Part shown: positions 1-64,000 of the stretch, piece after piece
Numbering within the stretch: the stretch's first letter is position 1
Layout of the letters: each line of letters begins with the position of its first letter
Source of the DNA: Flavobacteriaceae bacterium
GTDB lineage: Bacteria; Bacteroidota; Bacteroidia; Flavobacteriales; Flavobacteriaceae
Direction of reading: 5' to 3'
NCBI GenBank assembly: GCA_017852075.1
Contig: JAFMLQ010000001.1
Location: 1-64,000, forward strand
DNA: 64,000 nt
Position numbers and translations under genes: made by a program
Notes under the pieces: model-generated
Databases searched by the model: none
The model's input: the letters and a program-made list of their open reading frames with translations, nothing else
Told to the model about the DNA's origin: nothing

Positions 1-47
1 CGTTGACAGATTAGCAATCTGCTCCATTACCACTCTGGCACCTCTCC
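1..47 (-). tRNA. tRNA-Ser (anticodon GCU), 3' part cut by window edge
   Basis: Read on the minus strand from base 47, the sequence begins GGAGAGGTGCCAGAGTGG, a typical class II tRNA-Ser acceptor and D-arm start. It is followed by a 5-bp anticodon stem GCAGA/TCTGT closing a seven-base loop TTGCTAA, so the anticodon is GCT (reads AGC/AGU). The variable arm, T arm and 3' end lie outside the window. It is not in the ORF track. The anticodon call is firm; completeness cannot be judged. Confidence 0.9.
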
Positions 48-104
48 AAAATTGGAATTCAAAAGTAATAGTTCCCAGCAAAGTAAACAATCTTTTTTTT
101 GATA

Positions 105-2168
105 TTATTCAGGATATTCAATCCGAAGTTGATATACGTTCACTAGCTTCTTAAAAAGTACCTTTTTAATCGTTTCGATTTCAGAAAATGTGATGTCAGA
201 GGAGTTAAATTGTTGTGCTGCCATTTTTCCGTCGATGATTTTATCAATAAAAGCCTGCAACTCATTGATATTGGGTTCTTTTAAGCTTTTTGAAGCCGCT
301 TCAACAGCATCTGCCATCATCAAAATAGCGGTTTCTTTGGAGAAGGGTTTAGGTCCTAAATACCTAAAGTCTTCAATATTTACCTTATCGGGGGTAAGCT
401 CTTCTTGCTTTTTATAAAAATAATAAACCGTAGATGTTCCGTGATGCGTTCTAATAAAATCAATGATTCGATCAGGAATCTTATTTTTTTGAGCAATTGC
501 AACACCATCCAATACGTGGTTGATAATAATTTCTGCGCTTTGTTTGGGTGTAAGCTCCTCATGAGGGGAAAGAGTTCCTGTCTGATTTTCTGAAAAATAC
601 ATCGGGGATTTTAGTTTACCAATATCGTGATACAGTGCGCCTACTCTTACCAAAAGGGTGTTTGCACCAATCTCATTTGCTGCGGCTTCTGCCAAATTGG
701 CAACTTGAAGAGAGTGATGGAAAGTGCCAGGTGCTTTATCAGAAAGTTCCTTAAGCAAATTGGAATTGGTGTCTGATAATTCCAGCAAAGAAACATCTGA
801 AACCAAACCGAATATTCGCTCATAAATATAAATTAGAGGTTGTACAAAAAGCATCAGTAAACCGTTGAGCATGAATAACCCCATGGGCGCAAAGTTAATT
901 TGCAGAAGATTTCCTTCTTGAATAGTAGTAAAGGCTACATAACCCGTAAGATAAACCAAAACAATTTGTCCTACAGAAATAAATAAATTTGCGCGTCGGT
1001 ATAATTGAGCCACAGATTGAATCGTCACTATTCCTGCTGTTATTTGGAGAAATACAAATTCAAAACTATTTGGAACTATAAATCCCAAAAGCAATACCGT
1101 CAAAAGGTGAATAAAAAGCCCCAATCGTGCATCAAAAAAGGCTTTGATAATTAAGGGCAGAATACAAATTGGAACCGCAAAGACATAATTTGTATTGTAA
1201 TTTATGGTCAAAGTAACAGAAATTATAACCACCAGAATATTAAAAAAAATAAACGTCAATTTGCGATTGTCCTCATAAATAGAAAAACGATAAATATTAA
1301 GAAACAATAACAAAAGGGTAAAGGTCAATACAATAAGTATGCTATAACCAAATAGGACCCAATATGAACTTTGTCCTTCCTGTTGTAAGGTAAATTCTTT
1401 ACGGAGTGAATTTAATATCTCAAACGTTTCTTCATCCACAAGGGCACCTTCAGCAACAATTAATTTCCCAGAAGGTATAAAACCACGTGATCTGGAAATA
1501 TTTTGAAGCACTTGTGCCTTGGCAGTTTCATAAAAGTTCTTATCCAAACTGACATTTGGAACTATAAGCTCAAAGAAAAGATCCTTATACATATCTTCAA
1601 ATGGGACATAAGAAGAGCTAACTATCCGGCTACCGATAAACTCAAAAAGCTTTTCTGGTTTGAAAAATTTATTTACCAAGATTGGTATCTCAGTTTGCCC
1701 TTGTATCAAAAGAATTTCCGGGTTCCCCTGATGGACATAGTTCGGTGGCAACACTCCGTAAAAGTAAACCTCGTCCAGGAGTTGTTTTCCAAAATCATAC
1801 AAACTATCCAATACCATCGGATTCTGTTGATCTTGAAAAAATCCAATAAAGGCTTCAGCGTATTTTGAATAAACTTGATTTTTTATAGTTTCATCAGCTC
1901 GTAAATAAAGTTTTAAGTTTTTTAGGGCGGTCGCCTCGTCTTTTTTGACTTCTGCTTCAGATTTTAAAATTGAAAAATCAAAGGGGGAATAAAAATCAGG
2001 ATATTGCCATACCCTACCCTTTTGAAATTCGTATTTGAACTGTCCTCCTAAAGGAAAAATATAAAGGATCAATACCGAGCTGGATAAAATCAATAAAGAC
2101 TTGTAAAATAGTCCTTGCTGGGCGACAATATACTTCCAAACTGATTTCAAAAATCTTCTTTTAACCAA
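105..2168 (-). CDS. 7TM-HD (PgpH-like) membrane HD-domain phosphodiesterase
   Basis: This 687-residue protein has a first membrane segment near residues 24-42, an extracytoplasmic 7TMR-HDED-type domain to about residue 270, seven hydrophobic segments to about 460, and a cytoplasmic HD domain with the metal motifs HHS and YHDIGK. Characterised members of this family (Listeria PgpH) hydrolyse cyclic-di-AMP, so a role in c-di-AMP turnover is inferred. The track start is a TTG that overlaps a promoter-like TAGTTTTG on the same strand, so translation may begin a few codons later (for example the TTG at codon 6). Domain identity is clear; substrate is by family only. Confidence 0.88.
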   Translation of the reverse strand: MVKRRFLKSVWKYIVAQQGLFYKSLLILSSSVLILYIFPLGGQFKYEFQKGRVWQYPDFYSPFDFSILKSEAEVKKDEATALKNLKLYLRADETIKNQVYSKYAEAFIGFFQDQQNPMVLDSLYDFGKQLLDEVYFYGVLPPNYVHQGNPEILLIQGQTEIPILVNKFFKPEKLFEFIGSRIVSSSYVPFEDMYKDLFFELIVPNVSLDKNFYETAKAQVLQNISRSRGFIPSGKLIVAEGALVDEETFEILNSLRKEFTLQQEGQSSYWVLFGYSILIVLTFTLLLLFLNIYRFSIYEDNRKLTFIFFNILVVIISVTLTINYNTNYVFAVPICILPLIIKAFFDARLGLFIHLLTVLLLGFIVPNSFEFVFLQITAGIVTIQSVAQLYRRANLFISVGQIVLVYLTGYVAFTTIQEGNLLQINFAPMGLFMLNGLLMLFVQPLIYIYERIFGLVSDVSLLELSDTNSNLLKELSDKAPGTFHHSLQVANLAEAAANEIGANTLLVRVGALYHDIGKLKSPMYFSENQTGTLSPHEELTPKQSAEIIINHVLDGVAIAQKNKIPDRIIDFIRTHHGTSTVYYFYKKQEELTPDKVNIEDFRYLGPKPFSKETAILMMADAVEAASKSLKEPNINELQAFIDKIIDGKMAAQQFNSSDITFSEIETIKKVLFKKLVNVYQLRIEYPE

Positions 2169-2236
2169 AACTACATAAACTTGGGCGGATTACTGCTATT
2201 TTGACTTCAGTTCAAGGCTTGTGGATTTAAAATTCC

Positions 2237-2244
2237 TATTTTTG
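2237..2244 (+). promoter_or_regulatory. Putative -7 promoter element for the NlpC/P60 gene
   Basis: TATTTTTG matches the Bacteroidota -7 consensus TAnnTTTG exactly. A TTG lies 15 bases upstream, slightly closer than the usual 17-19. It would give a leader of about 35 nt before the TTG start at 2283. Confidence 0.45.
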
Positions 2245-2282
2245 TAAACGCTTTAGTAACAAATTTATTTGAATATTAAATT

Positions 2283-3032
2283 TTGGAATACGGCATTTGT
2301 CATTTAAGCATCGTTCCGATGCGAAGTGAAAATTCTCATCGATGTGAGTTGGTTTCACAGCTTCTTTACGGTGATTGTTTTAAAATCATTTCAAAGAAAA
2401 AAGGGTGGCTACAAATCCTAGCCCTTGCCGATGATTACAAAGGCTGGATCGACGAAAAACAGGCGCAGGCTATTTCAAAATCAGATGCAGAAAAAATTAC
2501 TTTCAATTCTCCTCTTTATAGCACCCGATTGGTAGATTACGCCGAGACTCCTGAACATCATTTAACCGCAATAGTATTGGGCAGTAATATCGGCGCCTGT
2601 AGTTGGTTAGGAGATCGATACGAAGGGCCTACACAAGAAAAAAAAATAGACAAATCCAAGCTTCTTAAAACCGCATCGTTATATTTAAACACTCCGTATT
2701 TATGGGGAGGTAAAACACCTATGGGAATTGACTGTTCGGGACTTACTCAGATGACCTACCGAATCAATGGAGTATCAATTCCTAGAGACGCCTCCGATCA
2801 GGCACAAGTAGGTGAAACCTTAAGTTTTATTGAAGAAAGTGAAGCCGGAGATTTAGCTTTTTTTGATAATGCTGAAGGTGAAATTATTCATGTAGGTTTA
2901 CTTCTAGAAAATCATTACATATTACATGCACACGGAAAGGTGCGAATTGATCGAATTGATCAAACAGGAATCTACAACACCGAAACCCAACAACATTCCC
3001 ACAAGCTTAGAATTATTAAAAAAATGATATAA
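2283..3032 (+). CDS. NlpC/P60 family (C40) cell-wall peptidase
   Basis: The 249-residue protein has an N-terminal SH3-like region (about 1-100) and a C-terminal NlpC/P60 domain (about 115-245). The catalytic Cys is in GIDCSGLT, with His residues in IIHVGLL and HAHG. The family cleaves peptide bonds in peptidoglycan stem peptides, usually gamma-D-Glu-diamino acid bonds. No signal peptide is visible at this start, which fits cytoplasmic recycling enzymes of the YkfC type. Translation starts at TTG: the first residues (YGICHLSIVPMR) form the conserved start of the SH3 region, and the first internal ATG would remove them. It ends at a bidirectional terminator. Confidence 0.88.
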   Translation: MEYGICHLSIVPMRSENSHRCELVSQLLYGDCFKIISKKKGWLQILALADDYKGWIDEKQAQAISKSDAEKITFNSPLYSTRLVDYAETPEHHLTAIVLGSNIGACSWLGDRYEGPTQEKKIDKSKLLKTASLYLNTPYLWGGKTPMGIDCSGLTQMTYRINGVSIPRDASDQAQVGETLSFIEESEAGDLAFFDNAEGEIIHVGLLLENHYILHAHGKVRIDRIDQTGIYNTETQQHSHKLRIIKKMI

Positions 3033-3033
3033 A

Positions 3034-3059
3034 AAAACCCTCGCTATTGGGAGGGTTTT
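3034..3059. terminator. Bidirectional Rho-independent terminator
   Basis: AAAACCCTC and GAGGGTTTT form a 9-bp stem around an 8-base loop, with A and T tracts on both sides. It sits between the convergent NlpC/P60 gene (ends 3032) and the gyrA-TPR unit (ends 3086) and can serve both. Confidence 0.85.
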
Positions 3060-3085
3060 AAATTATATTTTGAAGGAGCTATTAG

Positions 3086-4306
3086 TTATTCCACCATTTC
3101 TTTCATCCTCTTAAAACCTTCATTGTTACCCAGTGTTCCATAAATATTCATCAATGTTTTTATGGCTTCTTGGTTTTTATTGAGTTCTACAAGTTTTTCT
3201 AAAACAGGGACACATTCTCTGTAAAGTTCCTCTCTTTTAAGCTTTAGTTCGTCATAACGAACATTATCCGCTCTAGAGGTTCCTAAACCATTCATTTCTT
3301 CTACAATTTCACTTTCTCCTTGGAGAATGAGCGAAACCAGATTGAGGTAACCTGATTCATAATTGGGATCCAATTCAATTGTTTTTTCATAGTATTCCCT
3401 TGCTTCTTCTGTATTTCCATTCTGAGCATTTACTACACCCAAATTAAAATAAAGTGTTGCGTTATTGGGATCCTGTGCAATTGCTTCTTTCATCAACTCT
3501 CCGAAACGTTCTGTTTCTTCAAGTTGAATGTATAAATTTGCTTCTGTCAAAATAAGATTCAAATCCTTAGGATCTTCCATTCGAGCTAACTTTACGGCAC
3601 CCATTGCCTTTTCATTATCTCCAATTTGAGCATAAATTAAAGCGATATTTTTGATGATTTCAGGGTATCTTGACTCAGTGGTTTCTTCTCTAAAATCAGT
3701 ATATTCATTCGTTTTTTTGTAAATACTGTATTCCGACTCAGAAAGTTCAACCTCTTCATCTGATTTTGCAGGCTTTGCAAAATATTGTGTTACGACTCCG
3801 TCATATTTGATTTCTTTGAGTAAATTATAATACTTCAAGGCATTGTCAAAATCCTGTCCATTTACAGCACTTGAAGCGGCAAAGTATAAATAGTCTTTGT
3901 TCGTCTCAGGGTCTATAGTGTAGGCTAAATATAGTTTTGAAGCGGCTTCTGCGTAACGTTGTTCGGCATTGTCTTCAATAGCACTATTTACAACAGCAGA
4001 TGTAAGCGAAATCACTTCATTGGCATACTCTGGATCATTACCCCCCGCAGCTTCATACGCTTTAAATTTATCTAAAGAAGATTGAAATTCTTTATTGACC
4101 CGATCTATCTTTGCCTCTAAATAAGTTTTTTGTAATGTGACTTTATCATCGGCAGTATCAAACAGTGCTGCATTGGTTTCTAAAATATCCGTAGCGCCTT
4201 GAACATCACCTGCATCAAACGCTTTAATGGCTTTCTTGATTTCTTTCTTTTGTCCAATGGAAACAGAAAGTGTAAAAATAAAAATTAGAGTTAATAGGTT
4301 TTTCAT
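3086..4306 (-). CDS. Exported tetratricopeptide repeat protein
   Basis: The 406-residue protein starts with a Sec-type signal peptide (hydrophobic residues 3-17, then GQKKE) and continues as helical TPR repeats. The clearest repeat is ATLYFNLGVVNAQNGNTEEA followed by a second helix containing ELDPNYESGY. The Gly-Gln boundary suggests cleavage and a periplasmic location. TPR proteins act as binding scaffolds; no partner can be named from sequence. It starts 19 bp after gyrA on the same strand, so the two are probably co-transcribed, although a shared function is not obvious. Confidence 0.8.
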   Translation of the reverse strand: MKNLLTLIFIFTLSVSIGQKKEIKKAIKAFDAGDVQGATDILETNAALFDTADDKVTLQKTYLEAKIDRVNKEFQSSLDKFKAYEAAGGNDPEYANEVISLTSAVVNSAIEDNAEQRYAEAASKLYLAYTIDPETNKDYLYFAASSAVNGQDFDNALKYYNLLKEIKYDGVVTQYFAKPAKSDEEVELSESEYSIYKKTNEYTDFREETTESRYPEIIKNIALIYAQIGDNEKAMGAVKLARMEDPKDLNLILTEANLYIQLEETERFGELMKEAIAQDPNNATLYFNLGVVNAQNGNTEEAREYYEKTIELDPNYESGYLNLVSLILQGESEIVEEMNGLGTSRADNVRYDELKLKREELYRECVPVLEKLVELNKNQEAIKTLMNIYGTLGNNEGFKRMKEMVE

Positions 4307-4325
4307 TGTATTTGTTTAAAATAAT

Positions 4326-6821
4326 TTATTCAATAATAGTGCCATCGTTTACTTCAAGATCATTTACATCTTCAATTGGATCATCGTCTTTCATAACTTT
4401 GGCCACTGCTGCTATGGTGTCATCTCCCTTCAGGTTAATGAGTTTTACTCCTTGAGTAGCGCGACCCATAATCCGTAACGTACTTATTTCCATTCGTATG
4501 GCAATACCAGATTTGTTGATAATCATCAAATCATCTTGATCAGTAACATTTTTGATGGATACTAGTTTTCCTGTTTTTTCAGTAATGGAAATAGTTTTCA
4601 CACCCTTACCTCCTCGGTTGGTCACTCGATAATCTTCCACGCTAGAACGTTTTCCATATCCATGCTCTGAAACCACAAGAATATTGGCATCCATATCATT
4701 TACAGCAATCATTCCGACTACTTCATCGTTTTTGTCATTAAGAGTGATTCCCCGAACTCCCGAAGCACCTCTCCCCATAGGACGCGTTTTACTCTCTTCA
4801 AATCGAATAGCTTTTCCAGATTTGACAGCCAACATAACATGACTGTTACCTGTGGTGAGCTTTGCCTCCAAAAGTTCATCTCCATCACGGACACTTATTG
4901 CGTTAATTCCGTTGGTTCGTGGACGAGAATATTGTTCTAAAGAAGTTTTCTTGACTTGACCCTTTCGAGTAGCCATAATTACATAATGGGAATTTACATA
5001 GTCCTCGTCTTTTAAATCTTGTGTACAAATAAAAGCCTTGACCTTGTCGTCCTGCTCAATATTGATAAGATTTTGGATTGCTCTTCCTTTAGAGGTTTTC
5101 GAGCCTTCGGGAATTTCAAATACCCGCATCCAAAAACACTTTCCTTTTTGTGTAAAAAACAACATGTATTGATGATTGGTTCCTACAAAGAGATCTTGTA
5201 GAAAATCCTCATCCCTTGTCGTAGAGGCCTTTTGCCCTACTCCACCTCTATTTTGAGTTTTATATTCAACTAGAGGAGTTCTTTTTATGTAGCCTGCGTG
5301 AGAAATTGTAATGACAACTTTATCATCGGGAATCATATCTTCCATACTAAAGTCTCCTCCAGCATATTCGATATTCGAACGACGTTCGTCTCCGTATTTT
5401 TCTTTAATTACACTAAGTTCCTCTTTAATAATATCCATTCTGCGATCCTTTTTTTCAAGTATGTCCTTGAGATCTGCAATGGTTTTGAGTAGTTCATCGT
5501 ATTCAGTTCTGAGTTTGTCTTGTTCTAAACCTGTCAATTGTCTCAAGCGCATTTCAACAATCGCTTTAGCCTGAATTTCAGAAAGTTCAAATCGTTTAAT
5601 CAAATTCTCCCTAGCAGCATCTGCATTTTGAGATCCTCGGATTATGGAGATTACTTCATCAATATTATCTGAAGCAATTATAAGTCCTTCTAAAATATGC
5701 GCCCGTTCCTCCGCTTTTCGCAACTCATATTGAGTTCTTCTAACCACCACATCGTGACGGTGTTCTACGAAATGGTGAATCATATCTTTCAGATTCAACA
5801 TTTGCGGCCTTCCTTTGACTAGTGCAATGTTATTGACACTAAATGAAGATTGAAGAGAAGTATATTTGTATAATTTGTTTAAGACAATATTGGGTACTGC
5901 GTCTCTTTTTAGTACATAAACGACGCGCATTCCATTTCGGTCTGACTCATCTCGAATTGTGCTAATTCCTTCAATTTTCTTATCGTTGATAAGTTCGGCA
6001 GTTTTTCGAATCATTTCTGCCTTATTTACTTGAAAGGGGATTTCATTTACGATAATACATTCCCTTCCATTAACTTCTTCAATATTTGCCTTGGCTCTGA
6101 TTACAATTCGCCCACGACCTGTTAAAAAAGCTTCTCTAACGCCTTCATAACCATAGATTGTTCCTCCAGTAGGGAAATCTGGAGCCTTGATGGTTTGAAT
6201 CAATTCCTCAATGGTAATATCATTGTTGTCGATGTACTGAATGGTTCCCTCTACCACTTCGGTTAGATTATGGGGTGGCATATTTGTAGCCATACCTACA
6301 GCAATTCCTGAAGCACCATTAATTAATAAATTAGGAACTCGTGTAGGAAGTACAGTAGGTTCTTTAAGAGTATCGTCAAAATTGAGTTGCAGATCTACCG
6401 TTTCTTTATCGATATCTGCCATCAAATCTTCGGACATTTTTTGCATTCGTGCTTCAGTATAACGCATTGCAGCAGGACTGTCGCCATCCACAGAACCAAA
6501 GTTACCCTGACCGTCCACCAGCATGTACCGCAAACTCCACTCTTGGGCCATACGGACCATGGTGTCATAAACTGAGCTGTCGCCGTGGGGATGATACTTC
6601 CCCAGCACCTCTCCGACAATACGAGCTGATTTTTTATACGCAGTATTAGACCTTATGCCTAGTTCGTGCATTCCGAATAGTACGCGTCTATGTACGGGTT
6701 TTAATCCATCCCGAACATCAGGAAGTGCACGTGACACAATGACAGACATTGAATAATCAATGTATGCCGATTTCATTTCATCTTCTATCTTAATAGGAAT
6801 GAGCTTATCTCCTTCGTTCAT
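4326..6821 (-). CDS. gyrA: DNA gyrase subunit A
   Basis: GyrA is the breakage-reunion subunit of DNA gyrase, which with GyrB introduces negative supercoils. The 831-residue protein has the N-terminal winged-helix/tower region, the catalytic Tyr121 in RYTEA, and a C-terminal six-bladed beta-pinwheel carrying a GyrA-box QNRGGVG. It ends in an acidic tail ([13 protein letters not shown]). The quinolone-resistance region reads [10 protein letters not shown]; Ser82 and Asp86 match E. coli Ser83 and Asp87, the susceptible-type residues. It is transcribed divergently from clpC across a 215-bp AT-rich gap in which I found no exact promoter match. Confidence 0.97.
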
Positions 6822-7036
6822 GTGAGTTGTTTAGTATGGTAGCTAAAATAAGGAATAAGCCTACAATTCGCCATCAAAATAGAGCCTTAATTAATAAAAT
6901 TATTAACAGAAATTTGATTCTTTTTGTCGGTAAATAATCTCACTTCTTTTTTTGAATTCTTAATATTTTTTTGTCTATTAGCAGGGTACAACACTTTGGT
7001 CTGTTATTTGCCGAAGTAATATTTTAAACAGAAGCT

Positions 7037-9586
7037 ATGGATGATAATTTTTCACCACGTGTAAAAGATGTAATCGCATTCAGTAAAGAAGAGGCCTTAA
7101 GATTAGGGCACAACTTTATCGGTACGGAACATCTCATGTTGGGGATTTTGAGAGATGGAGGCGGAAAAGCAATAGCTATCTTAAACGCTATCGAAGTAAA
7201 CCTTGAAGAATTGAGACGTAAAGTTGAAATCCTCAATCCTGCAGGAGTCGAAGAAACCCCTCTGTTAAACGACAAAAAGAACCTTCACCTCACTAGACAA
7301 GCAGAACGGGCTCTCAAAACCACTTTTTTGGAAGCCAAGTTATTTCAAAGTGAATTAATCAATACGGTGCATTTACTTCTGTGTATTCTCAGAAATGAAA
7401 ATGACCCTACAACAAAACTTCTTTCTCAGCTCAATGTAGATTATGATATTGTAAAAGAACAATTCAAACTCATGTTGGCAAACGATACAGATACTTCTTT
7501 CGATGACCTTCCTTCTGGAGTTTCGTTCCCAGAAGAAAAAGAAAATGAGGATGATAGCAAAGAAAATCCCTTCATTCCCACATCAGAATCCAAAACTTCA
7601 AAAAAATCTAAAACCCCCGTTTTAGACAATTTTGGTCGTGACATTACTGTACTTGCCGAGCAAGAAAAATTAGATCCTGTAGTAGGAAGAGATAAAGAAA
7701 TTGAACGTGTTTCACAAATCCTTAGTAGAAGAAAGAAAAACAACCCCTTACTGATTGGTGAACCTGGAGTAGGTAAATCAGCCATAGCAGAGGGTCTTGC
7801 CCTTCGTATCATTCAAAAGCGAGTTTCTCGTGTACTTTACAATAAACGTGTGGTCAGTCTAGATCTAGCCAGTTTGGTAGCCGGTACAAAATACAGAGGA
7901 CAGTTTGAAGAGCGCATGAAAGCGCTAATGAACGAACTAGAGAAAAATGATGACATCATTTTATTTATCGATGAAATTCACACTATAGTAGGTGCAGGAG
8001 GAGCTACTGGAAGCCTTGACGCCTCTAACATGTTCAAGCCAGCCCTTGCAAGGGGAGAAATTCAATGTATCGGGGCTACAACCCTAGACGAATATCGTCA
8101 AAACATTGAAAAAGACGGTGCTTTAGAACGTCGTTTTCAGAAGGTGCTTGTGGAACAAACCAGCACTGAGGAAACTTTAGAAATCCTCAAAAATATCAAA
8201 GAACGATATGAAAATCATCACAACGTTAATTATACCGATGATGCACTGAGTGCATGTGTTGACCTAACTGATAGGTATATGTCAGATCGGTTTCTTCCAG
8301 ACAAAGCAATTGATGCTTTAGATGAGGCTGGTTCTAGAGTACATATTAATAATATGAGTGTACCGCAGGAAATTATCGATTTGGAAAACCAACTAGACCA
8401 AGTTAGAGAATTGAAAAATTCTGTAGTCAAAAAACAAAAGTATGAGGAAGCTGCTAAGCTTCGAGATGACGAAAAACGTGTGGAACGCCTACTCGTTGAA
8501 GCACAAGAAAAATGGCAGGAGGAATCCAAACAAAACCGTGTTACAGTAAATGATAACGATATTGCAGACGTGGTATCTATGATGACCAACGTACCTGTAA
8601 ATAAAATTGTCAGGTCTGAAAAAACAAAACTATCAAAATTAGCTAGTGTCATTGAAACCAAATTAATAGGACAAAGTGAAGCCGTTGAAAAGGTAGTCAA
8701 AGCGATTCAGCGAAATCGTGCTGGGCTCAAAGCACCAGACAAACCAATCGGATCGTTTATTTTCCTTGGACAAACAGGAGTAGGAAAAACTCAATTGGCA
8801 AAAATTCTTGCCTCTGAAATCTTTGATTCAGAAGAAAATCTTATTCGTGTTGATATGAGTGAATACATGGAAAAATTTGCCATTTCAAGATTGATTGGCT
8901 CACCTCCTGGCTATGTAGGTTATGAAGAAGGGGGTCAATTGACCGAAAAAGTCCGAAGACGTCCCTATTCAGTAATTTTATTGGACGAAGTTGAAAAAGC
9001 ACATCCTGATATTTTCAATATGTTGCTACAGGTTCTTGACGATGGATTTTTAACTGATAGCTTAGGAAGAAAAATCAACTTCCAAAACACGATAATCATC
9101 ATGACTTCCAACGTCGGAGCGCGTCAAGTCAAAGACTTTGGCACTGGCCTAGGTTTTGAGACGGCATCGCAAAAAGCCCAATCTCAAGAAATTGAAAAAG
9201 GAGTTATTGAAAAGGAATTGAAAAAGACTTTTTCTCCCGAATTTCTCAACCGTATAGACGATATCGTTGTCTTTAATCCCTTGGATAAAAAAGATATTCG
9301 AAAAATTGTTGATATTGAGTTAGTGAAACTTATACAACGTATCAATCAACTTGGATATCAAATTGAAGTTTCTAAAGCAGCAAAAGACTTTATTGCAGAA
9401 AAAGGATTTGATAGTAAATATGGTGCAAGACCTTTGAACCGTGCGATCCAAAAACATTTAGAAGATCTTGTAGCAGAAAACGTGGTGAACAATGCAATCA
9501 AAGAAGGAGACAAAATTTTAGTCGATCAAAATGAAGATGGCGAAAAACTTCTATTAAAAATCAACCAAGAATTGGAGACATCGTAA
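7037..9586 (+). CDS. clpC: ATP-dependent Clp protease ATP-binding subunit ClpC
   Basis: This AAA+ unfoldase feeds proteins to the ClpP peptidase. The 849 residues comprise a double Clp-N domain (about 1-150), a first AAA module with Walker A GEPGVGKS (241-248) and Walker B ILFIDEIH, and a middle region with a UVR-like KYEEAAKLRDDE motif. The second AAA module has GQTGVGKT and VILLDEVE, followed by the D2 small domain. The UVR-type middle region and length identify ClpC rather than ClpA or ClpB. The ATG start at 7037 gives the expected MDDNFSPRVK terminus. It is monocistronic as far as can be seen. Confidence 0.95.
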   Translation: MDDNFSPRVKDVIAFSKEEALRLGHNFIGTEHLMLGILRDGGGKAIAILNAIEVNLEELRRKVEILNPAGVEETPLLNDKKNLHLTRQAERALKTTFLEAKLFQSELINTVHLLLCILRNENDPTTKLLSQLNVDYDIVKEQFKLMLANDTDTSFDDLPSGVSFPEEKENEDDSKENPFIPTSESKTSKKSKTPVLDNFGRDITVLAEQEKLDPVVGRDKEIERVSQILSRRKKNNPLLIGEPGVGKSAIAEGLALRIIQKRVSRVLYNKRVVSLDLASLVAGTKYRGQFEERMKALMNELEKNDDIILFIDEIHTIVGAGGATGSLDASNMFKPALARGEIQCIGATTLDEYRQNIEKDGALERRFQKVLVEQTSTEETLEILKNIKERYENHHNVNYTDDALSACVDLTDRYMSDRFLPDKAIDALDEAGSRVHINNMSVPQEIIDLENQLDQVRELKNSVVKKQKYEEAAKLRDDEKRVERLLVEAQEKWQEESKQNRVTVNDNDIADVVSMMTNVPVNKIVRSEKTKLSKLASVIETKLIGQSEAVEKVVKAIQRNRAGLKAPDKPIGSFIFLGQTGVGKTQLAKILASEIFDSEENLIRVDMSEYMEKFAISRLIGSPPGYVGYEEGGQLTEKVRRRPYSVILLDEVEKAHPDIFNMLLQVLDDGFLTDSLGRKINFQNTIIIMTSNVGARQVKDFGTGLGFETASQKAQSQEIEKGVIEKELKKTFSPEFLNRIDDIVVFNPLDKKDIRKIVDIELVKLIQRINQLGYQIEVSKAAKDFIAEKGFDSKYGARPLNRAIQKHLEDLVAENVVNNAIKEGDKILVDQNEDGEKLLLKINQELETS

Positions 9587-9604
9587 AAAAAAGAGGTTTT
9601 TTTT
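9587..9604 (+). terminator. Possible weak terminator after clpC
   Basis: Immediately after the clpC stop, an A tract, GAGG and a T8 tract could fold as an A:U-only hairpin with a GAGG loop, followed by no extra U-run. Position supports it, but the stem has no G:C pairs. Confidence 0.3.
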
Positions 9605-9745
9605 ACTCGCACTTTAAAAGTTTTCATTTGTGAAGTCTTTTTAGACCCAAATTGTTTTAAACCAAGCAATAAATAGTATTTTTACGCCTGTTTTAATGAC
9701 CAGCTACCCTGCCATAACAAAGGTTTAGCTCGTACACAATTGAAT

Positions 9746-12196
9746 ATGAAGGTTTTAAAATTTGGCGGTACTTCTGTCGCAAATCCACAAAGTCTTACCC
9801 ACGTCATAGACATTATAAATAGCTCTAAAGAGCGTCAAGTTATAGTGGTCTCTGCCTTAGGGGGGATAACAAATTTACTAGTAGAGATGGCAGCAAAAGC
9901 CAGCTCTGGCGTTCCGAACTACAAAGCGCATATTGATACAATAGAAACCAGACATCTGGAGCTAATCGAATACTTTGTCCCTGTCACCCAGCAAAGTGAA
10001 ATCATCAGTTTTTTAAAATCACAACTTAATGAGCTAGAAGAAATTCTGGAATCGTTATTCACTCTAGAGGAAGCCACTCAAAAAAGTCTTTCAAAAATAT
10101 CCAGCTATGGAGAAATTCTATCTAGCACCATTATTTTTCACATTCTCAAACATCAAGATTGTAAGGTAACTCTTAAAGACGCTCGCTCATTCCTATTCAC
10201 ACACACCTTGAATGATCGCGAAGTGGTCAACCATGAATTAAGTGCTAAAAAAACAATAGCTCTTATTAACAATAGTGATGACGAACTTATTCTTGTCCCT
10301 GGTTTTATAGCCCAAGACGAAGAAGGAAATACGACAACCTTAGGACGGGGTGGATCTGATTTTACAGCCTCATTAATCGCCAATTACATAGATGCTCCAT
10401 TATTGGAAATCTGGACCGATGTCAGTGGAATGTTTACTGCAAATCCAAAACTGGTTAGTCAAGCACAGCCCATTGAAAAACTCTCTTATCACGAGGCGAT
10501 GGAACTTTCACATTTTGGTGCGAAAGTTATTTATCCACCCACCCTTCAACCTCTCATTGAAAAAAAGATACCTGTACTTATTAAAAATACCTTTGATGCT
10601 TCTGCAAAAGGGACGCGGATTGATGAAAATGGAGCTGCCCAAAAAGAAGGCGCAACAGTTAAGGGAGTCAGCCACATAGAGAATGTTGCTCTTATCAGCT
10701 TAGAAGGAAGCGGTATGATTGGAATCCCTGGATTTTCCAAAAGGCTATTCGAATGCCTTTCTCTCAAGCAAATCAATATCATTATGATTACACAGGCTTC
10801 ATCAGAACACTCCATCTGCATAGGGGTTCGTTCTGAAGATGCAATTCCTGCAAAAAAAGCCATCGATGCCCATTTCACTTTTGAAATTAGTCTCAACAAA
10901 GTAGCTCCCGCAAAAATTGAAACAGAAATGACTAACATTGCTGTAGTCGGAGATCGCATGAAAGACCATCAAGGAATCAGTGGTAAACTTTTCAGCAGCC
11001 TTGGGGCAAATAACATAAATATCAGAGCGATTGCACAAGGTGCCTCGGAGAGAAACATATCTATTGTAATCGACAAAAAGAACACCCAAAAGGCGTTAAA
11101 CACAATTCATGAAAGCTTTTTTGAAGAACAAACAAAAGAGCTCAACCTGTTTATTACCGGTGTAGGTAACGTAGGAGGAAAATTATTAGAGCAAATCCAT
11201 AGGCAACAAGAATATCTTTTGGAGCACCTGCGATTGAAAATTCGGGTAATCGCATTGTCCAATTCTAGAAAGATGCTACTTCAAGAAAATCCAATTGAAT
11301 TAGATAATTGGAAGGTGGAACTTGAAAAAAGTGAAACTAAAGCAGATAGAGATCTCTTCTTTGATCACATTAAGCAATTGAATTTACGCAACAGCATCTT
11401 TGTAGATAATACGGCTAATGAAACCATTGCAAGAGAATACGAGCGCTATTTAGAACACAACATAGGGGTTGTAACCTGTAATAAAATTGCCTGTGCAAGT
11501 TCTTTATCAAATTACCTTGATTTAAAGAAAACAGCTAGACGCTTTGGCACTCCCTTTTTGTTTGAAACCAATGTAGGCGCAGGGCTTCCTGTAATAGACA
11601 CTTTAAACAACCTCATTGCCTCGGGGGATGAGATTCATAAAATTCAAGCCATTCTTTCTGGAAGTTTAAATTTTGTTTTTAATAACTTCACCTCTACCAC
11701 TTCTTTTAAAGAGGTTGTTCAGCGTGCTCAAGAAGAGGGCTATACAGAACCCGATCCAAAAATAGACCTCAGCGGGGTTGATGTAGCCAGAAAAATTCTT
11801 ATTCTAGCACGTGAAAGTGGATTTAGTTTGGAATTGGAAGACATACATAACAAACTTTTTTTGCCAGAAGAAGTACTCAATACTTCCAATAACCAAGACT
11901 TTTATTCTGCGATAGAAAAAAATGAAGACCACTTCCAAAATTTACTTAAACATGCAACAGAAAAAAATGCTAGACTTAAGTATGTTGCCCAATTAGAGAA
12001 TGGAAAGGCATCTGTAGGACTTCAAGAAATTGAATCAGACCACGATTTTTATAATTTAGAAGGGAGTGATAACATCATTTTATTTTATACCACCCGTTAC
12101 AAAAACCAACCTCTCATTGTGAAAGGGGCTGGAGCTGGAGCTGAAGTCACAGCGGGAGGAATTTTTGGAGATATTATTCGAATAGGAAAGAAATAA
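9746..12196 (+). CDS. thrA: Bifunctional aspartate kinase / homoserine dehydrogenase I
   Basis: The fusion enzyme catalyses the first and third steps from aspartate to threonine and methionine. The kinase domain begins at MKVLKFGGTSVA and includes LGRGGSDFTA. Two ACT regulatory segments follow (around SLEGSGMIGIPG and IAVVGDRMK), then a homoserine dehydrogenase domain opening with the NAD(P)-binding TGVGNVGGKL. The track starts at a TTG two codons earlier; I prefer the ATG at 9746 because it gives the canonical kinase terminus. Product length is about 816 residues, normal for ThrA. thrB follows with no gap, so the three thr genes form an operon. Confidence 0.95.
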   Translation: MKVLKFGGTSVANPQSLTHVIDIINSSKERQVIVVSALGGITNLLVEMAAKASSGVPNYKAHIDTIETRHLELIEYFVPVTQQSEIISFLKSQLNELEEILESLFTLEEATQKSLSKISSYGEILSSTIIFHILKHQDCKVTLKDARSFLFTHTLNDREVVNHELSAKKTIALINNSDDELILVPGFIAQDEEGNTTTLGRGGSDFTASLIANYIDAPLLEIWTDVSGMFTANPKLVSQAQPIEKLSYHEAMELSHFGAKVIYPPTLQPLIEKKIPVLIKNTFDASAKGTRIDENGAAQKEGATVKGVSHIENVALISLEGSGMIGIPGFSKRLFECLSLKQINIIMITQASSEHSICIGVRSEDAIPAKKAIDAHFTFEISLNKVAPAKIETEMTNIAVVGDRMKDHQGISGKLFSSLGANNINIRAIAQGASERNISIVIDKKNTQKALNTIHESFFEEQTKELNLFITGVGNVGGKLLEQIHRQQEYLLEHLRLKIRVIALSNSRKMLLQENPIELDNWKVELEKSETKADRDLFFDHIKQLNLRNSIFVDNTANETIAREYERYLEHNIGVVTCNKIACASSLSNYLDLKKTARRFGTPFLFETNVGAGLPVIDTLNNLIASGDEIHKIQAILSGSLNFVFNNFTSTTSFKEVVQRAQEEGYTEPDPKIDLSGVDVARKILILARESGFSLELEDIHNKLFLPEEVLNTSNNQDFYSAIEKNEDHFQNLLKHATEKNARLKYVAQLENGKASVGLQEIESDHDFYNLEGSDNIILFYTTRYKNQPLIVKGAGAGAEVTAGGIFGDIIRIGKK

Positions 12197-13117
12197 ATGG
12201 AGGAAATTAAAATTTTTGCACCAGCAAGTGTGGCCAACATCTCATGTGGATTTGATGTGCTTGGGTTCTGTTTAGACCCTATAGGTGATATCATGCACGT
12301 CAGCAAAACAGAAACTCCAGGAGTACAAATTGGGACTGTTACGGGTCAAGAATTACCTATCGATCCCTTAAAAAATGTTGCCAGTGTGGCTGTTTCAGCC
12401 CTTTTGGAGGCGCATCCTTCAAAAAAAGGTTTTCGTATTGATATCGACAAAAGAATTAAACCTGGAAGTGGAATTGGAAGTAGTGCAGCCAGTGCAGCAG
12501 GAGCGGTTTTTGCTGTAAATGAATTACTGGGGAAACCTTATTCTAGAAATGAGTTGGTACAGTTCGCCATGGCAGGTGAAGCCCTAGCTAGTGGTGCTGC
12601 GCATGCAGATAATTTAGCCCCAGTTTTACTAGGTGGATTTACTCTCGTTCGGTGTAATAACACTTTAGACATCCTCAAACTCCCTACCCCTCCAGATTTG
12701 TTTGCGACAGTAATACATCCCAAAATTGAATTAAAAACCATTCATTCAAGAGCGATTTTAAAAAATGAAATTCCGCTCAAGAAAGCGGTTGCACAATGGG
12801 GCAATGTGGGTGCTTTTGTAAGTGCGCTGTATACACAAGACTATGAACTCCTTTCAAGGAGCATGCAAGATGAAGTAATCGAACCCCTTCGGTCCATGTT
12901 AATCCCTAAGTTTAATGAAGTAAAACAGGCGGCATTAGCTTCTGGAGCATTGGGTAGTGGTATCTCAGGTTCGGGACCATCTATCTATGCTTTGTCAAAA
13001 GGAAAGGCAATGGCAATAAAAGTAGGAGACGCAATGAAAACGTTTTATGATCAGATTGGATTAGACTACGACATTCATATTTCTTCAATCAACGAAAAAG
13101 GGATCAAAATTTTATAA
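12197..13117 (+). CDS. thrB: Homoserine kinase
   Basis: ThrB phosphorylates homoserine to O-phosphohomoserine using ATP. The 306-residue protein is a GHMP-superfamily kinase: N-terminal ASVANISCGFDVLGF, the ATP loop PGSGIGSSAASAAGA near residues 95-110, and the C-terminal glycine motif GSGISGSGPS. The start codon directly abuts the thrA stop and thrC follows after 3 bp, which implies coupled translation. The cytoplasmic role and pathway position are certain from family and operon context. Confidence 0.96.
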   Translation: MEEIKIFAPASVANISCGFDVLGFCLDPIGDIMHVSKTETPGVQIGTVTGQELPIDPLKNVASVAVSALLEAHPSKKGFRIDIDKRIKPGSGIGSSAASAAGAVFAVNELLGKPYSRNELVQFAMAGEALASGAAHADNLAPVLLGGFTLVRCNNTLDILKLPTPPDLFATVIHPKIELKTIHSRAILKNEIPLKKAVAQWGNVGAFVSALYTQDYELLSRSMQDEVIEPLRSMLIPKFNEVKQAALASGALGSGISGSGPSIYALSKGKAMAIKVGDAMKTFYDQIGLDYDIHISSINEKGIKIL

Positions 13118-13120
13118 CAG

Positions 13121-14428
13121 GTGAAATACTTTAGTTTAAATCACAATGCAAAAGATGTGAGCTTCCTTGAAGCTGTGGTAAGTGGCCTGGCTCCCGATCG
13201 CGGTTTGTACTTCCCAAAAGAAATTCCCGTTCTAGATCAAGCGTTTATTTATAATCTACGACAGTATTCAGATCATGAAATAGCGTTTCAGGTAATTCAA
13301 CCCTTTGTAGGCGAAGACATTCCTAAAGAGCAATTAGAAAAGATTGTGAAAGACACGCTAAACTTTGACTTTCCCATTGTCAAAATCACAGAAAATGTTG
13401 CAGCTCTTGAGCTTTTTCAAGGCCCTACCCTAGCGTTTAAAGATGTAGGAGCGCGTTTTATGGCCCGTTGCCTTTCCCATGCAAATACTGTGAAAGAAAG
13501 AGGGAAAATTACCGTATTGGTGGCTACTTCTGGAGATACTGGAGGTGCCGTAGCTGATGGTTTTTATAAAGTAAATGGAATCGATGTAGTCATTCTTTAC
13601 CCCAAAGGAAAAGTGAGTGACATACAAGAGCGACAGTTGACAACATTGGGAGAAAACATAACTGCTTTAGAAGTTGATGGAACGTTTGATGATTGCCAAG
13701 AAATGGTCAAGTCTGCCTTTATAGATATTGAATTGATTCAAAAGATTGCCTTAACCTCCGCCAACTCGATTAATATTGCACGTTGGTTAGCGCAAATGTT
13801 TTACTATTTTATCGCTTATAAAAATAGGCCCAATCCAGATAAAAAATTAGTGATTTCTGTTCCTAGTGGAAATTTTGGAAATCTTTGTGCTGGACTAATT
13901 GCCCGACAAATGGGACTCCCCATTGACCATTTTATAGCAAGTACTAACGTTAACAATACAGTTCCTGAATATTTAGAATCAGGAGAATACGCTCCCAAAA
14001 AGTCAATTCAAACGATTTCTAATGCGATGGATGTGGGTGACCCAAGTAACTTCATTCGTATACAGAAAATATTTAATAACGATTTTTTTAAACTAAAAAA
14101 GACCTTGAGTGGTTTTAGTTATTCGGACAAACAAACAGAAAAGGCAATCAAAGAAATATTTGATCAAAAAGGATACATTGCTGATCCGCACGGTGCAATT
14201 GGTTATCTCGGTTTGAAAGCGTTTGTGGAGTCTCAGGAAGACCCCACATCCTATCAAGGTATATTCTTAGAAACCGCCCATCCAATTAAATTTGCAAATT
14301 CTGTAGAAAAAATTCTAAACACTCAAATTCAAATGCCAGAACGACTCAAAGGTGTGCTTCAAAAGGAAAAATTAAGTCGCCCCATAGACACCTATCAAGA
14401 ATTGAAATCCTTTTTGTTGACTCGTTAG
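13121..14428 (+). CDS. thrC: Threonine synthase
   Basis: ThrC converts O-phosphohomoserine to threonine with pyridoxal phosphate. The 435-residue protein has the PLP-lysine motif LAFKDVGARFMA and the phosphate-binding ATSGDTGGAVA segment. It begins at a GTG codon giving MKYFSLNH, the usual terminus of this class, 3 bp after thrB. Its 3' end overlaps the convergent aminopeptidase gene by 4 bp, so no terminator fits between them. Confidence 0.95.
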   Translation: MKYFSLNHNAKDVSFLEAVVSGLAPDRGLYFPKEIPVLDQAFIYNLRQYSDHEIAFQVIQPFVGEDIPKEQLEKIVKDTLNFDFPIVKITENVAALELFQGPTLAFKDVGARFMARCLSHANTVKERGKITVLVATSGDTGGAVADGFYKVNGIDVVILYPKGKVSDIQERQLTTLGENITALEVDGTFDDCQEMVKSAFIDIELIQKIALTSANSINIARWLAQMFYYFIAYKNRPNPDKKLVISVPSGNFGNLCAGLIARQMGLPIDHFIASTNVNNTVPEYLESGEYAPKKSIQTISNAMDVGDPSNFIRIQKIFNNDFFKLKKTLSGFSYSDKQTEKAIKEIFDQKGYIADPHGAIGYLGLKAFVESQEDPTSYQGIFLETAHPIKFANSVEKILNTQIQMPERLKGVLQKEKLSRPIDTYQELKSFLLTR

Positions 14429-16056
14429 TCTATTTTCAGAGGCGGTAATGTAAAATCATCTAACGCACTTTTTTCTTTCATTAGAGATTCTATTTCATCC
14501 CATGCTCTAGGAGCATCTTTAGAAAGGTTTTCAGGTCCCTTTTCAGTTATCAATATATCATCTTCAATTCGGATTCCTATATTCCACCATTTGGGATCGC
14601 ATGGACTACCCTCAGGGATATAAATACCAGGCTCCACTGTGATGACCATATTTGGAGCTAAATTCTTATACAAACCAGGATCATGGACATCTAAACCAAT
14701 GTGATGAGCTACACCATGGGGAAGGTAACGTCTAAATTCCTCAGCCTGTTCGATTATCCCTAACTCCAGTAATCCCTCCTGAACAACCTTATAAGCAGCT
14801 TTAGTAATAGCTCTAAAGCTTTCACCACTTTGAGCGGCATTAATCCCAGCATTTTGAGCATCATAAACAATTTTGTAAAGAGCGCGTTGCTCTGCTGTAA
14901 ATTTTCCTGAAACGGGAATTGTTCTTGTCACATCTGCGGTGTAACCGTTATACTCGGCGCCAAGATCCATTAAAATAAGTTGGTTTTCAATATCTGTTTT
15001 ATCATTAGTGATATAATGAAGTACACAGGCATTATCTCCAGCTCCTACAATAGAAGGGTAGCCTTCGTGTGCCGCACCATATTTTTTATACACCAATTGG
15101 TGAATTCCCTGCACTTCACGTTCTGTCATCTCAGGCTTAATGGCTTTCATTACTTCGCGTTGTCCCTGTGCAGAGATCTGAACGGCTTTCTTTATTAGGG
15201 TAAGTTCTTCTTGAGCCTTAATTTCACGAGAACTCGCCATAAAATTCGACAATTGATCAATATCAAAATTGTACTCTCTTAATAAAAAGGCACTTCGTGT
15301 TTTTAAATCGGTTAGTGTTGATTCATCCTCAGCTTTTAGAATGAAATCTTGAATCACAGGGTCTTCTAAGAGACTAGGATCGTTTTTTGATAAATAATCA
15401 ATGGTTCTTTTGATGCTGGGTATTTGATCCGTCTCCACTTGACGAATTCGTTGATAAAGTCGGTAACGATCGGCATCAAAGTCCTGAGGGAAATTGATGG
15501 CTTGCTTAAAATGTTTTTGCAAGTCAAATAGATCGCTGGAATCGTTTCCATCTCGGACATCGTTTTTAAAATCAAACATAAAAACCGTGTCAAAACGATC
15601 AAAATCGTGCTTATCAGATATAAAAGTATCTTTCAACGCTACACGATCAAAACCCATTTTAATAGCACCCGCTACGCCCAATCTGCGGCCGTTCCACATT
15701 TCGTTTCGGGCATCGCGTTCTCTAACATACAATTTTTCATAATAGGTTCCTTGATCGTCTTTTTGTGGCGTACTATAGACTAATAATACAGCATGGGGTT
15801 CATTCCAGCCTGTGAGATAGAAAAAATTGGGATCTGGGTGGTATTCAAAATCTACATCATTAGCTCTGTTTCGAATGGGAGCAGTGAAAAAAACAGCTAC
15901 TGAATTGTTCGGAAGTTTTTCTCTTAATTGTTGTCGTCGTTCGCTATGAAAATCCGATGAAAGTTCCGACTTTTGCCCAAGAAGTTTTTCGGGAAAAGTG
16001 ATAAATAACATTAGAAATACAGAAAGCAATGTGATTTGTATGTTAAACTTTTTCAT
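14425..16056 (-). CDS. Secreted Xaa-Pro aminopeptidase (M24B family)
   Basis: This metallopeptidase is expected to remove N-terminal residues preceding proline. After the corrected start the 543-residue protein opens with a signal peptide (MKKFNIQITLLSVFLMLFI, ending near LLGQ), indicating export. An aminopeptidase P N-terminal domain is followed by a pita-bread domain. Metal ligands are visible: Asp in MDLGAEYNGYTADVTR, His in GVAHHIGLDVH, Glu in TVEPGIY and Glu in IGIRIEDD. The track start at 16110 would add 18 residues before the signal peptide and overlap gcvT, so ATG 16056 is used. Confidence 0.92.
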   Translation of the reverse strand: MKKFNIQITLLSVFLMLFITFPEKLLGQKSELSSDFHSERRQQLREKLPNNSVAVFFTAPIRNRANDVDFEYHPDPNFFYLTGWNEPHAVLLVYSTPQKDDQGTYYEKLYVRERDARNEMWNGRRLGVAGAIKMGFDRVALKDTFISDKHDFDRFDTVFMFDFKNDVRDGNDSSDLFDLQKHFKQAINFPQDFDADRYRLYQRIRQVETDQIPSIKRTIDYLSKNDPSLLEDPVIQDFILKAEDESTLTDLKTRSAFLLREYNFDIDQLSNFMASSREIKAQEELTLIKKAVQISAQGQREVMKAIKPEMTEREVQGIHQLVYKKYGAAHEGYPSIVGAGDNACVLHYITNDKTDIENQLILMDLGAEYNGYTADVTRTIPVSGKFTAEQRALYKIVYDAQNAGINAAQSGESFRAITKAAYKVVQEGLLELGIIEQAEEFRRYLPHGVAHHIGLDVHDPGLYKNLAPNMVITVEPGIYIPEGSPCDPKWWNIGIRIEDDILITEKGPENLSKDAPRAWDEIESLMKEKSALDDFTLPPLKID

Positions 16057-16080
16057 GATAAATAATTTATCTGTGAACTT

Positions 16081-17166
16081 ATGAAAAAAACAACACTTTA
16101 CAATGCTCATTTAGCTCTGAATGCCAAAATGACCCCCTTTGGAGGATATGAAATGCCTGTACAATATACTGGGGTAAAGAAAGAACACCTTGCTGTTCGA
16201 GAAAGTGTGGGTGTTTTTGATGTTTCCCATATGGGGGAATTCTATGTCTCTGGACCTCGTGCATTGGATTTACTTCAATACGTATGCAGTAATGATATTT
16301 CCAAAATTATTGTTGGGAAAGCGCAATATAATTACTTCCCCAATGCTGAAGGAGGTATCGTGGACGATCTGATTGTTTATCGCTTGGCAGAAGAACGCTA
16401 TTTAATGGTAGTCAATGCGTCCAATATTGAAAAAGATTGGAGCTGGATTCAAAAACACAATCAAAATTTCGATGCTCAAATAGAAAATCATTCGGATAAT
16501 ACTGCCCTACTTGCCATACAAGGGCCTAAAGCCATTGAGGCTATGCAGTCATGTACTGAGTTTCCCTTGGCGTCACTCCCTTTTTATGCTCATACAACCG
16601 CCTCTTTTGCAGGATGTGAAAATGTACTAATTGCAACTACTGGTTATACAGGTGCTGGAGGTATAGAAGTTTATTTTCCAGCGTCCGAAGCGGAAACAGT
16701 TTGGAATACAGTCCTCAAGGCAGGCGCTCCGTTTGGAATTGTGCCAGTAGGGCTTGCCGCGCGTGATACACTCAGAACTGAAATGGGATATTGTCTTTAC
16801 GGAAATGAAATTAATGATACAACGTCACCAATTGCCGCAGGATTGGGATGGGTGACCAAGCCTGAAACTGATTTTATCAATTCTGAGAATATCGCCTTAC
16901 AAAAAAAGGAAGGTACCCCTCAAAAACTAATTGGATTTACAATGGAAAACCGAGCCATTCCCAGAAGCGGTTACACTCTAGTAGATATTGATAAGAAACC
17001 TATTGGTTCGGTGACCTCAGGAACCCAATCTCCTGTACTGTCTCAAGGCATCGGATTGGGTTATGTCGATTCCAGTTGGGCAACTCCCGGAACCCCAATA
17101 GGGGTGCTGATTCGTGACAAATTTTGTCCTGCTCAGATCGTAAAAACCCCTTTCATTAAATCCTAA
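16081..17166 (+). CDS. gcvT: Glycine cleavage system T protein (aminomethyltransferase)
   Basis: GcvT transfers the methylene group from the aminomethyl-lipoyl H protein to tetrahydrofolate and releases ammonia. The 361-residue protein shows the family signatures [23 protein letters not shown], the folate-binding [10 protein letters not shown] and [11 protein letters not shown]. GcvH and GcvP are not in this window. It is divergent from the aminopeptidase gene across 24 bp and is followed 4 bp later by a reductase gene that is probably co-transcribed. Confidence 0.96.
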
Positions 17167-17170
17167 ATCA

Positions 17171-17983
17171 TTGAAATCCATACTGATTTTAGGAGCTAGT
17201 GGGTTTATTGGAAATGCACTGTACAAAGAACTAGCACCCTATTACAAAACCTATGGAACCTACCACAGCTCTGAAGAATATAAAAAAAATAACCATTTTT
17301 TTTACTACGACATTGAAAAAGGAGGATTGAATTCTCTTCTGAATGAAATAAAACCCAAACTCATAATCTCCGCCCTGCGAGGTGATTTTAACGCTCAAGT
17401 AGAAGCACATCGCTTTCTTACAGATTATATACGGACTCACGATTGTAGAATGATGTTCCTGTCTTCAGCCAATGTCTTTGATTCCTTTCGACATTACCCC
17501 TCTTACGAATATGACAAAACCCTATCAGAAAGTGTCTATGGCCATTTTAAAATAAAAATTGAAAACCAACTCCTCCACTTGGCTGTGGGAAAATACGTTA
17601 TTATCCGTTTGCCTATGATATTTGGAATCAATGCTCCGAGGACCTTAGAGATTGATGCAGCAATAAAAAATGATACTTCCATTGAAGTTTTTCCCAATAC
17701 CATTGTAAATGTAAATAGCGATGTCCGACTCAGCCAACAAATCCATTATTTAATAAATCATAAAAAAACAGGGATTTTCCATTTAGGAAGTACCGATTTA
17801 ATTTCCCATTTTGATTTTATTAGAACTCTAATCGAAAGAAGACACAACACATCGGGAATTTACAAACAAGTATTTACCTCCAATACTATGCGGTATTTGG
17901 CTACACTACCCAAAGAAAATAAGCTTCCTCATCACCTTCAGCCTTCATACACTGATATTTTAGATGATTTGAGTCTTCGGTAA
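17171..17983 (+). CDS. NAD(P)-dependent epimerase/reductase (RmlD-like SDR)
   Basis: The 270-residue protein starts with a Rossmann fold, ILILGASGFIGNAL, as in extended short-chain dehydrogenases of the dTDP-4-dehydrorhamnose reductase type. A conserved LSSANVFDS strand and a YEYDKTLSE tyrosine region fit the Tyr/Lys active site, and RLPMIFGINAP is typical of the family. The start is TTG, required because the Rossmann strand begins at residue 3. The substrate is unknown, and the neighbours (gcvT, yebC) do not suggest one. Its C-terminal third is less conserved. Confidence 0.78.
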   Translation: MKSILILGASGFIGNALYKELAPYYKTYGTYHSSEEYKKNNHFFYYDIEKGGLNSLLNEIKPKLIISALRGDFNAQVEAHRFLTDYIRTHDCRMMFLSSANVFDSFRHYPSYEYDKTLSESVYGHFKIKIENQLLHLAVGKYVIIRLPMIFGINAPRTLEIDAAIKNDTSIEVFPNTIVNVNSDVRLSQQIHYLINHKKTGIFHLGSTDLISHFDFIRTLIERRHNTSGIYKQVFTSNTMRYLATLPKENKLPHHLQPSYTDILDDLSLR

Positions 17984-18056
17984 ACGCAAAATTTCATCGA
18001 ACCTCCTTAATAAGCTACTTCTACTTGCCTACTAATTATCTACTCCTAAAGTTTTT

Positions 18057-18064
18057 TATATTTG
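18057..18064 (+). promoter_or_regulatory. Putative -7 promoter element for the YebC gene
   Basis: TATATTTG matches TAnnTTTG exactly and lies 22 bp before the ATG. No TTG occurs at the ideal -33 distance; the nearest is about 29 bp upstream. Confidence 0.45.
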
Positions 18065-18086
18065 TGGGTCTTCAAAAATAAGCAGT

Positions 18087-18803
18087 ATGGGAAGAGCCTT
18101 TGAATTTAGAAAAGCACGAAAAATGAAACGTTGGTCTGCCATGGCCAAAACCTTTACCCGTATTGGTAAAGACATCGTAATGGCTGTCAAAGACGGGGGC
18201 CCTGATCCGGACAACAACTCCCGTCTTCGTGCGGTGATTCAAAACGCCAAGGCAGCAAATATGCCGAAAGAAAATGTAGAACGCGCGATCAAAAAAGCCT
18301 CTGATAAAGACTCTGGAGACTTTAAAGAAGTGCTTTTTGAAGGCTATGCACCTCACGGTATTGCCGTTCTTGTTGAAACCGCCACAGACAACAATAACAG
18401 AACGGTAGCCAACATAAGATCCTATTTTAACAAAGCCAATGGAAACCTAGGAACCGCTGGTTCAGTAGAGTTTATGTTTGACCATTCCTGCAACTTTAGA
18501 ATAAATCCCACAGATTTGGATGTAGAAGAAATCGAATTTGAATTTATCGATTATGGAGTGGAAGAAGTTTTTGTAGATGACGATGGTATAATGCTATATG
18601 CCCCTTTTGAAAGCTTTGGAAAGATTCAAAAAGAACTGGAAAAACGCAACTTAGAAATCCTGTCCTCAGGCTTTGAACGCATTCCTCAGGTTTTGAAAAC
18701 TTTAGCCGCTGAAGCACAAGAAGAAGTCATTCAACTTATCGAAAAAATTGAAGAAGATGACGACGTTCAAAACGTATATCATACCTTAGAAATAAAGGAA
18801 TAA
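18087..18803 (+). CDS. YebC/PmpR family DNA-binding/translation-associated protein
   Basis: The 238-residue protein opens with MGRAFEFRKARKMKRWSAMA, the usual start of the YebC family. It has the NNSRLRAVIQNAKAANMP motif and the central YAPHGIAVLVE segment of domain 2. Members have been described as transcription regulators and, more recently, as factors helping ribosomes at difficult proline stretches; which applies here cannot be told. It ends one base before the convergent acyltransferase stop. Confidence 0.93.
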   Translation: MGRAFEFRKARKMKRWSAMAKTFTRIGKDIVMAVKDGGPDPDNNSRLRAVIQNAKAANMPKENVERAIKKASDKDSGDFKEVLFEGYAPHGIAVLVETATDNNNRTVANIRSYFNKANGNLGTAGSVEFMFDHSCNFRINPTDLDVEEIEFEFIDYGVEEVFVDDDGIMLYAPFESFGKIQKELEKRNLEILSSGFERIPQVLKTLAAEAQEEVIQLIEKIEEDDDVQNVYHTLEIKE

Positions 18804-19346
18804 TCAAAAACTATTCTCTTTTGAATAGCCTCCTACTCCTTTAAACAAGACTTCCAAAGTCTTCAGATCTTGAGTTTCATCCTCCGTAGTGTAAAAGTTG
18901 GGATGAATAATTACTTTTTTATTTTCATAATCAAAAGCTACAGGAACAATGGGAATTTGCAAATGTTTGGCAAGGTGATAATACCCTGTTCGGAGTTTAT
19001 TTACCTTTTTCCGGGTACCCTCAGGAGCAAGTGCGATTCGAAATTTTTGATGCGCATCAAATACAGCGGCAAGGGATGCCACCGATCCTTTATTTCCTGT
19101 CCTATCGATTGGAGCACCTCCCAAACCTCTGAAAAACCATCCTGTTAAAGGCCTAAATAGCTCCTTTTTTCCAATAAAATTGATCGTTTCTCCAGAGATG
19201 CTACGAACCAATAAACCCAAAAAAAAATCCACCCAACTGGTATGAGGAACTACTGCAATAATATACTTTGGAAGACTTGGGAATTGACCGTGTAATTCCC
19301 ATTTAAGAAGCTTGAAAAAAATACCCTTAGAAAGTAAACGAAACAT
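18804..19346 (-). CDS. 1-acyl-sn-glycerol-3-phosphate acyltransferase-like protein
   Basis: This is a PlsC-superfamily acyltransferase, expected to acylate a phospholipid precursor at the inner membrane. The catalytic HX4D motif is HTSWVD, and the second motif is APEGTR, preceded by GGAPIDRTG. The track ORF begins at 19532 inside the helicase gene. Two better starts exist, ATG 19376 and ATG 19346; the latter begins 4 bp after the helicase stop and gives the usual short hydrophobic terminus MFRLLSKGIFFKLL, for about 180 residues. The gene is probably co-transcribed with the helicase upstream. Confidence 0.85.
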   Translation of the reverse strand: MFRLLSKGIFFKLLKWELHGQFPSLPKYIIAVVPHTSWVDFFLGLLVRSISGETINFIGKKELFRPLTGWFFRGLGGAPIDRTGNKGSVASLAAVFDAHQKFRIALAPEGTRKKVNKLRTGYYHLAKHLQIPIVPVAFDYENKKVIIHPNFYTTEDETQDLKTLEVLFKGVGGYSKENSF

Positions 19347-19350
19347 TGTT

Positions 19351-20781
19351 CTAAGGTAGGGATTTAAAATCTTCATTCGGAAATCCGATGAGATATAGAT
19401 TCTTTTTGGAACGGGTGATGGCCGTATATAGCCAACGTAAGTAATCTTTATTTGGTCCCTCTGGCAAGTAAGGTTTTTCCACAAAAACATGATCCCACTG
19501 CCCTCCCTGAGATTTATGGCAGGTAATGGCATAGGAATATTTTACTTGCAAAGCATTAAAAAAGGGGTTCTTTTTAACTTTCATAAACTTTTTGAATTTC
19601 GATCGTTCGGAAGCATAATCCTCTACTACATTTTGATACAGTCGGTTCCCCTCCTCAAAAGAAAGTGAGGGGGTCTCTGTTTTTAAAGTATCCAACAATA
19701 GAACCGTTTCAAAAGGTGCTTCATCAGGATAATCCACAAGGCGGACACGTACCTCAGCAAAAGAAAAATCATAGAGTGATTTTCGCGCCTTAATCGAAAG
19801 AATTTCAATTACGTCACCATTGGCAATAAAACCTGGCTTAGAATCGGGTGCCAACCAAAAGTAGTTGTTCTTGACGACCATCAATTGATCTCCTACACAC
19901 AGTTCATCTTCCCATCCTAAAATTCGCTTTCGAATATGTTCATTAAACAAATTTGCGCGCTTATTGGAACGGACGATAAACACCGTTTGGTCCACACCCG
20001 CTTCTCCGAAAGCAGATTCTACAGCTTCGAAAAGGTCCATACCACTGTTCGAATAGAAAATGTCTAGAAAACCTGCCACCTCAAACTGAAACTGATCATA
20101 GACCTCCTCTGCAAGTTGCGCTCTGAGTTGTGTGGCATTGCTGAGAATTCCAGAATTTTTAGCCTGCCTTACCACCGTATTTAATTCGACACCGTATACC
20201 TTATCAAAATGAAAATGCTCCAACTCGTTTTGATCTAGAGCAGGACTCAAATTTAGATGTACAGGGGGCAATTGAGCGGGATCGCCTACAAAAATCAATT
20301 TGCATTGTTCTCCACGACTTACATACTGTACCAAATCATGTAAAAGTGATCCATTTTCAAAAAGTTTTGCCTGTTGGCGGTCGTCTCCAATCATAGAAGC
20401 TTCGTCTACAATGAAAATTGTATTTCGGTATTTGTTGGGTTTGAGTTGAAAAACCATTTTACCCGATTGTACTGGCTTTGGGTAATAAATTTGTTTGTGA
20501 ATGGTAAAAGCCTGAAATTGAGAATAGGTCGCCATAACTTTAGCCGCCCTACCTGTAGGAGCCATGAGTACTGCTTTGTATCCATTGGATTTGAGTTGTC
20601 TCACCAAAGAACCGATCAAAGTTGTTTTTCCAGTTCCCGCATAGCCTTTGAGAAGAAAAGCAATATTCCTATTTATAGAAAGTATGAACGATGCAATTTC
20701 CTTAAACCAAATGCGTTGCGAATCGGTAGGATCAAAGGGAAATTTTTCTTCTAGTTCTGAACGAAATTTTTCTGGAGTCAT
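19351..20781 (-). CDS. RecD-like superfamily 1 DNA helicase (AAA_30/UvrD_C_2)
   Basis: The 476-residue ATPase has Walker A GYAGTGKTTL near residue 45, Walker B IFIVDEASMIGDD, a GDPAQLPPV motif III and the C-terminal UvrD_C_2 signature YAITCHKSQGGQWDHVFVE. It resembles RecD2-type helicases without their N-terminal extension, and lacks a nuclease domain. A role in DNA repair or replication-fork processing is inferred from family. No recB or recC gene is nearby. A TATCTTTA element lies upstream on the same strand but misses the final G of the promoter consensus. Confidence 0.88.
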   Translation of the reverse strand: MTPEKFRSELEEKFPFDPTDSQRIWFKEIASFILSINRNIAFLLKGYAGTGKTTLIGSLVRQLKSNGYKAVLMAPTGRAAKVMATYSQFQAFTIHKQIYYPKPVQSGKMVFQLKPNKYRNTIFIVDEASMIGDDRQQAKLFENGSLLHDLVQYVSRGEQCKLIFVGDPAQLPPVHLNLSPALDQNELEHFHFDKVYGVELNTVVRQAKNSGILSNATQLRAQLAEEVYDQFQFEVAGFLDIFYSNSGMDLFEAVESAFGEAGVDQTVFIVRSNKRANLFNEHIRKRILGWEDELCVGDQLMVVKNNYFWLAPDSKPGFIANGDVIEILSIKARKSLYDFSFAEVRVRLVDYPDEAPFETVLLLDTLKTETPSLSFEEGNRLYQNVVEDYASERSKFKKFMKVKKNPFFNALQVKYSYAITCHKSQGGQWDHVFVEKPYLPEGPNKDYLRWLYTAITRSKKNLYLIGFPNEDFKSLP

Positions 20782-20823
20782 GAAAACCTAAGTATGGCTT
20801 AAAGATAAATCATTTTAAAAACT

Positions 20824-20852
20824 TTTGTGATTCAAAAAAAATTGTAGTTTTG
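20824..20852 (+). promoter_or_regulatory. Bacteroidota-type promoter (TTTG-N17-TAGTTTTG)
   Basis: TTTG at 20824-20827 is followed after 17 bases by TAGTTTTG at 20845-20852. Both elements and the spacing match the sigma-A consensus of Bacteroidota. It would transcribe the 216-residue protein, the DUF3822 protein and rsmD from about 21 bp upstream of the first ATG. Confidence 0.8.
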
Positions 20853-20873
20853 TTTTTATCAAATTAAAAAACA

Positions 20874-21524
20874 ATGAAATTAGGTCTTCAAGTCGTTTTA
20901 TGGATTGCTTCAATCTTCTTTGCCTACAAAATTTATGATGCCATAAGCGGTCCCATCAAATTCAACCAGATCAAAAACGAACGTTATGCGGATGTTATTG
21001 ATCGTATGAAGGACATTCGTGCCGCACAAATTGCTCACAAAGATGTTAAAGGAATTTATTCCAATAACTTCGATAGCTTAGTCAAATTTGTTGATGAGGG
21101 AATTTTTACTCTCATTGAAAAAAGAGATTCTTCATATTTGGAATACGACCGTACCTATCGTATTGATATGTTACGCGAAATAATAGTCATAGACACGTTA
21201 GGGTTTGTTCCAGTAAAAGATTCACTTTTCAAAAACTCTAATCGCTATAAAAGAATGGCAAACGTTCCTGTTAAGGGAATTGAAGACAGTACGTTTCAAA
21301 TCAAAGCACAAGTAATCAACAAAAACGGTTACAACGTACCCGTATTTGAAGTGAAAATAGCAAAGAATATAATATTATTTGATCAAGATAAAGACTTTGT
21401 AGAGCAAGAAAATGAAACAGTTTCTGTAGATGGTGTAAACGGTCCAGAGATTGTTTTAGGATCGCTTACCAATGTGAGTACCAACGGAAATTGGCCAACC
21501 ATTTTCGATGCCCCACGACAATAA
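20874..21524 (+). CDS. Membrane-anchored protein of unknown function
   Basis: The 216-residue protein has one N-terminal membrane segment (LGLQVVLWIASIFFAYKIYD, about 3-21) without a clear cleavage site, then a soluble domain of mixed charge. The helix after the anchor (KNERYADVIDRMKDIRAAQ) resembles the start of pilin-like or periplasmic coiled segments, but I do not recognise a named family. It leads a probable operon with the DUF3822 gene, overlapping it by 17 bp, and rsmD. I recall similar proteins in other Flavobacteriia but cannot assign a function. Confidence 0.75.
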   Translation: MKLGLQVVLWIASIFFAYKIYDAISGPIKFNQIKNERYADVIDRMKDIRAAQIAHKDVKGIYSNNFDSLVKFVDEGIFTLIEKRDSSYLEYDRTYRIDMLREIIVIDTLGFVPVKDSLFKNSNRYKRMANVPVKGIEDSTFQIKAQVINKNGYNVPVFEVKIAKNIILFDQDKDFVEQENETVSVDGVNGPEIVLGSLTNVSTNGNWPTIFDAPRQ

Positions 21525-22284
21525 AATTATTCAACGTCAAGAACTATCCATTCACATGTTTGTGAATGGATTTTCTTTTTGCACCCATTCCAAAGTCGAC
21601 TTTGTTTCCACCTCAAACGGTGCCGAAGACTTTAAACGTGCATTAGAAGAATATTTGGCATATTATCCGGAAGGAAGCTTTACCTCTGCGAGTGTCATCT
21701 TTTTTCAAAATCCCTCGAGTTTCGTTCCTCTCACTTTATTTGACGAACGTCATGCAGAACAATACCTATCACTTTATCAAAAACCAACGCAGGCAGATAC
21801 ACTGGGCTTTGACACCTTAAACGAAGAAGCACAGGTCAATGTGTATTACTACGAGCATCTGATCAAAAAAATTCTAGAGGATTCTAAAATGGATTTTCAA
21901 TATGTGCATTACAATTCCTTATTGTACAAACAAATTTTAAACTTAAGCCCTTCTTCCTCCTTTGCCAATCAACTTTTTCTCCATTTTCATAGTGCTGCTT
22001 TAGATGTCTTTTTAGTAAATCAAAACAAACTCCTCTTTAACAATCGTTTCAAGGTAACCAACGAAGATGAGTTTTTGTATTATGTCTTTTTTGTTGTAGA
22101 GCAATTTGAACTAAAGTCAGAGGAATTGGAACTCGTTTTTTTGGGGAAAATAAAAGGTTTTGAAACCTATTATGAAATTGTGAAGCAGTACCATGCTCAT
22201 ATTAAGTTTGAGGATCCAAATCCCACGATACAAGTAGATTTATCTGAACACCAAGCGCCTTTTTTAGCGCCCTATTTTAGCTGA
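21508..22284 (+). CDS. DUF3822 family protein
   Basis: The 258-residue protein resembles the Bacteroidota DUF3822 family, which has an actin/ASKHA-like character: an N-terminal LSIHMFVNGFSFC strand, a central segment and a C-terminal LVFLGKIKG strand. No catalytic residues are evident, and no membrane segment is present. It overlaps the preceding gene by 17 bp and shares one base with the rsmD start, so the three are translationally linked. The family is often found beside rsmD, but its function is unknown. Confidence 0.8.
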   Translation: MPHDNKIIQRQELSIHMFVNGFSFCTHSKVDFVSTSNGAEDFKRALEEYLAYYPEGSFTSASVIFFQNPSSFVPLTLFDERHAEQYLSLYQKPTQADTLGFDTLNEEAQVNVYYYEHLIKKILEDSKMDFQYVHYNSLLYKQILNLSPSSSFANQLFLHFHSAALDVFLVNQNKLLFNNRFKVTNEDEFLYYVFFVVEQFELKSEELELVFLGKIKGFETYYEIVKQYHAHIKFEDPNPTIQVDLSEHQAPFLAPYFS

Positions 22285-22814
22285 TGCGGATCATTTCAGG
22301 ACATCATAAAGGAAGGAAGATTCAAGCGCCAAAAAATCTTCCCGTACGTCCAACCACAGATCGTGCAAAGGAAGGTCTTTTTAATATTCTTCAGCATCGT
22401 ATTGACCTGACCTCTATCCAGGTGCTTGACCTGTTTGCAGGAACGGGGAACATCAGTTATGAATTTGCCTCTAGAGGAGCACCATTCGTTACTGCTTTAG
22501 ATCAAGACAAAAAATGCTGTCAGTTTATCCAAAAAACCGCTACTGCATTGGAAATGAATATTGCTACTATTCAAGGCGATACATTCCATTTTTTAAATCA
22601 AAAAACAGCTTCTTTCGACCTTGTTTTTGCTGATCCTCCTTATGATTTTGAAATAGAAGTTTACACAAAAATGGTAGCGTCAACCAAAGCTATACTCCGT
22701 CCAGAAGGCTTACTCATTGTAGAACATGATAAACACGTAGATCTTTCAAAGGTCAGCGGATTTTCCTTTGCCCGTAATTATGGCAACAATGTGTTTTCTT
22801 TTTTTAGTTTCTAA
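22284..22814 (+). CDS. rsmD: 16S rRNA (guanine(966)-N(2))-methyltransferase RsmD
   Basis: RsmD methylates N2 of G966 in 16S rRNA using S-adenosylmethionine. The 176-residue protein has the family start MRIISGHHKGRKIQAP, the VRPTTDRAKEGLFN signature, SAM-binding LDLFAGTGNISYE and the catalytic DPPY motif in VFADPPYDFE. It is the last gene of a three-gene unit and ends 9 bp from the 3' end of the convergent RNase P RNA. Confidence 0.95.
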   Translation: MRIISGHHKGRKIQAPKNLPVRPTTDRAKEGLFNILQHRIDLTSIQVLDLFAGTGNISYEFASRGAPFVTALDQDKKCCQFIQKTATALEMNIATIQGDTFHFLNQKTASFDLVFADPPYDFEIEVYTKMVASTKAILRPEGLLIVEHDKHVDLSKVSGFSFARNYGNNVFSFFSF

Positions 22815-22823
22815 AGAAAAAAA

Positions 22824-23112
22824 GCAGGCCTATAAGCCGGATTCTGTCGTGTCTTATCATTTATCTGGATGTAAAATTACTCTTACATTCTAGCCGCCTA
22901 CCCTTCTACATCGAACGAGCTGCTCTCAAATTGTAGAACTACTTGGCGTTGCACCGCATAGAGTTTACCTGATTTCACTACAGCCGAACTGTACTTGCTT
23001 TCTGTTGCACTGGTCCGCTCCGCCGAAACGGAGGACGGGTGTTACCCGCTATGCTGCTCTGTGGTGTCCGGACTTTCCTCTCCTGTAAAACAGGAGCGAT
23101 AAGATGGCCTGC
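22824..23112 (-). ncRNA. rnpB: RNase P RNA (bacterial type A)
   Basis: Read on the minus strand, the conserved 5' core GAGGAAAGTCCGGACACC and the AGAGCAGCATAGCGGGTAAC region are present. The 3' conserved GACAGAATCCGGCTTATAGG is also there. The ends pair as P1 (GCAGGCC at 23106-23112 with GGCCTGC at 22824-22830), and hairpins CTCCTG-TTTTA-CAGGAG and CTCCG-TTTC-GGCGGAG match P3 and P12. The RNA is the catalytic subunit that trims the 5' leader of tRNA precursors. A T-rich tract follows the 3' end as a likely terminator. Exact ends are good to a few bases. Confidence 0.96.
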
Positions 23113-23116
23113 AGGT

Positions 23117-23124
23117 CAAAGTTA
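23117..23124 (-). promoter_or_regulatory. -7 promoter element of rnpB
   Basis: On the minus strand TAACTTTG matches TAnnTTTG exactly and ends 4 bases before the first base of the P1 helix. This places the transcription start at the mature 5' end of the RNA. No perfect -33 TTG was found. Confidence 0.65.
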
Positions 23125-23188
23125 GCCATTTGTTAATAAATCTAAGCGAATATCTATTCAGGAAATAACAAAAGCTTATTCTGATTCA

Positions 23189-23196
23189 TATCTTTG
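23189..23196 (+). promoter_or_regulatory. -7 promoter element of dnaX, near-leaderless
   Basis: TATCTTTG matches TAnnTTTG exactly and ends only 5 bases before the dnaX ATG at 23202, so the mRNA would start at or within a few bases of the start codon. A -33 TTG is not evident. Confidence 0.55.
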
Positions 23197-23201
23197 TATT
23201 T

Positions 23202-24278
23202 ATGGATGCTTTTGTTGTATCAGCTTTAAAATACAGACCAACTTCTTTCTCTGAAGTAGTAGGTCAGGAAAGCATTACTCAAACCCTAGAAAACAGTCTT
23301 AAAACCAATCAATTAGCACAGGCACTTTTATTTTGTGGTCCTCGTGGTGTTGGAAAAACTTCTTGTGCTCGGATTTTAGCCAGACAGATCAACAGTAGTG
23401 ATCCTTCTTCCACAGAGGATTTTGCTTTCAATATTTTTGAATTAGACGCCGCCTCAAACAACTCGGTAGAAGATATTCGGAAAATTAACGAACAGGTGCG
23501 TATTCCTCCTCAGGTAGGGAGTCATAAAATCTACATAATCGATGAGGCCCACATGTTATCCAATGCAGCTTTTAATGCTTTTTTAAAAACACTAGAAGAG
23601 CCTCCAAAACATGCCATTTTTATTTTGGCTACTACTGAAAAAAACAAAATCATACCTACCGTGCTTTCCCGTTGTCAGGTGTATGATTTCAAACGGATTT
23701 CCGTGCAAGAAATTCAAGCCTATCTTGTTAAAATTGCATCCAAACGGAACCTTCAGTTCGAAGAAAATGCTTTGTATCTTATCGCTCAAAAAGCAGAAGG
23801 AGCACTGAGGGATGCGCTCTCTATTTTTGATCGTATGGTCAGTTTTACCAAAGGCAATCTTTCTGCTTCTGCAGTTGCGGATAATCTTAATTTATTAGAT
23901 CACCAGACCTATGCTTCGCTTGGCACACTTATCATCCAAAATAATATCCCTCAACTACTAACTAGTTATGACGAATTGATCAAACGCGGGATTGATAGTA
24001 TGCAATTTATAAACGGTCTCGGTGATCATTATAGAAATTTAATGCTGGCTAAAGATTCCAAGACAGTAGCATTAATGGAAGTAGGTGAAACGATTAAAGA
24101 GGCTTATCAAAAGGATACCGAAGGTCTCTCAACACAGTATTTACTTGATGCTATTGCCCTAATCAACAACTGTGAGTTACATTTTAGGAATGTAAAAAAT
24201 AGAAGGGTACACGTCGAACTTGCGCTCATGCAACTCGCTTCACTCCATTTCAATGGAGAAAAAAAAAAGGTTACATAA
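23202..24278 (+). CDS. dnaX: DNA polymerase III subunit gamma (short in-frame product of dnaX)
   Basis: Without frameshift, translation ends at TAA 24276-24278, two codons after the lysine run (GEKKKVT). The 358-residue product keeps ATPase domains I-II and collar domain III and loses the tau-specific linker and C-terminal domain. This is the same division as gamma in E. coli and Thermus. The region between Walker A and LDAASNN has no CxxC pairs, so the zinc module of proteobacterial DnaX is missing. Whether this product is really made depends on slippage frequency. Confidence 0.7.
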   Translation: MDAFVVSALKYRPTSFSEVVGQESITQTLENSLKTNQLAQALLFCGPRGVGKTSCARILARQINSSDPSSTEDFAFNIFELDAASNNSVEDIRKINEQVRIPPQVGSHKIYIIDEAHMLSNAAFNAFLKTLEEPPKHAIFILATTEKNKIIPTVLSRCQVYDFKRISVQEIQAYLVKIASKRNLQFEENALYLIAQKAEGALRDALSIFDRMVSFTKGNLSASAVADNLNLLDHQTYASLGTLIIQNNIPQLLTSYDELIKRGIDSMQFINGLGDHYRNLMLAKDSKTVALMEVGETIKEAYQKDTEGLSTQYLLDAIALINNCELHFRNVKNRRVHVELALMQLASLHFNGEKKKVT

Positions 24279-24958
24279 TTCCAGCGTCTGAATACAATTC
24301 TAAATCAAAAGCCCAAACAAATAACCCTACTCCTCTCACTACAGAAAAATACGAAAAATCTGTACAAAAAACTGAGGTTGAACCCCCAATAGTAGAAGAG
24401 AAGGAGCCCTCTTACAAAGAGGTTTCTACGGCTCACAACACTACAACAGAAGATACATCAAAACCCATTGCACCTAAGAAAACTGAGTACAAAGCAGCTG
24501 CTCCTGTATCTAGTTTTTCATTATCCAGTATTGCCTTAAAAAAAGCTGCTAACAAAGTTACCCACGAAAAGGTTCTGGAAAAAGAAAAGCCCAAAGATGC
24601 CTTTACACTTGGAAATCTTAAGATACTTTGGCAAGACTATATCGATACACTAAAGAAAAAGGGGAAACTCAATATCGCATCCATACTGAGTATGAATAAT
24701 ATTGAACTTGAGGATACTGACCAAATTGTATTTACCGTGGCCAATGAGATGAATAAAGTAGAAGTAAATCAAGAGATGGAATTTCTTCTCCCTTTTCTCA
24801 GAAAACGACTAAATAATTTCGAGATCAAACTAAAATTGATCGTAACGGAAACCGTGAAGGAAGAAACCGTGTTTTCTCCTACCGAAAAATATCAATACCT
24901 TGTAAAACTCAATCCAACTTTAGAGGAGTTGAGAAATAAATTTGATCTTGATTTCTAA
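23202..24958 (+). CDS. dnaX: DNA polymerase III subunit tau (full-length, requires -1 shift at A10)
   Basis: DnaX is the motor subunit of the clamp loader and links the polymerase cores to the helicase. Reading frame 1 covers the AAA+ part: Walker A GPRGVGKT (46-53), Walker B IIDEAH (112-117), SRC sensor at 156-158, and domain III to residue 358. At ten A residues (24259-24268) a shift of -1 opens a stop-free frame that continues GYIIPASEY, a low-complexity Thr/Pro/Lys linker and a folded C-terminal domain (LKILWQDYIDTLKKKGK onward) to 24958, about 585 residues in all. That length suits flavobacterial DnaX. The track ORF 24692-24958 is the end of this frame, not a separate gene. Confidence 0.85.
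24258..24270 (+). promoter_or_regulatory. A10 slippery site in dnaX
   Basis: The run G-A10-GG is read GAA AAA AAA AAG in frame 0. Adding one A (transcript slippage) or moving the ribosome back one base both give GAA AAA AAA AAA GGT, entering the long frame. No strong downstream hairpin and no purine-rich Shine-Dalgarno-like stimulator was apparent, which favours polymerase slippage over ribosomal shifting. Confidence 0.7.
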
Positions 24959-24970
24959 CAAAATTATCTC

Positions 24971-25555
24971 ATGTTAGGTCTTAAACTTCCCACAGATCCT
25001 CGTTGGATAAACGTAGCCAAACAAAACTTAGAAGAGGTTTTAACAGATCACGCTTATTGCGAGCAAAAAGCTGCCAGCTATGCCATATCACTAATTATTG
25101 GATTTCCAGAAAATACAGAGTTGGTTTCGGCAATGACTGATCTAGCTCAGGAAGAGATGAGTCATTTTAAGATGGTTCATGATTTGATAATTGAAAGAGG
25201 GTACACACTGGGTAGAGAACGAAAAGACGAATATGTTTTGCAATTGCTTTCTTTCTTCCCTAAAGGAGGCTCTAAAAATGATCATTTGATTCACAAACTC
25301 CTTTGTGCTGCACTTATTGAAGCGCGGAGTTGTGAACGATTTCGAATTCTTTCAGAAGAGTTAACCGATAAGAAATTGCGCTCTTTTTACCGAAAATTAA
25401 TGATCAGTGAGGCCAACCATTACACTCTGTTCTTGAAATTGGCACGAAAATATGGTACTTCAAAAGAAAAAGTAGACCAAAAATGGCAGTCTTTACTTGA
25501 CTTTGAGGCTGATGTGATTAAACAGCTGGGAAGTAAAGAATCGATCCACGGCTAA
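24971..25555 (+). CDS. miaE: tRNA 2-methylthio-N6-isopentenyl adenosine-37 hydroxylase-like protein MiaE
   Basis: MiaE is a di-iron, ferritin-like monooxygenase that hydroxylates the isopentenyl group of ms2i6A37 in tRNA. The 194-residue protein has the helical bundle with iron-ligand carboxylates: EEMSHFKM gives an ExxH pair, IEARSCERF a Glu, and SEANHYTLF a second ExxH. The start MLGLKLPTDPRW is the family start. It lies 12 bp after dnaX on the same strand and is probably co-transcribed. The family assignment is strong; the substrate rests on family. Confidence 0.9.
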   Translation: MLGLKLPTDPRWINVAKQNLEEVLTDHAYCEQKAASYAISLIIGFPENTELVSAMTDLAQEEMSHFKMVHDLIIERGYTLGRERKDEYVLQLLSFFPKGGSKNDHLIHKLLCAALIEARSCERFRILSEELTDKKLRSFYRKLMISEANHYTLFLKLARKYGTSKEKVDQKWQSLLDFEADVIKQLGSKESIHG

Positions 25556-25557
25556 AT

Positions 25558-26445
25558 CTATTCTTTTCTCGTGTAATATAATTCACGTATCATCCCGTCT
25601 GCGAGCCCCACCTTGGGAACATAAACCACTTTGGCTCCACTCCATCTTAGGGATTTTAAAAAGAGCTCTGTAGCGGGAATAATAACATCCGAACGATCTG
25701 GATTAAGTCCTAATTTTACAATCCGTTCCTCATAAGTCAAAGCCTTAAGCTTGTTGTAAATTGCATTAAGTGTCAAATAGGTAATAGGTCTATTGTCTTT
25801 GACATTTGCCATCCTATGGAGTTTGTTGATGTTTCCTCCCGTTCCCAAAAGATAAATCTTTGAATAAGGAAACGTGTGTTTTTTTACCCAAGCCTCTACC
25901 TTATCCCAAGTTTTTTGATCTACCCCATTGTTCAATAATCGAACTGTACCTACTTTAAAAGAAATTGAATGAATACGTGTACCTTTTTTTAGTATACTAA
26001 ATTCTGTACTACCACCCCCTACGTCGACATACAAAAAAGTCTTATCTAAATCAAATTGATCTAAAACATTGGTGTTCGAAATGATCTTAGCTTCCTTTTT
26101 TCCATCAATAATCTCAATTTTAATTCCAGATTTTTCTTTAATTTTTTCTTGTATAACCACCCCATTCTCTGCATCGCGAAGTGCAGAAGTAGCAAAGGCT
26201 AAATAATCTTTAACTCCATGCACTTTCATCAACATTTGAAAAGCTTTCATCGCTTTGACCAATCTCTTTATATTTTTATCAGAAATTTTATTGATTGTAA
26301 AAGCGTCTTGTCCCAAACGAATAGGGACGCGAACCAACGCATTTTTAAAAAAATGTGTATTCCCTTCGTGTTGAATTACATTAGAAATCAGTAAACGTAC
26401 CGCATTAGAGCCTATATCAATTGCAGCATATTTCCTTATTTTCAT
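25558..26445 (-). CDS. Ppx/GppA phosphatase family exopolyphosphatase
   Basis: The 295-residue protein belongs to the ASKHA fold: a first phosphate-binding loop AAIDIGSNAVRLLI at the N-terminus and a second DVGGGSTEFSIL near residue 140. It is expected to release phosphate from the ends of polyphosphate or to hydrolyse pppGpp; the short form without the C-terminal HD-like domain is common in Bacteroidota. It follows ppk by 21 bp in the same operon, so synthesis and breakdown of polyphosphate are co-encoded. It ends 3 bp from the convergent miaE stop. Confidence 0.9.
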   Translation of the reverse strand: MKIRKYAAIDIGSNAVRLLISNVIQHEGNTHFFKNALVRVPIRLGQDAFTINKISDKNIKRLVKAMKAFQMLMKVHGVKDYLAFATSALRDAENGVVIQEKIKEKSGIKIEIIDGKKEAKIISNTNVLDQFDLDKTFLYVDVGGGSTEFSILKKGTRIHSISFKVGTVRLLNNGVDQKTWDKVEAWVKKHTFPYSKIYLLGTGGNINKLHRMANVKDNRPITYLTLNAIYNKLKALTYEERIVKLGLNPDRSDVIIPATELFLKSLRWSGAKVVYVPKVGLADGMIRELYYTRKE

Positions 26446-26466
26446 CAGCTTTTGCGTATTACTGGA

Positions 26467-28530
26467 TTAATCTTGTTTTTCGTTTTCTTTTTTATAGTAA
26501 TCAAAAATTTCAAATTGAGATCGGATAGGAACGGCTTTGTTTTTTACAAAGTCATTTTGAACTGAACCGTTTAATTTTCTAGCCTTGACGTTATCACTCC
26601 AAATTATGTCAAAAACTTCTGTGATTTGACGTTGTAGTTCAGGATCATAAATAGGCGCTGCAACCTCAAGCCTATTCTCAATATTTCGTGTCATAAAATC
26701 TGCTGATGAAATATAGATCTTAGGATTTCCTCCGTTAGTGAAATGATACACTCTGGGGTGTTCTAAAAATCGATCTACCACGCTTCTGATTTCAATATTT
26801 TCACTCATCCCTTTAATTCCGGGAATTAAACAGCAAATCCCACGAACAACCATTTGAATGTTCACTCCAGCATTACTGGCTTCATACAGTTTTTCAATTA
26901 TGGAGAAATTAGTAATGGCATTTAACTTTAGACGAATCCCACTCGGTAAACCTGCATTCTTGTTTTCAATTTCCTTGTTGATCATTTTAACCAAAACATT
27001 ATTTGTGTAATGGGGAGAGACGATCAGGTGCTTATAGGTTTTTAATTTGTAATGAACTTGCAAGAAATTAAATACTTTATTGACCTCTTTAAGGATTTTT
27101 TGATTGGATGTAAACAGGGTATAATCGGTGTACACTTTGGCAGTGTCTTCATTAAAATTACCAGTACTTATAAATCCATACCGTCTTTTCTTTCCTCTTG
27201 TCATTTTTTCAATGACACAAATTTTGGAATGTACTTTTAGTCCTGGAATTCCAAAAATAAGCTCCACCCCTGCAGCTTGCATTTGCTCTGCGTAAGTGAT
27301 ATTATTAGTTTCGTCAAAACGTGCCTGCAATTCAATTTGCACCAAAACTTTTTTCCCATTTTTAGCAGCGTTTATCAAGGATCGTGCAACATTAGAAATC
27401 TTTGACAGTCTATAGATCGTAATTTTAATGGTAGTCACTTCAGGATCAAGTGCCGCCTCTCGCAGAAACTTGATGACAAAGGAAAAACTGTGGTATGGAG
27501 TGTAAAGTAAATAATCTTTGGTTTCTACCGCTTTAAAAATACTTTTCTCTAGGGAAAGTCCTTTAATGGGGAGCGACTCTTTACGTTCATATTGCAAATC
27601 GGTCCTGCTAAGCTGTGGGAAGTTCATAAAATCTCTCCGGTGGTGGTAACGTCCTCCAGGAATCAAACTGTCATTGGTTCCTACACCCAAAAGTTTTTTG
27701 ATCATATCTAAAGTGTCCGGCGCAATCTCTTTGTCATAGACCAACCTTACTGGCTCAGCTAAGAAACGTTCCCTTACACTTTCGATGATTTTGTTGATAT
27801 AACTTTTTGAAACATCGCCTTCCATGTCCAATTCGGCATCTCGTGTGACCTTGATCATATGCGATTCGATTTGATCATAATCAAAGAAGTTGAAAATCAA
27901 ATGAAAATGATATCGAATCAAATCATCAAGAAACATTACATATTGCTTTTCCTCTATTTTTGGCAACACCACAAAACGATCCAAATCAGTCGGCAATTCG
28001 ATAAGTGCATATTGTGTTTTTGCCTTCTGCTGTTCTTGAAAAAGTAATTTAACCGCCAAAAATGCCAAGTGATCAGAAAAATCTTGATTTTCATCCTCAG
28101 AAACCACAATGGTCATCAAGGCTGGACTCACTTTTTGAATGAAATATTCTTTCAAAAAAGCTTTGTGTTCTTCCAGCACCTCTTTTTCATTGATGAAATA
28201 AATATGCTCTTCTTCTAATTTTTTTTCGATTTCAGTGAGAATTTTCATACTCTCTTTCTGCTGTTCAATTACTTTTGCAGTAATGGCTTTAAGCAAATCT
28301 GAAGCACTTTGCCCACCAAATATTTTCTTTCCAGTCTTATCAGACTGAGCAATCCGCTGCACTGTGGCAAAGCGCACTTGAAAAAATTCATCTAGATTGT
28401 TTGAGAAAATTCCTATAAAACGCAAACGTTCAAGAAGTGGTACATCCTTGTGTGCCGCTTCCTGAAGTACTCTAGCGTTAAAGTCCAACCAACTTAATTC
28501 TCGATTTATGTAACGTAGTTTTTGTTCCAT
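26467..28530 (-). CDS. ppk1: Polyphosphate kinase 1
   Basis: Ppk1 reversibly transfers the gamma phosphate of ATP to polyphosphate at the membrane. The 687-residue length fits the family. It has the N-terminal INRELSWLDFNARVL domain, a head domain, and two phospholipase-D-like C-terminal domains. The autophosphorylated His is expected in VHSKICVIE, with nearby STGNFNEDTAKVYTD, and the second conserved His in HPRVYHFTNGG. It starts one base after the sixA stop, and ppx follows, forming a polyphosphate module within the pyr operon. Confidence 0.96.
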   Translation of the reverse strand: MEQKLRYINRELSWLDFNARVLQEAAHKDVPLLERLRFIGIFSNNLDEFFQVRFATVQRIAQSDKTGKKIFGGQSASDLLKAITAKVIEQQKESMKILTEIEKKLEEEHIYFINEKEVLEEHKAFLKEYFIQKVSPALMTIVVSEDENQDFSDHLAFLAVKLLFQEQQKAKTQYALIELPTDLDRFVVLPKIEEKQYVMFLDDLIRYHFHLIFNFFDYDQIESHMIKVTRDAELDMEGDVSKSYINKIIESVRERFLAEPVRLVYDKEIAPDTLDMIKKLLGVGTNDSLIPGGRYHHRRDFMNFPQLSRTDLQYERKESLPIKGLSLEKSIFKAVETKDYLLYTPYHSFSFVIKFLREAALDPEVTTIKITIYRLSKISNVARSLINAAKNGKKVLVQIELQARFDETNNITYAEQMQAAGVELIFGIPGLKVHSKICVIEKMTRGKKRRYGFISTGNFNEDTAKVYTDYTLFTSNQKILKEVNKVFNFLQVHYKLKTYKHLIVSPHYTNNVLVKMINKEIENKNAGLPSGIRLKLNAITNFSIIEKLYEASNAGVNIQMVVRGICCLIPGIKGMSENIEIRSVVDRFLEHPRVYHFTNGGNPKIYISSADFMTRNIENRLEVAAPIYDPELQRQITEVFDIIWSDNVKARKLNGSVQNDFVKNKAVPIRSQFEIFDYYKKENEKQD

Positions 28531-28531
28531 T

Positions 28532-29017
28532 TTATTTTAGTCGTTCTTTAGGCATTCCAATCGATAGCGCTCCCCTACCCACAGTAGCCCATTTATTTTG
28601 AGTGAATTTTAAATGTGCCCAAGCAGCGGTAGGTAAGTGATTGAAATCAGAACCACTAAAATATTCAATTGCATTGGTAAAAGCGGGGTTGTGTCCTACA
28701 CAAACAACACAGTGATAAATATCAGATATATTCCTTATGTAATGTATGAGCTTTGAGGCCTCGAAAGTGTATAAATCTTCAACTAAAACTACTTTTTCAA
28801 AAGGTATATTTAGACTATGTGCCATAATTGAAGCAGTGTGACAAGCACGATTTGCAGGGCTGGTAAAAATGATTTCTGCATTTGAAAAAACCTCTGAACT
28901 TGCCAATGCCATATTTTGAATTCGGAGCATTCCTTTTTCTGTTAAAGGGCGATGACGATCGGCTACATTGAGCTGCCAAGAGGACTTTGCATGTCGCAAT
29001 AAAATCAATTCCTTCAT
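28532..29017 (-). CDS. SixA-like histidine phosphatase
   Basis: The 161-residue protein is a small member of the histidine phosphatase (phosphoglycerate mutase-like) superfamily. The catalytic motif is LLRHAKSSW with the phospho-accepting His at residue 8, and the second His lies in VCVGHNPA. E. coli SixA dephosphorylates phosphohistidine in ArcB and the nitrogen phosphotransferase system; the target here is unknown. It lies 2 bp from pdxH and 1 bp from ppk, so it is an integral operon member. Confidence 0.88.
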   Translation of the reverse strand: MKELILLRHAKSSWQLNVADRHRPLTEKGMLRIQNMALASSEVFSNAEIIFTSPANRACHTASIMAHSLNIPFEKVVLVEDLYTFEASKLIHYIRNISDIYHCVVCVGHNPAFTNAIEYFSGSDFNHLPTAAWAHLKFTQNKWATVGRGALSIGMPKERLK

Positions 29018-29019
29018 GC

Positions 29020-29667
29020 TTAAGGTGCTAAACGTTCAAGATTCCAAAATCCAGACTGCAATTGGCAACGTATACGATCGTGTAAGCGATTGGCCCTTCC
29101 TTGCCAAAATTCTATGCAATTTGGCTTTACAAGATAGCCTCCCCAATGTTCAGGACGCTTTGGTACCTCATTTTCGAATTGGATTTCTAAAGCTTCTAAT
29201 TTTGCCTCTATAATCGATCGATCAGAAATAATCTTACTTTGATCCGATACTATAGCACCCAGTTGACTTCCTACAGGGCGAGACTTAAAGTAGGCATCAG
29301 AATCTTCAGGAGCTAATTTTTCCGCTTCTCCTTTCACAATCACCTGACGCTCTAAAGCAGGCCAAAAAAAAGAAAGACCCACTTTACAATGGTGATCAAT
29401 AGCCATTCCTTTTTCGCTTTGATAGTTCGTATAAAAAACAAAACCTTCTGAAGTAAAAGCTTTTAGTAAAACCACTCGAGCTTTTGGAAAATCATCCAAA
29501 CCCAAGGTGGCTAGTGACATGGCATTTGCTTCCTCTATATCAGGGTGTTCTACGGCTTCAGCCAACCAAAGCTTGAAGAACTCCATAGGGTCGTTTTTTA
29601 CATCCGTAATTTCTAGTGTACTTTTGTCATATGACTTTCTCAGATGACCTAAATCTTCTTTTTTCAT
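29020..29667 (-). CDS. pdxH: Pyridoxamine 5'-phosphate oxidase
   Basis: PdxH oxidises pyridoxamine or pyridoxine 5'-phosphate to pyridoxal 5'-phosphate using FMN and oxygen. The 215-residue protein shows the split-barrel flavin fold with ARVVLLK (FMN phosphate contact), FYTNYQSEKG, SRPVGSQLGA and the C-terminal WQGRANRLHDRI signature. It lies between rnz and sixA in the long minus-strand operon. Length and motifs are normal. Confidence 0.95.
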   Translation of the reverse strand: MKKEDLGHLRKSYDKSTLEITDVKNDPMEFFKLWLAEAVEHPDIEEANAMSLATLGLDDFPKARVVLLKAFTSEGFVFYTNYQSEKGMAIDHHCKVGLSFFWPALERQVIVKGEAEKLAPEDSDAYFKSRPVGSQLGAIVSDQSKIISDRSIIEAKLEALEIQFENEVPKRPEHWGGYLVKPNCIEFWQGRANRLHDRIRCQLQSGFWNLERLAP

Positions 29668-29695
29668 AAGTATTCTAAGTTACAATCCATTTTTA

Positions 29696-30604
29696 TTACA
29701 CCGAAAAGGTTTTGAGGTCTTCGGACAAATAAACTGCATCAAAAATAGTTTTTGCTTCGTTTATAAACTCCACTTTGTCAGTATAACGATTTGAATAATG
29801 TCCTAAAAGTAATCGTTTCACTCCCGCAGCTTTAGCAATTTTTGCAGCCTGTAAAGCGGTACTGTGCATTGTTTTCTCTGCTAAATCAGCATGCTTTTCC
29901 AAAAAAGTGGATTCGTGATACAACAAATCTACCTTTTCAATATGAGGGATCAAAGATTCATGATAAGCTGTATCGCTACAATAAGCATATTTTTTTGGCA
30001 GTTCAGGTGTCAAGGTAAGTGCTTTATTTTCAAAAGATCGACCGTCTGCCAAAGTAATAGACTGACCTTGCTGAAGCTGACGGTACTGATAGTCCGCTAA
30101 GTTCAAATCTTTAACAGCAGCAGTATTGATTTTACGCTTAAGAGTTTTTGAAGTAAACAAAAACCCATTAGTATATACGCGATGAATTAGTGGAAGTGTG
30201 ACCACACTTACCCTGTCATCCTCAAAGAGAATTTGGCTTTTTGAAGAAGATAATTCGTGAAAATGTAAAGGATAGTCGGTCCAAGATTTTGCCAATTTTA
30301 GTTGCAACGTAATGACTTCTTTAATGCCCTTTGGACCGTAAACATTTAAGGGCGCTGTGCGTCCTAACAATCGAAAACTACTAATTAAACCGATGAGTCC
30401 GTAGAAATGATCACCGTGCAAATGCGAAATGAAAATATGTTGAATTCTTGAAAATTTTGCTTTAGATTTTCGCAATTGTATTTGAGTTCCTTCTCCACAA
30501 TCGATAAGAAAAAGATTTCCTTGAACTTCAAGTAATTGTGAGGTGGTATGTTTATGCTCTCTGGGAGTGGCGGAATGACACCCTAAAATTGTAAGTTCCA
30601 TCAT
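29696..30604 (-). CDS. rnz: Ribonuclease Z (tRNA 3' processing endonuclease)
   Basis: RNase Z cuts precursor tRNAs after the discriminator base to create the 3' end for CCA addition. The 302-residue metallo-beta-lactamase protein has the zinc motif HLHGDHFYGL near residue 62, an Asp/His set in CSDTAYHESL, and HESTFLEKHADLAEKTMHS; the last ligand is in LLLGHYSNRY. The start MMELTILGCHSATP is normal for the short form. It begins one base after the STAS-like gene. Confidence 0.95.
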   Translation of the reverse strand: MMELTILGCHSATPREHKHTTSQLLEVQGNLFLIDCGEGTQIQLRKSKAKFSRIQHIFISHLHGDHFYGLIGLISSFRLLGRTAPLNVYGPKGIKEVITLQLKLAKSWTDYPLHFHELSSSKSQILFEDDRVSVVTLPLIHRVYTNGFLFTSKTLKRKINTAAVKDLNLADYQYRQLQQGQSITLADGRSFENKALTLTPELPKKYAYCSDTAYHESLIPHIEKVDLLYHESTFLEKHADLAEKTMHSTALQAAKIAKAAGVKRLLLGHYSNRYTDKVEFINEAKTIFDAVYLSEDLKTFSV

Positions 30605-30605
30605 A

Positions 30606-30917
30606 TCAAAAACCTAAATCACGTTGCATTTGCTCAAAAGTAACAAAGTCTAAGGCTTCCGTTTTGGTGGGGACACAATTCCAATTTTCGGGATAATGAT
30701 CAAGTAACGCAACAGGTAGAATTAATACAAAACATTTTTTAATTTGATCTTGATACGCCTTTATCGTTTGCAACATTGACATACTCAAAAGCTGAGAAGT
30801 GCAGTCAATTATGAGGTCTATCCTTGTTTCATTCAACTCGGATATCAATTCGTCATTCTTTTCTACCACCGTAGTTGCATCCAAATAGCCTATTCCTGAA
30901 CCTTCGAACTTTATCAT
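30606..30917 (-). CDS. Small STAS-like protein of unknown function
   Basis: The 103-residue protein has alternating strand and helix segments (IDLIIDCTSQLL, CFVLILPVALLDH) that resemble the STAS/anti-sigma-antagonist fold of SpoIIAA. The usual phosphorylatable Ser position (here in DCTSQLLSMS) is uncertain. It overlaps the end of pyrB by 4 bp and stops one base before rnz, so it is translationally coupled to both. I recall a similar gene beside rnz in other Flavobacteriia. Function is unknown. Confidence 0.7.
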   Translation of the reverse strand: MIKFEGSGIGYLDATTVVEKNDELISELNETRIDLIIDCTSQLLSMSMLQTIKAYQDQIKKCFVLILPVALLDHYPENWNCVPTKTEALDFVTFEQMQRDLGF

Positions 30918-31852
30918 GTAATTACCCTGTTGAGTTGTGAACCTAAAAGATATATGATTGCCATCCTTATGGCCACTCCATTTTCTACTTGATCCAAAAT
31001 GATGGCCTGCTCTGAATCAGCCACTTCACTGGTGATCTCTACACCCCTGTTAATAGGACCTGGATGTAGCACCACAATTTCTTTTCTCAATTGTTTTAAC
31101 CGCACTCCGTTGAGTCCAAAGTTTTGACTATACTCTCGTGTACTGGGGAAGTAACTGAGTTCCATTCGCTCTTTCTGTACTCGAAGCATATTCACCGCAT
31201 CACACCAATTCAACACATTCATTAAATCACTAGAAACTGTGACCCCTAAAGACTCTATATGTTTGGGAAAAAGTGATTTTGGTGCGCAAAGTTTGACTTC
31301 AGCTCCAAGCATTTTGAGTGCGTAAATATTTGAAAGTGCCACACGGGAATGAAGAATATCACCTACAATAGCTATGCGTCTTCCTTTCAAATCTCCTAGT
31401 TTTTCTTGAAGTGAATACGCATCCAATAAAGCTTGTGAAGGATGCTCATGGGTGCCATCTCCCGCATTGATAATACACGAATTTACTTGTTTTGACAAGA
31501 AATGTGCTGCACCTGGATTGGGATGACGCATCACAATCATGTCCACCTTCATAGCCAAAATATTATTGACTGTATCTACTAGAGTCTCTCCTTTAGATAC
31601 AGAGGATTGACTCGCAGAGAAATTGATTACATCTGCAGACAGTCGCTTTTCGGCCAATTCAAAAGACAATTTGGTTCGTGTACTATTTTCAAAAAACAAA
31701 TTGGCAATGGTAATGTCTCTTAGACTGGGAACTTTTTTTATCGGTCTGTTGATTACTTCTTTAAAGTGTGTTGCAGTTTCAAAAATCAAGTGCAAATCTT
31801 CGGGTTGAAGATATTTAATGCCTAATAAATGAGAAACACTCAATTTTTTCAT
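30914..31852 (-). CDS. pyrB: Aspartate carbamoyltransferase catalytic subunit
   Basis: PyrB makes carbamoyl-aspartate, the first committed pyrimidine intermediate. The 312-residue protein has the carbamoyl-phosphate motif FFENSTRTKLSFE, HPSQALLDAYS, and the C-terminal LHPGPINRGVEI loop. A regulatory pyrI is not adjacent. It overlaps pyrR by 4 bp and the STAS-like gene by 4 bp, indicating tight translational coupling. Confidence 0.96.
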   Translation of the reverse strand: MKKLSVSHLLGIKYLQPEDLHLIFETATHFKEVINRPIKKVPSLRDITIANLFFENSTRTKLSFELAEKRLSADVINFSASQSSVSKGETLVDTVNNILAMKVDMIVMRHPNPGAAHFLSKQVNSCIINAGDGTHEHPSQALLDAYSLQEKLGDLKGRRIAIVGDILHSRVALSNIYALKMLGAEVKLCAPKSLFPKHIESLGVTVSSDLMNVLNWCDAVNMLRVQKERMELSYFPSTREYSQNFGLNGVRLKQLRKEIVVLHPGPINRGVEITSEVADSEQAIILDQVENGVAIRMAIIYLLGSQLNRVIT

Positions 31853-32391
31853 TCGTTGTGCTTTTCTAAGTAAACTATACTTTCTGCTTGTGCTTCAGAC
31901 CATACTACTTTAACCTTATCTCCTTGTAATGCATCCACTTGAGCACCGAGATAGTCAGGTTGAATGGGCAAATGACGACTAAATCTGCGATCTACTAAAA
32001 CGAGTAATTCGATTGATTTCGGACGACCATAACTGTCTATAGCAGAAAGGGCAGAACGAATACTTCTTCCTGTAAATAAAACATCGTCTATCAAGACTAC
32101 CTCTTTTCCCTCTAGCAGAACATTCATTTCGGTAGCTTTGGCATGGAGTGGTTTTTCACTTCTCCTAAAATCGTCTCGAAAAAAAGTAGTGTCTAATTTT
32201 CCAGATGCAATAGAATCAATACCTTCTTCTTTTAATAAATCCAATAAACGCACCATCAATAAGGTACCTCGGGGTTGTAAACCCACCAAAACAGTATTTG
32301 AAAAATCACCGTGACGTTCCATCAATTGATGGCATAGTCGGCTTAAGATAATGCTTACATGTTGTTTGCTAAGAAGTATTTTAGATGCCAT
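31849..32391 (-). CDS. pyrR: PyrR bifunctional pyrimidine operon regulator / uracil phosphoribosyltransferase
   Basis: PyrR belongs to the type I phosphoribosyltransferases, with the PRPP loop VVLIDDVLFTGRSIRSAL. In Gram-positive bacteria it binds pyr mRNA and attenuates transcription in response to UMP; here, as first gene before pyrB, a regulatory role is plausible but unproven. The track start at 32409 lies upstream of the predicted transcription start (element at 32407-32414). The ATG at 32391 (MASKILLSKQ) is therefore preferred, giving about 180 residues, normal for PyrR. Confidence 0.92.
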   Translation of the reverse strand: MASKILLSKQHVSIILSRLCHQLMERHGDFSNTVLVGLQPRGTLLMVRLLDLLKEEGIDSIASGKLDTTFFRDDFRRSEKPLHAKATEMNVLLEGKEVVLIDDVLFTGRSIRSALSAIDSYGRPKSIELLVLVDRRFSRHLPIQPDYLGAQVDALQGDKVKVVWSEAQAESIVYLEKHNE

Positions 32392-32406
32392 CCGATGATT
32401 ATATTG

Positions 32407-32414
32407 CAAAAGTA
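32407..32414 (-). promoter_or_regulatory. -7 promoter element of the pyrR operon
   Basis: On the minus strand TACTTTTG matches TAnnTTTG exactly. It lies just downstream of the rpsA terminator and about 15 bases before the pyrR ATG at 32391. The terminator occupies the -33 position, and no TTG is seen there. Its place rules out the longer pyrR start in the ORF track. Confidence 0.55.
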
Positions 32415-32434
32415 TTGTTTTCTAGAGTATAAAA

Positions 32435-32458
32435 AAAACCCTCCATCGGGAGGGTTTT
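32435..32458 (-). terminator. Rho-independent terminator of rpsA
   Basis: AAAACCCTCC and GGAGGGTTTT form a 10-bp stem with an ATCG tetraloop. On the minus strand it ends in a run of eight T, about 30 bp after the rpsA stop. Its stem is nearly identical to the terminator at 3034-3059. Confidence 0.9.
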
Positions 32459-32486
32459 TAACAATGTAGAACAAATGAATGAATTT

Positions 32487-34544
32487 TTATTCATCCTCTT
32501 CCATCCTATCTTTTAAATTTGCCAAGGCGTCCAAATCTCCAAGGGTCGCTTTTTCCGAATTGGAAGAAGCCACTTTTGCAGCAGCACGTTTGACATTCTT
32601 CATTTCCTGTTCTTTGAACAATACGGTATGAGAAGCCACAACACGTTTGAATTCTTTGTTGAATTCGATGATCTTGAAAGTCGCTTCTTCTCCTTTAGAA
32701 AGTTTTGAGCCGTCTTCTTTTTCCATATGGCGAGAAGGTACAAAAGCAACAATATCCTCATTGAATTGGATCGTAGCTCCTTTGTCCACAACTTCCGTTA
32801 TAGATGCTTTATGCTCTGTATCTAAAGCAAACTCTTTTTCGTACTTGTCCCATGGATTGTCTTTGGTGTGTTTATGACCTAAACTCAACTTACGGCCTTC
32901 CACGTCCAATTCGAGAACAATCACATCGATCTTATCACCAAGGGTTAAAACTTCCGAAGGATGCTTTACCTTTTTAGTCCAAGATAAGTCTGAAATATAA
33001 ACCAACCCATCAATTCCTTCTTCCAACTCAATAAATACTCCAAAGTTGGTGAAATTTCTTACCAGTCCGTTGTGTTTAGAGCCAATTGGATATTTGGAAG
33101 TGATGTCCGTCCATGGATCAGGAGTAATTTGCTTAATTCCAAGAGACATTTTACGTGACTCACGGTCTAGAGTTAAAATTACTGCTTCTACTTCATCTCC
33201 TACGTTTACAAAATCTTGCGCTGAACGTAAATGGGTGGACCATGACATCTCAGATACATGAACCAGTCCTTCTACACCTTCTTCGATTTCAACAAAAGCA
33301 CCATAATCTGCAATAACAACTACTTTTCCTTTGACGCGGTCACCCTCTTTTAATTCGTCAGACAACTGATCCCAAGGATGGGCACTCAATTGCTTCAATC
33401 CTAATTGGATTCTAGATTTGTTGTCATCAAAGTCGAGAATTACAACATTCAATTTTTGATCCAATTCTAGAATTTCGCTAGGGTGGTTGATTCTACTCCA
33501 CGATAGATCCGTGATATGAACCAAACCATCTACTCCACCAAGATCGATAAATACTCCGTAGGAGGTAATGTTTTTAACGATCCCTTCGAGTACTTGACCT
33601 TTTTCCAGTTGACCAATAATTTCTTTTTTCTGTTCTTCGATATCTGCCTCGATCAAAGCTTTATGAGACACTACCACGTTTTTAAATTCGTGGTTGATTT
33701 TGACCACTTTAAACTCCATGGTCTTGTTTACATATTGATCGTAATCTCTGATAGGTTTTACATCAATTTGAGAACCTGGTAAAAACGCCTCGATTCCAAA
33801 TACATCGACAATCATTCCACCTTTTGTTCTGCATTTTACAAAACCGCTTACAATTTCAGAATTATCGTGTGCATTATTTACACGATCCCATGCTTTTATC
33901 ACACGAGCTTTACGGTGAGAAAGTACAAGTTGACCTGTTCGGTCTTCACGGGTATCAACAATTACCTCTACTTTATCCCCTACTTTTAAATCAGGGTTGT
34001 AACGGAATTCGTTTAGTGAAATTACACCTTCAGACTTGGCGTTGATATCAATGATTGCTTCCCGTTCTGTCATATAGACTACAGTACCTTCAATCACGTC
34101 TTCATCAGAAGTGTCAACAAAATTTTCTTTGACGAGCTTTTCAAATTCATCGAGTTGCTTGTCATCAATCACATCAATACCTTCTTCGTAATTGTGCCAA
34201 TTGAAACTATCTAAAAATTCTGCTTGTGCTTTCTGTGTGTCTTCTTTGATTTCATTTTTATCTTCAACCACAGCTACATCTACAGTAGTATCTGCTACAG
34301 GAGGAGTTTCTACAACTTCTTCATTGTTCACTTCAGGAGTCTCTGCTTTAGGCTCTTTTTTTGGAGCTTCTTTTTTAGCAGTGACTTTTGAAACTGGCTT
34401 TTTAGCCGCAGTTGTTGCAGTTGTTTTTTTGGTGGTTGTTTTGGTTGTTTTCTTTGCTGCAACTTTAGTAGTTGTTTTCTTTGCTGCAGTTTTTTTTGGC
34501 GCTTCTTTTTCTTCAGCTGCCTTTTCGGTTGGTTCTTTAGCCAT
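32487..34544 (-). CDS. rpsA: 30S ribosomal protein S1 with basic N-terminal extension
   Basis: S1 binds mRNA on the small ribosomal subunit; Bacteroidota rarely use Shine-Dalgarno pairing. The 685-residue protein has six S1 repeats from about residue 140; repeats 3-5 are the strongest (GVDGLVHITDLSW, GVEGLVHVSEMSW, GIDGLVYISDLSW). Before them lies a low-complexity stretch of about 75 residues rich in Lys, Ala and Thr (AAKKTTTKVAAKKTTKTTTK), then an acidic segment leading to FNWHNYEEGIDV, where related S1 proteins normally begin to align. The extension resembles histone H1-like tails. The start is an ATG with a long structured leader. Confidence 0.95.
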   Translation of the reverse strand: MAKEPTEKAAEEKEAPKKTAAKKTTTKVAAKKTTKTTTKKTTATTAAKKPVSKVTAKKEAPKKEPKAETPEVNNEEVVETPPVADTTVDVAVVEDKNEIKEDTQKAQAEFLDSFNWHNYEEGIDVIDDKQLDEFEKLVKENFVDTSDEDVIEGTVVYMTEREAIIDINAKSEGVISLNEFRYNPDLKVGDKVEVIVDTREDRTGQLVLSHRKARVIKAWDRVNNAHDNSEIVSGFVKCRTKGGMIVDVFGIEAFLPGSQIDVKPIRDYDQYVNKTMEFKVVKINHEFKNVVVSHKALIEADIEEQKKEIIGQLEKGQVLEGIVKNITSYGVFIDLGGVDGLVHITDLSWSRINHPSEILELDQKLNVVILDFDDNKSRIQLGLKQLSAHPWDQLSDELKEGDRVKGKVVVIADYGAFVEIEEGVEGLVHVSEMSWSTHLRSAQDFVNVGDEVEAVILTLDRESRKMSLGIKQITPDPWTDITSKYPIGSKHNGLVRNFTNFGVFIELEEGIDGLVYISDLSWTKKVKHPSEVLTLGDKIDVIVLELDVEGRKLSLGHKHTKDNPWDKYEKEFALDTEHKASITEVVDKGATIQFNEDIVAFVPSRHMEKEDGSKLSKGEEATFKIIEFNKEFKRVVASHTVLFKEQEMKNVKRAAAKVASSNSEKATLGDLDALANLKDRMEEDE

Positions 34545-34649
34545 TTCCGAGGGGGGTTTTGTATTCTGCCGTTGGGAAAACCTTCATTGCAAAGGCAGAA
34601 GCTGTTGTTTTAAATTTGTGCTTTCGGATTTTTCCTATCAATTAAAAGC
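34545..34649 (-). promoter_or_regulatory. rpsA mRNA leader with hairpin, possible autoregulatory site
   Basis: The promoter at 34653-34683 predicts a leader of roughly 105 nt. It contains a hairpin with stem TTCTGCC (34594-34600 on the minus strand) pairing with GGCAGAA (34564-34570), enclosing 23 bases, about 20 bases before the start codon; a C6 run lies between hairpin and ATG. S1 represses its own translation in E. coli, so an autoregulatory role is possible but inferred. Confidence 0.45.
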
Positions 34650-34652
34650 GTG

Positions 34653-34683
34653 CAAATATAATGCTAATGTCCTGAGATACAAA
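34653..34683 (-). promoter_or_regulatory. Promoter of rpsA (TTTG-N19-TATATTTG)
   Basis: On the minus strand TTTG (34680-34683) is followed after exactly 19 bases by TATATTTG (34653-34660). Both elements and the spacing match the Bacteroidota consensus. This is one of the two best promoters in the window. Confidence 0.82.
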
Positions 34684-34705
34684 CAATAATCAAGCTTTTT
34701 TCAGT

Positions 34706-35389
34706 TTAAGAGGTTTTTGATTGCTTTTTTAATATGTAGGACCATATTTTTTGATATACTTCCTCTAAAGTCATGTCACTCACATCAATTTCAATGGCGT
34801 CTGATGCTTTTCTTAACGGAGCAGTTTCTCGAGTGCTATCAATTAAGTCTCTTGTTTGGATATTGTCAAGGACATCCTCATACGATTCGTGAATACCTTG
34901 ATCCATTTGTTCCAAATGTCTTCGTTTTGCGCGTACTTCTGGTGTGGCGGTTAGAAAGAACTTACATTCTGCATTAGGAAAAACCACAGTCCCAATATCT
35001 CGCCCATCCATAATGATTCCTTTTTCAATCCCCATAGCTTGCTGCTGAGCAACGAGTACCGCTCGAACCTCTGGAATTTTTGCCACATTACTTACCTCTG
35101 AGGTTACGTCTGATTGACGGATTTCCTTATTGATATTGACACCGTTCAAAGAAACTTCTTGTCCTGATGTAGTTAGCTCAAAATGTAATTTAATTTGATC
35201 AAGGGCTGCAATTAACTGTTTTTCATGAACACTCCCTTTGGGTTCTTGCTGAAGGGCAAAGTACGTTATGGCTCGGTACATGGCTCCCGTATCAATGTAT
35301 TTGAACTGAAGCGTTTTTGCCAAGCGTTTCGCTAAAGAGCTTTTCCCTGTAGCGGCATACCCGTCAATGGCAATAATCATTTTTTGCAT
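34706..35389 (-). CDS. cmk: Cytidylate kinase
   Basis: Cmk phosphorylates CMP and dCMP with ATP. The protein has the P-loop IAIDGYAATGKSSLAKRL, the CMP-binding YIDTGAMYRAITY, and GRDIGTVVFPNAECKFFLTA. The track start at 35410 overlaps the lon stop; ATG 35389 (MQKMIIAIDG) gives the normal terminus, about 227 residues, 17 bp after lon. Probable operon with lon; rpsA downstream has its own promoter. cmk next to rpsA is a common arrangement. Confidence 0.94.
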   Translation of the reverse strand: MQKMIIAIDGYAATGKSSLAKRLAKTLQFKYIDTGAMYRAITYFALQQEPKGSVHEKQLIAALDQIKLHFELTTSGQEVSLNGVNINKEIRQSDVTSEVSNVAKIPEVRAVLVAQQQAMGIEKGIIMDGRDIGTVVFPNAECKFFLTATPEVRAKRRHLEQMDQGIHESYEDVLDNIQTRDLIDSTRETAPLRKASDAIEIDVSDMTLEEVYQKIWSYILKKQSKTS

Positions 35390-35406
35390 AAGCAAAGGTA
35401 TTATTA

Positions 35407-37878
35407 TCAACGTACTTTTTGGGCTACAGCAAAACTTTTTGCATTCTTAACCTTTTGGTTGATAATTGCGTGTGCTATGACCTCCTCCATCTCATTGACA
35501 TAATGGAAAGTCAACCCCTTGAGATAACTTGGCTTGATTTCTTCAATGTCTTTACGGTTTTGCTCGCAAAGGATAATTTCTTTTATTTTTGAACGTTTGG
35601 CAGCCAAAATTTTCTCCTTTATACCTCCTACTGGAAGTACTTTACCTCGCAAGGTAATTTCACCAGTCATTGCCAAATTTTTCTTGACTCGTTTTTGTGT
35701 AAAAAGGGAAACCAAAGAAGTCAACATCGTAATTCCAGCACTGGGACCATCTTTAGGTGTTGCTCCTTCAGGTACATGAATGTGAATATTGTAACCGTCA
35801 AAATTGAAATCAACCAATCCAAGACTAGAGGCATTTGCTTTGATAAATTCCATTGCAATAGTTGCGGATTCCTTCATGATTTTTCCAAGATTACCTGTAA
35901 TGCTCAAATTCCCTTTTCCAGATGAAATTGCCGATTCTATAAAGAGAATATCACCCCCCACAGAAGTCCATGCAAGACCTGTAACCACTCCAGCTACATG
36001 ATTGTTTTCATACAAGTCACGTGTAACTTTTGCAGGACCTAAAATCGATACCAAATCGTTTACATCTGGATTTGTATTGTATTCTTCCTCCATAGCTAGG
36101 GATTTGGCTGCGAATCGAACCGCTTTGGCTACTTGTTTTTCTAATCCACGTACTCCAGACTCACGTGTATATTCTTCGACGATTTTTTCCAAGAGCGGTT
36201 TCCTTAAACTCAAATGCTTTTTGAGCATCCCATGTTCTTTCAATTGCTTTGGCAAAAGAAATTTTTGCGCGATGGCTGTTTTTTCTTCTAGGGTATATCC
36301 ACTCACATTGATCATTTCCATACGGTCGCGAAGTGCCCTATGAATGGGCGCAAGACTATTTGCAGTAGCAACAAACATAACCTTGGAAAGGTCGTAGCCC
36401 ATTTCCAAAAAATTGTCATAAAATGATTGGTTTTGTTCTGGATCCAAAACTTCAAGCAATGCTGCGGCAGGATCGCCTTGGGCACTAGAAGAGAGCTTAT
36501 CGATTTCATCCAAAACAAAAACCGGATTGGAAGTTCCCGCTTTCTTTAAACTTTGGATAATTCTACCCGGTAGAGCTCCAATATATGTTTTTCGGTGCCC
36601 ACGAATCTCTGCTTCATCACGCATTCCTCCTAAAGAAATACGAACATATTCTCTTCCTAAAGATTCCGCTATAGACTTACCCAAAGAGGTTTTACCTACT
36701 CCAGGAGGTCCATATAAACAAAGTATAGGGGATTTCATGTCTTTGCGAAGTTTGAGGACGGCCAAATGCTCTATGACACGTTTCTTCACCTCTTCTAAAC
36801 CAAAATGATCACGATCCAATATCTTTTGAGCTCTTTTGAGATCGAATATATCTTCTGAAAAATGGTTCCAAGGCAGATCCAAAAAGAGATCTAAATAATT
36901 TCTTTGAATGGAGTACTCTGCAACCTGAGGGTTCATACGTTGCATTTTCATCAGTTCTTTTTCAAAATGCTGAGCAACGTCATCGCTCCACTTTTTCTCT
37001 TTAGAACGCAGCCGCATTTCCTCGACTTCTTCTTCATAAGAAACTCCTCCAAGTTCTTCTTGTATGGTTTTCATTTGTTGGTGGAGATAGTATTCTCGTT
37101 GTTGAGAATCCATCTCAGAACGGACACGAGATTGAATATCATTTTTTAAAGCCAGCTTTTGATATTCCTCATTCATGCGTTTTAAACACATCAGGGCTCT
37201 TTGGTGCAAACTTAACTCGGAGAGTATTTTTTGTTTTTCCCCTGCTTTGACATTCATGTTCGAAGCCACAAAATTGATCAGAAAAGAAGGCGTCTGGATG
37301 TTCTTGATTGCAAATGAAGCTTCAGTTGGGATGTTGGGATTTTCATTTATAATCTGAAGCGCCAAATCCTTTATAGAATCTATAGTTGCTGTAAATTCTT
37401 TATCATCCTTTTCTGGAATTTGATCTTCGACGGATTCTATGGCAGCCTTCATATAGGGCTTTTCCTCAACGATACTTTTTACTTTAAAACGCTTTTTACC
37501 TTGGATGATAATGGTAGTGTTGCCATCAGGCATTTTTAAAACTCTTAGGATTTGAGCTACTGTACCTAACTCAAATATATCCTTGGGTCCAGGATTTTCT
37601 TCACTTTCATTTTTTTGGGCTACCACTCCAATGATTTTATCTGAAGCGTTAGCCTCTTTTATTAGTTTAATAGATTTGTCTCGCCCAGCGGTAATAGGGA
37701 TTACCACACCTGGAAACAGAACGGTATTGCGCAAAGGTAATATTGGGACAACTTCGGGAAGCGATTCGCTTTCCAACGCCTCTTCATCTTCTGTGGTCAT
37801 TAAAGGAATTAAATCCGCTTCGGATTCAATATCTTGCAGTGACAAATTGTCAATTGCGCTAAAAAAGGATCGGGCCAT
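35407..37878 (-). CDS. lon: ATP-dependent protease Lon
   Basis: Lon is a cytoplasmic AAA+ serine protease that removes damaged and regulatory proteins. The 823-residue protein has the LonN domain (about 45-240), a coiled linker, Walker A GPPGVGKTS (390-398), Walker B VFVLDEIDK and the C-terminal protease domain. The Ser-Lys dyad is Ser713 in PKDGPSAGIT and Lys756 in GGIKEKILAAKR. It is divergent from the ECF sigma gene across 186 bp, in which I see a TATTTTTA element that lacks the final G. Confidence 0.97.
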   Translation of the reverse strand: MARSFFSAIDNLSLQDIESEADLIPLMTTEDEEALESESLPEVVPILPLRNTVLFPGVVIPITAGRDKSIKLIKEANASDKIIGVVAQKNESEENPGPKDIFELGTVAQILRVLKMPDGNTTIIIQGKKRFKVKSIVEEKPYMKAAIESVEDQIPEKDDKEFTATIDSIKDLALQIINENPNIPTEASFAIKNIQTPSFLINFVASNMNVKAGEKQKILSELSLHQRALMCLKRMNEEYQKLALKNDIQSRVRSEMDSQQREYYLHQQMKTIQEELGGVSYEEEVEEMRLRSKEKKWSDDVAQHFEKELMKMQRMNPQVAEYSIQRNYLDLFLDLPWNHFSEDIFDLKRAQKILDRDHFGLEEVKKRVIEHLAVLKLRKDMKSPILCLYGPPGVGKTSLGKSIAESLGREYVRISLGGMRDEAEIRGHRKTYIGALPGRIIQSLKKAGTSNPVFVLDEIDKLSSSAQGDPAAALLEVLDPEQNQSFYDNFLEMGYDLSKVMFVATANSLAPIHRALRDRMEMINVSGYTLEEKTAIAQKFLLPKQLKEHGMLKKHLSLRKPLLEKIVEEYTRESGVRGLEKQVAKAVRFAAKSLAMEEEYNTNPDVNDLVSILGPAKVTRDLYENNHVAGVVTGLAWTSVGGDILFIESAISSGKGNLSITGNLGKIMKESATIAMEFIKANASSLGLVDFNFDGYNIHIHVPEGATPKDGPSAGITMLTSLVSLFTQKRVKKNLAMTGEITLRGKVLPVGGIKEKILAAKRSKIKEIILCEQNRKDIEEIKPSYLKGLTFHYVNEMEEVIAHAIINQKVKNAKSFAVAQKVR

Positions 37879-38064
37879 TTGATTTATTTAGGTCATTATG
37901 TCATTTTTTGGAGGGATCATTTTTCTTTTTTACTAGTTCAACCAAATGATGTGCTCCTAAAAATAAGTTATTATAATTAAGACAATAGTTGTGCCATTAC
38001 AATTAACATTCATAAAACTGTAACAAAAAAATGATTTTCTACTCATAATTATGAACGTCGCAAA

Positions 38065-38634
38065 TTGAATTATAAAAAACAACATATTGATTTACTTCTC
38101 CTGGCTTGTAAAAAGCAGGATCAAAAAGCTCAAATGGAATTGTATCAACGTTATTACAAAAATACCTACCACGCTGCTTTCAGCATATTAAAAAATAGGG
38201 AAGATGCTATGGATGCCATGCAAGAGGCATTTATCACTGCCTTTCAACATTTGGATCAGTACACTGGCATAGGTAGCTTTGGAGGGTGGTTACACAAGAT
38301 TGCCATTCGGAAAAGCATCGCATACTACCACCAAAACAAAAAGTTAATCCCAGACGATCAATTAGAAAATAAGCTTGAGATGAGTGAAAGTCAGGAAGAA
38401 TTTGAAAACCTCTTTCAAGAACTACATCCCACAGCTTTAGAAAATGCACTGAGTCAAATCCACGAGCGTTATCAACTTGTGCTAAAACTGTACTACCTCG
38501 AAGGGTATGACCACGAAGAAATCAGTGAAATCATGAATTGGAGTTCTTCCAACTGTAGGACTACCTTATCTCGCGCAAGAGCACAACTCAAAAAACAACT
38601 CAATGACAAAAAAACTACCTCACAAAGCATTTGA
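38065..38634 (+). CDS. ECF-type RNA polymerase sigma factor
   Basis: The 189-residue protein has sigma region 2 (NREDAMDAMQEAFITAFQHL) and region 4 (LEGYDHEEISEIMNWSSSNC followed by TTLSRARAQLKKQL). Sigma region 3 is absent, as in extracytoplasmic-function sigmas. The start is TTG; its TTGA overlaps the stop of a five-codon ATG mini-ORF (MNVAN), a possible coupling signal. The next gene overlaps by 32 bp and encodes a membrane protein that is a plausible anti-sigma partner. Signals sensed are unknown. Confidence 0.9.
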   Translation: MNYKKQHIDLLLLACKKQDQKAQMELYQRYYKNTYHAAFSILKNREDAMDAMQEAFITAFQHLDQYTGIGSFGGWLHKIAIRKSIAYYHQNKKLIPDDQLENKLEMSESQEEFENLFQELHPTALENALSQIHERYQLVLKLYYLEGYDHEEISEIMNWSSSNCRTTLSRARAQLKKQLNDKKTTSQSI

Positions 38635-39115
38635 AAAATGGGCGGTAGCCCTAAAGGCACCTCCCTTACCAGAGAGCCACCAAGATCTGTTTTTAAAACG
38701 TTTGGCTCATACGAAGCGACACCGACAGCGACGTTTGGTTTTGCAATGGGCTGCGGTGGCTCTCTTGTTTCTAAGTTTAGGAAGTGGGATTTTCTTTACC
38801 CAACCTCAACCCGAACCTGAAATTGAACAATTTCTACGTGCCGAAACTTACCTTACCCAAATGATTCAAGAGCATGTAGTACAAATCGAAAAAATCAATG
38901 TGTCCGGATCCAAAAAACTCGTTGAAAATTCAAAACTCAAATTAGCAAAGCTTCAAAACAGTTATCAAGAACTCTATCAAGATTGGGACTTAAACCAAAA
39001 CCAACCTCTTTTCATCAATGCGCTGATTCTCAATCTGAGAACCCAATTACAACTTTTAGAAGATATTCAAGAACAACTTACATTATTACAACAAAAAAGC
39101 TATGAAAAAATTTAG
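38603..39115 (+). CDS. Single-span membrane protein, putative anti-sigma factor
   Basis: The 170-residue protein has a short basic N-terminal cytoplasmic part (about 1-46), one membrane segment (LVLQWAAVALLFLSLGSGIFF, about 47-66) and a periplasmic helical domain. No zinc ZAS motif is visible. Its 32-bp overlap with the ECF sigma gene and its topology suggest it regulates that sigma factor, but the family is not recognised. It overlaps the next gene by 14 bp, so all three are coupled. Confidence 0.7.
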   Translation: MTKKLPHKAFEKWAVALKAPPLPESHQDLFLKRLAHTKRHRQRRLVLQWAAVALLFLSLGSGIFFTQPQPEPEIEQFLRAETYLTQMIQEHVVQIEKINVSGSKKLVENSKLKLAKLQNSYQELYQDWDLNQNQPLFINALILNLRTQLQLLEDIQEQLTLLQQKSYEKI

Positions 39116-40163
39116 ATCAATATTCCTATTCATACTATTAGGGACTTACTCTGCGACTTACGCTCAAGAAAGCAATAAGAAAGAATTTCATAAAGAAATC
39201 GAAGTACAAGCTGACGCTCTAATTGAGATTGAAAATCAATTTGGCGATCTTAAAATTACCAGTTGGGATGAAAACAGAGTAGTCATCGATGTGCTAATCA
39301 CAGTAAAAGGGGCTAGTTCAAGACGTGTTCAAGAGAAACTTGATGAGATCGATGTGTACTTTAGTTTACAACCCGATCACGTTATCGCAAAAACACAAAT
39401 TGAGGAAAATTGGAGCCTTAAGTTTTTTAAAAGTGCTCGAATTCAATACAGAATCGATTATACCATCAAACTTCCACGTTCTAGCAAAGTAGATTTAACT
39501 AACGACTATGGAAGCATCGCACTCAATGCACTAGATGGCTCAGCAAAGATACATTGTGACTTTGGAAAACTCCTGATCGGAGCTCTCAACTCCGAAAACA
39601 ACATACTCAACTTTGATTATACTAACAATTCTTCCTTCGATTTTATACGAGGAGGCAAGATACAAGCCGATTTTTCAAGTTTCGATGTGGAAGAAGCCGG
39701 AGCCATTGAACTGGAAGCCGATTACACCACCTCTGAATTTAAGACCCTTCAAGAACTCGATTTTAAAAATGACTTTGGGAAGTTGATCATAGGGCAAATC
39801 AACTCACTGCGAGGTAAAGGAGACTATTTGACTTTAAAAATAGAAACCTTGTTTCACGATACTGAACTTGACAATGAATTTGGCTTAATTAGGATTAATC
39901 AGGTAATGCCTACGACAAAAAGCATTGAAATCCACTCAGAATACACAGCTATTCAGCTCGGAATTTCACCTGATTGGGAATTCAATCACGAAATTGATTT
40001 GGAGTTTGCCAACCTTAAAAGCAGCCTCAATCTCGACCATAGAATCCAAAGAAAAGAATCAATTAAAAACTATTACAAAGGTTTTCACAACAATGAAAAC
40101 ACGACCAATACACTTCACATCACTTCTGAATTTGGAAGTATCAAATTAACCTCAAATCCTTAA
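39102..40163 (+). CDS. Exported DUF4097-like beta-repeat protein
   Basis: The 353-residue protein has a signal peptide (MKKFRSIFLFILLGTYSATYAQ) and a C-terminal body of short beta-strand repeats containing FG motifs (NQFGDLKI, CDFGKLLI, NDFGKLII, NEFGLIRI, SEFGSIKL). This is reminiscent of the DUF4097 putative adhesin fold (right-handed beta-solenoid). It follows the membrane partner of the ECF sigma with overlapping ends and precedes a head-GIN protein by 4 bp, so it is likely a target in the same operon. Location is periplasm or outer surface; function unknown. Confidence 0.72.
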   Translation: MKKFRSIFLFILLGTYSATYAQESNKKEFHKEIEVQADALIEIENQFGDLKITSWDENRVVIDVLITVKGASSRRVQEKLDEIDVYFSLQPDHVIAKTQIEENWSLKFFKSARIQYRIDYTIKLPRSSKVDLTNDYGSIALNALDGSAKIHCDFGKLLIGALNSENNILNFDYTNNSSFDFIRGGKIQADFSSFDVEEAGAIELEADYTTSEFKTLQELDFKNDFGKLIIGQINSLRGKGDYLTLKIETLFHDTELDNEFGLIRINQVMPTTKSIEIHSEYTAIQLGISPDWEFNHEIDLEFANLKSSLNLDHRIQRKESIKNYYKGFHNNENTTNTLHITSEFGSIKLTSNP

Positions 40164-40167
40164 CATC

Positions 40168-40869
40168 ATGAAACGAATATTTAATACTGTTCTTTTATTA
40201 TCCTTATTAATTTTTAGCACAAAAACCGTTCAAGCTCAATCCGAAACTCGTGAGGTTGGCCCCTATGAGGGCGTTCATATCGCTGGACCATACGAAGTAA
40301 CTCTTATCTCAGGTAAAGAAGGATCAGTAACACTTTTTGGAGAACAAGACGATCTTGAAAATATTGAAGTCTATGTAAAAAAAGGAAAGCTAATTATCAA
40401 AAAGAAAAATCAATCTTGGTTTAGTGACTGGTCATTCAAAAAGATCTCCATTAGGATTCCTATAGAAAAAATTTCTTCAGTCGTTTTGAGCGGTTCAGGG
40501 AAGATCAAGTCTCAAAAACCTATAGTGGCAAACCGATTTAAGACCGTCATTTCAGGCTCTGGAGATATTCATCTTGAATTGGAAGCCACTTTAGTGGAAA
40601 GTACCGTTACAGGTTCGGGTGACTTAAGTCTAAAAGGTCAAACAGAAAGTGCCGAATTTACACTAACAGGTTCTGGCAATATTGATGCTCGGTTTTTAAA
40701 AGCACAAAAAGGACAAGCTAAAATTACAGGGTCAGGAGATATAGAAATGCACGCCAACGAAACTTTCAATGGAAGTATTACAGGATCTGGGGATTTAGTC
40801 TGCTACGGAAACCCTACACAACAAATTACTAAAGTAACAGGCTCTGGAGATATTACGATTCGAGATTAG
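40168..40869 (+). CDS. Head-GIN domain (DUF2807) exported protein
   Basis: The 233-residue protein has a signal peptide (hydrophobic 8-17, then VQAQ) and a GPYEGVHIAGPYEVTLISG N-terminal motif typical of head-GIN proteins. Seven xGSGxI/L repeats follow (LSGSGKI, ISGSGDI, VTGSGDL, LTGSGNI, ITGSGDI, ITGSGDL, VTGSGDI), consistent with a beta-helix. It closes the ECF sigma cluster. Its last 17 bp overlap the convergent MFS gene, so no terminator separates them. Function is unknown. Confidence 0.85.
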   Translation: MKRIFNTVLLLSLLIFSTKTVQAQSETREVGPYEGVHIAGPYEVTLISGKEGSVTLFGEQDDLENIEVYVKKGKLIIKKKNQSWFSDWSFKKISIRIPIEKISSVVLSGSGKIKSQKPIVANRFKTVISGSGDIHLELEATLVESTVTGSGDLSLKGQTESAEFTLTGSGNIDARFLKAQKGQAKITGSGDIEMHANETFNGSITGSGDLVCYGNPTQQITKVTGSGDITIRD

Positions 40870-42190
40870 CAACACTAATCTTTGGAATCCGAAGCAACAT
40901 AAATATGCCGAAGATGAAAAATAAAATAAAAAATAAGATCCCATTGCGCATGCTCCCCGAAATATGATCGATTAAACCAAAACATATCATCCCTATGACG
41001 ATACCTATCTTTTCCGTAACATCATAAAAACTAAAAAAGGATGTGGTGTCTGGGGTATCGGGAATCATTTTAGAATAGGTGGATCGTGAAAGGGATTGTA
41101 GTCCACCCATTACAAGACCAACAAAACCGGCCACCGAATAAAATTGAAGAGGTGTACGAGTGTAATAAGCCACAATACACAAGGCAACCCAAATCAAGTT
41201 GATCGCAATCAATACAGGGATATTTCCATATCGCTCTGAAGCTCTTGCTGTGAGGATAGCACCGAAAATAGCGACAATTTGAATCAGTAAAATACTGACG
41301 ATCAATCCAACGGTTTTTTCACTTGAATTTGCCCATGCAATTTCTTCTTCGCCAAAATAAGCCGCCACCAGCATTACGGTCTGTAACGCCATGCTATAGA
41401 GAAAAAATGCAGGCAGAAAGCGTTTTAATCGAGTAAGGTTTTTGAGTTGTTTCCAAACGGTTTTTAGCTCTTTATAGCCATTCCAAAAAACATCCTTGGT
41501 AACTTTTACCTCATGGTTGCTTTTGGGTAAAAAATAAAAGGAATATTGGCTGAATAAAGCCCACCAAATTCCTACAGAAATGAAGGAATACTTCATAGCG
41601 GTAATCGTCGCCTCATTTTCACTCCCTTGAATACCAAATAAATCCGGTTTCATCACCATAGTCAAATTCACTAATAAAAGTATGACACTACCAATGTATC
41701 CATAAGAAAAACCACGTGCACTAGCACGATCTTGTTGTTCTGGATAGGCGATATCAGGCAAATAGGAATTATAAAATACCAAACTTGCCCATAATCCAAT
41801 TAACGCTAGAAAATAAAAAAACAAGCCTAAATAAATTGTTTCAAGTTCGAACCAAAACAATCCAATACAGGATAGCGAACCCAAATAGACAAAGATTTTC
41901 ATAAACTTCTTCTTATTCCCTATGTAGTCTGCAATACCAGACAAAATGGGAGAAATAAAGGCCACAATAACAAAAGCGAAAGCCGTAACAAAACTTATGA
42001 CTGCTGTGTTTTTGATTTCATACCCAAAAAATGGAATTGTATTGATCTCAGAAAACAATACACCATAATAAATTGGAAAAATAGCTGAAGAAATTACAAG
42101 AGAATACACGGAATTGGCCCAGTCATAAAAAGCCCAAGCATTTATTAACTTTTTGCTCCCTTTTTCCAAGGGTGCTTTAAGAGGTTTCAT
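40853..42190 (-). CDS. MFS transporter, UMF1/Atg22-like family
   Basis: The 445-residue protein has about 12 hydrophobic segments and the family signature INAWAFYDWANSVYSLVI at its start. FISPILSGIADYIGNKKKFM matches the loop 2-3 MFS motif. GLVMGGLQSLSRSTYSKMIP is the second typical motif. The family includes vacuolar amino-acid effluxers in fungi and uncharacterised bacterial carriers, so the substrate is unknown. It is monocistronic, divergent from nothing close upstream, and overlaps the head-GIN gene at its 3' end. Confidence 0.88.
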   Translation of the reverse strand: MKPLKAPLEKGSKKLINAWAFYDWANSVYSLVISSAIFPIYYGVLFSEINTIPFFGYEIKNTAVISFVTAFAFVIVAFISPILSGIADYIGNKKKFMKIFVYLGSLSCIGLFWFELETIYLGLFFYFLALIGLWASLVFYNSYLPDIAYPEQQDRASARGFSYGYIGSVILLLVNLTMVMKPDLFGIQGSENEATITAMKYSFISVGIWWALFSQYSFYFLPKSNHEVKVTKDVFWNGYKELKTVWKQLKNLTRLKRFLPAFFLYSMALQTVMLVAAYFGEEEIAWANSSEKTVGLIVSILLIQIVAIFGAILTARASERYGNIPVLIAINLIWVALCIVAYYTRTPLQFYSVAGFVGLVMGGLQSLSRSTYSKMIPDTPDTTSFFSFYDVTEKIGIVIGMICFGLIDHISGSMRNGILFFILFFIFGIFMLLRIPKISVANLES

Positions 42191-42240
42191 TTAAAGAAAT
42201 TAGTATCCTAAAGTAACAAAATCCAACCGATTAAAGCCAC

Positions 42241-43044
42241 TTATTTCCCCTTGATTTCGGCTACTTTTTTTTGAGCCTCTGGAATCCAGCGTTTTAGGTT
42301 GTCAATTCGTCTTTGACTAGAAGGGTGGGTGCTCAAAAGTTCTGGAGGAGCCTTTCCTGCTGCTGCGGCTTTCATACGTTCCCAAAGTTGTGGCGCTTCT
42401 TCGGGATTGTACCCCGCTAAAATCATGAGCTCCAAGCCGATTTTATCTGCCTCCGATTCATGTTTACGACTAAAAGGAAGAACCGCACCAACGGTACTCC
42501 CTATCCCATAGGCAGTCAAAATAGCCTTGCGTTTTTTCTCAGGTTGTTTTTCAGTTGCTTTTAGTGCTACCAAATTCATGCCTTGCTGAGCCAAACTGAG
42601 AGACATTCGCTGTCCTCCGTGATCTAGAAGGGCATGTGCCACCTCATGACCCATGATAGCGGCAATCCCATCTGCATTTGCAGCTACAGGAAGAATCCCT
42701 GTATAAAACACTATTTTACCTCCTGGCATACACCAGGCATTACGTTGCTCATTTTGTACCAAATTGTATTCCCAAGCGTAATCCTGTAAATGATTTGGCG
42801 CTCCTTTGTATTCAAAATATGTTTGAGCCGCCTTTGCAATTCGCTCACCGATCAAGTTAATATTCCTGCTTTCTTGGGTATTGTGTATCACAGGATGCTC
42901 CTTTAAAAAATTCTCATATTGGGAAAATGCCATCGGGAAGAGTTGCTTGTTTGTAAAAACATTAAAGGTTTTTTTTCCAGTTAGTTGGTTAACTTTACAA
43001 CTACTTAAGGTGCAGAAAATAGCAATTAAGAAATATTTTTTCAT
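42241..43044 (-). CDS. M48-family zinc metallopeptidase lipoprotein
   Basis: The 267-residue protein has a lipoprotein signal (MKKYFLIAIFCTLSSCK, Cys after LSS) and an M48 domain with the zinc motif HEVAHALLDH near residue 130 and the third ligand Glu in HESEADKIGLELM. The C-terminal LLSTHPSSQRRI motif is also typical. It resembles the E. coli LoiP/BepA group, which works in outer-membrane protein quality control; that role is inferred. It has no TPR domain, unlike BepA. Confidence 0.9.
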   Translation of the reverse strand: MKKYFLIAIFCTLSSCKVNQLTGKKTFNVFTNKQLFPMAFSQYENFLKEHPVIHNTQESRNINLIGERIAKAAQTYFEYKGAPNHLQDYAWEYNLVQNEQRNAWCMPGGKIVFYTGILPVAANADGIAAIMGHEVAHALLDHGGQRMSLSLAQQGMNLVALKATEKQPEKKRKAILTAYGIGSTVGAVLPFSRKHESEADKIGLELMILAGYNPEEAPQLWERMKAAAAGKAPPELLSTHPSSQRRIDNLKRWIPEAQKKVAEIKGK

Positions 43045-43149
43045 GATTTGGGTTTTGAATAAAGTTAAAAAACTATTGTAAACTAACCGACATTCCTGTT
43101 AAAGTTTTGTTGGAAATGCATAGATTTTTTCACACATGAAAAGAATGCT

Positions 43150-43157
43150 TATTTTTG
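43150..43157 (+). promoter_or_regulatory. Putative -7 promoter element for the msrB pair
   Basis: TATTTTTG matches TAnnTTTG exactly and ends 12 bases before the ATG of the first msrB. No TTG is seen at the -33 distance. Confidence 0.45.
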
Positions 43158-43169
43158 AAATAAAAAATC

Positions 43170-43661
43170 ATGAAATTTTTCGTTCCCCTGCTTATTTTGT
43201 TTGTGTTGTTCAGCTGTCACGGAGTCTCACAAGAGCAAAAAAGCAATCCCAAAAAAGAATACACCGTCTCTAAAACTGATGCGGAATGGAAAGCAGAATT
43301 ACCACAAATGGCGTATTACGTTCTTCGAAAAGCAGGTACCGAACGTGCATTTTCAGGCCCACTGAACTACAATAAAGAAAAAGGCACCTACGTTTGTGCA
43401 GGTTGTCAAACCCCATTGTATGAATCAAAATACAAATACGAATCAGGTTCGGGCTGGCCTTCTTTTGACCGGGGAATTGAAAAAAATTTAGAGTACGATG
43501 TGGATTATAAGATCGGGTACCCCCGCTCAGAACTAAAATGCAATACCTGTGGAGGGCATTTAGGCCATGTCTTTAATGATGGACCCCAAAAGACCACAGG
43601 TAAAAGACATTGTATAAATTCTGCCGCTTTAAATTTTATTCCCATCGATGAGCAACCCTAA
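43170..43661 (+). CDS. msrB: Peptide-methionine (R)-S-oxide reductase, lipoprotein form
   Basis: MsrB reduces methionine-R-sulfoxide in proteins. The 163-residue form has an N-terminal lipoprotein signal (FVPLLILFVLFSCHG) and an MsrB fold with zinc pairs CAGC and CNTC and the resolving/active Cys in KRHCINSAAL. GSGWPSFDRGI is the substrate pocket motif. The lipobox implies an extracytoplasmic membrane location. It overlaps a second msrB by 14 bp. Confidence 0.92.
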   Translation: MKFFVPLLILFVLFSCHGVSQEQKSNPKKEYTVSKTDAEWKAELPQMAYYVLRKAGTERAFSGPLNYNKEKGTYVCAGCQTPLYESKYKYESGSGWPSFDRGIEKNLEYDVDYKIGYPRSELKCNTCGGHLGHVFNDGPQKTTGKRHCINSAALNFIPIDEQP

Positions 43662-44058
43662 GCACTACCCTCTTGCCAAATCGGAAGATGAATGGCGAAA
43701 AGAACTCGATGCGGAGACCTATCGAATTGTAAGAGAGAAAGGAACAGAATATCCCTTTACTGGAAAATACAATGACCACTTTGAATCAGGAACCTATCAT
43801 TGTAAAGCCTGTAACGCTCCATTGTACCGTTCCGAAAACAAATTTGACAGTTCTTGTGGATGGCCCAGTTATGACGAAGCACTACCTGGAGCTTTAGAAT
43901 ACATAAAAGATGCTACCCATGGAATGCTCCGTACTGAGATCGTTTGTGCTCACTGTGGAGGTCATCAAGGGCATGTTTTTAACGATGGCCCCACTTCAAC
44001 GGGTATGCGTTACTGTGTCAATTCGGCCAGTATCTCTTTTGATCCTGAAGCAAAATAA
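43648..44058 (+). CDS. msrB: Peptide-methionine (R)-S-oxide reductase, cytoplasmic form
   Basis: The 136-residue protein lacks a signal peptide and starts MSNPKHYPLAKSEDEW. It has the zinc pairs CKAC and CAHC, substrate pocket DSSCGWPSYDEA and catalytic Cys in MRYCVNSASI; an extra Cys in SSCGW may serve as resolving residue. It shares the layout of the preceding gene, including both ends, so the pair looks like an old tandem duplication with one exported and one cytoplasmic copy. Confidence 0.93.
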   Translation: MSNPKHYPLAKSEDEWRKELDAETYRIVREKGTEYPFTGKYNDHFESGTYHCKACNAPLYRSENKFDSSCGWPSYDEALPGALEYIKDATHGMLRTEIVCAHCGGHQGHVFNDGPTSTGMRYCVNSASISFDPEAK

Positions 44059-44084
44059 AGCGCACAAATTCTCCTCTTATTTCT

Positions 44085-44092
44085 TACCTTTG
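44085..44092 (+). promoter_or_regulatory. Putative -7 promoter element for lpd
   Basis: TACCTTTG matches TAnnTTTG exactly and lies 22 bases before the lpd ATG at 44115. No -33 TTG is visible. Confidence 0.45.
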
Positions 44093-44114
44093 TGTCGAAT
44101 TTAAATGACATTAC

Positions 44115-45503
44115 ATGACGGCATACGATATTATAGTTTTAGGAAGTGGACCTGGCGGATATGTTACCGCAATTCGAGCCTCCCAACTGGGATTTAAAAC
44201 CGCTATTGTAGAAAAAGAAAGTCTAGGTGGTGTTTGTTTGAACTGGGGCTGTATTCCCACCAAAGCACTACTTAAATCTGCACAGGTTTTTGAATATCTC
44301 AAACACGCAGAGGACTATGGGTTGACCCTTCAAGAATACGACAAAGATTTTGATGCTGTTGTCAATCGAAGTCGCAATGTAGCTGCCGGAATGAGTAAAG
44401 GTGTTCAGTTTTTAATGAAAAAAAATAAAATTGATGTTCTAGAAGGTCATGGAAAAGTTAAAGCTGGAAAAAAAGTAAGCGTAACCCAAGGTGACAAAAC
44501 TGAAGAATACCAAGCACAACATATTATTATTGCCACGGGTGCACGTTCAAGAGAACTTCCTAGTCTTCCTCAAGATGGAAAAAAAGTTATTGGCTACCGT
44601 CAAGCAATGACTTTGAAAAAGCAACCAAAAAAATTGATCGTAGTAGGCTCTGGAGCTATCGGAATTGAATTTGCTTATTTCTACAACGCAATGGGAACTG
44701 AAGTCACCATTGTAGAATATCTAGATCGTATTGTACCGGTTGAAGATGAGGAAGTTTCCAAGCAACTTGAACGCTCCTTTAAGAAGAGTGGGATAAAAAT
44801 CCTAACTCGTGCTGAAGTGACCTCCGTAGCCACTGAAGGGAAAGGAGTAAAAGCCACCGTAAAAACAGAAAAAGGTGAAGAAGTACTCAATGCAGACATA
44901 GTTCTCTCTGCCGTTGGAATCAAAACTAATATTGAAAACATTGGTTTAGAGGATGTGGGAATCGCTGTTGATCGAGATAAAATATTGGTCAACGATTTTT
45001 ACCAAACCAATCTTCCCGGTTATTATGCCATTGGGGACGTAACACAGGGGCAAGCCTTGGCACACGTTGCTTCTGCAGAAGGTATTTTGTGTGTGGAGAA
45101 AATTGCAGGACATCATGTGGAACCTCTGGATTATGGAAATGTTCCTGGTTGCACCTACTGTTCCCCTGAAATTGCTTCTGTAGGTCTTACTGAAACGCAG
45201 GCCAAAGAAAAAGGATACGAGATCAAAGTGGGGAAATTTCCCTTTTCCGCTTCCGGTAAAGCACAAGCTGGTGGAAATCCCGACGGCTTTGTCAAAGTCA
45301 TTTTTGACGCCAAATACGGTGAATGGCTAGGATGTCATATGATAGGTGCCGGAGTAACAGACATGATTGCCGAAGCGGTACTGGGTCGAAAACTAGAAAC
45401 CACTGGACATGAAGTTTTAAAAGCTGTTCATCCCCACCCCACAATGAGTGAGGCTGTAATGGAAGCTGTTGCCGATGCCTATGATGAGGTAATTCATCTT
45501 TAA
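44115..45503 (+). CDS. lpdA: Dihydrolipoyl dehydrogenase
   Basis: Lpd reoxidises dihydrolipoamide in 2-oxoacid dehydrogenase and glycine-cleavage complexes, reducing NAD+. The 462-residue flavoprotein has FAD-binding VLGSGPGGYVTAIRA, redox disulfide GGVCLNWGCIPTK, NAD-binding VVGSGAIGIEFAYF, and the C-terminal His-Glu pair in HPHPTMSEAVMEA. Complex partners are not adjacent; gcvT at 16 kb is one pathway that needs it. It ends at a strong terminator. Confidence 0.96.
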   Translation: MTAYDIIVLGSGPGGYVTAIRASQLGFKTAIVEKESLGGVCLNWGCIPTKALLKSAQVFEYLKHAEDYGLTLQEYDKDFDAVVNRSRNVAAGMSKGVQFLMKKNKIDVLEGHGKVKAGKKVSVTQGDKTEEYQAQHIIIATGARSRELPSLPQDGKKVIGYRQAMTLKKQPKKLIVVGSGAIGIEFAYFYNAMGTEVTIVEYLDRIVPVEDEEVSKQLERSFKKSGIKILTRAEVTSVATEGKGVKATVKTEKGEEVLNADIVLSAVGIKTNIENIGLEDVGIAVDRDKILVNDFYQTNLPGYYAIGDVTQGQALAHVASAEGILCVEKIAGHHVEPLDYGNVPGCTYCSPEIASVGLTETQAKEKGYEIKVGKFPFSASGKAQAGGNPDGFVKVIFDAKYGEWLGCHMIGAGVTDMIAEAVLGRKLETTGHEVLKAVHPHPTMSEAVMEAVADAYDEVIHL

Positions 45504-45523
45504 ATCCGCCAATAAAATCTCTT

Positions 45524-45549
45524 AAAGCCCTTTACTAAGGGCTTTTTTT
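45524..45549 (+). terminator. Rho-independent terminator of lpd
   Basis: AAAGCCCTT and AAGGGCTTT form a 9-bp stem with a TACT loop, followed by a T7 run. It begins about 20 bp after the lpd stop. Confidence 0.9.
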
Positions 45550-45593
45550 GTGTTTGAAAGTATCAGAATGCTTTTCGTTTATTGGAAATTTCA

Positions 45594-45698
45594 TTAATGA
45601 TCCATAATATAGATTGTCCTGGTAATAAAATACATCACGGTCAACACACTTAGTAATACTTTAAAAGCTTGGAATGAGTTAAATTCTAGTTTGATCAT
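45594..45698 (-). CDS. Possible 34-residue single-span membrane peptide
   Basis: This short minus-strand ORF in the 270-bp gap between lpd and aroQ is too short for the track. It starts with ATG and encodes MIKLEFNSF, a hydrophobic span (AFKVLLSVLTVMYFITRTIY) and a short charged end MDH. Small one-span peptides of this kind are often missed, but there is no promoter match or conservation evidence here. It could be chance. Confidence 0.3.
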   Translation of the reverse strand: MIKLEFNSFQAFKVLLSVLTVMYFITRTIYIMDH

Positions 45699-45772
45699 CT
45701 TTTGGATTCCTTTATTCAATGCATTCTATTTAGGCAGAATAGATTTGATAAATTGAACCCAAAAATTTAGCG

Positions 45773-46189
45773 TCATTTCAACGCACTCTCTACCCCTAGA
45801 CGATACGAATCAAGACCGAAACCGATAATCAATCCTTTTGCAACTGGAGTAATATAAGAGATGTGTCTAAAATCTTCACGGGCGAAGGTGTTCGAAATGT
45901 GAATTTCGATTACGGAAGTGTTTATACTTTTTATGGCATCGCCTATGGCGACCGAGGTATGGGTATAAGCACCTGCATTGAGTAGGATGAGATCAGAGCT
46001 GAAACCAACCTCCTGCAGGCGGTTGATCAATTCTCCTTCTACATTGGACTGGAAATAGTCAAAAGTCACCTGGGGAAACTGTTTTTGCAACTCGGCATAA
46101 TAGTCTTCAAAAGTTTGATCCCCGTATACTGTGGGTTCTCGTGTACCCAACAGATTTAAGTTAGGTCCGTTGATGATGCTGATCTTCAT
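45773..46189 (-). CDS. aroQ: Type II 3-dehydroquinate dehydratase
   Basis: AroQ converts 3-dehydroquinate to 3-dehydroshikimate in the shikimate pathway. The 138-residue protein has the family start IINGPNLNLLGTREP with the catalytic Tyr in VYGDQTFEDYY, LLNAGAYTHTSVAI, and EIHISNTFAREDFRH with the catalytic His. Length is normal for the type II dodecamer. It is divergent from xerD across 57 bp. Confidence 0.96.
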   Translation of the reverse strand: MKISIINGPNLNLLGTREPTVYGDQTFEDYYAELQKQFPQVTFDYFQSNVEGELINRLQEVGFSSDLILLNAGAYTHTSVAIGDAIKSINTSVIEIHISNTFAREDFRHISYITPVAKGLIIGFGLDSYRLGVESALK

Positions 46190-46246
46190 TTTTATTATTT
46201 TAGTAAAAGTATAGAAATTAGAAGTATTCCCCTAAAAACAAGTAGT

Positions 46247-47149
46247 GTGAATTGGCAACAAGCAGTCTTAGATTTTCGAATGTACTTACAAATAGAGCGT
46301 GGTCTTTCTGAAAACTCAATCGAAAATTACAGCTTTGACCTTCAGGCATTTCAAAATTTCTTGAATACAGAAAACAGTAAGGTAACTCCCCTAGATTGCA
46401 ATCATGAACATGTTAAACAATTCATATACGAAACCGCAAAAGTATTGAGTTCGCATACCCAAGCAAGACGCATAGCGGGTTTACGAAGCTTTTTTGACTA
46501 CCTCATTTTTGAAAAATACCGAGTCACCAATCCAACCGACCTCATCGAAGCACCCAAATTGGGAAGAAAACTCCCGGATGTACTTTCCCTTAAAGAGATC
46601 GAAAGTATGATGGAACATTTAGACCTAGGTCACCCTCAAGGCCATCGCAATAGAGCTATATTGGAAACTTTATACGGTAGTGGACTTCGGGTTTCTGAAC
46701 TTATCAATTTGAGCCTGTCCAATCTCTTTTTTAAAGAATCCTTGATTCGAGTAACAGGAAAAGGAAACAAACAACGCTTAGTCCCCATGGGAAAGACTTC
46801 AAAAAAGTTTTTAGAAATCTATGTCCATCAGTTACGTCTCTCACCAAAAATTCATCCCGAACACCAAGATGTGGTGTTTTTAAATCGAAATGGAAAGGGG
46901 CTAACCCGCCAAATGATTTTTAGCCTAATTCGTTCTTTAGCTTTAAAAGCAAATATCCAGAAGAAAATAGGGCCTCATACTTTTAGGCATTCCTTTGCGA
47001 CACACCTTCTTGAAAACGGTGCAGACCTTAGAACCATTCAGATTTTAATGGGACATGAAAGCATTACCACCACAGAGGTTTACACACATTTGGATACACA
47101 GCATTTACGCTCAGTCGTGGAACAGTTTCATCCTAGAGGAGGAGGTTAG
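46247..47149 (+). CDS. xerD: Tyrosine recombinase XerC/XerD
   Basis: The enzyme resolves chromosome dimers at dif. The 300-residue protein has a SAM-like N-terminal domain (about 1-85) and a catalytic domain with Arg148 (LYGSGLR), Lys in TGKGNK, His244 and Arg247 (HTFRHSF), His270 (MGHES) and nucleophile Tyr279 (TEVYTH). It starts at GTG. The RHRHY set is intact. No dif-like site was recognised in the window. XerC or XerD identity cannot be separated from sequence alone; Bacteroidota copies are usually labelled XerD. Confidence 0.93.
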   Translation: MNWQQAVLDFRMYLQIERGLSENSIENYSFDLQAFQNFLNTENSKVTPLDCNHEHVKQFIYETAKVLSSHTQARRIAGLRSFFDYLIFEKYRVTNPTDLIEAPKLGRKLPDVLSLKEIESMMEHLDLGHPQGHRNRAILETLYGSGLRVSELINLSLSNLFFKESLIRVTGKGNKQRLVPMGKTSKKFLEIYVHQLRLSPKIHPEHQDVVFLNRNGKGLTRQMIFSLIRSLALKANIQKKIGPHTFRHSFATHLLENGADLRTIQILMGHESITTTEVYTHLDTQHLRSVVEQFHPRGGG

Positions 47150-47850
47150 TCTACAATGACCAATCGAAAACCTTCACCGTGAATGTTCAGAATTTGCACT
47201 TTTTCGTCAGTACTGAGGTACTTACGAAGCTTTGCGATATAGACATCCATGCTTCTGGAAGTAAAATAATTATCGTCTCTCCAAATTTTGTTAAGTGCAA
47301 CCTCACGTGGAAGCAAGTCGTTTAGATGGAGGACCAAAAGACGTAACAATTGATTTTCCTTGGGTGAAAGTTTAATGGTCTCTCCATTTTTATGGGTCAG
47401 AAAGCGAAGTTTTGAATTGAAATCAAATTCACTAAAGGTGAACTCAAAAGTGTTATTTTCAGGTACAACTGGAGCTACCTTTCTATTTAGAATCGCTTTA
47501 ATTTTGGCTAAGAGAACTTCCGAATCAAAAGGTTTGGTCATATAATCGTCTGCTCCAATTTTGAACCCTTTTAAGACATCCTCTTTCAGGTGTTTTGCCG
47601 TCAGAAAAAAGATAGGAACCACTTCGTTTTTTTCTCGTATTTCACGAGCCAATGTAAATCCGTCTTTGTAGGGCATCATCACATCGAGAATGCAGAGGTC
47701 AAAATGGTCTTTTCGGAATTTTTCAAATCCTTCAATACCATTTTTTGCTAAAGTTATATCGTAATCGTTCAGTGTTAAGTATTCTTTTAATATACTTCCA
47801 AAATTGGGGTCGTCTTCTACTAGAAGAATTTTTTTGTTGGTGTGTTTCAT
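47146..47850 (-). CDS. OmpR/PhoB-family response regulator
   Basis: The 234-residue protein has a receiver domain with acidic pair Glu12/Asp13, phospho-acceptor Asp56 (CILDVMMP) and Lys106 (MTKPF), then a winged-helix DNA-binding domain ending in LNIHGEGFRLVI. It follows its sensor kinase by 26 bp and resembles the RprXY pair of Bacteroides. The stimulus and targets are unknown. It overlaps the convergent xerD by 4 bp. Confidence 0.92.
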   Translation of the reverse strand: MKHTNKKILLVEDDPNFGSILKEYLTLNDYDITLAKNGIEGFEKFRKDHFDLCILDVMMPYKDGFTLAREIREKNEVVPIFFLTAKHLKEDVLKGFKIGADDYMTKPFDSEVLLAKIKAILNRKVAPVVPENNTFEFTFSEFDFNSKLRFLTHKNGETIKLSPKENQLLRLLVLHLNDLLPREVALNKIWRDDNYFTSRSMDVYIAKLRKYLSTDEKVQILNIHGEGFRLVIVD

Positions 47851-47876
47851 TTTAAATAAGGTGAGGCGTTTATAAA

Positions 47877-49460
47877 TTAGTTTTCATTGGGGATTTTCAA
47901 AGTAAAAATAGTTCCGATTCCATTTTTACTTTCCAAGTAGATCTGCCCTTTATGCAAATCAACTATTTTTTTGACATAGGCCAATCCAAGTCCATGTCCT
48001 TTAACATTGTGAATGTCACCTGATGCAGCACGATAAAATTTATCGAAAACTTTTTTTTGTACATGAGGGGTCATCCCAATTCCATTATCCTTTACTTTCA
48101 GTACAAATTCATTGTCTTCGTTAAAGGTTTCTATTTCAACTTTAGGGTTTTGGTCACAATATTTTAGTGCGTTGTCCAAAAGGTTGACTACTATATTAGT
48201 GAAATGATTTTTATTTCCAAGAATGTAAAGATTTTTTGCATTGAAATTAGTTTTGAGCTCACCCGACTTGTCTTTCAAAATCAATTGAATGTGGCTTATG
48301 GCCTCTTGGATGGCTTGATGTACATTCATAGAAGTCCTTTGGATCGGTTCATTACTTCGCTCCAACTGGGAAATACGCAATACATTTTCAACCTGTGCAA
48401 GCATACGGATATTCTCTTCTCTAATCATTTTCACATACTGGGTCATTTTGTTTGGAGCATCCATTACTTTCGGATTCGAGATGGCGTCTAGTGCCAAATT
48501 GATTGTAGCAATGGGTGTTTTAAACTCATGGGACATATTGTTAATAAAATCGGTTTTAATTTCAGAAATCTTTTTTTGCTGTATAATTTGATATAACGCA
48601 CTACTTGAAACCAAAACTATAAACAAGGTTAAAAATAAAGTCAAACCTCCCAAACTGAGTATAGAAGAAAAAACATATTGATCTTTTTCAGGAAAAGAAA
48701 CAATCAATTCATAATTACGCAACCCTCTTTCATCCTGAAAAATAGGGATGGAATAGCGATAGCCTTCTTGAACTTCGGAGTAATTGTTGGACTTAATTTT
48801 GGTCGCCAATCCGTTGTCATAAATACCAAATTCATATGGCGTAACAATCATCTTGGCATCAAATTCACGTTTGAGAACAAAATCCAACTCTTGCACGTTG
48901 AGACGTTTGTGAATAGGAGTGTTTGCAGTATAGTCTTTAAAGGTGGAACGAATGCGTTGATTTGCAATATTCATCCGTTCAATCGTTTTGATTTTTTCAA
49001 CCGAACTCGCAATATTATTTTCACGGTTAAAAACATCATTTTTATTAATGATAGTAGTGTTTTTGACCTGTTTTACATCTGTAAGGGTAGTTAGGGTGTC
49101 GCCCAATTTCGGATCCAAATAAGGTGTGATATTATAATCCTCCTCTAGAATTCCATAAGCGTAATAGGAGATTAAATTGTTAGTGTTGTCTTCGTCTAAA
49201 AATAAATAAATGTTAGCAAAGCTGGCATTGTCCGGGGTTTCTAAAGAATCTAGCAGTCTTTCATAAGCTGTGATATAGTCAGAAAGCTCACGCTCTTGAA
49301 TTTCTTCGGCAACCATCATCAGAGACTGTTGTACCGCCAAAGAAAACTCCTCTTCCTTATCATTCCATGCCGAAAAAATCCAATATCCTTGTAATACAAT
49401 GATCCCCAAAATGGAGATGATCATAAAACTAACTAGAGAGATAAATAAATTTTTCTTCAT
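47877..49460 (-). CDS. Sensor histidine kinase
   Basis: The 527-residue protein has two membrane spans (about 5-28 and 263-290) around a roughly 230-residue periplasmic sensor region. The phospho-acceptor His311 lies in NNMSHEFKTPIATI. The ATP-binding domain shows the N-box VVNLLDNALKY, the G1 motif VKDNGIGM and G2 KGHGLGLAYVKK. There is no HAMP-like insert of clear sequence. It is co-transcribed with the response regulator. The RprX-like topology suggests envelope sensing, which is inference. Confidence 0.92.
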   Translation of the reverse strand: MKKNLFISLVSFMIISILGIIVLQGYWIFSAWNDKEEEFSLAVQQSLMMVAEEIQERELSDYITAYERLLDSLETPDNASFANIYLFLDEDNTNNLISYYAYGILEEDYNITPYLDPKLGDTLTTLTDVKQVKNTTIINKNDVFNRENNIASSVEKIKTIERMNIANQRIRSTFKDYTANTPIHKRLNVQELDFVLKREFDAKMIVTPYEFGIYDNGLATKIKSNNYSEVQEGYRYSIPIFQDERGLRNYELIVSFPEKDQYVFSSILSLGGLTLFLTLFIVLVSSSALYQIIQQKKISEIKTDFINNMSHEFKTPIATINLALDAISNPKVMDAPNKMTQYVKMIREENIRMLAQVENVLRISQLERSNEPIQRTSMNVHQAIQEAISHIQLILKDKSGELKTNFNAKNLYILGNKNHFTNIVVNLLDNALKYCDQNPKVEIETFNEDNEFVLKVKDNGIGMTPHVQKKVFDKFYRAASGDIHNVKGHGLGLAYVKKIVDLHKGQIYLESKNGIGTIFTLKIPNEN

Positions 49461-49569
49461 TTCTTGCTCTTCAAACTAAAACAAATTGTTTTCAATTTTA
49501 TTTTGCACTGCAAATTTCACCTAATTTAAACAAATAAAATACTAATAGTATGTTAATCCAGTAATACGC

Positions 49570-50148
49570 CTAGCTCTTTAATATTTTAATAAGCTTACTA
49601 GCCTGAGCAAAGGTATCTTCAAGTGTCTTATTCTCAATGACATAATCGGCAAGTGGCTCTTTTTTTTGATCGCTCCACTGATTTTTCATTCGTGCCAGAA
49701 TCTCTGCTTCCCCAAATCCATCTCTTGCCTTAATGCGTTGAATTCTTTTCTCCTTAGGAGCTTTGACCAAAATCACAAAATCACACTTTTTATATCCCCC
49801 TGTTTCAAATAAAATAGCTGCCTCGTTGATGACAAAAGGTGCATTGTGATGTTCCTTTTTAAAATCTTCAAATGCTTTTACCACAGCGGGATGAACCAGA
49901 TCATTAAGTGCGGCAAGAGCAGTGGCATCTTGAAATACTATTGCTGCTAAAGCAGAACGGTTCAAGTGCCCATCTGCATCGAATATTTCGCCACCAAAAA
50001 GGGTACCCACCGCATCACGTAACTGGGTCTCTAATAGTTTTTTACCTACCGTATCCGATTCGAAGCAGGGAATTCCCTGCTCCTGAAACCATTTTAAAAG
50101 TGTCGATTTTCCACTTCCTATCCCTCCTGTCAAACCAATAACCTTCAT
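49570..50148 (-). CDS. coaE: Dephospho-CoA kinase
   Basis: CoaE phosphorylates the 3'-OH of dephospho-CoA, the last step of CoA synthesis. The P-loop is IGLTGGIGSGKSTLLKWF, and LVHPAVV plus NEAAILFETG are typical. The track start at 50184 lies well inside the preceding gene; ATG 50148 overlaps its stop by 4 bp and gives the usual MKVIGLTGG terminus and about 192 residues. coaBC lies upstream in the same strand cluster, so two CoA steps are close. Confidence 0.94.
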   Translation of the reverse strand: MKVIGLTGGIGSGKSTLLKWFQEQGIPCFESDTVGKKLLETQLRDAVGTLFGGEIFDADGHLNRSALAAIVFQDATALAALNDLVHPAVVKAFEDFKKEHHNAPFVINEAAILFETGGYKKCDFVILVKAPKEKRIQRIKARDGFGEAEILARMKNQWSDQKKEPLADYVIENKTLEDTFAQASKLIKILKS

Positions 50149-51107
50149 TTTCGAATCAAGTAATTTACTTCCTGAGGCTCCCAAAGGAGTTGCTTTAACC
50201 CCGGGGGTTGTTTCAATATTTTCAATTTTAGTGATTTATTTTCCTGGGAACGTAGGGTTTCATAATCTACCACCAATCTAAAATCAGATTCCTTTACCGT
50301 ACTTAAAAGTGTCATGGGTATAATCGCCCTAATTTTTGCTGTGGAGGGAAAAAGTTTTACACGAACACCTACTGGTAAGTTCAGCACCTCAATTTGAATT
50401 GAAAACTCTTTTTCAGAATAGCGTGAAACTGGTAGAATAAGACTCACGGCAGGTGGATCCAATTCCAATTCAGGAATGGATTTCAAAACCACTTCTTGGG
50501 ATATACTTTCATGTACATCCGATGCTTGATAAAAAGTTGTAGTAACAGAAAAGAGTGTGTCGAGAATGGATTTGGGGCCTCGTACCAAAACGCTATCAGG
50601 TTCACTTTTTAAAGCAATGTCACCTAAATAACCTGCTCGAAGTGTTATCTGAGTTTGGGGAACTACGGATACAACTTTTTCGTCTAGACGACTGTAGGCA
50701 ATTTCTAAGCTTTCTGGATATATTTGATTAAGCACTGTATTATCAAAAAGTTGTTCTGCTATAGAAAACTGTTGATTTCTAAGTGAGACGCTACCTAATG
50801 AAGCCCTAAATTTTGACTCATTTAAAGAAACTATGACTGTTTTATCAATTAAGCGATACAGTAAAATTTCAAGTCCACTAGCGGTAATAGAGGCGCTCAT
50901 TTTGTGAGAAGTATCATGGAGTACAATACCTTGGGGCACATCTGTCAAAACTACAGGAAAAGTCTGTACTAAGGTGTAGGTGTTGGAAAGTTTGGTGCTT
51001 AACCAAAATGTAAAAGATAAGAACACAAACAAAAGAAAAAAACGAAAGCGTCCTTGGGAAGGTAACTTTTTTAATAAGGTGTCTAGTCCTTCTCTTTTTA
51101 GTGTCAT
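50145..51107 (-). CDS. YbbR-like domain protein
   Basis: The 320-residue protein has one N-terminal membrane span (FRFFLLFVFLSFTFWLSTKL, about 21-40) and repeated YbbR-type beta domains, as in LVQTFPVVLTDVP and ITLRAGYLGDIALKSEPDSV. In Firmicutes the family (CdaR) binds and regulates a di-adenylate cyclase; the partner here is not in the window, although a PgpH-like phosphodiesterase is present at 0.1-2.2 kb. It overlaps coaE by 4 bp and follows fabI by 20 bp. Confidence 0.82.
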   Translation of the reverse strand: MTLKREGLDTLLKKLPSQGRFRFFLLFVFLSFTFWLSTKLSNTYTLVQTFPVVLTDVPQGIVLHDTSHKMSASITASGLEILLYRLIDKTVIVSLNESKFRASLGSVSLRNQQFSIAEQLFDNTVLNQIYPESLEIAYSRLDEKVVSVVPQTQITLRAGYLGDIALKSEPDSVLVRGPKSILDTLFSVTTTFYQASDVHESISQEVVLKSIPELELDPPAVSLILPVSRYSEKEFSIQIEVLNLPVGVRVKLFPSTAKIRAIIPMTLLSTVKESDFRLVVDYETLRSQENKSLKLKILKQPPGLKQLLWEPQEVNYLIRK

Positions 51108-51127
51108 TGACCTAATTCTATTCCATT

Positions 51128-51946
51128 TTATTCCGCGCTACTAATCGCATCAATAATCTCTTGACTCACTCCTACATTGGAAAAACCGCCGTCATGGTAG
51201 AGGTTCTGTAAGGTTACTTTTCTGGTATAATCTGAAAATAAGGAAACCGTGTAATCTGCGCATTCCTTAGCAGTTGCATTTCCAAGGGGAGACATTTTTT
51301 CAGCATACTTTAAAAAACCATCAAGACCCGCAACTCCTTTTCCAGCAGTGGTAAGTGTAGGCGATTGGGAAATTGTGTTGACACGTACTTTTTTATCTTT
51401 TCCAAAGAAATATCCAAAACTACGAGCGATTGACTCCAAATAGGCTTTGTTATCTGCCATATCGTTATAATTTGGAAAGGTTCGTTGTGCTGCAACATAC
51501 GAGAGCGCTACAATACTACCCCATTCGTTCATTGCATCTTTCTGATATAAACATTGCATCAATTTGTGAAAAGAAACAGCAGATACATCCCAACCTTTTG
51601 CCATCCAATCGTGATTTAAATCGGTATAGTGTTTTCCTTTTCTAACATTGACAGACATTCCTATCGAATGAAGAACAAAGTCAATTTTCCCTCCTAAAAT
51701 CGTTTGTGATTGATCGATCAAGGCTTCGAGATCATCCTTATTTGTTGCATCTGCAGCAATCACTTGAGATCCTGTTTTTTCAGCTAAAGCATTTATCGTT
51801 CCCATGCGCATTGCAACAGGAGCGTTTGTCAGTACAAATGTACCTCCGGCATCTGCAACGGATTCTGCTGTTTTCCAAGCAATGGACTGATCGTCTAATG
51901 CTCCAAAAATAATTCCTTTTTTTCCTTCTAAAATTTGATGTGACAT
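51128..51946 (-). CDS. fabI: Enoyl-[acyl-carrier-protein] reductase (NADH) FabI
   Basis: FabI reduces trans-2-enoyl-ACP in the last step of each fatty-acid elongation cycle. The 272-residue SDR protein has the start LEGKKGIIFGALDDQSIAW and LHSIGMSV. The catalytic segment YVAAQRTFPNYNDMADNKA contains both Tyr residues and Lys of the FabI active site. Length is normal. It follows recN by 29 bp and precedes ybbR, probably in one transcription unit. Confidence 0.95.
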   Translation of the reverse strand: MSHQILEGKKGIIFGALDDQSIAWKTAESVADAGGTFVLTNAPVAMRMGTINALAEKTGSQVIAADATNKDDLEALIDQSQTILGGKIDFVLHSIGMSVNVRKGKHYTDLNHDWMAKGWDVSAVSFHKLMQCLYQKDAMNEWGSIVALSYVAAQRTFPNYNDMADNKAYLESIARSFGYFFGKDKKVRVNTISQSPTLTTAGKGVAGLDGFLKYAEKMSPLGNATAKECADYTVSLFSDYTRKVTLQNLYHDGGFSNVGVSQEIIDAISSAE

Positions 51947-51975
51947 GCGTTTAATTTTACTCCGTAAAGATACAT

Positions 51976-53628
51976 TTAATTCATCAATTGCTTTGCGTGC
52001 GCAATAGCAGTTTCAGTCACTTGGTTGCCAGAAAGCATCTTCGCAATTTCTTCTACACGCGCTTCATGGTCCAGTGAGTAAAGTTGAGTCTTTGTTTTCC
52101 CATCTTGTACTATTTTTTCAACAAGAAAATGATATTTTGCCTTCGCTGCTACTTGAGGCAAATGCGTAATGGCAATGACTTGAAGCTTTTTTGCTATGGT
52201 AGCCATTACCTCAGCGATGCTATCAGAAATCTTGCCTGAAACTCCAGTATCAATCTCATCAAAAACTAGGGTAGGTAAATTTTTATATTGAGACAAAATT
52301 GTTTTTATGGCGAGCATGATTCGAGATAATTCTCCACCCGAAGCAACTTTTTTCAAATCCTTGAAGTCACTGCCTTTGTTTGCACTAAACTGAAAAGTAA
52401 GCACATCCGTTCCGTTATTTAAAAAATGAATACTCGAAGTTAGCTCGATTTTAAAGACCGCATCTTGCATTCCAATTTTAGCTACAAGATTCTTGAGTTC
52501 TCCTTCTAAAACAGTAATGGCTTTATGCCTGTTTTGAGATAGCTGATCACTTAAATGCTTCAATTCTGCTTCTTGTTCTTTTTGCTTTTGAACTAAAAAA
52601 TCTAATCTATCATCGAGGTTTAGCGTTTCCTTAAGAGTCTGTTCCAGTTCTGACTGAATGGCAATCAATTCAGATTCGGATTGCACTCGGTGCTTTTGAT
52701 AAAGAACATTTAAATGATCCATTTGGGCCTGTAGCTCTTCAAGCTTTTGGGGGTTGGATTCCAAAAATTCAAATTGATGTTTAAATTCCTCCATCACATC
52801 CTCCATCTCAATTGCAACTCCTTGAACACGTTCTCGAAGGGCTTCATACTGTTTGGATTTTTCACTAAGTCCCTGGCTATATCTTCTCAATTCTTTCAAT
52901 TGATCTACAATCCCCAAAGATTCATTTTCTAAAAGTTGAATGGATGCGGCAAAAGTAGTTTGCAAAAATTCGATATGAGTCAGGGTGTGAAGTTGGGTTT
53001 TGATCTCATCTTCCCTACCTACTTCTAATTTGGATGCCTGTAACTCATCCAATAAAAATTGTTTTAATTCAAACTCTTCTTTAAATGCGGCTTGGTTTTC
53101 CAAACACTGTTTGTATTCTTTTTGAGTGTTGCGATAAGCGGATAAAATGGTCTGGTAGGTTCCCAAAGTATTTTGATTTCCAGCTAAAGCATCCAAAACC
53201 TGAAACTGATATTGATTTTCAAGCAAGGTTTGGGCATCGTGCTGAGAGTGAATGTCGATAAGGTGGAGACTTATTTCTTCTAGAACATTCAAATTAACAG
53301 GAGTGTCATTGACAAAAGCTCTCGATTTTCCCTGGGGCAAAAGCTCCCTTCTTAAAACAGTTTCGTCTTCATAATCCAGATCATACTCAGCAAACAAGGA
53401 TTGCAGAGCGTAAGATTTGATTTGAAAAGTAGCTTCAACAATACATTTCCTAGTAGAATCAAAAAGGCTAGACAAATCAGCACGCTTTCCCAGAACAAGG
53501 GACAGTCCTCCTAATAAAATGGATTTTCCAGCACCTGTTTCTCCAGTGATCGAAGTCATCCCTTCAGAAAAATCGACTTCCAAATCCTCTATAAGTGCGA
53601 AGTTTTTTATTTTAAGTTGGGTTAACAA
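51976..53628 (-). CDS. recN: DNA repair protein RecN
   Basis: RecN is an SMC-like ATPase acting in double-strand break repair. The 550-residue protein has Walker A GETGAGKS (29-36), a long coiled-coil middle, and a C-terminal head with signature VASGGELSRIMLAIK, Walker B LPTLVFDEIDTGVSG and the HLPQVAAKA switch region. Length is normal. It sits 47 bp after the DUF4835 gene in the envelope/cofactor cluster; this placement is common in Bacteroidota but functionally unexplained. Confidence 0.95.
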   Translation of the reverse strand: MLTQLKIKNFALIEDLEVDFSEGMTSITGETGAGKSILLGGLSLVLGKRADLSSLFDSTRKCIVEATFQIKSYALQSLFAEYDLDYEDETVLRRELLPQGKSRAFVNDTPVNLNVLEEISLHLIDIHSQHDAQTLLENQYQFQVLDALAGNQNTLGTYQTILSAYRNTQKEYKQCLENQAAFKEEFELKQFLLDELQASKLEVGREDEIKTQLHTLTHIEFLQTTFAASIQLLENESLGIVDQLKELRRYSQGLSEKSKQYEALRERVQGVAIEMEDVMEEFKHQFEFLESNPQKLEELQAQMDHLNVLYQKHRVQSESELIAIQSELEQTLKETLNLDDRLDFLVQKQKEQEAELKHLSDQLSQNRHKAITVLEGELKNLVAKIGMQDAVFKIELTSSIHFLNNGTDVLTFQFSANKGSDFKDLKKVASGGELSRIMLAIKTILSQYKNLPTLVFDEIDTGVSGKISDSIAEVMATIAKKLQVIAITHLPQVAAKAKYHFLVEKIVQDGKTKTQLYSLDHEARVEEIAKMLSGNQVTETAIAHAKQLMN

Positions 53629-53675
53629 GGCGATTTAGTGTTTTTTAGCCTTCAAAGATAGGAATATTAAAAAAA

Positions 53676-54566
53676 TTACGCCTTGATTTGCTTCCACCTT
53701 GCTCCAAAAAAAGGAGCGATCTTTTTAAGTACCACTTCAGTTTTTTTAAAGTCCACTTTGGGGCCTTCTGTAAAGATATTGACGATTTCCTCTACTTTGG
53801 CATCAAAAAAGATTTGGATTAAAAAAGTATCGGGTCTTCGTTGGTATAGAGGTTCTAGTTGTTGAATGGATTCCATCAAGGCTTGTTTCCCTGCTACTGG
53901 GTCTGTTGTCATTTGATCCAATCCATTGCGGTGATAGGCATATAAAACTTGTCGATATTCTCTGAAAGCATTGGAACGAAGGCCATCGATCAACCAAAAC
54001 CGATTGCGTATTCCATCAGAAGGTTTCCAGCCCTTTCGAGAAGTGTTCTGTGCAAGGTTGACAATTTGTCGAGCAGTTTCAAAATAGGGATTACCCCCAT
54101 TGGGTGCAAAACTGTCTGCATCCAATCCCAAAATTACGTAGGCATAAAAACTGATAAGAGAAACCAAATTAGACTCAAAACTCGATGTATTAAAAAAAAG
54201 AGGTTGAAATTCTTGGTATGAAAAAACAATGTCTTTATCCAAAAAATTCAAAACGGGACTGTCGTAGTTGGTGTTGAATACTGGGCGCTGAGATTGGACT
54301 TGTAAGGTCGCCTCAAACTGATCGTTACTGTACGCCGAGAGATTGAAAACAAAAGAACAAGTAATTTTTTCTTGTGTTAAAAATTCTTGATTGGTCCAAA
54401 CCTGAGTATTGATAAATTCGTTAAGTGACCGTTCTAAAGTTTTAAAGATTTGCTGGTTGGTTTGATTGACCAAATCAGAATTGACAATAACTTGGGCATT
54501 CAATTCTTGAGAGTAGATTTGCTCACTCAAAAAAAGAACCGTTAATAAAAGGAAAAGGCGATTCAT
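53676..54566 (-). CDS. DUF4835 family exported protein
   Basis: The 296-residue protein has a signal peptide (MNRLFLLLTVLFLSEQIYSQ) and an all-soluble periplasmic body with motifs such as VQSQRPVFNTNYDSPVLN, FFNTSSFESNL and VDFKKTEVVLKKIAPFF. It matches the Bacteroidota DUF4835 family, whose members lie between coaBC and recN. The start overlaps coaBC by 4 bp. Function is unknown; a link to gliding or secretion has no support in this sequence. Confidence 0.85.
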   Translation of the reverse strand: MNRLFLLLTVLFLSEQIYSQELNAQVIVNSDLVNQTNQQIFKTLERSLNEFINTQVWTNQEFLTQEKITCSFVFNLSAYSNDQFEATLQVQSQRPVFNTNYDSPVLNFLDKDIVFSYQEFQPLFFNTSSFESNLVSLISFYAYVILGLDADSFAPNGGNPYFETARQIVNLAQNTSRKGWKPSDGIRNRFWLIDGLRSNAFREYRQVLYAYHRNGLDQMTTDPVAGKQALMESIQQLEPLYQRRPDTFLIQIFFDAKVEEIVNIFTEGPKVDFKKTEVVLKKIAPFFGARWKQIKA

Positions 54567-55765
54567 AGGGACACTATTTGTTCAAAAATTCGATGGGCGC
54601 ACTCTAATTTACTTTGCAATGGAAAGTCTTTTACAGAATGGTCTGCCCGTATAAAGGTAATTTTATTGGTAGAAACTGAAAAGCCTGCACCTGGATCTTG
54701 AAGTGAGTTCAAAACGATTCCATCCAAATTCTTTTTCTTGAGTTTTAATTTTGCATTTTCTAGCTCGTTTTCAGTCTCAAGTGCAAAACCAATAAGACAT
54801 TGCTGTTTTTTCATTTGACCCATATATGCCAAAATATCTTTTGTAGGAGTCAATGCAATGGTCAAGTTTGACTTTGCCTTTTTAATTTTTTGTGAAGCCA
54901 CAGTTTGGGGCTTAAAGTCTGCTACTGCAGCCGCTGCAATGGCTATATCAATAGTGCTAAACTCTTTTTTAACCGCTTCAAACATCTCATCGGCACTTAC
55001 CACTGCTTGAACTTTTACCGAAGGATTATCGATTTTTTCTTGAGTGGGCCCTGTAACTAAAATTACATCTGCACCCAACTCTGCTGCAACTTTAGCAAGC
55101 GCGAAACCCATTTTACCTGATGCGTGATTCCCAATAAAGCGAACTGGATCAATGGCTTCAAAAGTTGGTCCTGTTGTAATCAGTACACGCTTTCCGTTGA
55201 GTGGCAAGTCAGGATTAAAATGAGAAATCAGATGGGCTACTATTTCATCAGGCTCCAACATTCTCCCTTTACCTTCAAGACCACTCGCTAAAGCACCCTC
55301 TCCTACAGGCAATACCTGATTTCCAAACGAGGTCAAGGTTTCAATATTTTTTTGATTAGACGGATGTGCGAACATATCCAAATCCATTGCAGGAGCTACA
55401 TATACGGGACATTTCGCTGAAAGGTATACAGCCAACAAAAGGTTGTTGCATCTGCCCTGTGCCATAGCAGAAAGCGTATTTGAAGTGGCTGGAGCTATCA
55501 ACAATATATCGGCCCACATACCCAATTCCACATGATCATTCCAGATTGGATTGTCCAGATCTGTAGCGGTAAAAGTAGATAAAACAGGATTTTTTGTGAG
55601 AGTAGCAAGGGTTAGTGGGGTCACAAAATCTTTTGCACTGGGAGTCATCACCACACGAACTTCTGCACCTTGTTTATGAAGTGCACGGACAATTAAAGGA
55701 GTTTTGTAAGCGGCAATTCCTCCGGAAATTCCGAGTAAAATCTTTTTACCGCTTAACAAAGGCAT
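54563..55765 (-). CDS. coaBC: Bifunctional phosphopantothenoylcysteine decarboxylase/phosphopantothenate-cysteine ligase
   Basis: The 400-residue fusion makes 4'-phosphopantetheine: CoaB adds cysteine to 4'-phosphopantothenate and CoaC decarboxylates the product using FMN. The N-terminal flavin domain opens LLGISGGIAAYKTP and includes VAPAMDLDMFAHP, and the C-terminal ligase domain has LITTGPTFEAIDPVRFIGNH and ASGKMGFALA. It begins 3 bp after rpoZ. coaE lies downstream in the same strand cluster. Confidence 0.95.
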   Translation of the reverse strand: MPLLSGKKILLGISGGIAAYKTPLIVRALHKQGAEVRVVMTPSAKDFVTPLTLATLTKNPVLSTFTATDLDNPIWNDHVELGMWADILLIAPATSNTLSAMAQGRCNNLLLAVYLSAKCPVYVAPAMDLDMFAHPSNQKNIETLTSFGNQVLPVGEGALASGLEGKGRMLEPDEIVAHLISHFNPDLPLNGKRVLITTGPTFEAIDPVRFIGNHASGKMGFALAKVAAELGADVILVTGPTQEKIDNPSVKVQAVVSADEMFEAVKKEFSTIDIAIAAAAVADFKPQTVASQKIKKAKSNLTIALTPTKDILAYMGQMKKQQCLIGFALETENELENAKLKLKKKNLDGIVLNSLQDPGAGFSVSTNKITFIRADHSVKDFPLQSKLECAHRIFEQIVSL

Positions 55766-55768
55766 CGC

Positions 55769-56098
55769 TTAAGATTTGGGTTCTTCGGTATGGCGGGAGT
55801 ATATTTTATCATTCAACCACTCCTCTACTGCCATTGCATGAGGTTTTGGTAAACGCTCATAGAAACGAGATACTTCGATTTGTTCTTTGTTTTCGAAAAT
55901 TTCTTCCAAACTGTCGTTATGAGTTGCAAATTCTTCGAGTTTTTCGTGTAGCTCTTTTTTGATATCAAGATTTATTTGCTGCGAACGTTTGGCGATTATG
56001 GAGAGTGCCTCGTAGATATTTTCCGTGGAAGCCTCTATCTCATTTCGATTGTATGTCTTGGAAGTTAATGCAGCTTTTGATTCTCTGTATTTTGTCAT
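55769..56098 (-). CDS. rpoZ: RNA polymerase omega subunit-like protein
   Basis: Omega (Rpb6-like) helps assemble and stabilise RNA polymerase. The 109-residue protein begins with NRNEIEASTENIYEALSIIA and KRSQQINLDIKKELHEKL, which matches the divergent Bacteroidota omega family; the usual ARRA-type N-terminal motif of other phyla is only weakly present. It lies between bamD (5 bp) and coaBC (3 bp), the standard position in this phylum. Confidence 0.85.
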   Translation of the reverse strand: MTKYRESKAALTSKTYNRNEIEASTENIYEALSIIAKRSQQINLDIKKELHEKLEEFATHNDSLEEIFENKEQIEVSRFYERLPKPHAMAVEEWLNDKIYSRHTEEPKS

Positions 56099-56103
56099 AG
56101 TGG

Positions 56104-56925
56104 TTATTTTGAAAGTGAAGTGGTCGTATTGTATTGTTCTAATTCTTTATTGACTTTTTCTATTTTATCATTTAAATCCTTTAAAAACAAGCTTTCAGGA
56201 TAATAACGTAAAATGAGTTCGTATTGTTGTTGCAATTCTTTTAAACGTTCTTCTTTTTTCGATAATACGCTGTTGGTTGCAATTTCGTAGAGCGATAAAA
56301 ACTTGGTGTAAAGTGCTTCTTCTCTAAATTTAGTCCCAGGAAAACCCGCTATAAAATTATCGTTGGCTTTGATTGCTGCTCTGTAATCGCGAATGGTGTA
56401 GTATTGTTTGGCAATTTCAAAGTCTTTTTTCTCAAGTTTTTCTTGAAGTTCAGCAATCATTTGATTTGCCTCAGGTGCGTATTCTGAATTGGGATAAAGG
56501 TTGATAAATAGTTGAAGCTTTTCAATCGCTTCGTACGTTTCTTCTTGATCAAGACTAAAAGTCGGAGATTGAAAATAGTAAGACTTAGCAGCTTTGAACG
56601 AAGCTTCCTGAATGCGTTCACTCTTGGGATAGGTCTTAATGAAATTTTCATATTGATATGCGGCCAAACTGTAACTTTTTGTTTGAAAATAAGAGTCCGC
56701 AAAAAAGAAAATAATACGTTGAGCTTGAGGTTTCCCACGATACTTAGGAACAATTTGCTCGAAAAGACGGTTGGCTTTTCGGTATTCTCCATTACTGTAA
56801 TACACCTCTGCTTGCTTATATTTTTCGGAAGTATCATCACTATTAAGCAACTTTTGATAATCGCTACAAGAAGCTAAAGTGAGGATGACACCTAAAACAT
56901 AGAACGAAATCATTTTAAATTTCAT
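56104..56925 (-). CDS. bamD: Outer membrane protein assembly factor BamD
   Basis: BamD is the TPR lipoprotein of the beta-barrel assembly machine. The 273-residue protein has a lipobox (VLGVILTLASCSD) and TPR-type repeats: YYSNGEYRKANRLFEQIVPK, FIKTYPKSERIQEASFK, LYPNSEYAPEANQMIAEL. It heads the run bamD-rpoZ-coaBC-DUF4835-recN. A TATTTTTG promoter element lies just 4 bases before its ATG, so the transcript would be almost leaderless. Confidence 0.93.
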   Translation of the reverse strand: MKFKMISFYVLGVILTLASCSDYQKLLNSDDTSEKYKQAEVYYSNGEYRKANRLFEQIVPKYRGKPQAQRIIFFFADSYFQTKSYSLAAYQYENFIKTYPKSERIQEASFKAAKSYYFQSPTFSLDQEETYEAIEKLQLFINLYPNSEYAPEANQMIAELQEKLEKKDFEIAKQYYTIRDYRAAIKANDNFIAGFPGTKFREEALYTKFLSLYEIATNSVLSKKEERLKELQQQYELILRYYPESLFLKDLNDKIEKVNKELEQYNTTTSLSK

Positions 56926-56929
56926 CCTG

Positions 56930-56937
56930 CAAAAATA
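56930..56937 (-). promoter_or_regulatory. -7 promoter element of bamD, near-leaderless
   Basis: On the minus strand TATTTTTG matches TAnnTTTG exactly; its last base is 4 bases from the bamD ATG (56925). A -33 TTG at ideal spacing was not found. Confidence 0.5.
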
Positions 56938-56987
56938 CTAATAATCAATGACAATAGAAATTTAAATTACAAAGAGGATGTTAAAGT

Positions 56988-57872
56988 TTAAAGGGTATAA
57001 ACAGAATGCTCCAAATACTCTTCGATACGCTGTTTCAAAATCGGGGTTGCTTGAACTAAGGGCAAACGAACTTGTTGAGAACAGAGGCCCAAGGTCTTCA
57101 TCAGGGCTTTGATACCCGTTGGATTTCCTTCTTCGAAAAGAAGCTGAATCAAATCCAACAGCTGATAATGTAACTGATAGGCTTTATTTAGGTCACCCTT
57201 TCTAACATAATCAAAAATTCTTGTAAGAGGTATAGGCATCGCATTTCCCAAAACAGAAATGGTTCCTACCGCTCCCGCCAAAAGCATTGGCAAGGTAAGT
57301 GCATCATCTCCTGAAATCACTTGTATGTGAGAACCTGCCTGTTTTATGATTTCCTGAGCATGAAGCATACTTCCACTTGCTTCTTTTATTGCGATGATAT
57401 TTTCAAAATCTTGAGTAAGTCTTATAAATGTGGAAACTTCTACCACGCTTCCTGTTCTTGAGGGTACATTGTACACAATTATAGGGAGTGGGCTTGCTTT
57501 TGCAATTTCAGAATAATGATGATAAATCCCCTCTTGACTAGGTTTATTATAATAAGGGGATACAGAAAGAATAGCTCCAAACGCGCTGAGATCAGTAGCT
57601 TGAATTTCATAGACAACTTGAGCCGTATTATTTCCTCCAATACCGATTACCAAAGGAAGTCTTTTTTGATTGGCAGCGATAATCACCTCAATAATTTGCC
57701 GTTTTTCTTTGGCAGATAGACACACAGCTTCTCCTGTGGTACCCATGACCACAATATAATCTGCATTTCCTAAAATGATATGTTCTACAACAGTAGGAAT
57801 TGACTCAAAATCTACCGTTCCGTCTTGATTAAATGGGGTAACCATAGCTACTCCTAAGCCTTTCAAATTCAT
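56988..57872 (-). CDS. dapA: 4-hydroxy-tetrahydrodipicolinate synthase
   Basis: DapA condenses pyruvate with aspartate semialdehyde in lysine and diaminopimelate synthesis. The 294-residue TIM-barrel protein has GTTGEAVCLS, YNVPSRTG with the catalytic Tyr, the Schiff-base Lys in IAIKEASGS and the pocket motif SGDDALTLP. It starts 7 bp after the DUF6913 gene and is likely in an operon with it. Confidence 0.96.
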   Translation of the reverse strand: MNLKGLGVAMVTPFNQDGTVDFESIPTVVEHIILGNADYIVVMGTTGEAVCLSAKEKRQIIEVIIAANQKRLPLVIGIGGNNTAQVVYEIQATDLSAFGAILSVSPYYNKPSQEGIYHHYSEIAKASPLPIIVYNVPSRTGSVVEVSTFIRLTQDFENIIAIKEASGSMLHAQEIIKQAGSHIQVISGDDALTLPMLLAGAVGTISVLGNAMPIPLTRIFDYVRKGDLNKAYQLHYQLLDLIQLLFEEGNPTGIKALMKTLGLCSQQVRLPLVQATPILKQRIEEYLEHSVYTL

Positions 57873-57879
57873 CTCGATA

Positions 57880-58404
57880 CTATTTTAAAAATGATTTCAA
57901 ATAGTTGGTAGATTCCACAAGGAATAAATTTGTTTCCAAAGGATCCATGTCAAGGATTACATCATTGATTTTAAAATTTGCCTGAGAAAAACCCAACCTC
58001 AATGCCGCATTACAATTCATACTGATCAATTCAGGAAAGGTTTCCCTAACAGAAAAATAATTGATCAGAATATCTATTCTAGTGTTGAAGAAAAGTTGCA
58101 TCTCACTACTGAAGTTACCCCCTACACTAACGTCTTTTCTAGAGCAGTATATACTCCTTTTCTGATCTGTTGATCGTTCCTCAATTTTTTTCCTGGTGAA
58201 TTCCACAAACGTTATATTATCTAGCGAGATATTTAAGGATTTTGCAAGTGCTTCAAAAACTTGTTTTTCAAGTTTAAGATCCTCTGGAAGTAGTACTGCC
58301 ATGGTCTTAACTGGACTTACATTTTCTCTAGACTGATGCTCAAAACTTTTAAATTTTTTGCGCAACTGGAAATTCCACACGACATCCTTTAAAAACTCAA
58401 CCAT
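57880..58404 (-). CDS. DUF6913 family protein
   Basis: The 174-residue protein matches a Bacteroidota family of unknown function often next to dapA. Visible features are a basic N-terminus (WNFQLRKKFKSFEHQSRE), a strand MAVLLPEDLKLEKQV, and a conserved end ISMNCNAALRLGFSQANFKI followed by DVILDM. No membrane segment or catalytic motif is evident. It sits 7 bp upstream of dapA and has its own promoter-like element. Confidence 0.75.
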   Translation of the reverse strand: MVEFLKDVVWNFQLRKKFKSFEHQSRENVSPVKTMAVLLPEDLKLEKQVFEALAKSLNISLDNITFVEFTRKKIEERSTDQKRSIYCSRKDVSVGGNFSSEMQLFFNTRIDILINYFSVRETFPELISMNCNAALRLGFSQANFKINDVILDMDPLETNLFLVESTNYLKSFLK

Positions 58405-58413
58405 TGATTACAT

Positions 58414-58421
58414 CAAATTTA
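58414..58421 (-). promoter_or_regulatory. Putative -7 promoter element for DUF6913-dapA
   Basis: On the minus strand TAAATTTG matches TAnnTTTG exactly and ends 9 bases before the ATG at 58404. The flanking 93-bp gap also holds a GTTATA/TATAAC inverted repeat near 58480-58496 that lacks a terminator T-run for ligA. Confidence 0.45.
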
Positions 58422-58497
58422 TACAAACTAGAAGGCTTAGCATAAAAATCAAACATTTCGTGTGATTTTATTTTTTTTTGTTATAAATATAACATTT

Positions 58498-61353
<2,856 letters not shown>

Positions 61354-61357
<4 letters not shown>

Positions 61358-61833
61358 ACTAAGGATTTAATCAACCAAACTGGGCAAGAAGTGTGTCCTG
61401 TATTTCCCATAGGATGGTCAATATATTTGAATCCTACTTTTTGGTATAAGGCTTGCGCATCTAACATGTTAGGCATAGTTTCGATATAACAAAGTTGAAA
61501 ATCATTTGCTTTCGCAAAATCCAAACATAAATGAATCATCTTTTTTCCCAAGCCTTTCCCCCTTGCTTCAGGCAAAAAATACATTTTCTGCAATTCACAA
61601 ACCGAAGGGTCACCATCCTTTAATGGGGCAATCCCAGCACCACCCATAATATTTCCTTGATTTTCTACTACATAATATTGAAAGCGAGACTGACTATATG
61701 ATTCATACATCGCATCTAACTCCTTATCTTCATAAGCTGTTCCTACTTTAGGAACGCCCATTTCAATTAGCACCTTTCGGACGGCTATTGCAAGTGCTTC
61801 ATTGTCATTTAATTCCACAGGGCGGATCTCCAT
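61354..61833 (-). CDS. GNAT-family N-acetyltransferase
   Basis: The 159-residue protein has the GNAT acetyl-CoA loop FLPEARGKGLGKKMIHL near residues 90-105, flanked by strand VCELQKMYF and the C-terminal YIETMPNMLDAQALYQK. The substrate cannot be inferred. Its end overlaps prmC by 4 bp, so it leads the GNAT-prmC-ligA unit. It is divergent from ribD across 77 bp. Confidence 0.88.
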
Positions 61834-61838
61834 GCGTC

Positions 61839-61846
61839 TATTTTTG
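61839..61846 (+). promoter_or_regulatory. Possible -7 promoter element for ribD
   Basis: TATTTTTG matches TAnnTTTG exactly and lies 64 bases before the ribD TTG start. No -33 TTG and no FMN-riboswitch (RFN) conserved sequence was seen in the short leader. Confidence 0.35.
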
Positions 61847-61910
61847 TGTTAAATTTACAAGCAATTATATTTCTAATATCCAAGATCTGCAAAATTATAT
61901 ACATTAAGAT

Positions 61911-62954
61911 TTGAACAATACCTCCGACACCTTTTTTATGCAACGATGTCTCGATCTAGCGCAGCATGCACTAGGCGACACTTATCCCAATCCACTTGTG
62001 GGCTCGGTAATTGTATATCAAAACCAAATCATCGGGGAGGGATGGCACCAAAAATCGGGAGAGCCCCATGCCGAGGTCAATGCCATTGCAAGTGTAGCAG
62101 ATAAAACTCTCTTACCTAAAAGTACGCTTTATGTCAATTTAGAGCCTTGTGCACATTTTGGAAAAACCCCGCCATGTACACAAATTATTAAGGATTATCA
62201 AATTCCTAGAGTTAAAATAGGATCCATAGATCCTAATCCCAAAGTGGCAGGAAAGGGAGTCCAGCTTTTGGAAAGTTGGGGGTGTCAGGTAACCCATGGA
62301 ATACTCAAAAAAGAAGCTGATTTTCTCAACCGTCGGTTTTTTACATTTCATCAGAAAAAACGTCCCTACCTTATTTTAAAGTGGGCACAAACCGCCGATC
62401 GGTTTATTGCTCCCTCCCGAAGTGTCAAAAAAAAATCTTCTGTATTCTGGATCACAACTACACAATCCCGTCAAAAAGTACATCGGTGGAGAAGTGAAGA
62501 GTATGCAATACTTGTAGGAGTTCAAACAGTTATTGACGACAATCCCCAATTGACCACAAGGGATTGGAAAGGTACCGATCCACTAAGGTTGGTATTAGAT
62601 CCTAACCTTCGAATGCCTAAAAACACCTCTTTATATAAAGACAATACAACAAGTTATTTTTTTCATCAACATTCGAAAATACCATCCCATGAGGTTCATC
62701 GTTATATTTCTCTAGAGCCTTTTAATCTTAAATCTCTTTTGGATTTTTGTTACAAAGAAGAAATTCAATCTATTATTGTAGAAGGTGGACAAAAAACTCT
62801 TCAAGGATTTATCGACCAAAATCTTTGGGATGAAGCGAGAGTGTTTCGCAGTGAAAAAAAGTTAAATAATGGAATCTCTGCTCCGATTTTTAACGAAGAA
62901 GCAACACGGACGGAATTCATTAATGGAGACCAACTCTCTTTCTATTTCAATTGA
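61911..62954 (+). CDS. ribD: Bifunctional riboflavin deaminase/reductase RibD
   Basis: RibD deaminates the pyrimidine intermediate and reduces its ribosyl group in riboflavin synthesis. The N-terminal deaminase domain has zinc ligands in PHAEVNAI and EPCAHFGKTPPCTQ; the C-terminal reductase has LKWAQTADRFIA and IIVEGGQKTLQGF. The 347-residue length is normal. The track start is TTG giving MNNTSDTFFMQRCLDLA; the next ATG (61938) would lose nine residues that align with other RibD N-termini, so TTG is kept. It overlaps the convergent thioesterase by 8 bp. Confidence 0.94.
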   Translation: MNNTSDTFFMQRCLDLAQHALGDTYPNPLVGSVIVYQNQIIGEGWHQKSGEPHAEVNAIASVADKTLLPKSTLYVNLEPCAHFGKTPPCTQIIKDYQIPRVKIGSIDPNPKVAGKGVQLLESWGCQVTHGILKKEADFLNRRFFTFHQKKRPYLILKWAQTADRFIAPSRSVKKKSSVFWITTTQSRQKVHRWRSEEYAILVGVQTVIDDNPQLTTRDWKGTDPLRLVLDPNLRMPKNTSLYKDNTTSYFFHQHSKIPSHEVHRYISLEPFNLKSLLDFCYKEEIQSIIVEGGQKTLQGFIDQNLWDEARVFRSEKKLNNGISAPIFNEEATRTEFINGDQLSFYFN

Positions 62955-63342
62955 ATTTTTCAATCACAAAATCAGGACAACGCATAGGGCGTTTTGTCTT
63001 TGGTGATAAAAATGCCAATTGCGTAAATCCTGAGCAAATTAATTCATCGTTTTGATTCACAATTAGATACTCAAAATCTAAGGTTACTTTCGGAGGTTGC
63101 TTTAGGGTAACCGTTACTTGAAAAGTGTCCCCAAAATACAGAGGCAACTTATACTCAATTGCAGCACGCACAACCGGCATTAAAATTCCATCTCGTTCCA
63201 TTTCTGCGTAGGAAATTCCCATTTCCGAAATCCATTCAAGCCTTGCCAGCTCGAAGTATTTCAGATAATTACTATGATGCACAAAGCGCATTTGATCGGT
63301 TTCTGAATATCGAACCGTTACTGTTTTTGTGGTATAATTCAT
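62947..63342 (-). CDS. YbgC/FadM-like hot-dog acyl-CoA thioesterase
   Basis: The 131-residue protein is a 4HBT-superfamily thioesterase. The catalytic Asp lies in VRYSETDQMRFVHHSNYLKY (a variation of the RYxDxDxxGHVNN motif), followed by FELARLEWISEMG and the strand region GDTFQVTVTL. It likely hydrolyses short acyl-CoA or acyl-ACP. It is divergent from dnaA across 193 bp and convergent with ribD. Confidence 0.9.
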   Translation of the reverse strand: MNYTTKTVTVRYSETDQMRFVHHSNYLKYFELARLEWISEMGISYAEMERDGILMPVVRAAIEYKLPLYFGDTFQVTVTLKQPPKVTLDFEYLIVNQNDELICSGFTQLAFLSPKTKRPMRCPDFVIEKFN

Positions 63343-63535
63343 ACTTTAAAGTAAAATGAAAAAGTAGGATTTTAGTGATTTGGACTACTTAATTATCTCG
63401 TCAGAATATCTAAAAAAAAAACTTAAAATTCAATAGGCAATTCATTTTTTTTTTTGAATTTTTTGATGAATATTTGTTCGTGATCTAAAAACATCACTTT
63501 AAACCATAACAAAGAACAAAAACAAGATCAATTAA

Positions 63536-64000
63536 ATGAATAAAACTGCTTCATCGGTATGGGATAACTGTCTTGCTTTTATCAAGGATAATATTCAACC
63601 CCAAGCCTATAAAACCTGGTTTTTACCTATAAAACCAGTGAAGCTGAACGATCAGATCTTAAGCATTGAAGTTCCGAGTAAATTTTTCTATGAGTGGTTA
63701 GAAGAACATTATGTTAAATTGTTAAAAACGGCATTACAAAAAGAGTTAGGAAATGAAGCACGCTTGGTGTACTCTATTCGAATGGAGAATACTTTTGGAA
63801 ATAAAACCGCTTTCACAGAAAACATTCCAAGTAACTACCACGCAGGATTGCTACCCCAAGACGTGGATGCTCCTCTGAACTCACAAGCCTCAGAACTCAA
63901 AAATCCTTTTGTAATCCCAGGTATTAAAAATCTACAAATTGAATCCCAACTCAATCCCAACTATAACTTTGAAAACTTTTTAGAAGGTGATTCCAATCGT
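63536..64000 (+). CDS. dnaA: Chromosomal replication initiator DnaA (5' part)
   Basis: DnaA binds oriC and opens the origin. The window holds the first 155 codons, so the gene is cut by the right edge and is absent from the ORF track. Domain I is clear (VWDNCLAFIKDNIQPQAYKTWF, LPIKP, KFFYEWLEEHY), followed by a variable domain II and the start of domain III at NPNYNFENFLEGDSNR. The ATG at 63536 follows a 193-bp AT-rich gap with A10 and T11 tracts but no recognisable TTATCCACA box. Confidence 0.95.
   Translation, partial: MNKTASSVWDNCLAFIKDNIQPQAYKTWFLPIKPVKLNDQILSIEVPSKFFYEWLEEHYVKLLKTALQKELGNEARLVYSIRMENTFGNKTAFTENIPSNYHAGLLPQDVDAPLNSQASELKNPFVIPGIKNLQIESQLNPNYNFENFLEGDSNR

Follow-up and report, generated by a model that had tools for sequence, protein, structure and literature searches.

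Does a dnaX gene whose frame stops directly after a run of ten A's, at the end of clamp-loader domain III, make one protein or two, and how might the second be made when its distinctive part lies open in a different frame? The question is put by the window, the whole 64,000-nucleotide stretch of DNA that was analysed, which belongs to a draft genome from a metagenome (79 contigs, 89% complete) of a Flavobacteriaceae genus; of the named relatives, Flavobacteriaceae bacterium UBA980 is the nearest found, its gamma being 92% identical. The argument is built around the following features:

23202-24278, + strand: zero frame of dnaX, encoding gamma (358 aa; AAA+ ATPase, lid and domain III), from the ORF listing
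24243-24258, + strand: hairpin with arms CTCCAT (24243-24248) and ATGGAG (24253-24258) and the loop TTCA (24249-24252), from folding and covariation in the family
24259-24268, + strand: A10, the putative slippage run, from the sequence and from runs of A9 or longer at 288 of 304 Bacteroidia dnaX loci
24263-24269, + strand: A AAA AAG heptamer in the zero frame, a possible ribosomal -1 site, from the sequence
24269-24958, + strand: tau-only extension in the -1 frame, 229 codons and a stop, from the open frame, PRK14971 and protein-like evolution
24275-24278, + strand: ATA-A of the (Y/F)IIP motif, which hides a TAA and here supplies gamma's own stop (24276-24278), from codon counts
24578-24955, + strand: folded C-terminal domain of tau, probably domain V-like, from alignment and an AlphaFold2 model

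The zero frame ends GAA AAA AAA AAG GTT ACA TAA. A sequence-only reading of the locus had placed the stop of this frame right after the run and the end of gamma at the end of domain III, and both placements hold: the run and the stop lie where they were said to lie, and the DnaX match extends through domain III to its end (Pfam places the ATPase lid together with domain III at 221-348). The gamma half scores 367 bits against TIGR02397 (dnaX_nterm) in a profile search and matches the E. coli gamma/tau chains at 1.7e-55. Read in the -1 frame, the run is followed by GGT TAC ATA ATT CCA, that is, GYIIP (GYIIPASEY...); this frame, which the same reading had called open and sensible in sequence, continues for 229 codons counted after the run, to a stop at 24956-24958, and one added A joins gamma and extension into a tau of 585 residues, the size that had been estimated. 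Against the gamma/tau model PRK14971, the zero-frame product aligns over 1-369 and the -1 extension over 398-612; since the two halves fit consecutive parts of one model, this is one gene in two frames.

The extension is laid out with a variable linker first and an end domain second. Between the window and its nearest relative its dN is 0.318 and its dS 1.278; within the genus pN/pS is 0.60 overall, with a linker that varies freely and a last part that is about 60-80% conserved. By these substitution patterns the tau extension in the window's genus is evolving as protein. The end domain was modelled by AlphaFold2 with a pLDDT of 79.6; a fold search with it gave weak matches only (an SirA-DnaA domain I entry and a DciA entry), and Pfam and PDB sequence searches with the tau end gave no useful match. 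In E. coli, domain V of tau, which has a KH-like fold, binds the polymerase; the modelled domain is probably domain V-like. An independent start for the C-terminal part of tau was considered and set aside: with ATG, GTG and TTG starts listed, the -1 frame holds only an 88-aa ORF from 24692, and re-initiation could therefore yield just tau's end.

Two neighbours of the gene may be recorded here. An RNase P RNA (RF00010, 200 bits; window 22817-23115, - strand) is oriented head to head with the gene, some 90 bp before its start codon; the next ORF after tau (window 24971-25555, + strand) resembles by eye a MiaE-type tRNA hydroxylase.

How widely is the run kept? Alignment in relatives, which had been proposed as a check, finds A10 in 31 and A11 in one of the 32 dnaX loci of the window's genus. 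The comparison was extended to 304 Bacteroidia loci: these 32, 143 from further Flavobacteriaceae (nearly one per genus), 64 sampled at the level of the order (partly overlapping Flavobacteriaceae) and 65 at the level of the class. A run of at least nine A's stands at the gamma/tau boundary in 288 of the 304 (141/143, 58/64 and 57/65 in the three wider samples), and it is exactly A10 in 230, although these loci are related and the counts accordingly not independent; between species its length ranges from A8 to A14. The run is also seen in 25 of 29 additional loci of Bacteroidia, part of them in genomes already sampled. Only six other runs of A9 or longer occur in the 308,828 upstream bases of the same genes, and the boundary run is therefore more than chance; it is kept in 33 of 38 genes with more than 45% GC. 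Among 50 outgroup dnaX genes, nearly all of them from other phyla, 48 have no run of A9 or longer in codons 330-450. The sequence-only reading knew of no established case in Flavobacteriia; by these counts the site is almost universal in Bacteroidia, and the A-run device appears to be common to nearly the whole class. One locus, L034, is alone among 175 from Flavobacteriaceae in having no A run of at least seven (its boundary reads GTG GAA AAG TAA), which is either a real loss or an assembly error.

The run is constant; the frame encoded around it is not. In the genus, gamma occupies the zero frame with tau at -1 in 23 of the 32 loci, the two-ORF layout met in the window, and tau is in frame in the other nine. 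Over all samples tau lies in the zero frame at 182 loci, needs one more A at 91 and two more (or one fewer) at 11, proportions that are biased because the order- and class-level loci were partly chosen by score or frame length, while the family sample has about one locus per genus. Whatever the frame state, both of the frames that do not lead to tau are closed within 10 codons at 262 of 284 loci. Closure within six codons exceeds that of synonymous codon controls for each of them (83% against 50% for one frame, 88% against 35% for the other), an excess of the pooled data, the signal per gene being modest (median p 0.3-0.4). It is the closure of the second frame that is telling, because a -1 ribosomal shift gains nothing from a stop there.

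By codon counts, a single conserved element accounts for most of the hidden stops: in the (Y/F)IIP motif the codon of the first Ile is ATA, and the A that follows completes a TAA. ATA is used for this Ile in 80 of 83 loci of the family and in 19 of 23 in the genus, compared with 24-26% elsewhere. Where tau is in frame, the element closes another frame; in the window, it ends gamma. On a FastTree phylogeny of 229 rows, many of whose inner branches are weak, the three frame states need at least 35 changes, 24 of the changes falling inside Flavobacteriaceae and three inside the window's genus; the tau-frame label alone forces 15 on well-supported branches. On this tree, the encoded frame of dnaX has flipped repeatedly.

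An inverted repeat lies directly 5' of the run, its last base being the one before the first A. As RNA it would fold as CUCCAU-UUCA-AUGGAG, a 6-bp stem with a 4-base loop (-6.7 kcal/mol) that abuts the run. The sequence-only reading had noticed no stimulating hairpin; with regard to the downstream side it was right, no conserved structure 3' of the run being detected (in all four sets of loci the 48 nt downstream give z of about -0.1 to -0.2 against synonymous shuffles), but the upstream hairpin had escaped it. Taken as a single sequence the window's hairpin is unremarkable (z -1.43), and the case for it rests on the family. Stems of at least 6 bp, with the 3' arm no more than 3 nt from the run, are present in 25/32 loci of the genus and in 106/142 other family loci, and in 12.4% of comparison windows elsewhere in the same genes; stems of at least 8 bp are found in 54% of the other family loci as against 1.4% of such windows. 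In 101 loci the 3' arm ends at the base just before the run and the loop has four bases. In Flavobacteriaceae the folding energy is about two standard deviations below that of synonymous shuffles in which the protein is kept (z about -2). In-register pairing over the family is 77% (at most 72% in column shuffles, 35-65% in slid registers), and parsimony counts 49 changes on both sides that keep pairing, compared with 18-25 in slid registers. The common family form is CTCTATCA-CTTT-TGATGGAG; the window's genus has the same 3' arm, with a 5' arm that has been rebuilt 4 nt closer. The pairing statistics thus describe a hairpin that is conserved with compensatory changes across Flavobacteriaceae. 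It is absent from part of that family, and beyond it conservation is not clear (the signal there is weak); the hairpin is therefore not essential to the device. The hairpin was also considered as an intrinsic terminator and is ruled out as one: read on the + strand it precedes A's rather than T's, and read on the - strand it lies after the T run instead of before it.

By what means, then, might two proteins be produced? We regard programmed transcriptional slippage, making both gamma and tau from the one dnaX gene, as probable; that the production of the two is programmed, as the sequence-only reading proposed, is strongly supported by the comparison of loci. A stretch of nine A's or T's is enough for efficient slippage by RNA polymerase, whose RNA-DNA hybrid is 9-10 bp long (PMC5009743; PMC1088944). 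The enzyme would transcribe the template's T10 as A10; with a hybrid about as long as the run, the transcript could realign without loss of pairs, and the outcome should be a mixture of mRNAs with 8, 9, 10, 11 or more A's. In the window's species, mRNAs with A10 and A9 would end within a few codons and specify gamma-like products; those with A11 and A8 would continue into tau. The nascent hairpin would probably form at the RNA exit while the run sits in the hybrid, and might raise slippage by pulling on the hybrid or by blocking backtracking. (A note on orientation: tau here requires an insertion or a two-base deletion, while the stem-loop of the IS element taken up below promotes deletion.) If several transcript lengths are made anyway, gain or loss of a single A in the DNA would be close to neutral, and the repeated flips of the frame would be explained by this. 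A hairpin, A10 and stops in the unused frames together make up the dnaX slippage cassette that one would expect from what is published about slippage. We also lean, with less assurance, toward a broader formulation: Bacteroidia slip on A10 nearly class-wide, Flavobacteriaceae have added a covarying hairpin, and the frame of the template is about neutral and has been flipped dozens of times.

Why the polymerase rather than the ribosome, as the sequence-only reading also preferred? Runs of A9 and longer are kept in nearly all of these genes, though A AAA AAG would be enough for a ribosome; the closure extends to both alternative frames and is not confined to the -1 frame; tau is found in all three frames across species; and no 3' stem-loop is conserved. 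A -1 ribosomal frameshift at the heptamer, reversed relative to E. coli in that shifted ribosomes would make tau, has in its favor that the exact E. coli heptamer stands in frame in 23/23 gamma-frame loci of the genus and that a ribosomal site reversed in this way, with stimulators, has been put forward for Chlorobium phaeobacteroides (PMC5009743); it might also act alongside slippage of RNA polymerase. We nonetheless think it improbable: besides the missing downstream structure, the closed third frame and a run much longer than it requires, there are species with tau in the third frame or with no heptamer, and the upstream position of the structure is left unexplained. The GGAG beside the run, moreover, sits 4 nt from the heptamer and within the hairpin; the Shine-Dalgarno-like element of E. 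coli dnaX is more distant from its heptamer. (Anticodon patterns for tRNA-Lys, intended to tell the two kinds of slippage apart, caught Asn and other tRNAs and neither Lys tRNA.)

Granted a real run and real slippage, the hairpin might still have no part in it, being a by-product of coding or serving some other role. That A9 and longer runs slip hairpin-free in Thermus and E. coli (PMC5009743) and that the hairpin is not conserved outside Flavobacteriaceae would suit this, and we hold it to be unlikely rather than far-fetched; against it stand the exact abutment and 4-base loop in so many loci, the synonymous-shuffle signal with its compensatory changes, and the relocation of the 5' arm in the window's genus. 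Could run length instead toggle tau between cells, as DNA-level phase variation? Homopolymer length does differ between species, but A10 dominates, and stops and hairpin are arranged for the use of all mRNA lengths; moreover, tau should be essential for replication, an off state would presumably be lethal, and the proposal is very improbable. Least credible of all is an assembly or sequencing error, the main alternative in the sequence-only reading, or a decayed gene: homopolymers are error-prone and the genome is a metagenome draft, but the same A10 and broken frame recur in 22 other loci of the genus and independently elsewhere in the class, and the -1 extension evolves as protein. A one-base error is thereby excluded as the source of the broken frame, and programmed slippage of RNA polymerase remains the preferred reading.

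Some of the loci surveyed are arranged otherwise. The A run is missing from eight Bacteroidales-type dnaX loci (L078, L081-L087). Their zero frame ends at codon 375-385, and tau is continued in the +1 frame over another 186-266 codons; the two frames overlap by as little as about 30 nt, and the overlap contains a conserved AGGCAATCNC(A/G)GG(A/T)G (in L083, for example, TAACCGCCCCCGTCAGGCAATCACGGGAGAAATAA, up to the zero-frame stop). The arrangement has the look of a +1 ribosomal frameshift, a candidate second route to gamma and tau, and its AGG-C recalls the Ty1 site. At L357 and L391, in very reduced genomes of 0.3 and 0.5 Mb, dnaX stops around codon 345-353 and no A run of at least seven lies nearby, as if a gamma-like protein alone were left. 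L366 and L367, in endosymbiont-sized genomes (0.6 Mb), have A11 followed at once by TGA, with the third frame open for 130-133 codons; their relatives have dnaX in frame with a shorter run.

How much of this has been seen before? A GeneTack cluster of 17 two-ORF dnaX genes from 12 genera, nine of them with ten A's, has been described, and transcriptional realignment was proposed for them (Antonov et al. 2013, PMC3711429). The window's gene shares with them the poly-A and a zero-frame gamma with tau at -1, and by its sequence it is of this known two-ORF architecture. The text of that paper mentions neither a hairpin nor hidden stops, and neither flips of the frame nor a spread across the class. 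In Thermus thermophilus, dnaX slips at A9 to give gamma and tau at about 1:1 (PMC5009743; PMC1088944); it too has an A run at the gamma/tau boundary, near stops in the other frames and two products per gene, and its orientation, with tau in frame, is that of most Flavobacteriaceae, whereas the window has tau out of frame, A10 in place of A9, and an additional upstream hairpin. E. coli dnaX shares the heptamer and the making of gamma and tau from one gene; in the window the products are reversed (gamma is the zero-frame and not the frameshift product), and there is neither a 3' stem-loop nor a spaced Shine-Dalgarno-like element. For the hairpin, the closest likeness is to a Roseiflexus IS element, in which a stem-loop directly 5' of the slippery motif, also with a 4-base loop, enables slippage (Penno et al. 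2015, as related in PMC5009743). In that account, the motif is U5C5, one base is deleted, the GC-rich stem is required and the product is a transposase; the window has A10, a weaker stem whose function is putative, and a housekeeping gene. A literature search found no paper on dnaX slippage in Bacteroidota, although such an absence is not proof, and the near class-wide spread, the frame flipping, the hidden stops and the covarying hairpin seem to be new.

If the broader formulation is true, a cellular housekeeping gene would here be using slippage assisted by a stem-loop, and the family would offer a conserved natural test case for the tuning of RNA polymerase slippage by a nascent hairpin. 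For annotation it carries a warning: split dnaX genes of this kind are not pseudogenes. Reviews have it that dnaX frameshift signals are missing from most bacteria, which may produce no gamma (PMC3290774), and that gamma made by frameshifting seems restricted to enterobacteria (PMC4456610). The keeping of the site in nearly all of the Bacteroidia genes surveyed suggests, rather, that this class has retained a gamma-making device and that gamma probably has a selected job there.

Follow-up and report, generated by a model that had tools for sequence, protein, structure and literature searches.

A predicted pseudoknotted leader kept upstream of rpsA in Flavobacteriales and other Bacteroidia: a candidate element for feedback by ribosomal protein S1

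The window analysed here, a stretch of 64,000 nucleotides from the genome of a member of the Flavobacteriaceae (contig JAFMLQ010000001.1), carries on its minus strand the gene rpsA, encoding ribosomal protein bS1, together with a promoter and a leader whose features are collected in Table 1. The promoter is of the flavobacterial/Bacteroidota type, with a spacer of 19 nt between TTTG and TATATTTG, the latter being represented by the variant TAAATTTG in one of the 30 congeners compared. Under the spacing rule by which transcription starts 4–5 nt downstream of the −7 element (PMC6847099), the first nucleotide of the mRNA is predicted at about position 34648, giving a leader of about 104–105 nt up to the ATG at 34544. 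Published leader lengths have a mean of 33 nt in Flavobacterium johnsoniae (PMC6847099) and, in a transcriptome study of F. psychrophilum, a mean of 65 nt and a median of 24 nt (PMC9723704). Both the promoter and a leader of about 105 nt had been proposed in a first-pass annotation made from the letters of the window, and both agree with the minus-strand sequence, the promoter also with the congeners (Table 1). Scanning for promoters and terminators revealed nothing terminator-like on the coding strand of the leader, for which reason transcription attenuation was set aside and any control is taken to act on translation.

Four helices are predicted in the leader. Their strands run 5′ to 3′ as a b c a′ d b′ c′ d′, where a–a′ is P1, b–b′ is PKa, c–c′ is PKb and d–d′ is P2, followed by the motif UACAAA. 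The 5′ strand of P1 coincides with the predicted 5′ end of the mRNA, with the conserved promoter lying upstream of it, and P2 ends 19 nt before the ATG. PKa and PKb connect the loop of P1 with the loop of P2, and their pairings cross each other in an H-type-like manner and also cross P1 and P2; in the predicted four-helix fold all helices may coexist, or they may alternate. The 7-bp hairpin TTCTGCC/GGCAGAA that the first-pass annotation had placed some 20 bases from the start codon corresponds to P2, and as a spaced inverted repeat it is found at a single place in the window, while 100 shuffles produced none; that description was right as far as it went, P1, PKa, PKb and UACAAA having been missed. 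Folded alone, the leader of the window is not unusually stable (z −0.54), and because single-sequence folding was so unremarkable, relatives had to be compared. The strands of P1 (CUCCUUUU / AAAAGGA in many relatives; 34649–34620 in the window) resemble anti-Shine-Dalgarno and Shine-Dalgarno sequences.

Table 1. Features of the rpsA locus, in order of transcription (positions are those of the window).
Feature	Position	Strand	Basis
−33 promoter element TTTG	34680..34683	minus	sequence; TTG/TTTG kept in 28/30 congeners
−7 promoter element TATATTTG, TAnnTTTG type	34653..34660	minus	sequence; present in 30/30 congeners
P1 5′ strand GCTTTT	34644..34649	minus	arm-swap z −7.2, 0/5000 permutations; pair counts
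PKa 5′ strand ATTG (loop-loop)	34639..34642	minus	swap z −7.4, 0/10000, 54 genera
PKb 5′ strand GGAAAA (loop-loop)	34630..34635	minus	swap z −14.9, 0/10000
P1 3′ strand GAAAGC	34620..34625	minus	as for P1 5′ strand
P2 5′ strand TTCTGCC	34594..34600	minus	arm-swap z −10.6, 0/5000; double changes in 7/8 alignment pairs
PKa 3′ strand CAAT (loop-loop)	34586..34589	minus	as for PKa 5′ strand
PKb 3′ strand TTTTCC (loop-loop)	34575..34580	minus	as for PKb 5′ strand
P2 3′ strand GGCAGAA	34564..34570	minus	as for P2 5′ strand
UACAAA motif, directly after P2	34558..34563	minus	−19 to −14; ATACAA columns invariant in alignment A1
C6 run	34551..34556	minus	not conserved
rpsA (ribosomal protein bS1)	32487..34544	minus	685 aa, six S1-domain matches

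Swap tests, in which the partners of a helix are exchanged between species and the duplex is re-optimised for each swapped pair, were chosen because loop lengths in the leader are too variable for a good alignment. Across 54 genera, the native arms of P1 and P2 and the loop-to-loop pairing as a whole (z −8.2) were matched by none of 5000 permutations, and the signal persisted when the loop helices were split into PKa and PKb (Table 1); the excess of native pairing was absent from the mismatched combinations b5–c3 and c5–b3. PKb also holds inside the genus of the window (z −3.8), and a compensatory example is the replacement of GGAAAA/TTTTCC by GGAGCA/TGCTCC in the leader of one relative (L013); PKa is not resolved inside the genus by the swap test, probably for lack of variation there. 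With one sequence for each of 30 families of the class, the swap z was about −6 (0/20000 permutations), and the 15 non-Flavobacteriales families alone gave −5.4. Pairs of P2 switch from UA to CG and from CG to UA across Flavobacteriales. Compensatory changes in the stem, on which the first-pass annotation had staked its proposal beforehand, were found in number when 65 sequences were aligned without regard to structure, P1 and P2 together showing 139 double-change cells against 55 ± 6 in shuffled alignments; the covariation score was 0.497, against 0.267 ± 0.013 for shuffled alignments and no more than 0.253 for slid ones, and sliding the alignment lowered the P1+P2 signal to about half or less. 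Pair counts were also taken in two subgroups. In the main group they back P1, PKa and P2, a register shift of one base obscuring PKb; in a Flavobacterium-rich group they back PKb, and P2 is uninformative because the search pattern had set it in advance. A tree-aware, R-scape-like test of all pairs on structure-blind alignments yielded no pair at E < 0.05, the best relevant one being in PKb of the Flavobacterium-rich group (E 0.2), and had low power because loop length and register vary from genus to genus; reliance was placed instead on the swap tests, which need no alignment. The swap tests and pair counts show that the predicted structure has been kept by compensatory change in Flavobacteriales and many other Bacteroidia.

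The leader structure is specific to rpsA. A covariance model of P1 and P2 (R1) has its sole significant match in the genome of the window at the rpsA leader (E 5.7e-7); the next matches (E 0.06 and 0.2) appear fortuitous, and the former lies inside a citrate-synthase-like gene. Among 247 genomes of the class, all 12 matches at E 0.01 lie just upstream of rpsA, and among 198 genomes of the order 115 matches pass, with 112 of the 113 that could be assessed standing just upstream of rpsA on the same strand. The single assessable exception (G109:C1:70380-70464, E 0.0086) comes from family f6, in which the rpsA leaders L102 and L103 are without the UACAA layout. A 20-base pattern of P2 was also searched in GTDB genomes, where the matches listed (80) stem mostly from Flavobacterium, Winogradskyella, Aquimarina, Psychroflexus, Myroides and similar Flavobacteriaceae, a range that would also suggest this family for the window; three of these lie too near a contig end, and of the 77 with enough flanking DNA 70 precede an S1 gene, the seven unrelated loci being close to the handful expected by chance. 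The combination of compensatory changes with specificity for rpsA supports a cis-acting regulatory leader.

The distribution of the element was followed by searching S1 in 120 related genomes, which gave 110 upstream regions for inspection, 108 with enough upstream sequence. A strict pattern, which called for the promoter and then a leader with UACAA at its end, matched 96 of these 108 testable rpsA leaders of Flavobacteriales, and five further leaders (L019, L037, L076, L097 and L111) were recognised by eye. Reduced genomes of 0.3–0.6 Mb are among those lacking the pattern; the members of family f16 in this size range (L114–L117) show no UACAA layout upstream of rpsA, and L114 may retain a degenerate P2. 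In non-Flavobacteriales families of the class, the promoter-to-UACAA layout was present at 27 of 60 further loci and was missing or unrecognised by the pattern search at the other 33. With L170, which looks spurious, set aside, 26 loci in 15 non-Flavobacteriales families carry the P2–UACAA form, most of them with perfect pairing of 5–8 bp between the P2 loop and a stretch upstream of P2; in families f36 and f34 and in part of f42, P2 and UACAAA are present but the pseudoknot is slight or absent. As the element is absent or unrecognised in over half of these loci and in reduced genomes, S1 control, if general, would have other forms.

The distance from UACAA to the AUG is 10–16 nt in 80 of 94 leaders. 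The invariance of UACAA in alignment A1 is partly a product of selection, because the search pattern by which leaders were chosen demanded it. In F. johnsoniae, adenines at −12 and −13 promote initiation, and domain 4 of bS1 has been suggested to contact the mRNA from −12 to −15 (PMC6847099), a stretch which the 3′ end of the UACAAA of the window reaches; this proximity is, besides the gene association, what chiefly would point to S1. Six leaders (L045, L048, L049, L065, L067 and L079) have a gap of 35–63 nt between UACAA and AUG, and several of the insertions are hairpin-like, such that folding might restore the usual spacing. The sequence preceding the AUG of the window is ACCCCCCTCGGAA and is devoid of an extended Shine-Dalgarno sequence; nor was an AGGAGG-like stretch seen directly before the AUG in the relatives’ leaders inspected. 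The run of six cytosines that the first-pass annotation had remarked upon before the ATG does exist, but it is not conserved, the longest run of C there ranging from 0 to 6 in 30 congeners and reaching 6 in only two. A weak start-codon context gave no useful signal, the background of 44 window genes being uninformative. A frame of 16 codons (34588–34538, minus strand) begins at an AUG in the P2 loop, and its stop overlaps the rpsA start; as a leader AUG is found in only 9 of 30 congeners, this frame is probably incidental and was rejected as an upstream regulatory frame.

From these observations, a role of the leader in feedback of S1 on its own synthesis appears the best reading, and we would put its probability at roughly 0.58. 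S1 is proposed as the ligand because rpsA is the associated ribosomal-protein gene and because S1 is known to control its own mRNA in gamma-proteobacteria, where it acts as a repressor (reviewed in 2024; PMC10931766). The rpsA RNA would fold from about its first nucleotide into the P1 and P2 hairpins, the loops of which would pair through one or two helices (PKa and PKb) to give a compact pseudoknot adjoining an exposed UACAAA some 14 nt upstream of the AUG. Ribosome-bound S1 would rely on the UACAAA region for initiation independent of a Shine-Dalgarno sequence. Free S1 in surplus would bind the pseudoknot and/or UACAAA and, by blocking or trapping the 30S subunit, would lower the synthesis of S1. 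The start codon lies outside the predicted structure and is not enclosed by it, so that repression is not obvious from the fold. A broader proposal, held more tentatively and at somewhat less than even odds, is that of a pseudoknotted S1 operator across much of Bacteroidia, in which one element would be both an S1-dependent landing site for ribosomes and an S1 sensor; on the same tentative footing, it would represent an S1-responsive leader outside gamma-proteobacteria, placed beside the −12 to −19 region of bS1 recruitment.

Other explanations bear on different parts of this evidence. A chance inverted repeat in an AT-rich leader, with no conserved RNA structure, would sit well with the ordinary stability of the single-sequence fold (z −0.54), but it is contradicted by the swap tests, the pair counts and the rpsA-specific model matches; we consider it refuted, with a negligible probability. 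Conserved structure and association with rpsA would fit equally well a regulatory leader that senses something other than free S1, such as another ribosomal protein or partner (uS2, for example), S1-lacking ribosomes or growth state. There are precedents for such indirect sensing, as bS21 of F. johnsoniae is sensed via bS21-lacking ribosomes (PMC9976891) and in multi-gene operons the first gene frequently does not encode the ligand of the leader (PMC7247131). Nevertheless, rpsA is the ribosomal-protein gene consistently found downstream, and UACAAA extends into the stretch where bS1 is proposed to contact the mRNA, which makes sensing of another signal rather unlikely.

It might also be supposed that the leader works constitutively and without feedback, the 5′ hairpin and pseudoknot shielding the mRNA from decay and UACAAA serving as an S1-dependent enhancer of translation for a highly expressed gene. 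The start of P1 does fall near the +1 given by the spacing rule (PMC6847099), the position of UACAAA would suit an enhancer, and ribosomal-protein genes are highly expressed in all F. psychrophilum samples (PMC9723704). A stabilising hairpin, however, needs no specific, long-kept and long-range loop–loop pairing, and pseudoknots of this kind would usually be expected in leaders that bind a protein or ligand, so that a purely constitutive role seems rather improbable.

The leader has no gathering match in Rfam 15, and a loose Rfam search gave matches at chance level only (threshold E ≤ 10 for the leader of the window with its surroundings, E ≤ 1 for nine relatives). In the 2020 survey of ribosomal-protein leaders by Eckert and Weinberg, motifs for L13, S4, S15 and S16 are reported in Bacteroidia/Flavobacteria, and Table 1 of that survey has none upstream of rpsA (PMC7247131); like those leaders, the present one is lineage-specific and was found by covariation upstream of a ribosomal-protein gene. 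The F. psychrophilum transcriptome yielded 64 structured 5′ regions, for several of which genes are named, and the main text does not name rpsA among them (PMC9723704). No earlier description of an rpsA leader of this kind was found in the open-access literature, and subscription journals or supplements may hold one. From sequence comparison and this survey of the literature, we judge the element to be a new ribosomal-protein leader.

With rpsA of E. coli and other gamma-proteobacteria the leader shares the gene, the place and a structured leader without a canonical Shine-Dalgarno sequence, and also, conditionally here, the proposed competition between free and 30S-bound S1. The E. coli region has a specific fold, AU-rich single strands and a weak Shine-Dalgarno sequence (PMC10931766), whereas the leader described here has loop–loop pseudoknot helices and UACAAA in hosts that do without Shine-Dalgarno pairing, the two being set apart by comparison with the published description. 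The suggestion of the first-pass annotation that this might be a Bacteroidota counterpart of the E. coli system is thus supported for a cis-acting regulatory rpsA leader, through covariation and specificity for rpsA, with S1 as its proposed regulator; the predicted fold, a pseudoknot, is unlike the one described for E. coli. The bS21/rpsU system of F. johnsoniae likewise involves feedback of a ribosomal protein on initiation in flavobacteria independent of Shine-Dalgarno pairing, a feedback that here would be by analogy; it differs in that an extended Shine-Dalgarno sequence is read by bS21-lacking ribosomes, whereas the rpsA leader has no such sequence before the AUG. Flavo-1 RNA (RF01705) is also a structured RNA of Flavobacteriaceae that sometimes lies in 5′ regions, but it has no match in the window or in the relatives tested. 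Pseudoknots are known in the mRNA leaders of rpsO (E. coli and mycobacteria) and of alpha-proteobacterial rpsB; these involve other genes and other architectures, and the likeness is one of principle only.

Bacteroidota ribosomes hide their anti-Shine-Dalgarno sequence. The leader bears on the question of how start sites are chosen in these bacteria, including the reading by bS1 of an A-rich stretch upstream of the AUG. The single-stranded motif that varies least in the leader falls on that stretch, which would make the leader a natural RNA for studies of bS1 binding, initiation and feedback, and reporters and purified bS1 exist for F. johnsoniae (PMC9976891). It would also give Rfam a large RNA family not yet represented there. 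The N-terminus of bS1 in the genus of the window (34544–34290, minus strand) forms a long low-complexity tail rich in Ala, Lys and Thr, with AKKTT-like repeats and variable length; a similar tail is present in a different family (L111), and such tails could be an extra nucleic-acid-binding arm. Elsewhere in the window, an RNase P class A RNA gene (RF00010) is found at 22817–23115 on the minus strand with a score of 200 bits.
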